From the IMG/VR virus record IMGVR_UViG_3300028559_000135, positions 1-31,542 of that record: 31,542 nt of DNA. The stretch is one strand, 5' to 3'. Origin of the DNA: a virus. This document shows, one piece after another, positions 1 through 31,542 of this stretch. The notes under the pieces were generated by a model that saw nothing but the letters and a program-made list of their open reading frames with translations, had not been told where the DNA came from and ran no database searches. The position numbers and the translations under genes were made by a program. Position 1 is the first letter of the stretch, and each line of letters begins with the position of its first letter.

Positions 1-164
1 ACGTCTGTCATGGTCCCAGTGCCGTCGCCCATAGCGTCAATCACTGTGGTGGCAACTTTGCCGCTGGCCTGTTCGAAATCGGCCAGCGTGTTCCAATCGA
101 ACCGCAGGCGCCAGGTCTTCCCATCCACCTCGAAACTGGCCTCGCCCTCGCCACGCCGGGTCAT
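1..164 (-). CDS. Tail assembly chaperone, GTA-TAC-like (partial)
   Basis: Only the first 54 residues lie in the window, and the gene runs off the left edge. It starts at ATG 164 and shares ATGA with the stop of the tail tube gene. The N-terminus (MTRRGEGEASFEVDGKTWRL, followed by a DWNTLADFEQ segment) resembles the small chaperones that follow the tail tube gene in gene transfer agents and Rhodobacterales siphophages, the positional equivalent of lambda G. Such proteins hold the tape measure during tail assembly. The family call rests on this short N-terminal pattern plus position. Confidence 0.6.
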   Translation of the reverse strand, partial: MTRRGEGEASFEVDGKTWRLRFDWNTLADFEQASGKVATTVIDAMGDGTGTMTD

Positions 165-580
165 GCGACGACCCGCGACAGGATCTTCATCATCAGCTCG
201 CCGGTCATCACGCCCTTGACCGGCAGGGTCGGCAGCCACTGCTTGACATAGCCCTGATAGACAAAGGGCTCCGTCGCCCCGCGCGGCAGAATCTCCAGCA
301 ACACCGTTTCATGGCTGGCGGCCACCGCAGCCAACAGAACGTCTTCGGCGTCCTCGGGCACATAGTGCTTGCTGATCGACCAGTCCGGGTTGGGATACAG
401 GCCCGGAATCGTTTCCTCGGCAAAACCGGGGCTGTCGTGGCTCGTGGCATCCTCATCCGCCGGGCTCAGGTCAGGCGGGGTGAAATCCTGCGTGCCGGTC
501 AGGGTCGTCCAGGTGGGGGTGGCCCCGCGCCCGAGGCGCACGCGCGCGCCGTGCCCAAGGCTTACGCCAGTGCTTGCCAT
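161..580 (-). CDS. Major tail tube protein (lambda V-like)
   Basis: The 139-residue protein is predicted to polymerise into the inner tube of a long non-contractile tail. It starts MASTGVSLGHGARVRLGRG and has the short beta-rich make-up usual for siphophage tube proteins. The C-terminal part (VKGVMTGELMMKILSRV) looks like the end of that fold. It sits between a tail-terminator-like gene and a tail chaperone, which is the slot of lambda V, and its stop overlaps the next start by four bases. The identification relies mainly on gene order and size; no catalytic residues are expected. Confidence 0.7.
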   Translation of the reverse strand: MASTGVSLGHGARVRLGRGATPTWTTLTGTQDFTPPDLSPADEDATSHDSPGFAEETIPGLYPNPDWSISKHYVPEDAEDVLLAAVAASHETVLLEILPRGATEPFVYQGYVKQWLPTLPVKGVMTGELMMKILSRVVA

Positions 581-604
581 ATCAAAACTCCTTTGGTCAG
601 GGGG

Positions 605-1024
605 TCACGCCGGGTCTGCGACCCAAGTGGTGACGGTGAAGGTCAGGGTCAGCGTGGCCACGCGGCGCGCGCCCTCGCCATCCAGTCGCATGTCTGTGGT
701 CGCCAGCTCGCAATCCCGCGCCGCCGACCGCATGGCAGGCACCAAAGCTGTCTCGATGCGGTCGGCGTCGGCGTCCATCAGGTCTTCCAGATCATCGCCA
801 CCCGTGCGCTTGACGATCACTGCCAGCGTCAGGCTGTCTTGCGCCTGGTCCTGCGCCACGCGCTCGCGCACCTCGCGGGGCGTGGCCACGGCCCACCCCG
901 GCAGGGCCTTCCCGTCGACCGACTGCGACCAGGCCCAGAATTCAGTGTAACCCAACAGCACCGGGGCCGCCTGCAGCGCGGTCCGCGCCTGCTGGCGCAG
1001 CAAAACGCGATCCGCGCCACTCAT
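605..1024 (-). CDS. Tail terminator / minor tail protein (lambda U-like)
   Basis: This 139-residue protein occupies the lambda U slot between the head-tail joiner and the tail tube. U-type proteins cap the tail tube and connect it to the head. The sequence has an amphipathic N-terminal helix (LLRQQARTALQAA), a central strand (DSLTLAVIVKRT) and a C-terminal strand (TLTLTFTVTTW), consistent with the small alpha/beta fold of tail terminators. Start ATG 1024 overlaps the upstream stop by four bases. The domain is not recognised with certainty, so the call is positional. Confidence 0.55.
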   Translation of the reverse strand: MSGADRVLLRQQARTALQAAPVLLGYTEFWAWSQSVDGKALPGWAVATPREVRERVAQDQAQDSLTLAVIVKRTGGDDLEDLMDADADRIETALVPAMRSAARDCELATTDMRLDGEGARRVATLTLTFTVTTWVADPA

Positions 1025-1344
1025 TCGGCAAGCTCCAACTCATAGACGCGAAACGCATCCCGCGCGGGCGAACCGGTGCCGATCTGGTTCAGCACGGTGA
1101 ACACACGCCCGTCGTCCAACCGAATCCGATCGTCACGCCGGGGCGTAACCCCCAGATCGCGCGGCACCCGCCAGGTCGGGGCCTCGATCAGCACATCGCG
1201 CCCCTCGGCATCGGAAATGCCGATCGGCTCTTCGCGGAACACCGACTGCACCACCTGTGGCGCACCAAACTGCGGCAGCCATGTGACGGGCGCGCCGAAC
1301 ACCGTGTTCAGCACGCCCGCCATGCCGTCAAAAACGCCGGTCAA
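1021..1344 (-). CDS. Head-tail joining protein (lambda FII-like)
   Basis: This is a small head-tail connector of about 100 residues. I take TTG 1344 as the start because TTGA overlaps the upstream stop (1341-1343), the junction style used across this operon. ATG 1323 (MAGVLNTVFGAPVTWLP) is the alternative. The sequence shows a short N-terminal helix, a strand-rich centre (GRDVLIEAPTWRV), and a C-terminus with DDGRVFTVL, as in FII-type proteins that act as the head-tail interface. A longer reading from 1695 would only extend into the shadow of the upstream gene. Confidence 0.65.
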   Translation of the reverse strand: MTGVFDGMAGVLNTVFGAPVTWLPQFGAPQVVQSVFREEPIGISDAEGRDVLIEAPTWRVPRDLGVTPRRDDRIRLDDGRVFTVLNQIGTGSPARDAFRVYELELAE

Positions 1345-1673
1345 ACGCCGTTCAGCCTGACGCGGCCGGTGGTCTCGCCCGCGCCGCTGCCGACGGCGAC
1401 GACCGCCTTGCCGATAAGGGTGTTGTCGGTCGCGACCGTGGTGCAACGTTTGTTGGTATTGTCCCAGTAGATTGCCGCACCAACCGTCCAGGCCTGCGAG
1501 GCAACCTTCACCAGATCGAACGTGCCGTTGGTGACCAGCACAACCGTCGCGGCGTTGGCCGCGTCGGCCTGCGCCACGCCGAACAGGGTGCCCACCAGCG
1601 CGCCAGCGCCGGAACTGACGGCATAGGGGGCGGCCACCGTCACGGTGTCGCCATTGTCCACATAGGTCTTCAT
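1341..1673 (-). CDS. DUF2190-family capsid-associated protein
   Basis: The protein has 110 residues and starts MKTYVDNGDTVTVAAPYAV. The pattern of a small beta domain with GALVGTLFGVAQADAANA, an AIYWDNTNKRCTTVA segment and LIGKAVVAVGSG is typical of DUF2190 proteins. These are encoded just after the major capsid protein in many siphophages and probably decorate or cement the shell. An SD-like GAGGGG lies upstream of ATG 1673. The gene is separated from the capsid gene by a hairpin with a T run, which may set its expression level. Confidence 0.75.
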   Translation of the reverse strand: MKTYVDNGDTVTVAAPYAVSSGAGALVGTLFGVAQADAANAATVVLVTNGTFDLVKVASQAWTVGAAIYWDNTNKRCTTVATDNTLIGKAVVAVGSGAGETTGRVRLNGV

Positions 1674-1696
1674 GTCTTGATCCCCTCGGGTTCATG

Positions 1697-1731
1697 AAAA
1701 ATCCAATGGGGCGGCCCGGCTGGACCGCCCC
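1697..1731 (-). terminator. Hairpin with T run after the capsid gene
   Basis: On the minus strand GGGGCGG (1731-1725) pairs with CCGCCCC (1714-1708). Extra pairing inside gives roughly ten base pairs with one mismatch. ATTGGATTTTT follows directly. The position in the gap between the capsid gene and the DUF2190 gene fits a partial terminator, or a processing site that protects the capsid mRNA. Termination strength cannot be judged from sequence alone. Confidence 0.55.
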
Positions 1732-1760
1732 GCGATGTCAGATCATCCGGTCGGCCCGGA

Positions 1761-3803
1761 TCAGGCCCCGGCGTTCTTGTAAAGCGTGCGGAAATCCAGC
1801 GGAGCCACCCCGGCGTCGACCCGGACCTTCATCTCGACACCGTCGGCGGTCCACATCTGCTGCTGTTCCAGATAGGGGGCCTGCACCCCATCCAGATAGG
1901 CGACCTCGATCGTGTCATACATGCTCGGATTGGCAGCCAGATACCACGCGGTGGTGCTGGCATCATCCAGGCGCGCGTCGACGATCAGCTCGGCCATACC
2001 GCGCACCGGGTTTTCCGCCATCCCCTTGGTCGCCGTCGGATCGACCAGCGACGACAGCAACTGCATGCTGGTGGTTTCCAGCGCGGCAGGAACCAGCATA
2101 TAGGCCGGGCGGATGTTCAGCGACGGCTTGCCGGCCGCCTCTTTCTGCACCCGCATGGCCGCGCGGGCGGCCCCCAGGGTCGCGACCGATGGTGCCGCCC
2201 CGGACGCGGCCAAGTTGCCATGCGTGGCATGAAACAGCGCGACGCCGTCCGCCATGTTCGGGTTTCCGGTCAGGATGGCGAACACCAGATCGCCGATCGT
2301 GCGCCGGGCAGCGCGACCCATCTTGCGCGGCAGGTCACCCAGGATCGAAAGATCGTCATTCAGGATGCCCTGCCGCGTGATCCGGATCATCCTGCCGTAG
2401 GTGGCAAGGGCGATGGTCTCACCCCGGTCGCCGACGGTGCCGAATTCATAATTGGCACCTTCCTGCACCTTCGTCAGCGACGAGAACAGACCCAGACCGA
2501 CACGCGCACTGGACTTGAAATCGGTCAGCGTGCCCGCCCGGGTGAACAGCGGATAGGTTTCTTCGGCCTCCTCCCAACCGACCAGCGCCGCCTTGCCCTG
2601 CACGTTCTGCAGGATCTTGGCAAAGTCGCTGGTGCTGTGCGCCCCCGCCATCGTGAAGGCACGCCCCACCAGGTCCATGCGCGATTCAAGGCGGACGCGC
2701 TCGCCACCGATCTCGATCGACGCGCGCGCCAGCTCCGTCAACGACAGGCTGGAAAACTCATTGCGCTCGCCGCCCTTCAGGTGGGTCTTGGCCATCAGGG
2801 CCAGCGCGGCGCCGGTCACGAACTTGTCGCGGGCGTCCAGCATGATCGTCGCGGGCCGGTGGCCGTTGTGCTTGGGCTGGTTCATCTCGCTTTGCTCCTT
2901 GCGCTTGGTCAGAACTTCGGCCAGCGCCGCATCCAGCGTCAGGCCGCGGGTGATCATGTCCAGCGCCAGCTCGGCTCCGAAACCGCCCATGCTGACGATG
3001 TCGCCGATCCGCTGCGCCCGGGCCGTGTCGGCGGGGCTTGCAGCGGGAACCGGCTGCGAGGCGGACGCCTTGGCACCGATGTTTTCAGGTTCGACAGCGG
3101 GCACCCCCGTTGTCGTCTCGGGGGTTTTCACGCCCATGGTCGTCTCCTTCTGTTGAACGCGGGGCAGCCCCGCCATCATGGCCATCACGGCCTGTCGTCC
3201 GGGTGCAGCACCCAGAACCTCGGATGCCTCGCGCAGGCTCTGCGGCGCGTGGGCGTAAATCCTGTAATCGAACCGGGCGACCGGCTCGGCCTGTGCCGCC
3301 GGATCAACCTGCGTGGCAAAACCCATCGCCACCGCCATGTCGGGATCAAGGATGGTTTCATCCTTCATCACCTGCCGCGCCTCCTCGACGCTGATCCCGG
3401 CCCGCTTGGCATAGATCGCGGCATAGCCATTCGCGATCACGGCCAGATGGTCGGCCGTCTTGCGGTGCGCCGCCTCGGTGCCGCGCTCATCAAGCCAGTC
3501 CCGCGACGGATCGTGGATCAGCAGGAACGACCCCAACCGCATTGTGATCGTGTCGCCCGCCATCGCAACCAGACTGGCGGCCGAGGCGGCGACCGCGTCG
3601 ATCACCACATGCACCTGGTCGGGATAATCGACCAGCATGGTATAGATCGCCTGCCCTTCGGTCGCGATGCCGCCGCCCGAGTTGATCCGCACCGTCAGCG
3701 GCCCGGACAGGCCCTGCAACTGGTCGCGCACCGACTTGGCCGAAAAACTCTCCTCATCCCAGTAACTGGCACCCACCGTGCCATAAAGCCGGATTTCGTT
3801 CAT
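1761..3803 (-). CDS. ClpP-like prohead protease / major capsid protein fusion
   Basis: A single 680-residue reading frame joins two functions. Residues 1-200 are a ClpP-type serine protease: INSGGG near 41-45, the AASAASLVAMAG segment with likely nucleophile Ser77, and LLIHDP with His97. Residues 200-300 form an Ala/Pro-rich linker, probably a scaffold equivalent. The rest is an HK97-fold major capsid protein (for example GRMIRITRQGILNDDLS and YMLVPAALETTSMQ). In lambda these roles are split among C, Nu3 and E. The protease should cut itself and the scaffold free during prohead maturation. Start ATG 3803 overlaps the portal stop (ATGA). Confidence 0.9.
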   Translation of the reverse strand: MNEIRLYGTVGASYWDEESFSAKSVRDQLQGLSGPLTVRINSGGGIATEGQAIYTMLVDYPDQVHVVIDAVAASAASLVAMAGDTITMRLGSFLLIHDPSRDWLDERGTEAAHRKTADHLAVIANGYAAIYAKRAGISVEEARQVMKDETILDPDMAVAMGFATQVDPAAQAEPVARFDYRIYAHAPQSLREASEVLGAAPGRQAVMAMMAGLPRVQQKETTMGVKTPETTTGVPAVEPENIGAKASASQPVPAASPADTARAQRIGDIVSMGGFGAELALDMITRGLTLDAALAEVLTKRKEQSEMNQPKHNGHRPATIMLDARDKFVTGAALALMAKTHLKGGERNEFSSLSLTELARASIEIGGERVRLESRMDLVGRAFTMAGAHSTSDFAKILQNVQGKAALVGWEEAEETYPLFTRAGTLTDFKSSARVGLGLFSSLTKVQEGANYEFGTVGDRGETIALATYGRMIRITRQGILNDDLSILGDLPRKMGRAARRTIGDLVFAILTGNPNMADGVALFHATHGNLAASGAAPSVATLGAARAAMRVQKEAAGKPSLNIRPAYMLVPAALETTSMQLLSSLVDPTATKGMAENPVRGMAELIVDARLDDASTTAWYLAANPSMYDTIEVAYLDGVQAPYLEQQQMWTADGVEMKVRVDAGVAPLDFRTLYKNAGA

Positions 3804-5290
3804 GTCCTCTGTTCCCTCTTGTCCAGACTGTCCTGCAGGTCAGCGGCCTTCGCGGCGGCATCCTCCTGGCTGTCAAAGGCCACGCCCTGCTCGGCGGCAT
3901 AGCGGCGCTCGGCGATGATCTCCTCCATCACGCGCTCAGGGTCATACCCCAGCTCGCGGATTTTCTCGTAACGGCTGGCAAACCCGGCGCGAACCTCATC
4001 CGCCATCGACGGAATCTCTCGGGTCGGATCGACCAGCATCCGCTTCGGCGGCACCCATTCCAGCCGCACATCGGACTTCGCCTGCTGCGACATCAGCCGC
4101 CACGCTTCGACCATCCACGCCCCGATCGGCTGGCACATCAGCGGCACCATCATCAGCCACTGCCAGGACTTCACATTGCGGTCCATTTCCATCCGCCCCA
4201 TCCGGGCCGAGGAAAAGTTGACCCCGGAAAAATCGTTGGTCAGCGCCTCATAGGTGACCCCGATATCGGCCGATACCGCCCGGAACACCCACCTGTTGAA
4301 CTCGTCATACCCCGACACCGGCGGCGGGGTGGCGAAGCTGATCGTCTCGCCGGGCAGCAGGTTCTGGATGCGCCCCGGAATGATCCGGTCGGCCAGACCC
4401 GCCGGGTCCGCGGCATCAGCGCCAGGCTGCTCGGCCTCAGGGGCCTGCCGGAACGCGGCAAAACAGGCGGCGATCTTCTGTCGCATCAAATGCGCATCCT
4501 GACCGTCGGCAAAATCCTGCAGGCGCAGTGCCACCGGCGCGAACCAGCTCACGCCGCGCATCTGTCCCGGCCGGTCCTGCCGGTAGAGGTGCAGCACGCT
4601 GGACGCAGGCACGCGGCTGCTCTCCCAGGTCCGGCGCAAGCCATACATCGCCCCGGGATGCTCGTTGAACAGGTAATAGGCCACCCGTCGCCCGATCAGA
4701 TCGAACTCGATACCGCCGCTCACCGTGTTGCCGTTCGTCAGCGTGCCGTCCCGCGTGTCGTCCAGATAGTCCGCCTCAAGGATCTGCAACTGGAACGGCA
4801 GTGGCAAGCCATCTGTCATGTCGCGCAGGCGCAACCGGATCAGAACCTCCCCCGCCTCGACGATCGACTGCGCCGCGATGCGCTGCAGCCCATACAGATT
4901 CTGGCGGCCGTCTGCATCGATCAGCACCGTGTCGCAGTGCCGCTCGATCGCGGCAAACAGGCTGGCGCGCTGTGCCTTCGTGCCGCCCACCACTTTCGGG
5001 ATGATCCCGTCGCCGACGACGTTGTTGGCGACGACCATCTGCACGCGCGTGGCAAAGGCCGTGTTGCGCACCATGTCGCGCGCGATATAGGCCAGCCGTT
5101 CGCGCGCGCCGCGGGCCGCGGTGTCGGCATCGCTGCCCGTCGCCCGCCACGATGCCCCCCGCTTGCCCGGCGTTGCCGCCTGATAGTTCATCATGACGTC
5201 CAGCGCGGCGCGGCTGCGGACCCGGCGCAACGCGGCCTCGGGTGCGATCTGGCGCAGCGCCCGGTCCAGCAGGTTCATCCGGAATTCCAT
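3800..5290 (-). CDS. Portal protein, lambda B family
   Basis: The protein of about 496 residues forms the dodecameric DNA entry ring at the unique capsid vertex. Family-typical segments are visible: the N-terminal basic helices, YQAATPGKRG, VVANNVVGDGIIPKV, an ILEADYLDDTRDG segment, GVSWFAPVALRLQDF, and YEALTNDFSGVNFSSARMGR near the C-terminal third. This set is characteristic of lambda-type portals (PF05136). ATG 5290 (MEFRMNLLDRAL) and ATG 5278 are both possible starts, and an upstream TTG at 5311 exists. Neither ATG has a strong SD sequence. The stop overlaps the capsid start. Confidence 0.9.
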   Translation of the reverse strand: MEFRMNLLDRALRQIAPEAALRRVRSRAALDVMMNYQAATPGKRGASWRATGSDADTAARGARERLAYIARDMVRNTAFATRVQMVVANNVVGDGIIPKVVGGTKAQRASLFAAIERHCDTVLIDADGRQNLYGLQRIAAQSIVEAGEVLIRLRLRDMTDGLPLPFQLQILEADYLDDTRDGTLTNGNTVSGGIEFDLIGRRVAYYLFNEHPGAMYGLRRTWESSRVPASSVLHLYRQDRPGQMRGVSWFAPVALRLQDFADGQDAHLMRQKIAACFAAFRQAPEAEQPGADAADPAGLADRIIPGRIQNLLPGETISFATPPPVSGYDEFNRWVFRAVSADIGVTYEALTNDFSGVNFSSARMGRMEMDRNVKSWQWLMMVPLMCQPIGAWMVEAWRLMSQQAKSDVRLEWVPPKRMLVDPTREIPSMADEVRAGFASRYEKIRELGYDPERVMEEIIAERRYAAEQGVAFDSQEDAAAKAADLQDSLDKREQRT

Positions 5291-5294
5291 CCTG

Positions 5295-5498
5295 TCAGAC
5301 GCCCCGGTCAAAGGTCGGGGTGAAATGCGTGGGCCGCACCGCCGCGGCCCCCGCCAGTTCAGCCTTGGCCCGCGCCAGCACCCGCTCCATCTCGGCCAGG
5401 CTGCGATATTTCACGCGCTCCGCGCCCTGCTGCACTTCCATCGCACCGGTGGCAATCGCAGCCTCAAGGGCGGCGATCTGTTGCAGGGTCACACTCAT
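5295..5498 (-). CDS. gpW-like head-tail joining protein
   Basis: The 67-residue protein starts MSVTLQQIAALEAAIATGAM and has the short helix-strand-strand-helix pattern of lambda gpW, which plugs the portal after packaging. In particular, AIATGAMEVQQGAERVKYRS matches the usual 'sG...v...g..v.yrs' core, and the length is normal for the family. It lies between large terminase and portal exactly as W does in lambda. ATG 5498 overlaps the terminase stop (ATGA). Confidence 0.8.
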   Translation of the reverse strand: MSVTLQQIAALEAAIATGAMEVQQGAERVKYRSLAEMERVLARAKAELAGAAAVRPTHFTPTFDRGV

Positions 5499-7537
5499 AT
5501 CCAGTCCTCGCCACGATCCGGCACCCAGCCGGAAGTTTCAGAAACCTGCGCCACGGGCGCGGGCCTTGCAGCCCCCCCGACAGGCGGGGCGACCGATGCG
5601 GCTTCGGGCAGCAGCACCGGCACCGCTGCGGTGAACAGATCGCCCTGTGGCTCATCCGGGGCCGATCCGCGCTCGGCCTCCAGGCGGTCCCAGCCACTGT
5701 CGGCCAGATAGGTCCATTCCTTGTAGCGCGCCCCGGCCTCGGCCATCACCATGGTGTCCAGCGCCTCGTTGCGCCCGTCGGCCTCGGTGACCATCCAGCG
5801 GCTGGTCATCACCCCGGACGGACCGCGCTTCAACACGCGCACCTCCGACGCCAACTGGCGATAGTATTTGTCGCCCAACCCGGCGGCGAACCGGCAGAAC
5901 CCGCGCTCGCCGGGGTCCTCCTTTGCCAGCCAGGTGTAGAAATCGCCCTTCATCTGGCTCACGCCGGTGATGAATCCCTGCCGCTTCTTGCGGCGCGCCA
6001 TCCGGTCGGTGCGCTTGTCGAACTCCATCCGCTTCAGGGCGGGCGCATGTTCGCGGCGCGCGCCTTTGGTCACGATCACCCGGCTCCACGGGTGCCGCAG
6101 CGCCCAGTCCCAGACATCTTCGGTATAGGCCCCGCCATCGATCGCCAGCACGTCCAGCGCCACCCGCCGACCCGTCTCGGTGCGCCAGGCGCTTTTCAGT
6201 ATCTGGTTCAGGGCCGACCGCGCCTCGTCGTCGCCGATGTGATGCGGGATCACGACATAGTCGATCACCCAGCGGCGATAGTTCCGCCCGAACGCGACGA
6301 TCTGCACCTCCGTCCGGTCCCCCTGACAGTCCACCCCGGCCGCCAGAATGAACCCGGTGGCGGGCAACATCCCTTTCTGCAGCGGCGGGCCCACGACCTC
6401 GTCCGCATTCTCGACCCGGTCGCGCAGCGCCTCCCAGTCGGGCCCCTTGCTGGCCATCTCGAACGGCAGGCCCAGCACATCGTTCCAGAACGTCTGCTCG
6501 GTCTCTGCCGCCACCTGTGCGTGCAGCGCGTCTTCCGTGGTCTGGGTGACCGGCAACCCGGTCCAGCCCATGACTTGCGCATACTCGACCGCGATCGACG
6601 CCCAGTCGCGCTGCGGCGCATAGGCGCGCCACAGATGGAACCCCGGATGATCGCCGCGCGGGTTGTGCGCCACCCACCGGCCCGCCCGAACGATCGCTTC
6701 CTTGTCGGCATGCCCGATCACCGTCCCGCAAGCCTCGCAAGTGAAATGCGCGGCCTGCAGACGTTCCGGATCGATGCTCTTGCGAAAGTTCTCCCAGGTC
6801 AGTGGCGCAAAGGTGCCGCAGCCCGGACAGGGCACATGAAAAAACCGCTGGTCGCTGCGCTGGAACACCCGGCTGATCCGGCAGGTCCCCTTGATCAGCG
6901 GCGTCGATACCCGCAGGATCTTTGCATCCTCGAACCCCGAGGCGCGGCTGACGGCCATCGCCTCTGGGTCACCCTTCTCGTTCATCTCGTATTTCGACAG
7001 GTCATCCATGATGACCAGCCGCCGCGAGGTGCCCGTCAGATCGGACGGCGATCCGCTCGACGCCACCTTCAGCGATCCGTTGCGCGCCAGCGTCTCCTGG
7101 TTGAACTTCGCGTCCTTGTTGTCCCCTCTCCCCTCTCCAAAAATCCGGCGCAGGTCACGCGCCTGCCGCCGCATCGGCAACCACTTGTTGTCGACCCATT
7201 CCGTGGCCGCACTCTGCGTCGGATGCACCACCAGCGCATCCATCGCGCCATAGGCAAACCACGACCCCAGCGTCGGCTGGATGATCGACACCGTCTTGCC
7301 CCACTGGGCCGACCCGCGCACCGTCACCTCCCGCGCCGGATTCTCCGGCGACAGGGCTGCGTGAATCTCCCGCAGAAAGGCGAAGCGGTCGATCCGGAAC
7401 GGCCCCGGCATCGGCGACCGCTCGTCGAACACGATGTTGGCCTCGCACCACGCGGTGATGTCCGGCGGCGGCAGCGGCACCAGCGCGGCGGCGATGGCGC
7501 GCGCCACCACCTGTGCCGCCGGTGACAGATAGCCCAT
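5495..7537 (-). CDS. Terminase large subunit, GpA family
   Basis: This 680-residue enzyme packages DNA and cuts it at genome ends. The N-terminal ATPase domain has a Walker A-like GSAQWGKT (residues 75-82) and Walker B LVIMDD (174-179). A CPGCG/CEACG pair in the middle may bind zinc. The C-terminal nuclease half has acidic strands AGVDCQGDRTEV and LDVLAIDGGAY. These features and the length fit the lambda gpA family (PF05876), which usually makes cohesive ends, so a cos mechanism is inferred. The start is ATG 7537, one base after the small terminase stop. Confidence 0.93.
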   Translation of the reverse strand: MGYLSPAAQVVARAIAAALVPLPPPDITAWCEANIVFDERSPMPGPFRIDRFAFLREIHAALSPENPAREVTVRGSAQWGKTVSIIQPTLGSWFAYGAMDALVVHPTQSAATEWVDNKWLPMRRQARDLRRIFGEGRGDNKDAKFNQETLARNGSLKVASSGSPSDLTGTSRRLVIMDDLSKYEMNEKGDPEAMAVSRASGFEDAKILRVSTPLIKGTCRISRVFQRSDQRFFHVPCPGCGTFAPLTWENFRKSIDPERLQAAHFTCEACGTVIGHADKEAIVRAGRWVAHNPRGDHPGFHLWRAYAPQRDWASIAVEYAQVMGWTGLPVTQTTEDALHAQVAAETEQTFWNDVLGLPFEMASKGPDWEALRDRVENADEVVGPPLQKGMLPATGFILAAGVDCQGDRTEVQIVAFGRNYRRWVIDYVVIPHHIGDDEARSALNQILKSAWRTETGRRVALDVLAIDGGAYTEDVWDWALRHPWSRVIVTKGARREHAPALKRMEFDKRTDRMARRKKRQGFITGVSQMKGDFYTWLAKEDPGERGFCRFAAGLGDKYYRQLASEVRVLKRGPSGVMTSRWMVTEADGRNEALDTMVMAEAGARYKEWTYLADSGWDRLEAERGSAPDEPQGDLFTAAVPVLLPEAASVAPPVGGAARPAPVAQVSETSGWVPDRGEDWI

Positions 7538-7538
7538 C

Positions 7539-8213
7539 TCAGAAATTCGCGTCCTGTTCGGCGGCTGTCATAGGCCGGCCGTTCGCCTCCTGCGCCAAAA
7601 GCTGCGACCGCTGCCCCCGATGACCGCGCCATGCCTCGACCAGGATCAGCCGCACGGTCTTGAAATCGACACCCAGCCTGTCCGCCACGGCCCGCGCCCC
7701 GTCCCGCAACACCGTTTCGACCTCGGCAATCTCCTGCGCCATCTGCCGCGCCACCGCCTGCTCCACCTCGCTCGCCAGCACGAACGCTCCCTCGGCCTCC
7801 TGATTCTGCCGCCGCAACCGGCGGGCCTCCTCCTCGGCTTTCTGGATCCGCGCCAACTCATAGCGGTCCGGATCGGCTTGGGGCAGCAGCGCCCCGTCAC
7901 GCAACACCGGCTTGCCCGGCGGCGCGTCCTCTTCATCGACGGCATCGAGGTTCAGGCCGTCATCCTCACGGGCACCCTTGCCACCCTGGCGGATTTCCTT
8001 CAACCGGCTGCGGGTCGCAGCCCCGTTGCCCATCATCTGCCCGGGCTCCAGCGTCTTGCCCAAAGCCGCCGCAACCTTTGCCAGATCAAACCGCCGCGCG
8101 CGCCCCTCTCCGTGATAGCACCCGGCCACCTTCTGCTCCTTGACCCATTGGCTGACCCGCCCCTTGGTCACTTGCAGCGCCCCAGCCAACTCGGTCGTGG
8201 TCAACAATCCCAT
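7539..8213 (-). CDS. Terminase small subunit, Nu1-like
   Basis: The 224-residue protein begins with a winged-helix DNA-recognition segment (LLTTTELAGALQVTKGRVSQW, residues 3-23) like lambda Nu1. An acidic linker follows, then a long charged coiled coil (around 115-160, ARIQKAEEEARRLRRQNQE), then a segment typical for this group (DRLGVDFKTVRLILVEAWRG). It should recognise the packaging site and present it to the large subunit. Position and order match lambda Nu1-A. The start is ATG 8213. Confidence 0.85.
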   Translation of the reverse strand: MGLLTTTELAGALQVTKGRVSQWVKEQKVAGCYHGEGRARRFDLAKVAAALGKTLEPGQMMGNGAATRSRLKEIRQGGKGAREDDGLNLDAVDEEDAPPGKPVLRDGALLPQADPDRYELARIQKAEEEARRLRRQNQEAEGAFVLASEVEQAVARQMAQEIAEVETVLRDGARAVADRLGVDFKTVRLILVEAWRGHRGQRSQLLAQEANGRPMTAAEQDANF

Positions 8214-8336
8214 CGTTTACCCCAATCCTATCCACGTTTAGTCGGCCTGGTTTAGGCTTCCCGTTTTGTTTACCCCCCCCCACCCCCCACGGCGCGAATT
8301 ACCCGTGTGGCGCATTTCGGGGGGAAGGACCCGCCG
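8214..8336 (+). other. Intergenic region upstream of small terminase; candidate packaging site
   Basis: No gene fits here. On the plus strand the pentamer GTTTA occurs four times (8215, 8236, 8250, 8268), and two of these are GTTTACCCC. A run of nine C (8273-8281) is followed by A and six more C. In lambda the cos site with its terminase-binding repeats lies directly before Nu1, so this is the natural place for a packaging site. The repeats are short and could be chance; the assignment is inference only. Confidence 0.35.
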
Positions 8337-9053
8337 CTATCTTGCCTTGGCCACCGCCTCGGCCAGACGTTTTTGAAGGTGATCGGGCAGCACCTTGGCC
8401 CACACATCGGCCACGCCGTCATAGAACCCGAGGCGCGACCGATACACCGGCACGTCCCCGGTCAGCTTCAGCACGCGAAAGGCAAGGCCGCCCGGTTTGT
8501 CGCGCCGGTAAACACCGGGAGCCAAACCCTTGCTCGCCACGAAGTATCCCGCCCGCGTCTTGTTCCGCTTCTTTGACCGCGCCGTCGTGTTCGCGGCCCC
8601 ATCCCGCTGAGCACCAAGAGCCGACAGCACCTGGTTGCGCTCGCCGGATGACCAGTTGCCGAAGCCGTCCAGGCGCGCATGTTCGGCCGGGATCACCGTC
8701 CGCAGCACGCCACCGGTCGCAATCTTGGCCCCAAGCAGCTTTTCCAGCCCGGTCTGTGGCCGCGCCCCACCCTCTTCCTGCACCTTCAAATAATGCCGCG
8801 ACCCGACCGAGGGACGCTCTTTCACCTGCGCCTCAAGGTTGGTCTTGGTCGACCGCCAGACCATCAGCGCGTTCTTGGTGAACCGCGTCGGGCGGTCAAA
8901 GACCACCTCCATCCGATCCTGAATGTGGCGCAAGGCGTCATAGGCCGTGTCGTTCAGCGCGCGGGATGCGGCGAAGGGAAGCTGCGCCACCTCAAGGTTT
9001 GTCAACTGACGACGCAGCGCCGCGTCGTCAATCCTGAAAGAGATCGGGTCCAC
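8337..9053 (-). CDS. Minor tail protein Z-like
   Basis: The 238-residue protein matches the general pattern of lambda Z-type minor tail proteins (PF06763). This includes an N-terminal LEVAQLPFAASRALNDTAYD segment and VFDRPTRFTKNALMVWRSTK, followed by a Gly- and basic-rich region (residues 80-170) and a C-terminal helix. Z-type proteins help complete the tail end that joins the head. In lambda Z sits between FII and U. That slot is empty in this window and the gene is found ahead of the terminase instead. The start is ATG 9053. Confidence 0.65.
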   Translation of the reverse strand: MDPISFRIDDAALRRQLTNLEVAQLPFAASRALNDTAYDALRHIQDRMEVVFDRPTRFTKNALMVWRSTKTNLEAQVKERPSVGSRHYLKVQEEGGARPQTGLEKLLGAKIATGGVLRTVIPAEHARLDGFGNWSSGERNQVLSALGAQRDGAANTTARSKKRNKTRAGYFVASKGLAPGVYRRDKPGGLAFRVLKLTGDVPVYRSRLGFYDGVADVWAKVLPDHLQKRLAEAVAKAR

Positions 9054-9063
9054 CTTGCGTCTG

Positions 9064-9474
9064 TTACAGCGCGCCCGGAGCCGCCTGAATGTTCAGGCGC
9101 AGCACCGTTGTGCTGATCGCAATGCCCAGAAGGCACGGGTATTCGCCGGTGGCAAGATCGGCCACAGGGCAGATGCCGCCCGGCGTGTCGGACAGATAGT
9201 AGGCCGTGTTGGCAACCATCGTGGCCCCGATGGTGACGTCGCCTGCCTTGGCGACCGTCAACGGCTGACCGATGTCGGCTGCATGCAGCGCCACGCCCAC
9301 CGGAACCCTCACCTCGGCCGTGGCCGCATTGCTGTCGGCCAGCAGAAAAAGCCCGGTCGACGCCGACCGATAGACAAGCCGCCCGGCCGTGACGGAAACT
9401 CCGGCCGTGCCGCGCTGCAGTGTCGCCGAGGAAGACGCCACCACGTTGGCGGCGGTGATCGAAAGGTCTGCCAT
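9064..9474 (-). CDS. Capsid decoration-like structural protein
   Basis: The protein has 136 residues. The sequence shows repeated beta elements and the pattern GRLVYRSASTGLFLLADS, VPVGVALHAADIGQPL, GATMVANTAYYLSDTPGGI, and a final LLGIAISTTVLRLNIQAAP. I recognise this as a small phage structural family, probably a head decoration or spike protein, although the exact role is unknown. GGGGAG precedes ATG 9474. A promoter-like sequence lies about 75-100 bases upstream, so this may be the first gene of the late transcript. Its place before the terminase is unusual for a capsid protein. Confidence 0.5.
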   Translation of the reverse strand: MADLSITAANVVASSSATLQRGTAGVSVTAGRLVYRSASTGLFLLADSNAATAEVRVPVGVALHAADIGQPLTVAKAGDVTIGATMVANTAYYLSDTPGGICPVADLATGEYPCLLGIAISTTVLRLNIQAAPGAL

Positions 9475-9549
9475 ATCCGGAAACTCCCCATCAAATGCAA
9501 AGCGCCCGGCAGGGTTTCCCCTCCGGACGCAACTGTTCTGCTGGCACCT

Positions 9550-9578
9550 TTTCTAGAGGTTGACATTCTCGCCGTCAA
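9550..9578 (-). promoter_or_regulatory. Candidate late promoter
   Basis: On the minus strand TTGACG (9578-9573) is followed after 17 bases by TAGAAA (9555-9550), a good sigma-70-type match in an otherwise GC-rich stretch. The -35 box is part of the inverted repeat TTGAC-N9-GTCAA, so a regulator could overlap it. It would drive the decoration-like gene and the packaging and head genes. The 5' leader that follows can also form a GGAAAC/GTTTCC pairing near the start codon. Confidence 0.45.
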
Positions 9579-9597
9579 TACCCTTTTGTGCATCCCC

Positions 9598-10314
9598 TCA
9601 ACCCGTAGTGCGCCACGGGCTTAGAACCGGCATATCCTGCGTCACCCGCAGCGACCGCAGCCCGTAGGTCCGCATCTCGACCTGCAGATGCAGCAGCGCC
9701 CCATACCAGCCCAGATAGGCCCGCCGCGCCACGTCGATCTGCGCCCGGCTGGGGGTATAGGTCACCGGGCACACCAGCACATCGTGCTGCGTCTTGCGCC
9801 CGCGATACACCGTCTCGACCCGCCCGACCGATTCGGTCTTGGCAAACCAGCCATGCCGGGTTTGCTTCCAAGCGCGCGGCACGCAGCGCACCCGCGCCTC
9901 CGCCATCCAGTCCGGCTCGCCCAGCGTCGCGGCGCACCACGCCACCTGCACCGCCATCCCCCGCCCGCCAACCCCCACCGGCAGCGCCGAGACCATCGAG
10001 GCGATCACCTCGGCATCATCGTGGCGCAGCGACCGCCCGCCGCCATCCACCTTGCACCCCAGGGCACCGCGCTGCATCAGCCGCCAGATCGTGTCGACGC
10101 CGACCTGCCCCTCGTAATCGGTGTCGTCGAAGTTGAGCGCGACCCGCTCGACCGCGAACGCCCATTCCAGCGCCGCCCGCACCGACATCTCGCGCACCGC
10201 AGGCCGCCGCACCGCCGCCAGAACCGGGCGAACCGGCCGCACCATGGCACCGCCCGCCTGATCCAGCGCCCGCACCACGGCCGACCGCCGCATCGCCCCA
10301 AGTTCTTTTGTCAT
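9598..10314 (-). CDS. Unknown phage protein before the late operon
   Basis: I do not recognise this 238-residue protein. It is basic, with a helical N-terminal third (MTKELGAMRRSAVVRALDQA) and Trp- and Arg-containing central segments (EWAFAVERVALNFDDTDYEG, WMAEARVRCVPRAW). The C-terminal half (GRVETVYRGRKTQHDV, VARRAYLGWYGALLHLQ) is also rich in basic residues. It lies last in the leftward early operon, just before the candidate late promoter, where many phages encode a late-gene activator or Q-type antiterminator. That role is only positional inference. ATG 10314 overlaps the upstream stop by four bases. Confidence 0.6.
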   Translation of the reverse strand: MTKELGAMRRSAVVRALDQAGGAMVRPVRPVLAAVRRPAVREMSVRAALEWAFAVERVALNFDDTDYEGQVGVDTIWRLMQRGALGCKVDGGGRSLRHDDAEVIASMVSALPVGVGGRGMAVQVAWCAATLGEPDWMAEARVRCVPRAWKQTRHGWFAKTESVGRVETVYRGRKTQHDVLVCPVTYTPSRAQIDVARRAYLGWYGALLHLQVEMRTYGLRSLRVTQDMPVLSPWRTTG

Positions 10315-10955
10315 GCCACCCCACCCTCACCCGCCCGCGCCGCCGCCCGGCGCGCCTCGCCTTCGGCCAGCAGCGCCTCGCAATGCGACTCCGTGCGCTG
10401 GTAGGCCTCCAGCCAGGCCCGGTCACCGGCCGAGGCGCGGTCGGCGGCCACGGCCCGTTCAAGCCGGGCGCGCAGGCGGCGGTTGTCGTCGGCCTCGACG
10501 CGCAACTGCGACAGGGCGTATTCCGTGGGCGGCACGCCGTGCCGACGCAGCCACTCATACAACTCCACCAGATAGCCCGCCGACCGCGCCGCAGGCCCGG
10601 CCCGGCTGACCAGCCAGGTGGTCATGATGGTGGTCTCGCGGTCGGGCGGCGGCTGCAGCCGGACGGCGATGTTCCAGACCGACGCGAAGGCGGGCCACTG
10701 GTGGCGCAACGCCCCTTCGGCCAGCCGCAGCACAGAGTCGCGCAGCACGATCAGCAGCGGCTCATCCAGATAGGCCAGCTTGTCGCACAGCCGGTCGATC
10801 CCCGCCTCGTGCGCGGCCACCGTCACCCCCCGCGCCCGAACCAGCCCATCCGCCTGCAGCCCAGACACCAGAACGCGCCGCACGCGCACCCGCCCGCTTT
10901 CCGGGGCAAACTGCCCTTCCGCCTCCGGCTTCACCTGAACTCCAGCATCCTGCAT
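10311..10955 (-). CDS. Unknown phage protein with helical C-terminus
   Basis: This 214-residue protein is of unknown function. The N-terminal half contains RVLVSGLQADGLVRARGVTV and a DEPLLIVLRDSVLRLAEGAL helix. The C-terminal 90 residues are strongly helical and charged (RVEADDNRRLRARLERAVAA, AYQRTESHCEALLAEGEARR) and probably form a coiled coil. The start at ATG 10955 is preceded by GGGGGCAGG and by a run of eight A on the coding strand. It is the first gene after a 179-base gap holding tandem repeats, so it may begin a transcript. Confidence 0.6.
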   Translation of the reverse strand: MQDAGVQVKPEAEGQFAPESGRVRVRRVLVSGLQADGLVRARGVTVAAHEAGIDRLCDKLAYLDEPLLIVLRDSVLRLAEGALRHQWPAFASVWNIAVRLQPPPDRETTIMTTWLVSRAGPAARSAGYLVELYEWLRRHGVPPTEYALSQLRVEADDNRRLRARLERAVAADRASAGDRAWLEAYQRTESHCEALLAEGEARRAAARAGEGGVA

Positions 10956-11134
10956 CGCCGCCTGCCCCCTTTTTTTTCAAAGCAAATTCAGTCCGTTGCC
11001 GATATCCCGCGTTTGTCTGCTGTCGCATAAAGGTTTTTATCTCTTCTCTTTTCTTCTCTTCTTGTGCGGAACAGTTCCATTCTGTGCCGGAACAGTTCCA
11101 TTCTGTGTTTCCACGGAATTTCACCGAACCGGCC
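10956..11134 (-). other. AT-richer non-coding gap with repeats and purine tract
   Basis: This is the most AT-rich stretch of the left arm. On the minus strand it holds, in order, two tandem 21-base repeats, a purine tract (AAGAAGAGAAGAAAAG followed by AGAAGAG), TAAAAACCTTTAT, and then A8G5 just before the next start. Repeats beside an easily melted tract close to replication genes are what a phage origin looks like. A regulated promoter is equally possible. Confidence 0.4.
11067..11107 (+). repeat. Tandem 21-bp direct repeat with inner palindrome
   Basis: CGGAACAGTTCCATTCTGTG occurs at 11067-11086 and again, identically, at 11088-11107, giving a period of 21 bases or two helical turns. Each copy contains the palindrome GGAAC-A-GTTCC. 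This is the geometry of a paired binding site for a dimeric regulator or a replication initiator. No further copy was seen in the window. Confidence 0.8.
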
Positions 11135-11764
11135 CTATCCGGCCCCGCCAATCGACGCGCCAAACCATCGCTGACGCGAGGCGTGCAGGATCACCGACCG
11201 ATAGGCAGATCTGCCGCGGTTGCCCTTGTGATTGGCCCGCAGCCAGTCATCCATCCGGTCAATCAGCACCGGGTCCTCGGTGACGTCCGCCGTCAGCCCT
11301 TCCGCCACCAGCGCCTTGCGCAGCCGATCAAGCCGAACGGCGACCGCCTTTTGTTCGCTCGACAGCACAGACAGCGCGCGGCGATCGAGCGCGTCCCGGA
11401 TCACGTCGACCACCACCGGGTGCATCAGGCGCACCTCACCGTCACTGACACAGCAGACCCAGTTGCGCAGCGGCCCGAACTCCAGCCCGCGAAACTCCCG
11501 CACGCTGCGCACGTCGACCCGCAACATGAAGGCAAGCTCTTCATTATCGTCAGGCAACGACCCGACCGGGCTTTCGGTCTGGCACAGGTCGAACAGCGCC
11601 CGCGCCATGCCCTGCATGTCCCACGGCATCAGCTTGAACGTCTTCGACGACAGCCAGCGCCCGGTGTGCCACTTGACAAAGCTGTTCCCGTCGAGCCGCT
11701 CCTCCCGCGAAATCGGGTATTCGGGCAGCTCCTGATCCACCACCGACAGACGCGCAGGCTTCAC
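11135..11764 (-). CDS. Phage replication protein, DUF1376-like
   Basis: The protein is 209 residues from GTG 11764, which overlaps the upstream stop as GTGA. A longer reading to 12151 would only cross two neighbouring genes. The N-terminal half (FVKWHTGRWLSSKTFKLMPW, QGMARALFDLCQTESPVGSL, PDDNEELAFMLRVDVRSVRE) has the layout of DUF1376/YdaU-type winged-helix domains: a W-F-P-like opening, a 'lphD...la' segment, then a helix. These domains are found in phage replication initiators and helicase loaders. The C-terminal half holds helices (EQKAVAVRLDRLRKALVAEG) and a basic tail. A replication role is inferred from the family and the neighbouring DnaA-like gene. Confidence 0.6.
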   Translation of the reverse strand: MKPARLSVVDQELPEYPISREERLDGNSFVKWHTGRWLSSKTFKLMPWDMQGMARALFDLCQTESPVGSLPDDNEELAFMLRVDVRSVREFRGLEFGPLRNWVCCVSDGEVRLMHPVVVDVIRDALDRRALSVLSSEQKAVAVRLDRLRKALVAEGLTADVTEDPVLIDRMDDWLRANHKGNRGRSAYRSVILHASRQRWFGASIGGAG

Positions 11765-11991
11765 CGCTGCACCCCCGCCTGATCGCGATCCCACCGCGCG
11801 GCATAGTCCTGCGCGGCCGCCACGCTCGCAAAGCCCACCGACACGAGCCGCGCCACACCGTCCGCAGGCGACGTGTAAAGCGCAATGCCGGTGGCCTTGT
11901 GCTGCACCACCAGCCAGTCGCTGCCCGCGCAGCGCCAGCTTTGCGCGCCGCTGGCGTGGCGATGCGGCCCTGTCCACGCCGACCCGCTCAT
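11761..11991 (-). CDS. Small unknown protein
   Basis: The protein has 76 residues starting MSGSAWTGPHRHASGAQSWR, from ATG 11991, which overlaps the upstream stop (ATGA). Its own stop overlaps the next start (GTGA). The centre (DWLVVQHKATGIALYTSPAD) and the C-terminal helix (SVGFASVAAAQDYAARWDRD) suggest a compact strand-strand-helix domain. No family is recognised. Tight coupling on both sides supports that it is a real gene of the replication cluster. Confidence 0.6.
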   Translation of the reverse strand: MSGSAWTGPHRHASGAQSWRCAGSDWLVVQHKATGIALYTSPADGVARLVSVGFASVAAAQDYAARWDRDQAGVQR

Positions 11992-12479
11992 CCCCCACCC
12001 CCCGCCGCCAGATGCGCCGCATGTTTCTGGCAAGCTTCGGAAACGGTCGAAGGATCGCGGTCGAACAGCCGCCCCACCCTGCACGTGCCAATCCCCGCCG
12101 CCACCGCCCGCGCCATCGCAGCACGGCGCGCCGCCGCAAAGGGCGGCGCATGGCTGCGCGACATCAGTTCGCGCGGCGCAATCGCATGACGCGCCGCCTC
12201 TTCCACCACCAGGCCCAGCACAGCAGGCGGCAGGCTTTGCAGCAACGCCTCGGGCGTCGGCCTGGGCGCAGCCGCAGCTTTGCGTTCAGGCGCTGTTGGG
12301 GACCCGGCCCGCAATTGCCGCTCCACAGCCGCCACGCGCGCTTTGACCCCCGGCACCCCGCGCAGCGCCGCCTCCAGCGCCGCGACCCGCACCGCCAGCG
12401 CCACCACCGTGCGGCACACCTGCCGCAACACCACCGCGTCATCGACCGGGAACGGTTTGACCGCAGCCTTCTGCGTCAT
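11988..12479 (-). CDS. DnaA domain IV-like DNA-binding protein
   Basis: The protein is 163 residues from ATG 12479, with an N-terminal coiled coil (around residues 15-60, VVLRQVCRTVVALAVRVAAL) and an Ala/Pro linker. The C-terminal 65 residues read APRELMSRSHAPPFAAARRA, then MARAVAAG, then VGRLFDRDPSTVSEAC. This matches the DNA-binding domain IV of DnaA: the 'sr...va.aRq.amyl' helix, the 'ig..fg.RDHSTV' signature (here FDRDPSTV) and the final helix. There is no ATPase domain. The protein may bind DnaA-box-like sites or compete with host DnaA at the phage origin; this is inference. Confidence 0.65.
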   Translation of the reverse strand: MTQKAAVKPFPVDDAVVLRQVCRTVVALAVRVAALEAALRGVPGVKARVAAVERQLRAGSPTAPERKAAAAPRPTPEALLQSLPPAVLGLVVEEAARHAIAPRELMSRSHAPPFAAARRAAMARAVAAGIGTCRVGRLFDRDPSTVSEACQKHAAHLAAGGGG

Positions 12480-12748
12480 GCCGCCACCCCCGCCAAATTC
12501 TTTTGAACCAGGACCGCCTCGAGATGATCGGCCAGCGCGCGCAACTGGGCGGGCGTGTCGGCGTCGACCCACTGGTTGGCGGTGATCCGCGGGGTGGCGT
12601 CACCGGAAAACTGCCACAACGCCACCAACTGCAGCCCCTCCGACACATCCAGCACGGCCACGCGCGACTGGCACAGCGCGAATTCGGTCATCCGCGCCAC
12701 CTGGGCGGGCGAGGCCGGGCGCGAGGCATTGGGACCCGACCCGATCAT
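12476..12748 (-). CDS. Small unknown protein
   Basis: The protein has 90 residues, starting MIGSGPNASRPASPAQVARM at ATG 12748. Both ends overlap neighbours by ATGA. The core (CQSRVAVLDVSEGLQLVALW, then QFSGDATPRITANQWVD) looks like a small beta sheet followed by a helix (TPAQLRALADHLEAVL). I do not recognise a family. A longer reading upstream (to 13042) is a shadow of the next gene. Confidence 0.6.
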   Translation of the reverse strand: MIGSGPNASRPASPAQVARMTEFALCQSRVAVLDVSEGLQLVALWQFSGDATPRITANQWVDADTPAQLRALADHLEAVLVQKNLAGVAA

Positions 12749-13818
12749 TCCGCCGCGTCCCCCGCCGCGCTCAGACCCGACAGCAGGGCCATCCGTGCGA
12801 TCACCGCATCGCGGCCAAAGGCGCGCAGCCGGGTGTTGCGGTCCCACCCGGTCATCGCATCGAACCGGTTGGTGATGTCGCGGCCCGACAATTTCATTTC
12901 CAGCGCGATCGCGGCCAAGGTCCAGCCGCCCAGGCCTATCAGCTCGGCCACCTCGCTGTCGCGATCCCAGGTCCAGACCCCGCCCCGCGGCAGCCCCAGC
13001 AGATGCCGCGTCAGCGCATCGTCCGGTGCTGCAGCAAACCACGGCGCGGGCTGGTCAAGCGCCGCAGCGGCCGCCCCCTCGACCACCAAGGCAGGCCTAG
13101 CCGAATCGCCCGGAGGCCGCAGCGGGTTGAAATCCCACTCCGGCAGGGCGGCCACCGCATCGTCGGCCACCTCCTGATCCGGCACCTCCTGATCCGGCAC
13201 GACCGCAGGCGGGGCTTGCCGCGCAAGCCGGACCCCGTCGGCGATCCGCTCCGCCAGCACCTTGCGCAGCCGCCACGCGGTGCCGTCCAGCGGTCGCCCC
13301 AGCGCCGGGCCGATCACCCCGGCCAGCGCCATCGGGCTGCGCGTGCCGTCCAGGCGCAGCCGCACCGCCATGTCAACCGCCCGCGCGTCCTCCTCTGCAG
13401 TCCAGAGCCGCGGCAGGTTCGTTCCGGCCAGCGCCCGCGCCGACCCCGGCAGGATCGGGTCGGGCGGATTCGGCGCAGGGGCCGCAGCGGTGCCCGCCCC
13501 ACCAAACCCGGCGTCGGGCTCGACCGTCACCGCCCCACCGCCGCCGCCACCCGCAAACGCCTCGATCAGCACCGGATCGGGGCCGTCCTGCGGATCGTCC
13601 CAGTCGAACCCGCCCTCGTCCACCTTCGGCGGCACGCCCCGCGAAGGCCGCCACGTCAGACACAGATCATCGCCGACCCGGGCCAGCTCGCAGGCAATCC
13701 CGTCCCGCGCCGCCTCCCGGCAGGCATCCTCGGCCAGCCGGGCGACCGTCCTGCGGCGGGCCAACGCCTGCTCCTCCACCTCGATCCGCTCGATCTCGAT
13801 CACCAGAAATGCGTCCAT
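12745..13818 (-). CDS. Unknown protein with Myb/SANT-like helix motif
   Basis: This 357-residue protein is of unknown function. The N-terminal 50 residues are helical and charged. A long low-complexity Gly/Ala/Pro/Asp linker spans about 65-130. The next segment, LWTAEEDARAVDMAVRLRLD, is followed by GRPLDGTAWRLRKVL. This resembles a Myb/SANT-type or GcrA-type helix-turn-helix, with a second Trp-containing helix at the place where the third helix is expected. A tandem peptide VPDQE-VPDQE comes from a 15-base repeat. A C-terminal helical segment (VWTWDRDSEVAELIGLGGWT) may be another DNA-binding fold. A transcriptional role is plausible but unproven. Confidence 0.6.
   Translation of the reverse strand: MDAFLVIEIERIEVEEQALARRRTVARLAEDACREAARDGIACELARVGDDLCLTWRPSRGVPPKVDEGGFDWDDPQDGPDPVLIEAFAGGGGGGAVTVEPDAGFGGAGTAAAPAPNPPDPILPGSARALAGTNLPRLWTAEEDARAVDMAVRLRLDGTRSPMALAGVIGPALGRPLDGTAWRLRKVLAERIADGVRLARQAPPAVVPDQEVPDQEVADDAVAALPEWDFNPLRPPGDSARPALVVEGAAAAALDQPAPWFAAAPDDALTRHLLGLPRGGVWTWDRDSEVAELIGLGGWTLAAIALEMKLSGRDITNRFDAMTGWDRNTRLRAFGRDAVIARMALLSGLSAAGDAAE
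13168..13200 (+). repeat. In-frame 15-bp tandem repeat
   Basis: CACCTCCTGATCCGG occurs twice back to back (13168-13182 and 13183-13197) with the first three bases of a third copy. It lies within the Myb-like gene and encodes the doubled VPDQE. Because the unit is a multiple of three, copy changes would only lengthen or shorten the linker. Confidence 0.8.
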
Positions 13819-13845
13819 CCCGCCACCCCCCGAAAATGCCGACCC

Positions 13846-14202
13846 CTACCGCCGCACCAGGTGCCAGACCTGCTGCGCCTTGGTCGCCGTGACTCCGTGC
13901 GCCACGGCCACCGCCGCCAGCGCCGCCCACCGCCCGCCCGACTGCTTCACGTCCGCCTCGAGCGGCGACAGCGGCGCTGCAGGCGCCCGCACCGGCGCTG
14001 CAACCAGCCGCGGCGCGGGCTTGCGGCGCAGCGCGCTCTTGCTGCGCGGCGGCAACCCCATCCGCCGCGCCATAACCGAGACCGCCGAGTAACTGCAGTT
14101 GAACTCCACGCCGATATCGGGCGAGGACCACCCGGCCAGCCACAGCTCGCGCAGCCGCTCCGGGTCGATCCTGTCGATCGTGGACGCGCGCGGCATCGCC
14201 AT
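13846..14202 (-). CDS. GcrA-like DNA-binding protein
   Basis: The protein is 118 residues from ATG 14202 (MAMPRASTIDRIDPERLREL); ATG 14196 is equally possible. Residues 12-55 (PERLRELWLAGWSSPDIGVE, then CSYSAVSVMARRMGLPPR) follow the GcrA N-terminal plan: 'r...L..LW..G.s...IA..lg.v...aV..k..rlgL..r'. GcrA is an alphaproteobacterial cell-cycle regulator that works with sigma-70 at methylated promoters. A basic Ala/Pro-rich linker and a C-terminal helix (ATKAQQVWHLV) follow. It is the first gene after a terminator-like hairpin, similar in place to lambda cII. Whether it regulates phage or host promoters is unknown. Confidence 0.6.
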   Translation of the reverse strand: MAMPRASTIDRIDPERLRELWLAGWSSPDIGVEFNCSYSAVSVMARRMGLPPRSKSALRRKPAPRLVAAPVRAPAAPLSPLEADVKQSGGRWAALAAVAVAHGVTATKAQQVWHLVRR

Positions 14203-14222
14203 CAGACCCGCCGTTCCGCAAA

Positions 14223-14261
14223 CAAAAAGGGCGGGCGGGGCCCCCGACAACCCCGCCCGCC
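14223..14261 (-). terminator. Rho-independent terminator after the first early genes
   Basis: Eleven perfect base pairs form between GGCGGGCGGGG (14261-14251 read on the minus strand) and CCCCGCCCGCC (14240-14230), closing a ten-base loop. CTTTTTGTT follows in the direction of leftward transcription. It lies in the 184-base gap behind the Cro-like gene and its partner and before the GcrA-like gene. This is one of the clearest intrinsic terminators in the window. Confidence 0.75.
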
Positions 14262-14386
14262 AGTCCGGGCCGCGGCAGACACACCAGCGGCCCGAGGCGC
14301 GGGGTGGCAGGAAGGGCCCGCCCCGATCGATGTGCGGCCAAATTCTTTTGGCCGGATTTCCAAAGTGGGCGACCCCGCAAGACCCC

Positions 14387-14758
14387 TCATTTCGCCACCC
14401 GCCGCGCGTCCGCCGCCCGCGCCGCGAACTCCTCGGGCCACAGCCGCAGCGCCAGGTCGAGCGCGACCCCGGTCGGGCAGGAAAACCCGTCGAGCCAGTT
14501 GCGCGCGGTCTGTTCGGTGCAGCCGAACACCGCGACGATGCCCCGCACCGCCCCGCAGCGCCGCATCAGCAGCCCCGACCACCAGACCAGCAACCCCGCG
14601 CGATCCGGCTCGACCGGGGCCAGCCGCAGGGGCCGCAGCGGCACCGCCCGCCCCCGGCCCCCGGCAGGGGCGCGCGGCGCAAACACCTTTGGGTGGGACA
14701 TTTGCCCCGGCGGCAGGCCAGACACGGCGCGCAAGGGGGAAAGGATTCGAGATGACAT
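14387..14758 (-). CDS. Small HTH-containing phage protein
   Basis: The protein is 123 residues from ATG 14758, overlapping the Cro-like stop by one base (TGATG). The N-terminal half is rich in Pro, Arg and Leu. The C-terminal half (IVAVFGCTEQTARNWLDGFS) has a helix-turn-helix pattern in which 'CTEQTARNW' would be turn plus recognition helix. DLALRLWPEEFAARAADARR follows. It is probably a small DNA-binding protein of the early operon. I know no named family for it. Confidence 0.6.
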   Translation of the reverse strand: MSSRILSPLRAVSGLPPGQMSHPKVFAPRAPAGGRGRAVPLRPLRLAPVEPDRAGLLVWWSGLLMRRCGAVRGIVAVFGCTEQTARNWLDGFSCPTGVALDLALRLWPEEFAARAADARRVAK

Positions 14759-14979
14759 CACGCGGCATCCTCGGTTGGGGGGAGGGGTTCCGGGAAGAAA
14801 TCGAGCCGCGTCAGGCTCATACCGTCCGCTTCGGCGGCGGCCAACACGGCGATCTTCTGGTCGTCAGGGATTGTCCCACGGTCCTTCCAGCCTCCGATTG
14901 TCGAGGAGGGCTTCTGCAGCCGTCGCGCCATCGGGCGGACGCCCCCGAAAGCTTCGACGATGCGATCAACGTAGGACAT
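14758..14979 (-). CDS. Cro-like repressor
   Basis: The protein is 73 residues starting MSYVDRIVEAFGGVRPMARR. Residues 5-40 form a Cro-type helix-turn-helix (FGGVRPMARRLQKPSSTIGG, then WKDRGTIPDD). This arrangement is known from Cro-like proteins of alphaproteobacterial phages (the carph-isopro pattern). It is the first gene of the leftward operon and is transcribed divergently from the CI-like gene across OR. It should repress the CI promoter and commit the phage to lytic growth. The start is ATG 14979. Confidence 0.8.
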   Translation of the reverse strand: MSYVDRIVEAFGGVRPMARRLQKPSSTIGGWKDRGTIPDDQKIAVLAAAEADGMSLTRLDFFPEPLPPTEDAA

Positions 14980-15002
14980 CAGGCACCTGTCTTGCTCTGC
15001 TC

Positions 15003-15061
15003 TGTCCGCATTTGTGCGCTAAATGCGGACATATTTCAAGCGCAATCTGCGGACATACTTC
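15003..15061 (+). promoter_or_regulatory. OR: operator between the Cro-like and CI-like genes
   Basis: The octamer TGCGGACA occurs three times here: inverted at 15003, and direct at 15024 and 15048 (24 bases apart). The first two form a perfect inverted repeat TGTCCGCATTT-N7-AAATGCGGACA (15003-15031). Positions 15014-15055 recur inverted at 16480-16439 with 38 of 42 bases identical. On the minus strand TTGAAA is followed 17-18 bases later by CACAAAT, a weak promoter candidate for the Cro-like gene. The CI-like promoter must point the other way. Three repeats against two in OL recalls lambda operators. Confidence 0.8.
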
Positions 15062-15088
15062 TAGGGCCGACTTCGCTAGCAAGCTGCC

Positions 15089-15751
15089 ATGTCTGAAGCC
15101 AGCAACGTCCCTCAGCGCCTCAAAGATTTGCGAACGCGCGCCAAGCTCTCGGTTCGGGAAATGGCACGGCGTGTCGGAATGTCGTCTTCGGGCTATTCGC
15201 ATTACGAAACACCGGCGCGGTTCAAGGAAGCCTTCCTTCCGATGTCAGTCGCGCTCGACTTTGCAAAGGCAATGGGGGGCACCGGCGTTGAGGCGTCCGA
15301 AGTTCTAGCCCTCGCCGGGGCCGCTCCGGGCACGGCGAACGCAATTCCCGCGCCGACGGGGTTTTCCGAAGCGGCCACTCCCTACGAGTTTCGCGAACAT
15401 CCGACCAATCCCGAGGATCCGCAGCGGGGATTGCGGGCGATCTTCGGCAAGACGGCGACGACGCCAGCCAGCTTCGTGCTGCAGGCGAACTACCCGGCCT
15501 TCAGCCTGCTGCGGGGCGATGTCCTTATCTGCGATCTCGCACGCCTGCCGCTGCCCGGAGAGTTGGCGCTGGTGACAATCGTCAACGACCACAATGCCAG
15601 CAGCGCGACTTCGGTCCGGCGATTCTGGCCGCCTTTCCTTGGCAGTGGCGATCTGCCCGGTGACGACCAGTTGCGGATCGATCAAGCGGGTGTGACGGTG
15701 AGGTGTTCCGTGATCGGGTTGATTCGCGGGTTGGCAGACGCGGGGAAGTAG
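15089..15751 (+). CDS. CI-like phage repressor with degenerate S24 domain
   Basis: The protein has 220 residues. Residues 8-45 are an XRE-type helix-turn-helix (RLKDLRTRAKLSVREMARRV, then GMSSSGYSHYE). A linker leads to a C-terminal domain with the S24/LexA-like strand pattern (SFVLQANYPAFSLLRGDVLI, PGELALVTIVND). In autocleaving repressors a Ser lies eight residues before the conserved GD, and a Lys follows in the next strands. Here the first is Tyr/Pro (YPAFSLLRGD) and the second region reads TSVRRFW. The domain may therefore dimerise without RecA-induced cleavage. No SD sequence is clear before ATG 15089. It starts the CI-membrane-secreted gene set. Confidence 0.82.
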   Translation: MSEASNVPQRLKDLRTRAKLSVREMARRVGMSSSGYSHYETPARFKEAFLPMSVALDFAKAMGGTGVEASEVLALAGAAPGTANAIPAPTGFSEAATPYEFREHPTNPEDPQRGLRAIFGKTATTPASFVLQANYPAFSLLRGDVLICDLARLPLPGELALVTIVNDHNASSATSVRRFWPPFLGSGDLPGDDQLRIDQAGVTVRCSVIGLIRGLADAGK

Positions 15752-15753
15752 GC

Positions 15754-16056
15754 ATGGGAACGACCAAAACGGTGAGAATCGAGAAACGCCAGCGCGGTGT
15801 GGTGGGTTGGGTGTTCCTGATCCTCTTCTGGGCCTTCAATGCCCTGATGGCCTTCGGGCTTTTCGCGGGTCTGGATAGTGCCACTAAAACCGCCGCTGGT
15901 TTAACCAGCGAAGCCGAACAGGCGGGGGCCGCGATTGGCACGGCCATTGGCGCAAGCATGATCGTGTCGATCTGGATGGCAGGCGCGGTCATCTTGGGCA
16001 TCTTCGTGATGCTGACACGCGGCAAGAAGATCATCGTCGAAACGACCGAGGGTTGA
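15754..16056 (+). CDS. Two-TM membrane protein in the 'rexA' position
   Basis: The protein is 100 residues from ATG 15754, two bases after the CI-like stop, with GGGGAA as SD. It has a basic N-terminus (TKTVRIEKRQRG), a first membrane span (VVGWVFLILFWAFNALMAFG), a small loop, a second span (ASMIVSIWMAGAVILGIFVM) and a basic end (TRGKK). It looks like an inner-membrane protein with both ends inside. Similar small proteins are, as I recall, common in Rhodobacteraceae chromosomes. Being co-transcribed with the repressor, it should be made in lysogens. Superinfection exclusion is an attractive but untested role. Confidence 0.75.
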   Translation: MGTTKTVRIEKRQRGVVGWVFLILFWAFNALMAFGLFAGLDSATKTAAGLTSEAEQAGAAIGTAIGASMIVSIWMAGAVILGIFVMLTRGKKIIVETTEG

Positions 16057-16058
16057 CC

Positions 16059-16376
16059 ATGAACCGGAATCTTCTTGCCTTGGGTTTTTGCCTTGCCGTC
16101 CACCCCGCAGCCGCGCAGATGGAGTCGATGGAACTCGCCGTAGAGTTGGGCACGGTTCTGGGCAGCGAACGCATCTGCGACCTGAAATATGACCAGGGCG
16201 CGATCCAGACATGGATCGAAGCGAATGCGCCTGCCGACGATATGGGTTTTGCCTCGACGCTGTCGATGATGTCGCAGGGGATCGAGATGCAGAATGCGAA
16301 CCTGTCTCCATCTAGGAAGACCGCACACTGCGCGGCGGTGACCAAGACCGCGCGGCACTTTGGTTTCATCAAGTAA
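16059..16376 (+). CDS. Secreted small protein in the 'rexB' position
   Basis: The protein is 105 residues from ATG 16059 with GAGGG ahead. A signal peptide is clear (MNRNLLALGFCLAVHPAAAQ, cut after AAA-Q or nearby). The mature part has two Cys (RICDLKY and AHCAAV) that could pair in the periplasm, and ends ARHFGFIK. It resembles a Rhodobacteraceae family of short periplasmic proteins sometimes mislabelled 'signal recognition particle'. It is the last gene before OL, so it is likely expressed from the lysogen. Function is unknown; a lysogenic conversion or exclusion factor is inferred from place. Confidence 0.72.
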   Translation: MNRNLLALGFCLAVHPAAAQMESMELAVELGTVLGSERICDLKYDQGAIQTWIEANAPADDMGFASTLSMMSQGIEMQNANLSPSRKTAHCAAVTKTARHFGFIK

Positions 16377-16425
16377 AATAGAGGTTTTCGAATCAACTTG
16401 CCCGGCCTAACAGCCCGGCTGAATT

Positions 16426-16484
16426 TTGACGCTCGCTTTGTCCGCAAATTGCGCTTGCAAAGTGTCCGCATTTAGCGCACGATC
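16426..16484 (+). promoter_or_regulatory. OL: inverted second copy of the operator, before the rightward operon
   Basis: TGTCCGCA-type sites lie at 16439 and 16463 on the plus strand, again 24 bases apart. The 42-base segment 16439-16480 matches OR (15014-15055) in inverted orientation at 38 positions. The segments GTGCGCTAAATGCGGACA, AAGCGCAAT and TGCGGACA are unchanged, so the same repressor should bind both. TTGCAA (16455-16460) and CACGAT (16478-16483), 17 bases apart, are a weak promoter candidate placed within the operator. TTGACG (16426-16431) is an alternative -35 box. It would control the rightward early operon. Confidence 0.78.
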
Positions 16485-16517
16485 AGCCCCATCGCAACCC
16501 GCCGATGGAGAGCCCCG

Positions 16518-16808
16518 ATGCATACCCCCGCCGTCCCCCGCCCACCGACCGCGCGCCAGATCGATGACGCGCTGGCGGTGGTCCACTCGCCCGCCCTGGT
16601 GCACGACCAGCCCGCGATGCGCGCCACCGCCTGGCTGACGCTGAAACGGCTTCGCGGCCAGTCGGTCAACCTCGACCGGATCGGGGCCCTGCAGGACGGG
16701 TTGCGCCGCGCCCATCTGGCGGTGGTGCGCGAGGTGGCCTGCCGCCAGGTCGCCGCCCGGCTCGCCCCGGCGTTTCACGATGACGTCGACTGCGGCGGTG
16801 CGGCATGA
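16518..16808 (+). CDS. Small unknown early protein
   Basis: The protein is 96 residues from ATG 16518 with GGAGAG ahead, the first gene of the rightward early operon. It is mainly helical (RQIDDALAVVHSPALVHDQP, GALQDGLRRAHLAVVREVAC). This is the place of lambda N and neighbouring early genes, but no Arg-rich N-like motif is evident. The stop overlaps the next start (ATGA). No family is recognised. Confidence 0.6.
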   Translation: MHTPAVPRPPTARQIDDALAVVHSPALVHDQPAMRATAWLTLKRLRGQSVNLDRIGALQDGLRRAHLAVVREVACRQVAARLAPAFHDDVDCGGAA

Positions 16809-17071
16809 TCGCGCCCGACGTTCTGGTCTCGCCCGAGGCGGACCGCTGGATCACCCTGCTGGCCCTCCTCGCCACCGCCATCCTGTGGTGGTGGCTGCGC
16901 GCCACGGCGCGCAAACAGCAGGCCGAGGCAGAAGCCAAATACGCCGCCGACCGCGCCGCGCTGCGCGCCAAGCTGCACGCCACGCTGCGGGCGCGCGATG
17001 CCGCCCGCGCGGCGGAAACCGCCGCCCAGCACCAGACTGCCGTTGATCCGGCGGATCGGGGGGCCGCATGA
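16805..17071 (+). CDS. Small membrane protein with coiled coil
   Basis: The protein has 88 residues. One membrane span (residues 14-31, RWITLLALLATAILWWWLRA) is followed by a charged Ala-rich coiled coil (KQQAEAEAKYAADRAALRAK). It is coupled by ATGA to both neighbours. The layout resembles small early phage membrane proteins that recruit a partner to the inner membrane. Function is unknown. Confidence 0.6.
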   Translation: MIAPDVLVSPEADRWITLLALLATAILWWWLRATARKQQAEAEAKYAADRAALRAKLHATLRARDAARAAETAAQHQTAVDPADRGAA

Positions 17072-17439
17072 CGCCCCGCCACTCGATCTTTACCCGCTCG
17101 CCCGGCTTTGTCGCCCCAGCCCCCTCGCGCGGCGCTGCCCCCGAAGGCCCGCCCCCCGCGCCGCTCGACGCGCAGCGCGCCCTGATCGCCACCGCCTTTT
17201 CGGCGCTGATCGATCAGGTGCTGGACGCCCCGCACCCGGCGATCGGGGCCGATGCCCTGATCCGCAACCTGACCGCCTCCGGTCTGGCCCTGATGACCAG
17301 CGGCCCCGACCACCTGACGCTGGAGCTTTTCAACATCCGCGCCCCCGCCGACGGGCGTCACGCCACCAGTTGCGCCGGTCTGCTGCGCGCCTGGCAATCC
17401 GCCCTGCGCGACCGCCTGGCGGCCGGGGTGCGGGCATGA
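17068..17439 (+). CDS. Small unknown early protein
   Basis: The protein has 123 residues. A Pro/Ala-rich N-terminal 35 residues precede a compact domain (LIATAFSALIDQVLDAPHPA, LALMTSGPDHLTLELFNIRA) and a final amphipathic helix. Both ends overlap neighbours (ATGA). I recognise no family. The tight coupling argues for a real gene. Confidence 0.55.
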   Translation: MTPRHSIFTRSPGFVAPAPSRGAAPEGPPPAPLDAQRALIATAFSALIDQVLDAPHPAIGADALIRNLTASGLALMTSGPDHLTLELFNIRAPADGRHATSCAGLLRAWQSALRDRLAAGVRA

Positions 17440-17741
17440 GCGCCTCGATGATGCAGGCCGTCGGGCCAGACCTGTGCGCCCTCGAGATTGCCGACGACCT
17501 GCGGGTGCAGCAGGCCTGCATCGCGCTGCGCGACCTGATCGCAGACCTTGCCGCCGCCCGAGGGGGCGAGGTGCCGACGCTGGCCGTCACCTTTCTGATG
17601 ACGTCGGCGCATGACTGTGAGGCCGCCTGGCTTGTGTTCGGCGATCCAGATCAGGACATCCTTGACGAGCTGGCCGACGCGCTGCGCGATCCCGACAACG
17701 ATGACGTCCGGGCGCTGCCAAAGCGGCAAAGGGACCACTGA
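17436..17741 (+). CDS. Small acidic unknown early protein
   Basis: The protein is 101 residues from ATG 17436 (ATGA overlap). It contains DDLRVQQACIALRDLIADLA, a hydrophobic strand (VPTLAVTFLMTSAHDCEAAW) and an acidic tail (DPDQDILDELADALRDPDND) ending in KRQRDH. A dominant acidic surface is common in phage inhibitors of host nucleic-acid-binding proteins, but no specific function is visible. Confidence 0.55.
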   Translation: MSASMMQAVGPDLCALEIADDLRVQQACIALRDLIADLAAARGGEVPTLAVTFLMTSAHDCEAAWLVFGDPDQDILDELADALRDPDNDDVRALPKRQRDH

Positions 17742-17794
17742 TGCGCGCCGCCTTCTGGCTGGTCTGCCGCAGCCCCGCCGCGGGGCGGCGATGA
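17741..17794 (+). CDS. 17-residue coupled mini-ORF before the methyltransferase
   Basis: MRAAFWLVCRSPAAGRR starts at ATG 17741, sharing one base with the upstream stop (TGATG). It ends with TGA one base before the methyltransferase ATG. It could simply keep ribosomes running into the methyltransferase start. Reality as a protein is doubtful. Confidence 0.25.
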   Translation: MRAAFWLVCRSPAAGRR

Positions 17795-19278
17795 CATGGT
17801 GCTACGTCCCGGAAACGGATTGTCCCTCTGCTCGGGCGGCGGAGGCTTGTGTATGGGCCTCGGTCTTGCCGAGCCGGGCTTTCACACCCGATGCTTTGTC
17901 GAATGGGAAGCCTATCCCCGATCTGTCCTCATCGCCGCACAGCGTGCCGGAACCCTCGCCCCCGCCCCGATCTGGGATGATGTCACCACCTTTGACGGAC
18001 GGCCCCTGCGCGGCGCAATCGACACCGTGCTTGCCGGATACCCCTGCCAGCCGTTCAGCATGGCAGGGCAGCGCAAGGGGGCAGACGACGAGCGGCACCT
18101 GTGGCCCGACGTTGCCCGCATCATCCGGCAGGTCGAACCTGAATGGGTCTTTCTCGAAAACGTCCCCGGTCACGTCACCCTTGGCCTTGAAACCGTGCTG
18201 CGAGAGTTATGGGACATGGGTTGGACGCCTGCGGTTGGCCTATTCTCGGCGTCTGAAGTCGGCGCATCGCACGAACGGCTCAGGCTGTTCATTGTGGCCC
18301 ACCGCAGTCGCTCAGGACGACAACAAGACGCTGGAGGGCCACTTGGCGATGAAGCGCCGAATGGGCGAGAGGGACGGCAGCGGCGCGCACCGAACAGCGG
18401 TGACGAGCCTGCAAGTCTTGGCGCAAAGCTGGCCAACCCCCATGGCGGGCACCCCGGCGCAGAACGGGAACAGCGCGGCGGGAAACTCGGATTTCAGCCG
18501 GAAGGCCGAGGCGCTGGCGGCGGGGCTTTGGACCACACCCCAGGCCCACGATGTGCGGATGCGCGGATCGGGCCAGACCAGCGGGGCGACCGGATCGAAC
18601 GCGGGCAACCGCTGTCTGGCGACGGATGCCGCCCAATGGCAGACGCCGGTAGCGGACGACGCGGCGGATCGGGCGGTGGGCAAGATCAACAGCCGGGGCG
18701 AACCGAAACTGTCGGGGCAGGCGCATCTGTGGGGAACGCCCCGGGCGTCGGACGCGGAAAAGGGCGGGCCGAACCAGTCGTTCGGGGCGGGGGGCACGCC
18801 CCTGCCGTCACAGGCGGCGCAGTGGCCGACGCCAGCAGCGCGGGATCACAAGGGGGGATCGGAGGCCAGCGTCACACGGGTGAATGGCAAATCCCGGCTG
18901 GACCTTCTGGATCATCGCGCCGAACAGGGCTTTTCCCACCCGGCCCATCTGACGCCGCCACTTGGGCCGACGCTCTCGCAACTGCGCCCGATCTGGCGCC
19001 CGCTGCGGGCCTTGCTGATTGCCTCGCATGGGCGGGACGTCTGGCGCAGGCTCTGGAAGGGCCGGACCAAGCGGCGGCTGAACCCCGTCTTCGAAGAATG
19101 GCTGATGGGCTGGCCACCCGGCCACGCGCTGTGCGCCTGCTCGGCAACGGAGTGGTTCCACTGGCAGCAGCGCATGCGTGGCGCACTCTCGCGGCTGCCC
19201 ACGGCCTCGGGCCCGTGGATCTGGAAGCCGCCTGCCGTGATGACACCGGCCCTGCAGGGGAGTTTGTTTGATGCTTGA
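17791..19278 (+). CDS. Overlapping +1-frame ORF of the WxTP-repeat family
   Basis: The frame shifted by one from the cytosine methyltransferase is open through the whole gene and reads as a recognisable phage protein type. It has a Ser-rich front (TLPASSGRSNLNGSFSKTSP, then GSGCSLWPTAV). Five repeats of the form W-x-T-P-x-A-x-D follow: SWPTPMAGTP, LWTTPQAHD, QWQTPVADD, LWGTPRASD, QWPTPAARD. It ends with LNPVFEEWLMGWPPGH and TEWFHWQQRMRGALSRL. Proteins with this plan are found near methyltransferases in other phages, to my recollection. ATG 17791 is one possible start. GC-rich DNA keeps spare frames open, so translation is unproven. Confidence 0.5.
   Translation: MTWCYVPETDCPSARAAEACVWASVLPSRAFTPDALSNGKPIPDLSSSPHSVPEPSPPPRSGMMSPPLTDGPCAAQSTPCLPDTPASRSAWQGSARGQTTSGTCGPTLPASSGRSNLNGSFSKTSPVTSPLALKPCCESYGTWVGRLRLAYSRRLKSAHRTNGSGCSLWPTAVAQDDNKTLEGHLAMKRRMGERDGSGAHRTAVTSLQVLAQSWPTPMAGTPAQNGNSAAGNSDFSRKAEALAAGLWTTPQAHDVRMRGSGQTSGATGSNAGNRCLATDAAQWQTPVADDAADRAVGKINSRGEPKLSGQAHLWGTPRASDAEKGGPNQSFGAGGTPLPSQAAQWPTPAARDHKGGSEASVTRVNGKSRLDLLDHRAEQGFSHPAHLTPPLGPTLSQLRPIWRPLRALLIASHGRDVWRRLWKGRTKRRLNPVFEEWLMGWPPGHALCACSATEWFHWQQRMRGALSRLPTASGPWIWKPPAVMTPALQGSLFDA
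17796..19271 (+). CDS. dcm: DNA (cytosine-5) methyltransferase
   Basis: The protein has 491 residues and all key C5-methyltransferase motifs are in this frame. Motif I is LSLCSGGGGLCMGLGLAEPG (AdoMet site), and motif IV is GYPCQPFSMAGQRKG with catalytic Cys84. Motif VI is FLENVPG (120-125), and motif VIII is near SHERLRLFIVAH (159-169). Motifs IX/X are in RAVRLLGNGVVPLAAAHAW. The target-recognition region between VIII and IX is long, Gly-rich and repetitive (LANPHGGHPGA, MADAGSGRRGG, VADASSAGSQGG). A second reading frame fully overlaps the gene. It probably protects phage DNA from host restriction. Start ATG 17796 follows a coupled mini-ORF. Confidence 0.88.
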   Translation: MVLRPGNGLSLCSGGGGLCMGLGLAEPGFHTRCFVEWEAYPRSVLIAAQRAGTLAPAPIWDDVTTFDGRPLRGAIDTVLAGYPCQPFSMAGQRKGADDERHLWPDVARIIRQVEPEWVFLENVPGHVTLGLETVLRELWDMGWTPAVGLFSASEVGASHERLRLFIVAHRSRSGRQQDAGGPLGDEAPNGREGRQRRAPNSGDEPASLGAKLANPHGGHPGAEREQRGGKLGFQPEGRGAGGGALDHTPGPRCADARIGPDQRGDRIERGQPLSGDGCRPMADAGSGRRGGSGGGQDQQPGRTETVGAGASVGNAPGVGRGKGRAEPVVRGGGHAPAVTGGAVADASSAGSQGGIGGQRHTGEWQIPAGPSGSSRRTGLFPPGPSDAATWADALATAPDLAPAAGLADCLAWAGRLAQALEGPDQAAAEPRLRRMADGLATRPRAVRLLGNGVVPLAAAHAWRTLAAAHGLGPVDLEAACRDDTGPAGEFV

Positions 19279-20890
19279 TCTGATCTGCCTCTTCGCCCTC
19301 TGCCTGACCGGCGCGGTGGCCGTCGACGGCGACACCCTGAAACTGGACGGCCAGCGCTATCGCCTCTGGGGCATCGACGCGCCCGAGGTGGGCGAGCCGG
19401 GTGCGGCACAGGCCAGGGCGGCGCTGGCCGACCTGATCGAGGGGCAGCGGCTGGTCTGCGACCACCTCGACACCGACCGCTACGCCCGCCCGGTGATCCG
19501 CTGCACCCTGCCCTGGGGCGCGGACCCGGCCTGCGAGCTGGGGTCCAAGGACGCGGCGATCCACATGCAAGGCATCTGGATCGTGGAAATCGCTGAACTT
19601 GACGCTATCGGCCGTGCCGAGGTGTCGCGCATCAAGGCATTCCTGACCCGAACTACTGATCGCTTCCGGCCGCCCTATGGCCGCTATACCGTCGAGGTGC
19701 CGCGCCAATGCGTCTTCGCTGGCACGGTCAACCCCGACACCTATCTGCGCGACGAGACCGGCAACCGCCGCTTCTGGCCGCTCCGCTGCGGCACCATCGA
19801 CATCGCGGCTCTGGCCCGCGACCGCGACCAGCTCTGGGCCGAGGCTGTCCATCGTTTCCGCGAAGGCGCGATCTGGTGGATCGACGATGCGGATCTGCTG
19901 GCAGAGGCCCGAACCGAACAAGAATCCCGGTATCAGGGTGACGCATGGGACGCGCGCATCGACAGATGGCTCACCCACGACACGCGCAGCGTCAATCGCG
20001 GCCACGCGGGGTATGAGGATTGGCAGGAAGAAGAGATCGAGCGGGTCGATCCGATCCGCGACCTCTTTGATGGCGGCCCGGATGGCGGCGGCGAGAACGA
20101 CAACACGGCCATGATGTTCTTCCTGAAGGACCGGGTCGAGGTTCTGCGCGAAGCGGTCAATCCGGACGCCGGTGTCATCCTCGCCCACCACACCCGCAAG
20201 GCGGCCAAGCATCAGGTCAAGGACGATCCCTTCCTCTCCCTCTCCGGCGCCAGTGCGCTGCGTGGCTTTTACACCTCCGGTCTTCTCATGCACCGGCCCG
20301 ACGAGGACAGCACCCAGCGTCGCCTGGAAATCGAGTTGCGCAACGGCCCCGCGCTGCCCGGCAAGCTGATCGACAAGGTCGCGGGTCGCTGGGTCGAACT
20401 GAACCCGATGAATGAGCGGCTGGTGCGCAAGGAGGTCGGGGCCAAGTTCGACGCAGAACGGCTGCGCAAGCATGATGTCATCCTCGGCATGTTGCTCGAT
20501 GAGGCGGCGGGCGAGCGGCTCTACACCGCCATGCAATTCGCCGAGACCTTCGAAAATCGCGGCGGTCTGGGCAGCAAGCACACCATCCGCGAACGCCTCT
20601 CTGTGCTCGCCACCAAGGGCTTCGTGAAGTTCCTTCGCGACCCTTCGGGCTTAGGCTACCCCGTCACCCGGTCCCGGTTCGGCTATCTCTGCGTGGAAGG
20701 CATGCAGTTCGGTTTACCGGTCGAGGAGGTCGATCCGACCACTGGCGAAGTCACCACGGAGGTCCGTCCGGTCCTGCCCAGCCACTTCAAATGCCCGCAG
20801 TCCGGGCTCAGCCTTCAGGTCGAAAATCCGGCTGTCTGGGTCTACCAGGACGGGTCCGAGGACGACCTAACTCATATGAGTGAGGCCTGA
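19271..20890 (+). CDS. Mosaic ORF: nuclease + VapE fragment + RepA-type ATPase fragment
   Basis: This 539-residue frame joins three partial proteins. Residues 1-90 are a secreted thermonuclease start (hydrophobic leader, VDGDTLKLDGQRYRLWGIDAPE-type core, cut off after PACEL). Residues 91-260 match the C-terminal part of phage VapE primase-helicases (VWIVEIAEL-type acidic strand, RTTDRFRPPYGR, VNPDTYLRDETGNRRFWPL). Residues 260-520 match the C-terminal part of RepA/AAA_25 helicases (GENDNTAMMFFLKDRVEVLR, GVILAHHTRKAAK). Neither ATPase keeps its Walker A. It is probably non-functional debris of recombination, or a contig chimera. ATG 19271 overlaps the methyltransferase stop by one base. Confidence 0.6.
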   Translation: MLDLICLFALCLTGAVAVDGDTLKLDGQRYRLWGIDAPEVGEPGAAQARAALADLIEGQRLVCDHLDTDRYARPVIRCTLPWGADPACELGSKDAAIHMQGIWIVEIAELDAIGRAEVSRIKAFLTRTTDRFRPPYGRYTVEVPRQCVFAGTVNPDTYLRDETGNRRFWPLRCGTIDIAALARDRDQLWAEAVHRFREGAIWWIDDADLLAEARTEQESRYQGDAWDARIDRWLTHDTRSVNRGHAGYEDWQEEEIERVDPIRDLFDGGPDGGGENDNTAMMFFLKDRVEVLREAVNPDAGVILAHHTRKAAKHQVKDDPFLSLSGASALRGFYTSGLLMHRPDEDSTQRRLEIELRNGPALPGKLIDKVAGRWVELNPMNERLVRKEVGAKFDAERLRKHDVILGMLLDEAAGERLYTAMQFAETFENRGGLGSKHTIRERLSVLATKGFVKFLRDPSGLGYPVTRSRFGYLCVEGMQFGLPVEEVDPTTGEVTTEVRPVLPSHFKCPQSGLSLQVENPAVWVYQDGSEDDLTHMSEA

Positions 20891-21231
20891 CTCATATGAC
20901 AGCGCCAACTGTGCACTCAATGAATTCAACGGGTTACGCGCAAATAAGAGTTAGGTCCCTAACTCATGCCCGAAGACTTCATGAAGTCTTATTCCACAAC
21001 AAAATCAACGTGTTGACTCGGATCGAACAGTTAGGTGCTGAACCCCCATACTACGTATGGGATGGCCCCACCCCCGGGTGGGCCACTCATCCCATGCGTA
21101 AGGGCCTGGCGCGCGGGCCGCCCTGACAGGTCCCCCATCCTCCGATCCGACGATGGCGGCCCGTACCGCCAAGCACATGACCGCCGTCGTCTTCCACCAG
21201 GACCAGCCCCCTCCAAGAAAGGAGAGCCATC
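20891..21231 (+). other. 341-base gap with inverted repeats
   Basis: A 76-codon reading frame (20896-21126) exists, but it uses rare codons (TTA, CTA, ATA, AGA) unlike its neighbours and has no SD sequence, so I treat the stretch as non-coding. ACTCATATGA is repeated at 20870 and 20890, and CTAACTCAT recurs at 20961. An 18-base perfect palindrome lies at 20973-20990. CCCATAC (21045-21051) pairs with GTATGGG (21055-21061), and the same GGG can instead open a larger hairpin ending at 21093. This resembles an operator plus attenuator leader for the resolvase gene. Confidence 0.4.
20973..20990 (+). repeat. 18-base perfect palindrome
   Basis: AAGACTTCATGAAGTCTT equals its own reverse complement. 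It lies in the gap between the mosaic ORF and the resolvase gene and is followed by AT-rich sequence. It is a probable binding site for a dimeric regulator of the incoming module. No second copy was seen. Confidence 0.75.
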
Positions 21232-21771
21232 ATGGCTGCGACGACTCTGATCCCCAAATCCGACAGCGCAAGGTTTGAATTGCTGCCCGTCACCAGTTCT
21301 AGCCACCGCTGCATCCTCGCCCTCGATCTGGGCACCACCACCGGCTGGGCCCTGCGCAGCCACGACGGTCTGATCACCAGCGGCACGGCGAGCTTCCGTC
21401 CCGGCCGCTTCGACGGGGGCGGCATGCGCTATCTGCGCTTCACCAACTGGCTGGGCGAGTTGGACCGGCTGACTGGGCCCATCGCAGCCATCTGGTTCGA
21501 AGAGGTCCGCCGCCATGTCGCGACCGATGCCGCCCATGTCTATGGCGGGCTGAAGGCCACGTTGACCGCTTGGGCCGAACTGCGGGGCGTGCCCTACGAG
21601 GGCGTTCCGGTCGGCACGATCAAGCGCCACGCCACCGGCAAGGGCAATGCCGACAAGGACGCGATGATCGCCGCTGCCCGTGCTCGTGGCTTCAGCCCCG
21701 CCGACGACAACGAAGCCGATGCCATCGCGCTTCTGCTCTGGGTCATCGCAACGAACGGGGGTGTCGCATGA
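21232..21771 (+). CDS. RuvC-like Holliday junction resolvase
   Basis: The protein is 179 residues from ATG 21232 with a strong SD (AAGGAG). It has the RNase H fold of RuvC-type nucleases: the first strand LALDLGTTTGWALRS with the first catalytic Asp, AAIWFEEVRRHVATDAAHVY with the Glu, and the C-terminal DDNEADAIALLLW with the final acidic pair. Such enzymes cut four-way junctions and branched replication forks before packaging. It sits with a DUF6362 gene, as in other alphaproteobacterial phage replication modules. Its stop overlaps the next start (ATGA). Confidence 0.82.
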   Translation: MAATTLIPKSDSARFELLPVTSSSHRCILALDLGTTTGWALRSHDGLITSGTASFRPGRFDGGGMRYLRFTNWLGELDRLTGPIAAIWFEEVRRHVATDAAHVYGGLKATLTAWAELRGVPYEGVPVGTIKRHATGKGNADKDAMIAAARARGFSPADDNEADAIALLLWVIATNGGVA

Positions 21772-21968
21772 GGTGGCATCCCCACGGCTATGGCGGCCAG
21801 CGTCGCGACCCCGACCAAGTCAAGCGCGAGGGCTGGCACGAACAGGGCGTGTTGGCGGTGTCCGTCGACGACCCCCGACTGACTTGGCCCGAACGCGAAC
21901 TGGTCCGCCAACTGGGCGACAAACTCTATGGCCAGCGCTCCGATAGCCGGGAGGCCGCAAATGGGTGA
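21768..21968 (+). CDS. Small unknown protein of the resolvase module
   Basis: The protein is 66 residues starting MRWHPHGYGGQRRDPDQVKR at ATG 21768, coupled to the resolvase by ATGA. It is charged, with an opening rich in Trp, His and Gly, a short strand (QGVLAVSVDDPRL) and a helix (WPERELVRQLGDKLYGQR). Its end overlaps the following gene by eight bases. No family is recognised, but its placement between two known module genes supports it. Confidence 0.6.
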   Translation: MRWHPHGYGGQRRDPDQVKREGWHEQGVLAVSVDDPRLTWPERELVRQLGDKLYGQRSDSREAANG

Positions 21969-22383
21969 CTGGACGCCAGCCACGGTAGACGCGCGGCTTG
22001 AAAGCGCTGCCGACGTGTTCCGCATGCTGCCCGAGGTCAAGCCGCAGGGCTACTTCAACGCCTGGCCCGAGTACTTCCACAGTTTCGCAGACAAGGTCGG
22101 ACAACAGCCGCAGATGCGGCGGCCAAGGCCCAGCCCACGCGAGATCACCCAAGCCGAGGAGACATTGCTTTGGCTGCGTTGGCTCGAACCCGGCGACGCA
22201 CGCCTGCTCTGGCTCCGGGCGAACCGCACGCAATGGAAGTCGATCTGCTGGGAACTCGGCATCAGCCGCGCAACGGCGAACCGGCGTTGGCAGTATGCGA
22301 TCGCGGTGATCGTGTGGCGGCTGAACGGTAAGACAGTGCCTAGGAAGCGGTCGATGGACTTCGTGGTCAAGAGAATAGGTTGA
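21961..22383 (+). CDS. DUF6362-family protein
   Basis: The protein is 140 residues from ATG 21961 with GGGAGG ahead. The opening (WTPATVDARLESAADVFRML, then PEVKPQGYFNAWPEY) and the end (WKSICWELGISRATANRRWQ, then YAIAVIVWRLNG) fit the DUF6362 family found in alphaproteobacterial phages. The second half has a sigma-factor-like helix-turn-helix (LGISRATANRRW), so it probably binds DNA. It may be a small regulator acting near packaging or replication genes, but the function is not known. Confidence 0.7.
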   Translation: MGDWTPATVDARLESAADVFRMLPEVKPQGYFNAWPEYFHSFADKVGQQPQMRRPRPSPREITQAEETLLWLRWLEPGDARLLWLRANRTQWKSICWELGISRATANRRWQYAIAVIVWRLNGKTVPRKRSMDFVVKRIG

Positions 22384-22623
22384 GACCAGACGTTCGCTGT
22401 GGCAAGGACCAACGAGCGGGTCGCGGACAAAGCATTGGTTCGCTGCGGATGCACCGGAGCCGGGTTTGCCCTAGGATAATGGAGGTGCCCGGCACAGGCC
22501 TCGGGGCCACGTCGCCCGTAGCATTCCTGCCCTAGTGTAAAGCTTTGTTGAAGCATCGCTACCGCCAAGATGGACAGGAGTCACATCCTGGCTACAATAA
22601 CTGAAAAAATGGAGGCGTCAAAA

Positions 22624-23088
22624 ATGGCTAAGAGCGGACGTACAGAAGAACTAATATTCACAATAGGTTACGAAAAATCCACGATTGAGGAGTTCATCAG
22701 CCGCTTGGCCGATGCAGAAATCGAGTTACTGGTGGACGTGCGCGAATTGCCCTTATCGCGCAAGAAAGGCTTCTCAAAGAATGGACTCAACGCCGCTGTC
22801 AGAGAAGTGGGCATAGATTACTTGCACGTGAAGGCACTGGGCGACCCCAAGCCTGGAAGGGAAGCTGCACGCGCCGGCAATCATGACCTATTTTTAGAGA
22901 TTTTCACGCAGCATATGGAAGGCCAAGACGCGCAAACAGCTCTGACCGAGCTTGCTGATACTGTTAAGGGTAAACGGGTCTGTCTGACCTGTTTCGAGCG
23001 CCACCATGATGGCTGTCATCGTAAGATCGTCGCGGAGCGCCTATCCGCGCTCGTAGGCGCACCGATTATGCATATCGCTGTGGGCTGA
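22624..23088 (+). CDS. DUF488-family protein
   Basis: The protein is 154 residues. I choose ATG 22624 because GGAGG lies eight bases ahead; ATG 22570 and 22609 are in frame but lack it. The DUF488 signature is complete: FTIGYEKSTIEEFISRL, LLVDVRELPLSRKKGFSKNG, DYLHVKALGDP, and the C-terminal VCLTCFERHHDGCHRKIVAE with the C...CHR motif. Function is not firmly established; members are often found beside mobile elements and defence genes. The gene and the 240 bases ahead of it are clearly AT-richer than their surroundings, which indicates separate acquisition. Confidence 0.82.
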   Translation: MAKSGRTEELIFTIGYEKSTIEEFISRLADAEIELLVDVRELPLSRKKGFSKNGLNAAVREVGIDYLHVKALGDPKPGREAARAGNHDLFLEIFTQHMEGQDAQTALTELADTVKGKRVCLTCFERHHDGCHRKIVAERLSALVGAPIMHIAVG

Positions 23089-23091
23089 ACT

Positions 23092-23241
23092 TTGAGCGGC
23101 TGGCAAGACCCTGTTGAAGTCTGTGTGATCGTCAAGGCTGCTCCCGAGACAGGGCAGACCCACGGCGAAACAGTTTGCGTTGCCGGTATCGACGTATACG
23201 GGAACTGGCACCGCCTTTATCCGATGGCGGTTGCCGCGTGA
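23092..23241 (+). pseudogene. Truncated partner of the DUF488 gene
   Basis: From TTG 23092, four bases after the DUF488 stop, 49 codons encode an N-terminus with the pattern 'v.vivka.P......e.vCvaGid..GnWhRLYP' (VEVCVIVKAAPETGQTHGET, then VYGNWHRLYP). I know this opening from larger proteins encoded beside DUF488 genes. Here it changes abruptly after RLYP to a few residues and a stop that overlaps the next start. The rest of the gene appears lost at about 23220, marking the right edge of the foreign module. Confidence 0.55.
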
Positions 23242-23438
23242 CCGGGGCCGAGTTCAGCGCGGCCCGCAACCTTCTCGGCCTCACGCAACCGCAGCTTGCC
23301 GCCCTCTTCGGGCGCAAGAAACGGCAGGTGCAGTATTGGGAAAGCAAAGCACCCGACGAATTGGCAGCGCGATACATGGCCGCGCTGCTGGCAGGGTATC
23401 GACCCGCCGACTGGCCGATCCCGCCGCAGGCCCCGTGA
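23238..23438 (+). CDS. Small XRE-type HTH protein
   Basis: The protein is 66 residues from GTG 23238 (GTGA overlap with the broken gene ahead). It is a clear helix-turn-helix of the XRE type: FSAARNLLGLTQPQLAALFG, then RKKRQVQYWES, a helix, and a Pro-rich end. It resembles small phage proteins of the late early region. The GC-rich codon use returns here to that of the main phage. It ends eight bases from the stop of the convergent late operon. Confidence 0.7.
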   Translation: MTGAEFSAARNLLGLTQPQLAALFGRKKRQVQYWESKAPDELAARYMAALLAGYRPADWPIPPQAP

Positions 23439-23446
23439 TCAGCGCC

Positions 23447-23593
23447 CTATGCGGGCGATGCCAGCGCGCGGCGGATTGCGGCTGCGACGGCCACTTGCAG
23501 GGCCGCCAATTCGTGCAGCGTCATCTGTTTTTCCAGAACCAGCCGCCCGGCGTCGAACACGCGCAGCAGGCCGGGGTCGGTCAGGATGATCAC
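23447..23593 (-). CDS. 48-residue protein after the DPPY methyltransferase
   Basis: GTG 23593 overlaps the methyltransferase stop (GTGA). The product MIILTDPGLLRVFDAGRLVL, then a helical segment (MTLHELAALQVAVAAAIRRA), is hydrophobic and helical, with no clear membrane span. It is the last gene of the late transcript and ends eight bases from the convergent early operon. The coupling favours a real gene of unknown role. Confidence 0.5.
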   Translation of the reverse strand: MIILTDPGLLRVFDAGRLVLEKQMTLHELAALQVAVAAAIRRALASPA

Positions 23594-24288
23594 AAAAGCT
23601 GCTCCTGCACCGGCTTTGGTGCCGGGGTGGCGATGAACAGGTCGGGCTGGCGCGCGGCCTGTTCGACGCGGGCGCAGGCGATGTCGAAGTATCCGGGGTC
23701 GAGTTCGATCCCGGTGCCCATCCGGCCCCGGCGCTGGCAGGCGACAAGAGTGGTGCCGCTGCCCATGAAGGGGTCGAGGATGGTCTTGGCGTCGGGAAGG
23801 AAGCCGAGGCACCACTTCATAAGAGAAATCGGTTTCTGTGTTGGATGCTGTCTTGGCACCCCTTTCTCGGAGGCTTTTGAGTATCCACTCCACAGGTGAG
23901 AAAAGATGCGGTCTGCCCGACGTGGTCCGGACATCCATCCAATCTCGACGTCCGATTGATCGTTAAACCCGACGCCGTCGCGCTTATCCCAGACCAACCA
24001 TCGCCCCCCCCCCCCCGCAATCGGAAGGCGCGAAGCAAAGTGGTTTGCACCCCAGAGAATGCACTGTCCCCTTACCCACGGGGCCGGGTCGAACGGCGCG
24101 TCATCCCCCAAGATCGGGCGCTCGTTGTGCCGCGATGCGTGAGGCCCCTTCTCCGCACCATGACGATAGTTGATTCCATAAGGCGGGTCCGTCACCACCG
24201 CATCAAACCGCCCCAGCCCCGGCATCACCTGCAGGCAGTCGCCCAGGATCAGCCGCTGCCCGCCGATCCGCTCTTCCCGGATGATCAT
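23590..24288 (-). CDS. DNA methyltransferase, DPPY type, with in-frame poly-G tract
   Basis: The protein is 232 residues from ATG 24288, overlapping the upstream stop (ATGA). The beta-class order is clear: catalytic TDPPYGINY (residues 33-41) comes first, and the AdoMet-binding DPFMGSGTT (172-180) follows. QHPTQKP precedes the latter, as is typical for N6-adenine or N4-cytosine enzymes of phages. It should methylate a short site and protect phage DNA or alter expression. Residues 91-95 are Ala-Gly4 from a run of 13 G (24016-24004). Length changes there would shift the frame before the AdoMet motif. There is no separate target domain. Confidence 0.88.
   Translation of the reverse strand: MIIREERIGGQRLILGDCLQVMPGLGRFDAVVTDPPYGINYRHGAEKGPHASRHNERPILGDDAPFDPAPWVRGQCILWGANHFASRLPIAGGGGRWLVWDKRDGVGFNDQSDVEIGWMSGPRRADRIFSHLWSGYSKASEKGVPRQHPTQKPISLMKWCLGFLPDAKTILDPFMGSGTTLVACQRRGRMGTGIELDPGYFDIACARVEQAARQPDLFIATPAPKPVQEQLL
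24004..24016 (+). repeat. 13-base homopolymer (G13 on the coding strand)
   Basis: Thirteen consecutive C on the plus strand lie within the DPPY methyltransferase. The frame is intact at this length. It is the longest homopolymer noticed in the window and lies in a loop between 'SRLPIA' and 'RWLVWDKR', where extra Gly would be tolerated. Confidence 0.9.
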
Positions 24289-25952
24289 GCCCGCCACCGC
24301 CCTTCGTCGGCTTGGGTCACGAGGGACCGCTTGCCATTGGGATAGGCCACCACGTGCGCGCGCCGCCAGCTTGACGGACCCACGTTATAGCCCTGATCCA
24401 GCGCGCCGGTGATGCCCGCCACGAACACGCCGTCGGCAATCTCGGGCGCGTGCTTGTCGCCCATCGTGACCTTGCTGGCCATGCGGGTCAGCGCCAGCGC
24501 CGAACCTTTCGTGCCGTTCGGCCCGAGGTGCCCGTGCATTCCGCATTCGATCCCGCCGCTGTCCTGGCAGATCACGAACGACCCGCCGATCGGCACAAAA
24601 TCGATCCCGTCAAGGTCGGCGTGATCCGCGCTCTTCAAGGCCCACCGCAGCAGGTTGAACTGCACCACCCCCTGCAGTTCCGCCTCCAGAACGGCAAGGT
24701 TCATCCGGTGCCAGTAGGCGACGTTTTCGATGTCGCATCGGTTTGCATCGCGCCGCGTCCACTGCAGCAGGCGGTCGTCGTGATTGCTTTCGACCATCAC
24801 CGACCGGCAGAAATCACGCTGGGTTTCCCGCAGGAACCGCGCCGCGCCCACCACTTGCGCCTCGACCCCCGAAAGGCCGCGATGGACCATCCGGGCGCGG
24901 TGCAGGGGATCCCCTTCGACGTGGCGCGACCAGGCGGCAAAGTCGATCAGGTCGTGGAAGAACTGGTATTCCGGCTTCAGGGTTTCCAGCATTCCGCCCG
25001 CGCCCCACAGGGCTGCGTGAATCTCGTCCGGAACGGATGGCAGGTGAATGTCGCCCCAGGTCACCGCCTTGACGCGGTGCCCGCGGGTGATGATGCCCTT
25101 GGACACCCGCGCATCCAGGTCCTGAAACGACCCGTCGGCGGCGGCATGAATCTGGCGGCACCAGGACGTGCCGGTATTGTCCACCTCCACTATCGTGGCC
25201 CCCAGGACGTGGTGAAACTCGGCCTTCAGGCCCGCCTTTTTCTCGATGTAGTTTGGCACGGTGACAGCACCGGTCGTCATCATCGACGGCGCCGGAGTGC
25301 CGGGCTTTTGCGGCACCGTCTGATAGGCCAGCTTGGCGTGGGGAAACACCGCATCGCGCCCGCGCGAATAGGTGACCAGCCCGGACAGCGGGCGCACGGC
25401 CGTGGGCAGCGTGTTCATCTCGGCGCAGAACAGCACGGGGCCGCAATCGACCGGGTCAAACCGCAGGTGCGTCCGCAGCTCGGGGCGATAGGTGTTGGCA
25501 AGGGTCATCCGGTCGGTGTGGCGGACCTGCTGATAGGTGAAGCCCGCCACCATGATGTCGGCCCCGATGGTGCGGGCGTAAGCCTGCAGGTTTGCCCAGA
25601 AGCCGGGATGCACGTCCGTGTCGTCCTGCGCTGCCGTCAGTATCCAGCGGTAGATGCGCCCCGCGCGCATCTTGGCAGGGGCGATTCCGGGCTTGGCGAA
25701 CAGCGCCGCATCGGGCATGAAGGGGGCGGGCAGGCCTTTGGCCAGCAGGGCTGACTGGCGGCGGATGAAATCGGTTGCGGTGTTGTCGGTTTCGGGGTAG
25801 CCCAGTTCACGCAGACGCCGCGCGGCCTCCCGCACCGAAGACCCCTTGCCACCAAGGCTGGCGCGAAACGGGTTGAACCCGTCTCGCATCGCGGCCTCGA
25901 TGGTATCCTTCAGCCTTTGCGCGCGGGCATCCTTGATCGGCGGGGCGGGCAT
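24285..25952 (-). CDS. T5 A1-like protein with metallophosphatase domain
   Basis: The protein has 555 residues. The N-terminus (SVREAARRLRELGYPETDN) looks like a helix-turn-helix. The C-terminal half is a calcineurin-like phosphoesterase: VTWGDIHLPSVPDEI with GDIH at 300-303, and VESNHDDRLLQW (SNHD, 389-392, where GNHD is usual). Later His-rich segments (CGMHGHLGPNG, GDKHAPEI) are placed like the remaining metal ligands. This combination recalls the pre-early A1 protein of phage T5 and its relatives, and the family is known from many siphophages. The exact activity is unclear; nuclease or phosphatase is possible. ATG 25952 overlaps the micro-gene stop (TAATG). Confidence 0.72.
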   Translation of the reverse strand: MPAPPIKDARAQRLKDTIEAAMRDGFNPFRASLGGKGSSVREAARRLRELGYPETDNTATDFIRRQSALLAKGLPAPFMPDAALFAKPGIAPAKMRAGRIYRWILTAAQDDTDVHPGFWANLQAYARTIGADIMVAGFTYQQVRHTDRMTLANTYRPELRTHLRFDPVDCGPVLFCAEMNTLPTAVRPLSGLVTYSRGRDAVFPHAKLAYQTVPQKPGTPAPSMMTTGAVTVPNYIEKKAGLKAEFHHVLGATIVEVDNTGTSWCRQIHAAADGSFQDLDARVSKGIITRGHRVKAVTWGDIHLPSVPDEIHAALWGAGGMLETLKPEYQFFHDLIDFAAWSRHVEGDPLHRARMVHRGLSGVEAQVVGAARFLRETQRDFCRSVMVESNHDDRLLQWTRRDANRCDIENVAYWHRMNLAVLEAELQGVVQFNLLRWALKSADHADLDGIDFVPIGGSFVICQDSGGIECGMHGHLGPNGTKGSALALTRMASKVTMGDKHAPEIADGVFVAGITGALDQGYNVGPSSWRRAHVVAYPNGKRSLVTQADEGRWRA

Positions 25953-26029
25953 TATCTCGCCCAGATGAAGGCGAAATAGGCGGCAGCGGCTAAGTGGGCT
26001 TCAAGGTTCAGCCCAAGCCCAAGGCTCAT
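25952..26029 (-). CDS. 25-residue coupled micro-gene (hydrophobic)
   Basis: ATG 26029 overlaps the outer spanin stop (ATGA), and the TAA overlaps the A1-like start (TAATG). The product begins MSLGLGLNLEAHLAAAAYFA and ends FIWAR. It is hydrophobic with a single possible membrane helix. Precise coupling at both ends, as everywhere in this operon, argues that it is translated. It may be a small membrane peptide of the lysis cassette. It is too short for most gene finders. Confidence 0.6.
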   Translation of the reverse strand: MSLGLGLNLEAHLAAAAYFAFIWAR

Positions 26030-26232
26030 TTCGCGCACCCGGCGTCAACCAGGACAATCAGCCTCGCTCCGGCGCGCACCGCGTCATCGTCCGGCGACAC
26101 GGCCAGCACCTCCGCCAGATCGGCCCGCGCATCGCGGGAACCGGCGCAGATGGCGTCACCGCTTGTCGGGGTCACGGGTGCGCAGGAGGTCGCGAGTATC
26201 ATCGACATTGTCAGGCAGATCAGCGTCCGCAT
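26026..26232 (-). CDS. Outer-membrane spanin (Rz1-like lipoprotein)
   Basis: The protein is 68 residues from ATG 26232. A short signal and lipobox are visible (LTMSMILATSCAPVTPT, lipid on Cys17), followed by a small periplasmic part that is not notably Pro-rich. Its first third lies inside the i-spanin gene in another frame, the arrangement typical of Rz/Rz1. With its inner partner it should fuse inner and outer membranes at the last step of lysis. AGAICAGS-like and DAGCAK segments add two further Cys. Confidence 0.72.
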   Translation of the reverse strand: MRTLICLTMSMILATSCAPVTPTSGDAICAGSRDARADLAEVLAVSPDDDAVRAGARLIVLVDAGCAK

Positions 26233-26398
26233 TTTGCATCCTCTTGGTTGTGTTGATATGCCCGCGCAGGGTGTCGTTCTGGCCCTGCACAGCGCGGTTG
26301 CGTGATCCGGCCAGCCAGGCCCCGACAATGGCGGCAAGCCCCGCCATCGCCCAGCCAAGCCAGTCGGGCATCATGGCTACGATGGCGGACCAGATCAT
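26156..26398 (-). CDS. Inner-membrane spanin (Rz-like)
   Basis: The protein is 80 residues from ATG 26398, coupled to the holin stop (ATGA). One N-terminal membrane span (residues 12-30, DWLGWAMAGLAAIVGAWLAG) precedes a charged, helical periplasmic part (RNRAVQGQNDTLRGHINTTK). This is the i-spanin plan, although it is shorter than lambda Rz. The last 77 bases overlap the lipoprotein gene in a different frame, which supports both calls. Confidence 0.7.
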   Translation of the reverse strand: MIWSAIVAMMPDWLGWAMAGLAAIVGAWLAGSRNRAVQGQNDTLRGHINTTKRMQNADADLPDNVDDTRDLLRTRDPDKR

Positions 26399-26601
26399 TC
26401 CTTCATGCCCTGGTCGATCAGCCGCCCGACGATCAAGGCAATTGCCATGCCGCTGACGATCCACGGTTCCCACCCGTCAGGCACCATCGCCTTGATATCC
26501 GTAGGCAGTTGCGCCCAGGCAGGCGGCAGGACGGCGATCAGCGCGCCGATTTGCACCGACAGCCAGCGCCAAGAGTTTTTCCAGTTCGAGACGGGTTTCA
26601 T
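26395..26601 (-). CDS. Holin, DUF7940-like
   Basis: The protein is 68 residues from ATG 26601 (MKPVSNWKNSWRWLSVQIGA). Two membrane spans (around 12-30 and 47-62, VSGMAIALIVGRL) are separated by a short loop with AMVPDGW. The Trp-rich N-terminus and the 'MVP.gW' loop are typical of a holin family common in proteobacterial phages. It should form the timed lesions that free the endolysin. It lies between endolysin and spanins, with ATGA overlaps on both sides. Confidence 0.75.
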   Translation of the reverse strand: MKPVSNWKNSWRWLSVQIGALIAVLPPAWAQLPTDIKAMVPDGWEPWIVSGMAIALIVGRLIDQGMKE

Positions 26602-27404
26602 TTTTTGCCTCCAAGCCATTTGAGAAATGCCAGCAGCGCGGTGATGAGCGCCGCCCGCCAATCGCTGCGCGGGTCGCCGTTGGGGATGGTGGTGTCTTTG
26701 GCGGCAGGATCGTGCCCGGCGCTGTCGTCAACGAGAGTTGGTGCTAGCAGAGCCGGATCGGGCGCGGGTTGCGGCGCAGCAGGGGTTTCACCCCAGCCGC
26801 TGACAGCAAGCGCCGCAGCAAACTGCCGGTGAAACAGTGCCACCTCAGCGTCCGACCCATCCTGCCCGTTCACGATCCGGCGCGGGTTGAAATCGGGCGC
26901 GGCGTCCAGCGCGGCAGGAAAATTGAAGTCGGCAAGCTTGATCGGAGTGCCGTTTTTTCTTTTGCGGAACAGCCCATCCCGCATCCCGCGCACCGCGACG
27001 TGCGCCGAGATATGCGGGATAAGCGCGTCATCCTTGTGGACGATCCCGAACCTGGCGTAGTTTTCCGGGTGCGTCAGTCCGATTTGCCCCCGGCCAAAGT
27101 ATCCCTCCCGCCAATAGGGGGCCTTCACCCACGGCAATTTCCCCCTAGCATAGGCCCGGTCCAAGCGCCTGATCACTTCCGCGTCGGACGGGTTCTTGTC
27201 CCGGTGCGATGCCATCACGGTTTCCTTGATCGGAGCCATAATGCCGCCGGTTTCTCGCCGCACCTGTGCCAGCACGTTGGCCATGTGGTGCAACGGCAGA
27301 CCGGCCCCGGCATCGAGCAGCGCCGACATGCCGATGACCTGATCGCTGTTCAGTTTGCCGCCGAACGCAGGGCGAATGGCGTCGAAAAAATTCTTTTGGT
27401 TCAT
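26598..27404 (-). CDS. Endolysin, GH19/lysozyme-like
   Basis: The protein is 268 residues from ATG 27404. Residues 1-130 look like a lysozyme-fold muramidase or GH19 enzyme: VLAQVRRETGGIMAPIKET with possible catalytic Glu51 and Glu61, then YFGRGQIGLTHPENYARFG, a GH19 hallmark. A Pro-rich linker (PAAPQPAPDPALLAP) leads to a C-terminal hydrophobic segment (WRAALITALLAFLKWLGGKK). No N-terminal signal or SAR sequence is seen, so release by the holin is expected. The hydrophobic end is unusual and may tether the enzyme to the membrane. Confidence 0.8.
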   Translation of the reverse strand: MNQKNFFDAIRPAFGGKLNSDQVIGMSALLDAGAGLPLHHMANVLAQVRRETGGIMAPIKETVMASHRDKNPSDAEVIRRLDRAYARGKLPWVKAPYWREGYFGRGQIGLTHPENYARFGIVHKDDALIPHISAHVAVRGMRDGLFRKRKNGTPIKLADFNFPAALDAAPDFNPRRIVNGQDGSDAEVALFHRQFAAALAVSGWGETPAAPQPAPDPALLAPTLVDDSAGHDPAAKDTTIPNGDPRSDWRAALITALLAFLKWLGGKK

Positions 27405-27658
27405 GGCGCAGCTCCTGTTACCTGTGCGATTACCCACTTCCAGAACAACACCAGAAACCCCGTCGCGCCGGTCAGCAGAAAACCAAGAACCATCACGGCC
27501 CCGCCGATCCGCGAGCGGAGGTGTTCCATTGCGTCGAGCCGCGACAGCATAAGCGTGCGATCCTCCTTGGCTTCGGTATGATCCCGTTCATATCGTTCCA
27601 AGAATGCCTGCAATGTTGCGTGCAGAGCGTCGATCTGGTTTCCTTCCCCCCGGGTCAT
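27401..27658 (-). CDS. Coiled-coil membrane protein (XhlA-like)
   Basis: The protein has 85 residues. A charged coiled coil (residues 10-45, LHATLQAFLERYERDHTEAK) leads to one membrane span (GAVMVLGFLLTGATGFLVLF). This coiled coil plus tail anchor plan is like XhlA-type lysis-associated proteins. Being the first gene of the lysis cassette, it may help hold or time the holin. ATG 27658; stop overlapped by the endolysin start. Confidence 0.6.
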   Translation of the reverse strand: MTRGEGNQIDALHATLQAFLERYERDHTEAKEDRTLMLSRLDAMEHLRSRIGGAVMVLGFLLTGATGFLVLFWKWVIAQVTGAAP

Positions 27659-27695
27659 TTCATGCGCCTCGTGTTTTCAGTTATCAGGGCGGTTG

Positions 27696-30600
27696 TCATG
27701 CGAAGGTCAGCGCCGCGCCCGTGTGGCTCTCCACGACCCAGACGGTTGACGTGCCGCCGACGATGCACCGCAGCGTCAGACTGGTGTTGTTCGGGATGGT
27801 CAGACTGCCGCCCGTTCCAACTGTCGTCGCGGATTCCCCGCACTTGATCTGTTGGCTCACGTTCTGCGTGATGCGGATAGTGAATGTCGAATTGACCGTA
27901 ACCCGGATCACGTCGCCAAGCGCCGCCGTCGCCGGAAGCAACATGTCGCGGTTAGCGGAGAAGGCTGCAATCACATCGTCGCCCGGCACGAGTGTCGTGA
28001 CGGCGTTCAGATCGCCCACCCACGGGTTGCCCAGCACGCTGGCATCCGGGCAAGCCCAGGCAAGGCTCGTGCCCGTCAGGTTCAACGCCTGCGCGTCCGA
28101 CGCCCGCAGAATGCGCGCGTGTTTGCCGTTGCCCGACACGTCGCGCACCGCCCGGCCAGAGCGGCCCCGGAAGTCCCACCAGAAGTCGGGGTTGGTTCCC
28201 GCTGGCGCATCCGCCGCGACCACCGCACGGATTTGAGCGTCGGTCAGGCGGGACCGCCACGCCATGGCGCTGTAGCAGGTCTGCGCGTTGGCAGTTGTCG
28301 CGCTGCGGATCGAAAAATCGGTGCCGGTGCCCGACCATGTTCCCAGCAGATCGCCGGTTCCGAGGGTGCTGTCAAACACCAGTCCTTCGATATGCTCGCC
28401 GTTCCACAGCCAATCCACGCGGGCATTGGCAACATCGGTGCGCAGGGTCAGAACGCCGGTCTGGCCCGCCAGAATGATGCGGAAGTAGTTCCACCGATAG
28501 GTCAGGGTGGCCCCCGAACCGTTCGTCAAGACCAATCGGATGCTGTCGATCACCTGCAAAATCGCAAGGCTTCCCGCAAGTGATGAGGCTGTGCCGCCGT
28601 CGCTACTGATGACCGCATAACCTACATCACCGGGCGCGACCGTGATCCCGACGCTGATCGTCACGTCGCCCGTCCCGACCGCACCGCCCATCGCGCCCAG
28701 CCCGACAAGGATTTCCCCGAGGCTGTTGTCCCATTTCAGGCCGCGATCCCGTGCGACCGGGCGCGTCTGGATCGCCGTCAGCGCCGCCCCCACATCGCGG
28801 CCCAGCACCCGCAGCGTCCGAAAATCGCCGCGCTGTGCGGAAATATCCCGGCCCTCCTTCAGGCTCGGAATATCTTCAAGCCCAAATTGCCTGAACCAAA
28901 GCCAAGCAGCCGTAACCATTCCCGCCGAGTTAACGTGCGTGTCACCGTTACCGGCGGTCAAGCCCAACCCTTCGATATTTGTTTCGAAGTCGCCGAAGAA
29001 ATCTTCCAGCGCAATCAGGCCGTCGTTGTATTTCAGTGCGATGTTGACTGTTGCCTTGTTCCACTCAACCTGACCGGCTTGGTTGCTCACCGGCTCATAG
29101 CCTTGGACCCAAACATGGTCGGTGCGCGGCATTGCCGACTGCCAGAGCGCACGATCCGCCTCCAGATCGGCTGTCGCCGTTGCTACCGTCTCCTCGGCTT
29201 CCGCATCAAACACGAACACAAATCGCGTGTCGGGCACGCCAACAATGCGACCGAGTTCGCCAAGGTCCGATGCCGAAAGTGCCGCAAAGTCCGTCAGTGT
29301 TCTGCTGCCGCGCGCAATCGACCAGTTCAGGTAGCCGGGTGCCTGATCGTTGCGGATCACGGCCAGCGGCACTTGCACAGTCCCGCTGGTGGATCGGATG
29401 CGGTATTGCCAGTCAAACCGCGCCTCATGCGTCAGTTTGACAAAGCTGTATTTCGTGCTGCCGACCGAGGTATCGGCAACAGTGGCAGCCGTCACCCAAG
29501 CCGCGTCATGGCGGCGCTTCCGCTCGACCACGGCCGCGCCCGCCTGGCGCAGCCAAGCGACGATGAAGGTGTCAAACGTCATTTCCTGCGGCGCGAGTCC
29601 GTGGTTCAGCGGACGCTCGACGCCTAGTGCGCGCGTCGATAGCAGTTCGAATCTCACACTCTCGCCAGACGGAACGGACCAGTGCGTTGACCACGGAAAG
29701 TCGTCATAGGTCAGATCATCTGTTACCAGGGATGCACCGGCTGACAACGTGACACTTGCTGATTGCGAATAGGAGTTAGCGTTGGACGACCCCGCCTGCA
29801 GGACAATTCCGCCGAAGCCCAGCTTGCGCCAGAACAACTTGCAAAACACGGTTTCCAGCCGCTGCCCCAGGCTGTCGCCGTAAAACACGGCAATGTAGTG
29901 CTTTGCCTTGATCGTCGCGGGGCCGCTGGTGACTGTTTGAGCCCGATCCACCGTCGCTGTGGTGGTTGCGGGGGAATCGACGGCGGTAATGACGGCTTCC
30001 TCGCCGCTGTCCCACAGGATACGCATTCCGACGTAGAGGTTTGACAGAACGCTCGTCGTGGCCGTTACGGTCGTGCCGCTCTGGCTGGCGGTCAAGCCAA
30101 TCGGCAGCAGATCGACATTGCTCGCGCCCGCATTCCCCACAATGTCGTCCGACCACTTGGAGAGGGTGTTCATTGTATTGCGCAGGTATCCGGTCGCACC
30201 ATCGCGGGCGGCGATGGTGGTGCGGGTTTGGTCGCCCAAAGTGCGGACGAACACAAACGCGCCCGCCGTGACCGTGTAGAGCGTCCGCTGCCCGGAAAGC
30301 GTTTCATCGACCAGCACCTGTGCGAAGGTGCCATTCGACAGCCCGGAAAGCGCGGCATTCGCGTCAGCCCTGGTCTTGTAAATCGGCGCTCCCAACGACT
30401 CTTCCGCCGCAGAGAGAGCAGCCACGGAGATATCGGCCGCCTCTTCGGCAGCGGCTTCCGAAAGAGCGGCAGCGGCAGCCGACGCTGCGCCTTCGCCCGC
30501 CCAGGTCTTGGCCGACTTCGTGCCCGTGGCGCCGGGGGCGGTATCGCTTTCCGCCCAAGATTGGGCAAGGTTGCGCGCTGCGATTGCATCCGCCAGAGCG

Positions 30601-30947
30601 ATCGGCGTGATCTCCGTCGCGTTGCCGACGATCATGCCGCTGACCGCCCCGGGCGCATCGCTGCGCACCTGCACCAGGCTGCCGAACCCGCGCATCCGGC
30701 CTTCCGCAGCACTCCACCAGGTCACCTGCATGTCATAGAGCAGCCCGCGACCGCCGGTGTCGACCCCCCAGAGGCTCAGCGCAAAATCCCCCTCGGAGTC
30801 CAGCGTTGCCGCAACAGACACCGGGGCCACCATCTGGGCCCCCTCGATGTCATAGCTGGTCAGGGTGAACGTCACCCGGCCATTGGCGGGCTGCGATCCG
30901 TCCGGGGCAAGCACCGGCCCGGTGACTGCGACAAGTGTAAGCGCCAT
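27696..30947 (-). CDS. Tail fibre / tailspike with SGNH-hydrolase-like domain
   Basis: The protein has 1083 residues. The N-terminus is a beta-rich anchor (VAVTGPVLAPDGSQPANGRV), then an Ala-rich helical stalk (130-190). Residues 350-690 resemble an SGNH/GDSL esterase: AVFYGDSLGQRLE (Ser359) at the start and NGDTHVNSAG (His671) at the end. A lectin- or LamG-like part follows (LWNGEHIEGLVFDSTLGTGD, then WWDFRGRSGRAVRDVSGNGK), then a small beta tip. It likely binds and deacetylates a surface polysaccharide of the host. It follows the tail-tip gene, as fibre genes do. Confidence 0.78.
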   Translation of the reverse strand: MALTLVAVTGPVLAPDGSQPANGRVTFTLTSYDIEGAQMVAPVSVAATLDSEGDFALSLWGVDTGGRGLLYDMQVTWWSAAEGRMRGFGSLVQVRSDAPGAVSGMIVGNATEITPIALADAIAARNLAQSWAESDTAPGATGTKSAKTWAGEGAASAAAAALSEAAAEEAADISVAALSAAEESLGAPIYKTRADANAALSGLSNGTFAQVLVDETLSGQRTLYTVTAGAFVFVRTLGDQTRTTIAARDGATGYLRNTMNTLSKWSDDIVGNAGASNVDLLPIGLTASQSGTTVTATTSVLSNLYVGMRILWDSGEEAVITAVDSPATTTATVDRAQTVTSGPATIKAKHYIAVFYGDSLGQRLETVFCKLFWRKLGFGGIVLQAGSSNANSYSQSASVTLSAGASLVTDDLTYDDFPWSTHWSVPSGESVRFELLSTRALGVERPLNHGLAPQEMTFDTFIVAWLRQAGAAVVERKRRHDAAWVTAATVADTSVGSTKYSFVKLTHEARFDWQYRIRSTSGTVQVPLAVIRNDQAPGYLNWSIARGSRTLTDFAALSASDLGELGRIVGVPDTRFVFVFDAEAEETVATATADLEADRALWQSAMPRTDHVWVQGYEPVSNQAGQVEWNKATVNIALKYNDGLIALEDFFGDFETNIEGLGLTAGNGDTHVNSAGMVTAAWLWFRQFGLEDIPSLKEGRDISAQRGDFRTLRVLGRDVGAALTAIQTRPVARDRGLKWDNSLGEILVGLGAMGGAVGTGDVTISVGITVAPGDVGYAVISSDGGTASSLAGSLAILQVIDSIRLVLTNGSGATLTYRWNYFRIILAGQTGVLTLRTDVANARVDWLWNGEHIEGLVFDSTLGTGDLLGTWSGTGTDFSIRSATTANAQTCYSAMAWRSRLTDAQIRAVVAADAPAGTNPDFWWDFRGRSGRAVRDVSGNGKHARILRASDAQALNLTGTSLAWACPDASVLGNPWVGDLNAVTTLVPGDDVIAAFSANRDMLLPATAALGDVIRVTVNSTFTIRITQNVSQQIKCGESATTVGTGGSLTIPNNTSLTLRCIVGGTSTVWVVESHTGAALTFA

Positions 30948-30959
30948 GAGATAACCCCG

Positions 30960-31542
30960 TTATATGATGGTGATGGTGGACGGACCGGACGGCGGGCCCG
31001 CGATGCCGCTGGCATTGATCGGCTCGGCCCAATAGCTGTAGGTGCCCGGCGCCAGCCCCGCGTCGGTCCACAGGTCGGCAATCCCCGACGCGCCGTATTC
31101 GATGCGCACCACCCCCGCGTCGTCAAACGTGGTGGTCGGCCCGCGAAAGATGCGGGCGGCGTAATAGACCGGATCGTTCGGCGCGGTGAAAGTCACCTCG
31201 CCACCGCCGCCCGTTGCCGCAGCAGCAAATGCGACCAGCGCGGCAGGCGCGGTGGAGTTGGCCACTGCCGTCACCGTCACGATGTCCGACCAGTCCGCCG
31301 ACATCCGCCCCGAGGCTGCGCGGCTTCGCACCTGCGCGTCATAGGCGGCCCCGTCCAGCAGCCCGGTGGCCAGATACGACGCGGACTTCGCCCCGATCGT
31401 CCCCTCCTGCCAGTCTACCATCCCGGCGGCGATCGACCGCAAGCGGAACACCTGCCGCAGCGCGGCATCGGCAGGCGCGGTCCAGGACCATTCGATCTGC
31501 GCCACCCCGCCGGTGCCCGCAACCGCAGCGCCGGACAGTCCG
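30960..31542 (-). CDS. Tail-tip / host-specificity protein C-terminus (partial)
   Basis: The frame is open to the right edge, so only the last 193 residues are seen. Two fibronectin type III-like repeats are present: IEWSWTAPADAALRQVFRLR, ending GLLDGAAYDAQVRSRAASGR, and EVTFTAPNDPVYYAARIFRG, ending APGTYSYWAEPINASG. Such repeats end the J-type tip proteins of siphophages and GTAs. GTG 31505 is an internal codon, not a start. The tail fibre gene begins 12 bases after the stop. Confidence 0.72.
   Translation of the reverse strand, partial: GLSGAAVAGTGGVAQIEWSWTAPADAALRQVFRLRSIAAGMVDWQEGTIGAKSASYLATGLLDGAAYDAQVRSRAASGRMSADWSDIVTVTAVANSTAPAALVAFAAAATGGGGEVTFTAPNDPVYYAARIFRGPTTTFDDAGVVRIEYGASGIADLWTDAGLAPGTYSYWAEPINASGIAGPPSGPSTITII

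Follow-up and report, generated by a model that had tools for sequence, protein, structure and literature searches.

Two elements that form an inverted repeat lie on either side of a repressor-like gene in the window, the 31,542 bases of a virus record that we analysed as a whole. Both sit on predicted early promoters, both are conserved in related phages, and their letters are matched to one another. We read this arrangement as the lambda-type immunity region of a temperate phage of Rhodobacterales-type bacteria, with paired operators placed around the repressor gene, and judging from the sequence we put the probability of this reading at roughly 0.87. A CI-like protein, and probably a Cro-like protein too, would bind 19-bp dyads of the form TGTNCGCA-N3-TGCGNACA, and pairs of these dyads 24 bp apart would cover the -35 and -10 hexamers of two promoters, PR, which would drive cro and the replication and terminase genes to the left, and PL, which would drive DNA-metabolism genes to the right. 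We infer that the binder is the product of 15089-15751 and that it represses; one such repressor at both elements would shut both early operons in the lysogen, and the genes left on would be those between the elements, namely the CI-like gene and two cargo genes.

14758-14979, minus strand: Cro-like protein, 73 aa, HTH, carph-isopro family (NCBIfam NF046037, E 1e-17, above cut-off)
15089-15751, plus strand: CI-like repressor, 220 aa, N-terminal HTH (HTH_31, E 1e-8)
15754-16056, plus strand: cargo gene 1, small membrane protein (phrog_6586; weak DUF4064)
16059-16376, plus strand: cargo gene 2, signal-like N-terminus (phrog_27886)

Leftward of OR, the element between the divergent CI-like and Cro-like genes, lie the Cro-like gene, replication-like genes, a terminase (GpA), a lambda-family portal and a ClpP-capsid fusion. 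Rightward of it come the CI-like HTH protein and two small proteins, one a membrane protein and the other with a signal-like N-terminus, followed by the second element, OL, past which the rightward operon includes, among others, genes for a cytosine methylase and a protein of the VapE/primase type. The inverted repeat described in the earlier note was recovered by a repeat search as the longest of the region, with arms at 15014-15055 and 16439-16480 (42 nt, 38/42, 90% complementary), and a repeat this good is expected by chance about 8e-9 times in the window given its composition. There are exactly five copies of the octamer TGCGGACA/TGTCCGCA in the 31.5-kb window, every one inside the two elements, and a search of the window for paired octamers found one place per element and none for the reversed control.

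15003 (minus), 15024 (plus), 15048 (plus), 16439 (minus), 16463 (minus): copies of TGCGGACA, exact-match search on both strands

The site spacing of 24 bases that had been noted before is confirmed as a 24-bp direct repeat at 15016/15040. The 11-base inverted repeat that a third, inverted OR site had been noted to form is present as TGTCCGCATTT/AAATGCGGACA at 15003-15013/15021-15031, but one arm is a half of dyad B and the other a half of dyad C, which overlap, and the repeat is not one operator.

The functional unit that emerges from aligned elements of the window and its relatives is CGCA-N3-TGCG, placed inside the 19-bp dyad. Dyad offsets are fixed in the alignment, with A at +4, B at +28/29 and, in the OR of many relatives, C at +37/38, where it overlaps B. 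Dyads occur at 19.5 per kb in the elements versus 1.5 per kb in the overall background.

15003-15022, plus strand: OR site C, TGTCCGCA-N4-TGCGCTAA, an exact half-site overlapping site B; the third half-site of the earlier note
15013-15031, minus strand: OR dyad B, TGTCCGCA-TTT-AGCGCACA, reaching the -10 of the cro promoter
15037-15055, minus strand: OR dyad A, TGTCCGCA-GAT-TGCGCTTG, overlapping the -35 of the cro promoter
15011-15039, minus strand: predicted PR (cro) promoter, TTGAAA - 17 - CACAAA, inferred from aligned relatives
16439-16457, plus strand: OL dyad A, TGTCCGCA-AAT-TGCGCTTG, overlapping the -35 of PL
16463-16481, plus strand: OL dyad B, TGTCCGCA-TTT-AGCGCACG, overlapping the -10 of PL
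16455-16483, plus strand: predicted PL promoter, TTGCAA - 17 - CACGAT, inferred from 14 aligned OL elements

Site C has a spacer of four bases in the window versus N3 in the relatives, and OL holds two dyads, while OR holds two and the overlapping third. In the aligned elements, each predicted early promoter has dyads A and B over its -35 and -10, at a spacing of 24-25 bp, with A overlapping a TTGACN-like -35 and B running into the -10; the two dyads of such a pair may be filled cooperatively. The PR hexamers are conserved in the aligned relatives, and the -10 is weak in the window. Both window -10 boxes are poor by comparison with the E. coli consensus, and a generic promoter scan of the window missed PR and PL alike. 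In most relatives the ATG of cro stands at base seven beyond the predicted -10, which predicts a leaderless cro there; in the window the ATG lies 24 bp beyond the element.

To find relatives, we aligned the window Cro with that of Paracoccus phage Psul1, a 'Cro-like protein' of 55% identity, which led to 80 genome loci; a seven-member Cro alignment then led to 26 viral contigs. Homologs of the window's divergent CI-like/Cro-like HTH gene pair are present in relatives, whose adjacent CI genes are 35-54% identical to the window CI in the HTH. With a leave-one-out position matrix, two copies of the element were found in each of the seven relatives with an adjacent CI, one in the gap between CI and Cro and the other, inverted, beyond CI. 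The second copies scored 11-26, and five of the seven exceeded all shuffle maxima; L129 (13.0 versus a shuffle maximum of 12.0) and L133 (11.3 versus 10.8) are marginal under this short matrix. A sequence model built from 16 elements, R1, scores these two at E 2e-11 and 4e-10, both being members of the model. The R1 search yielded 14 distinct phages or prophages with a readable locus, the window included, each with one OR and one inverted OL beyond CI; six of the 14 (L212, L213, L216, L217, L218 and L225) are outside the model and thus independent of it. The 13 relatives that share the layout come from phages, prophages and metagenomes. Run over the genomes of six relatives, Psul1 and a 1.7-Mb Paracoccus plasmid, R1 gave the OR/OL pair as the only strong matches.

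The letters of the dyads are specific to each phage: TGTCCGCA in the window and, in OR and OL alike, TGATCGCA in Psul1, TGGGCGCA in the P. denitrificans plasmid and TGTTCGCA in Rubellimicrobium. OR and OL of the same phage share 298 7-mers versus a permuted mean of 191 (p 5e-5, a statistic that ignores the relatedness of L127 and L216). Such matching is as expected if one regulator per phage reads both elements, be it CI, Cro or both. The earlier proposal of an OR between the CI-like and Cro-like genes and an OL at the rightward early operon is thus supported, with corrections: the element stands at both places in 14 of 14 phages, OR and OL letters co-vary, the dyads overlap predicted promoters and the gene content fits. 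The refuting case that the note had named, absence of the element from both positions in relatives, was therefore not what we observed.

An inverted pair of near-identical 42-bp arms that brackets three genes could also mark the ends of a mobile or invertible segment carrying the repressor gene, be it a transposon or a site-specific inversion cassette, and what lies between the copies does vary by phage. However, between phages the copies share the dyad and -35 positions only and not the whole repeat, their orientation relative to both early operons does not change in any of the 14 phages, the end of OR is in every case at the cro start or close to it, with OL just upstream of the gene that follows, and none of the adjoining genes was recognised as a recombinase. 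We therefore regard a mobile segment as highly improbable, and continue with the operator reading.

Beyond these 14 loci, R1 matched neither the more distant, Rhodospirillaceae-type Cro loci nor L215, which has 56% Cro identity and a related CI and whose intergenic sequence is a diverged look-alike; viral contigs scanned directly with the CI protein gave no match. Over 395 genomes, with 14 candidates scored per genome, R1 matched the starting genome alone, a result that says nothing on absence. Pairs of TGCGGACA, sought in viral contigs, gave at least 120 matches, mostly unrelated and with no CI or Cro relative among them, so octamer pairs alone are not diagnostic, and by a rough estimate their number is at or below chance for a 16-base pattern. 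In unrelated viral contigs, TGCGGACA also occurs in tandem, at 11-bp steps in L020, L024, L034, L104 and L107 (TTTTGCGGACATTTTGCGGACA...) and at 22-bp steps in L013, L016, L022 and L062; this tandem arrangement may be the operator of another regulator.

The Cro-like protein scores 64 bits against NF046037 (cut-off 38), and its match to Phage_CI_repr is weak and below the cut-off. In the window CI we found no Peptidase_S24 match, and its C-terminal half has no match to any family; Peptidase_S24 was matched in four of the four CIs of relatives that were scanned, and an S24-type C-terminus could be aligned in eight relatives, with an invariant G-x-S-M-x-P-T motif and V-K-R. Comparison of the window CI profile with the S24 CIs aligned mainly the HTH, the C-terminal part being weakly supported; a decayed S24 fold is conceivable there. 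AlphaFold gave the window CI pLDDT values of 34 and 52, with very low confidence in the C-terminal half, and a PDB search by sequence returned no match. Because its CI has no S24 domain, induction of the lambda, RecA-dependent type is not expected in the window phage. Relatives with an S24 domain have the same operator type, so that one can now ask how induction was rewired with DNA recognition unchanged.

It is conceivable that the Cro-like protein is the main reader of the elements and that the CI-like protein acts elsewhere, or on its own promoter only. Cro is more conserved than CI among the relatives, the CI of several relatives is short, and in several relatives a further dyad stands at the CI start, at offset -30/-31. 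Against this, the CI HTH is conserved alongside the element while the remainder of CI varies, and in lambda-type switches CI and Cro read the same operators. We consider Cro as the main reader improbable, and retain CI, probably together with Cro, as the likely regulator of both elements.

How the repressor would act at the two elements is a separate matter. Local repression at each operator, with neither a loop nor long-range cooperation, is compatible with our reading, and we give it even odds. The dyads lie directly on the -35 and -10, so local occlusion would suffice, and the outer OR-OL span varies almost sixfold among the 14 phages, from 607 to 3486 bp. On the other side, lambda loops across a similar distance, about 2.3 kb (PMC5880393). 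A loop between OR and OL is possible on geometrical grounds.

A further feature of the group, one that the earlier note does not mention, is found at PL, where every OL in the 14 phages is followed by a hairpin (z -1.7 to -6.5) with the Shine-Dalgarno sequence in its 3' arm, 8-11 nt before the start codon.

16486-16513, plus strand: leader hairpin pairing the Shine-Dalgarno GGAG of the next gene (fold z -2.7), with the predicted PL start in its 5' arm
16518-16808, plus strand: first gene of the rightward early operon, 96 aa, a protein without known function

Arms from the same phage are more complementary than arms from different phages (-12.9 versus -9.3 kcal/mol, p 5e-5), as in the matched pairs GCCTCCATC/GATGGAGGC of L217 and ACCTCCATC/GATGGAGGT of L218. 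If PL follows the spacing rule by which PR would start on the A of cro, its predicted start is within the 5' arm. Given this predicted start, the Shine-Dalgarno sequence is free in an average of 59% of the PL-started ensemble versus 12% of the read-through ensemble, and 13 of the 14 phages show the expected direction of change in accessibility. Transcription of CI runs toward PL, and the gap between CI and OL is only 4 bp in L217 and L218. A terminator-like hairpin lies upstream of OL in eight of the 14 phages, and none was found before OL in the window. The window's leader hairpin is among the weaker ones and its arm ranks 31 of 153 among upstream segments, which is not unusual; the argument is carried by the family-wide signal. 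A search of Rfam gave no match.

We tentatively propose, at somewhat less than even odds, that PL has a second lock at the RNA level, whereby cI/cargo read-through RNA, as expected in the lysogen, would be untranslatable and PL-started RNA would be translated. By the same tentative model, the hairpin may be an origin sensor of the T4 lysozyme type within a lambda-type switch. In the T4 genes e, soc, 49 and I-TevI, a late promoter lies inside the 5' arm of a hairpin; the ribosome binding site is buried in read-through RNA, and RNA started at the local promoter is without the 5' strand (PMC3014915). The T4 hairpins separate early from late expression in a lytic phage, whereas the PL leader would tell lysogenic read-through from PL transcription, a distinction that is predicted only. 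Such a lock is testable.

The overall plan is that of lambda and is hence not a new kind of system. As in lambda, CI-like and Cro-like genes diverge around OR, a second operator set in inverted relative orientation stands at the other early promoter, cargo genes lie in between (cI-rexAB), dyads 24 bp apart cover promoter elements, and a terminator-like hairpin precedes OL in the eight phages mentioned; in lambda such a hairpin follows rexB. Unlike in lambda, the 19-bp operator has another sequence, OR sites B and C overlap, the Cro-like protein is of the carph-isopro family, cro is predicted to be leaderless in relatives, and PL has a Shine-Dalgarno hairpin with the predicted promoter start inside it. 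The likeness drawn in the earlier note thus holds for the layout but not for the window CI, which is without S24, nor for OL, with two sites instead of three.

The operator sequence of Rhizobium phage 16-3 differs from that of the window. This alphaproteobacterial temperate phage has a studied C repressor and operators (cited in PMC10460002). Paracoccus phage vB_PsuS_Psul1 (MK291443), an active phage (PMC6536676), has a homologous CI HTH (51%) and Cro, an OR between them and an inverted OL 3.5 kb away; unlike the window, it has a shorter CI and different cargo (a SocA-like protein and membrane proteins). The section of its paper on lysogeny names CI and Cro only and does not describe operators (PMC6536676). 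In a literature search that covered few subscription journals, we found no description of the operator, of the carph-isopro Cro with this CI family, of the missing S24 domain or of the PL leader.

The lambda plan of matched operator sets, a repressor and a lysogenic cargo slot is thus kept across a group of phages, most of them of Rhodobacterales, even though the letters of the operators, the C-terminal modules of the repressors and the cargo vary. The 14 operator pairs with their repressors are a resource for work on specificity, and R1 locates immunity regions in poorly annotated prophages. Between OR and OL stands either CI alone, as in L212, L217 and L218, or CI with variable cargo genes that differ by phage and include DUF3800, HSDR_N, a SocA/Panacea protein and membrane proteins. 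The slot has the position of lambda rexAB, which would fit cargo expressed in lysogeny, and defence genes that lysogens express might be sought there. Slot genes stand at L127 4383-5132, L133 4084-5181, L123 4001-4477 and L216 4120-5124 (DUF3800, HSDR_N, SocA/Panacea and an unassigned 334-aa protein).

Some minor observations concern single genes. The cytosine DNA methylase of the rightward operon appears to be split between two overlapping frames (17611-19278 and 17796-19271), one with the N-terminal Pfam match and the other with phrog matches further along, which suggests a frameshift in the gene or else a contig error. A single ORF at 19268-20890 has an N-terminus that by eye resembles a nuclease (GDTLKLDGQRYRLWGIDAPE), together with a VapE-like domain and a C-terminus of the primase/helicase type; it could have arisen by fusion through a deletion or by chimeric assembly. 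A relative of cargo gene 2 (L207 4911-5240) is a single reversed gene in the tail operon of Paracoccus phage Pthi1, a placement as expected of a moron.
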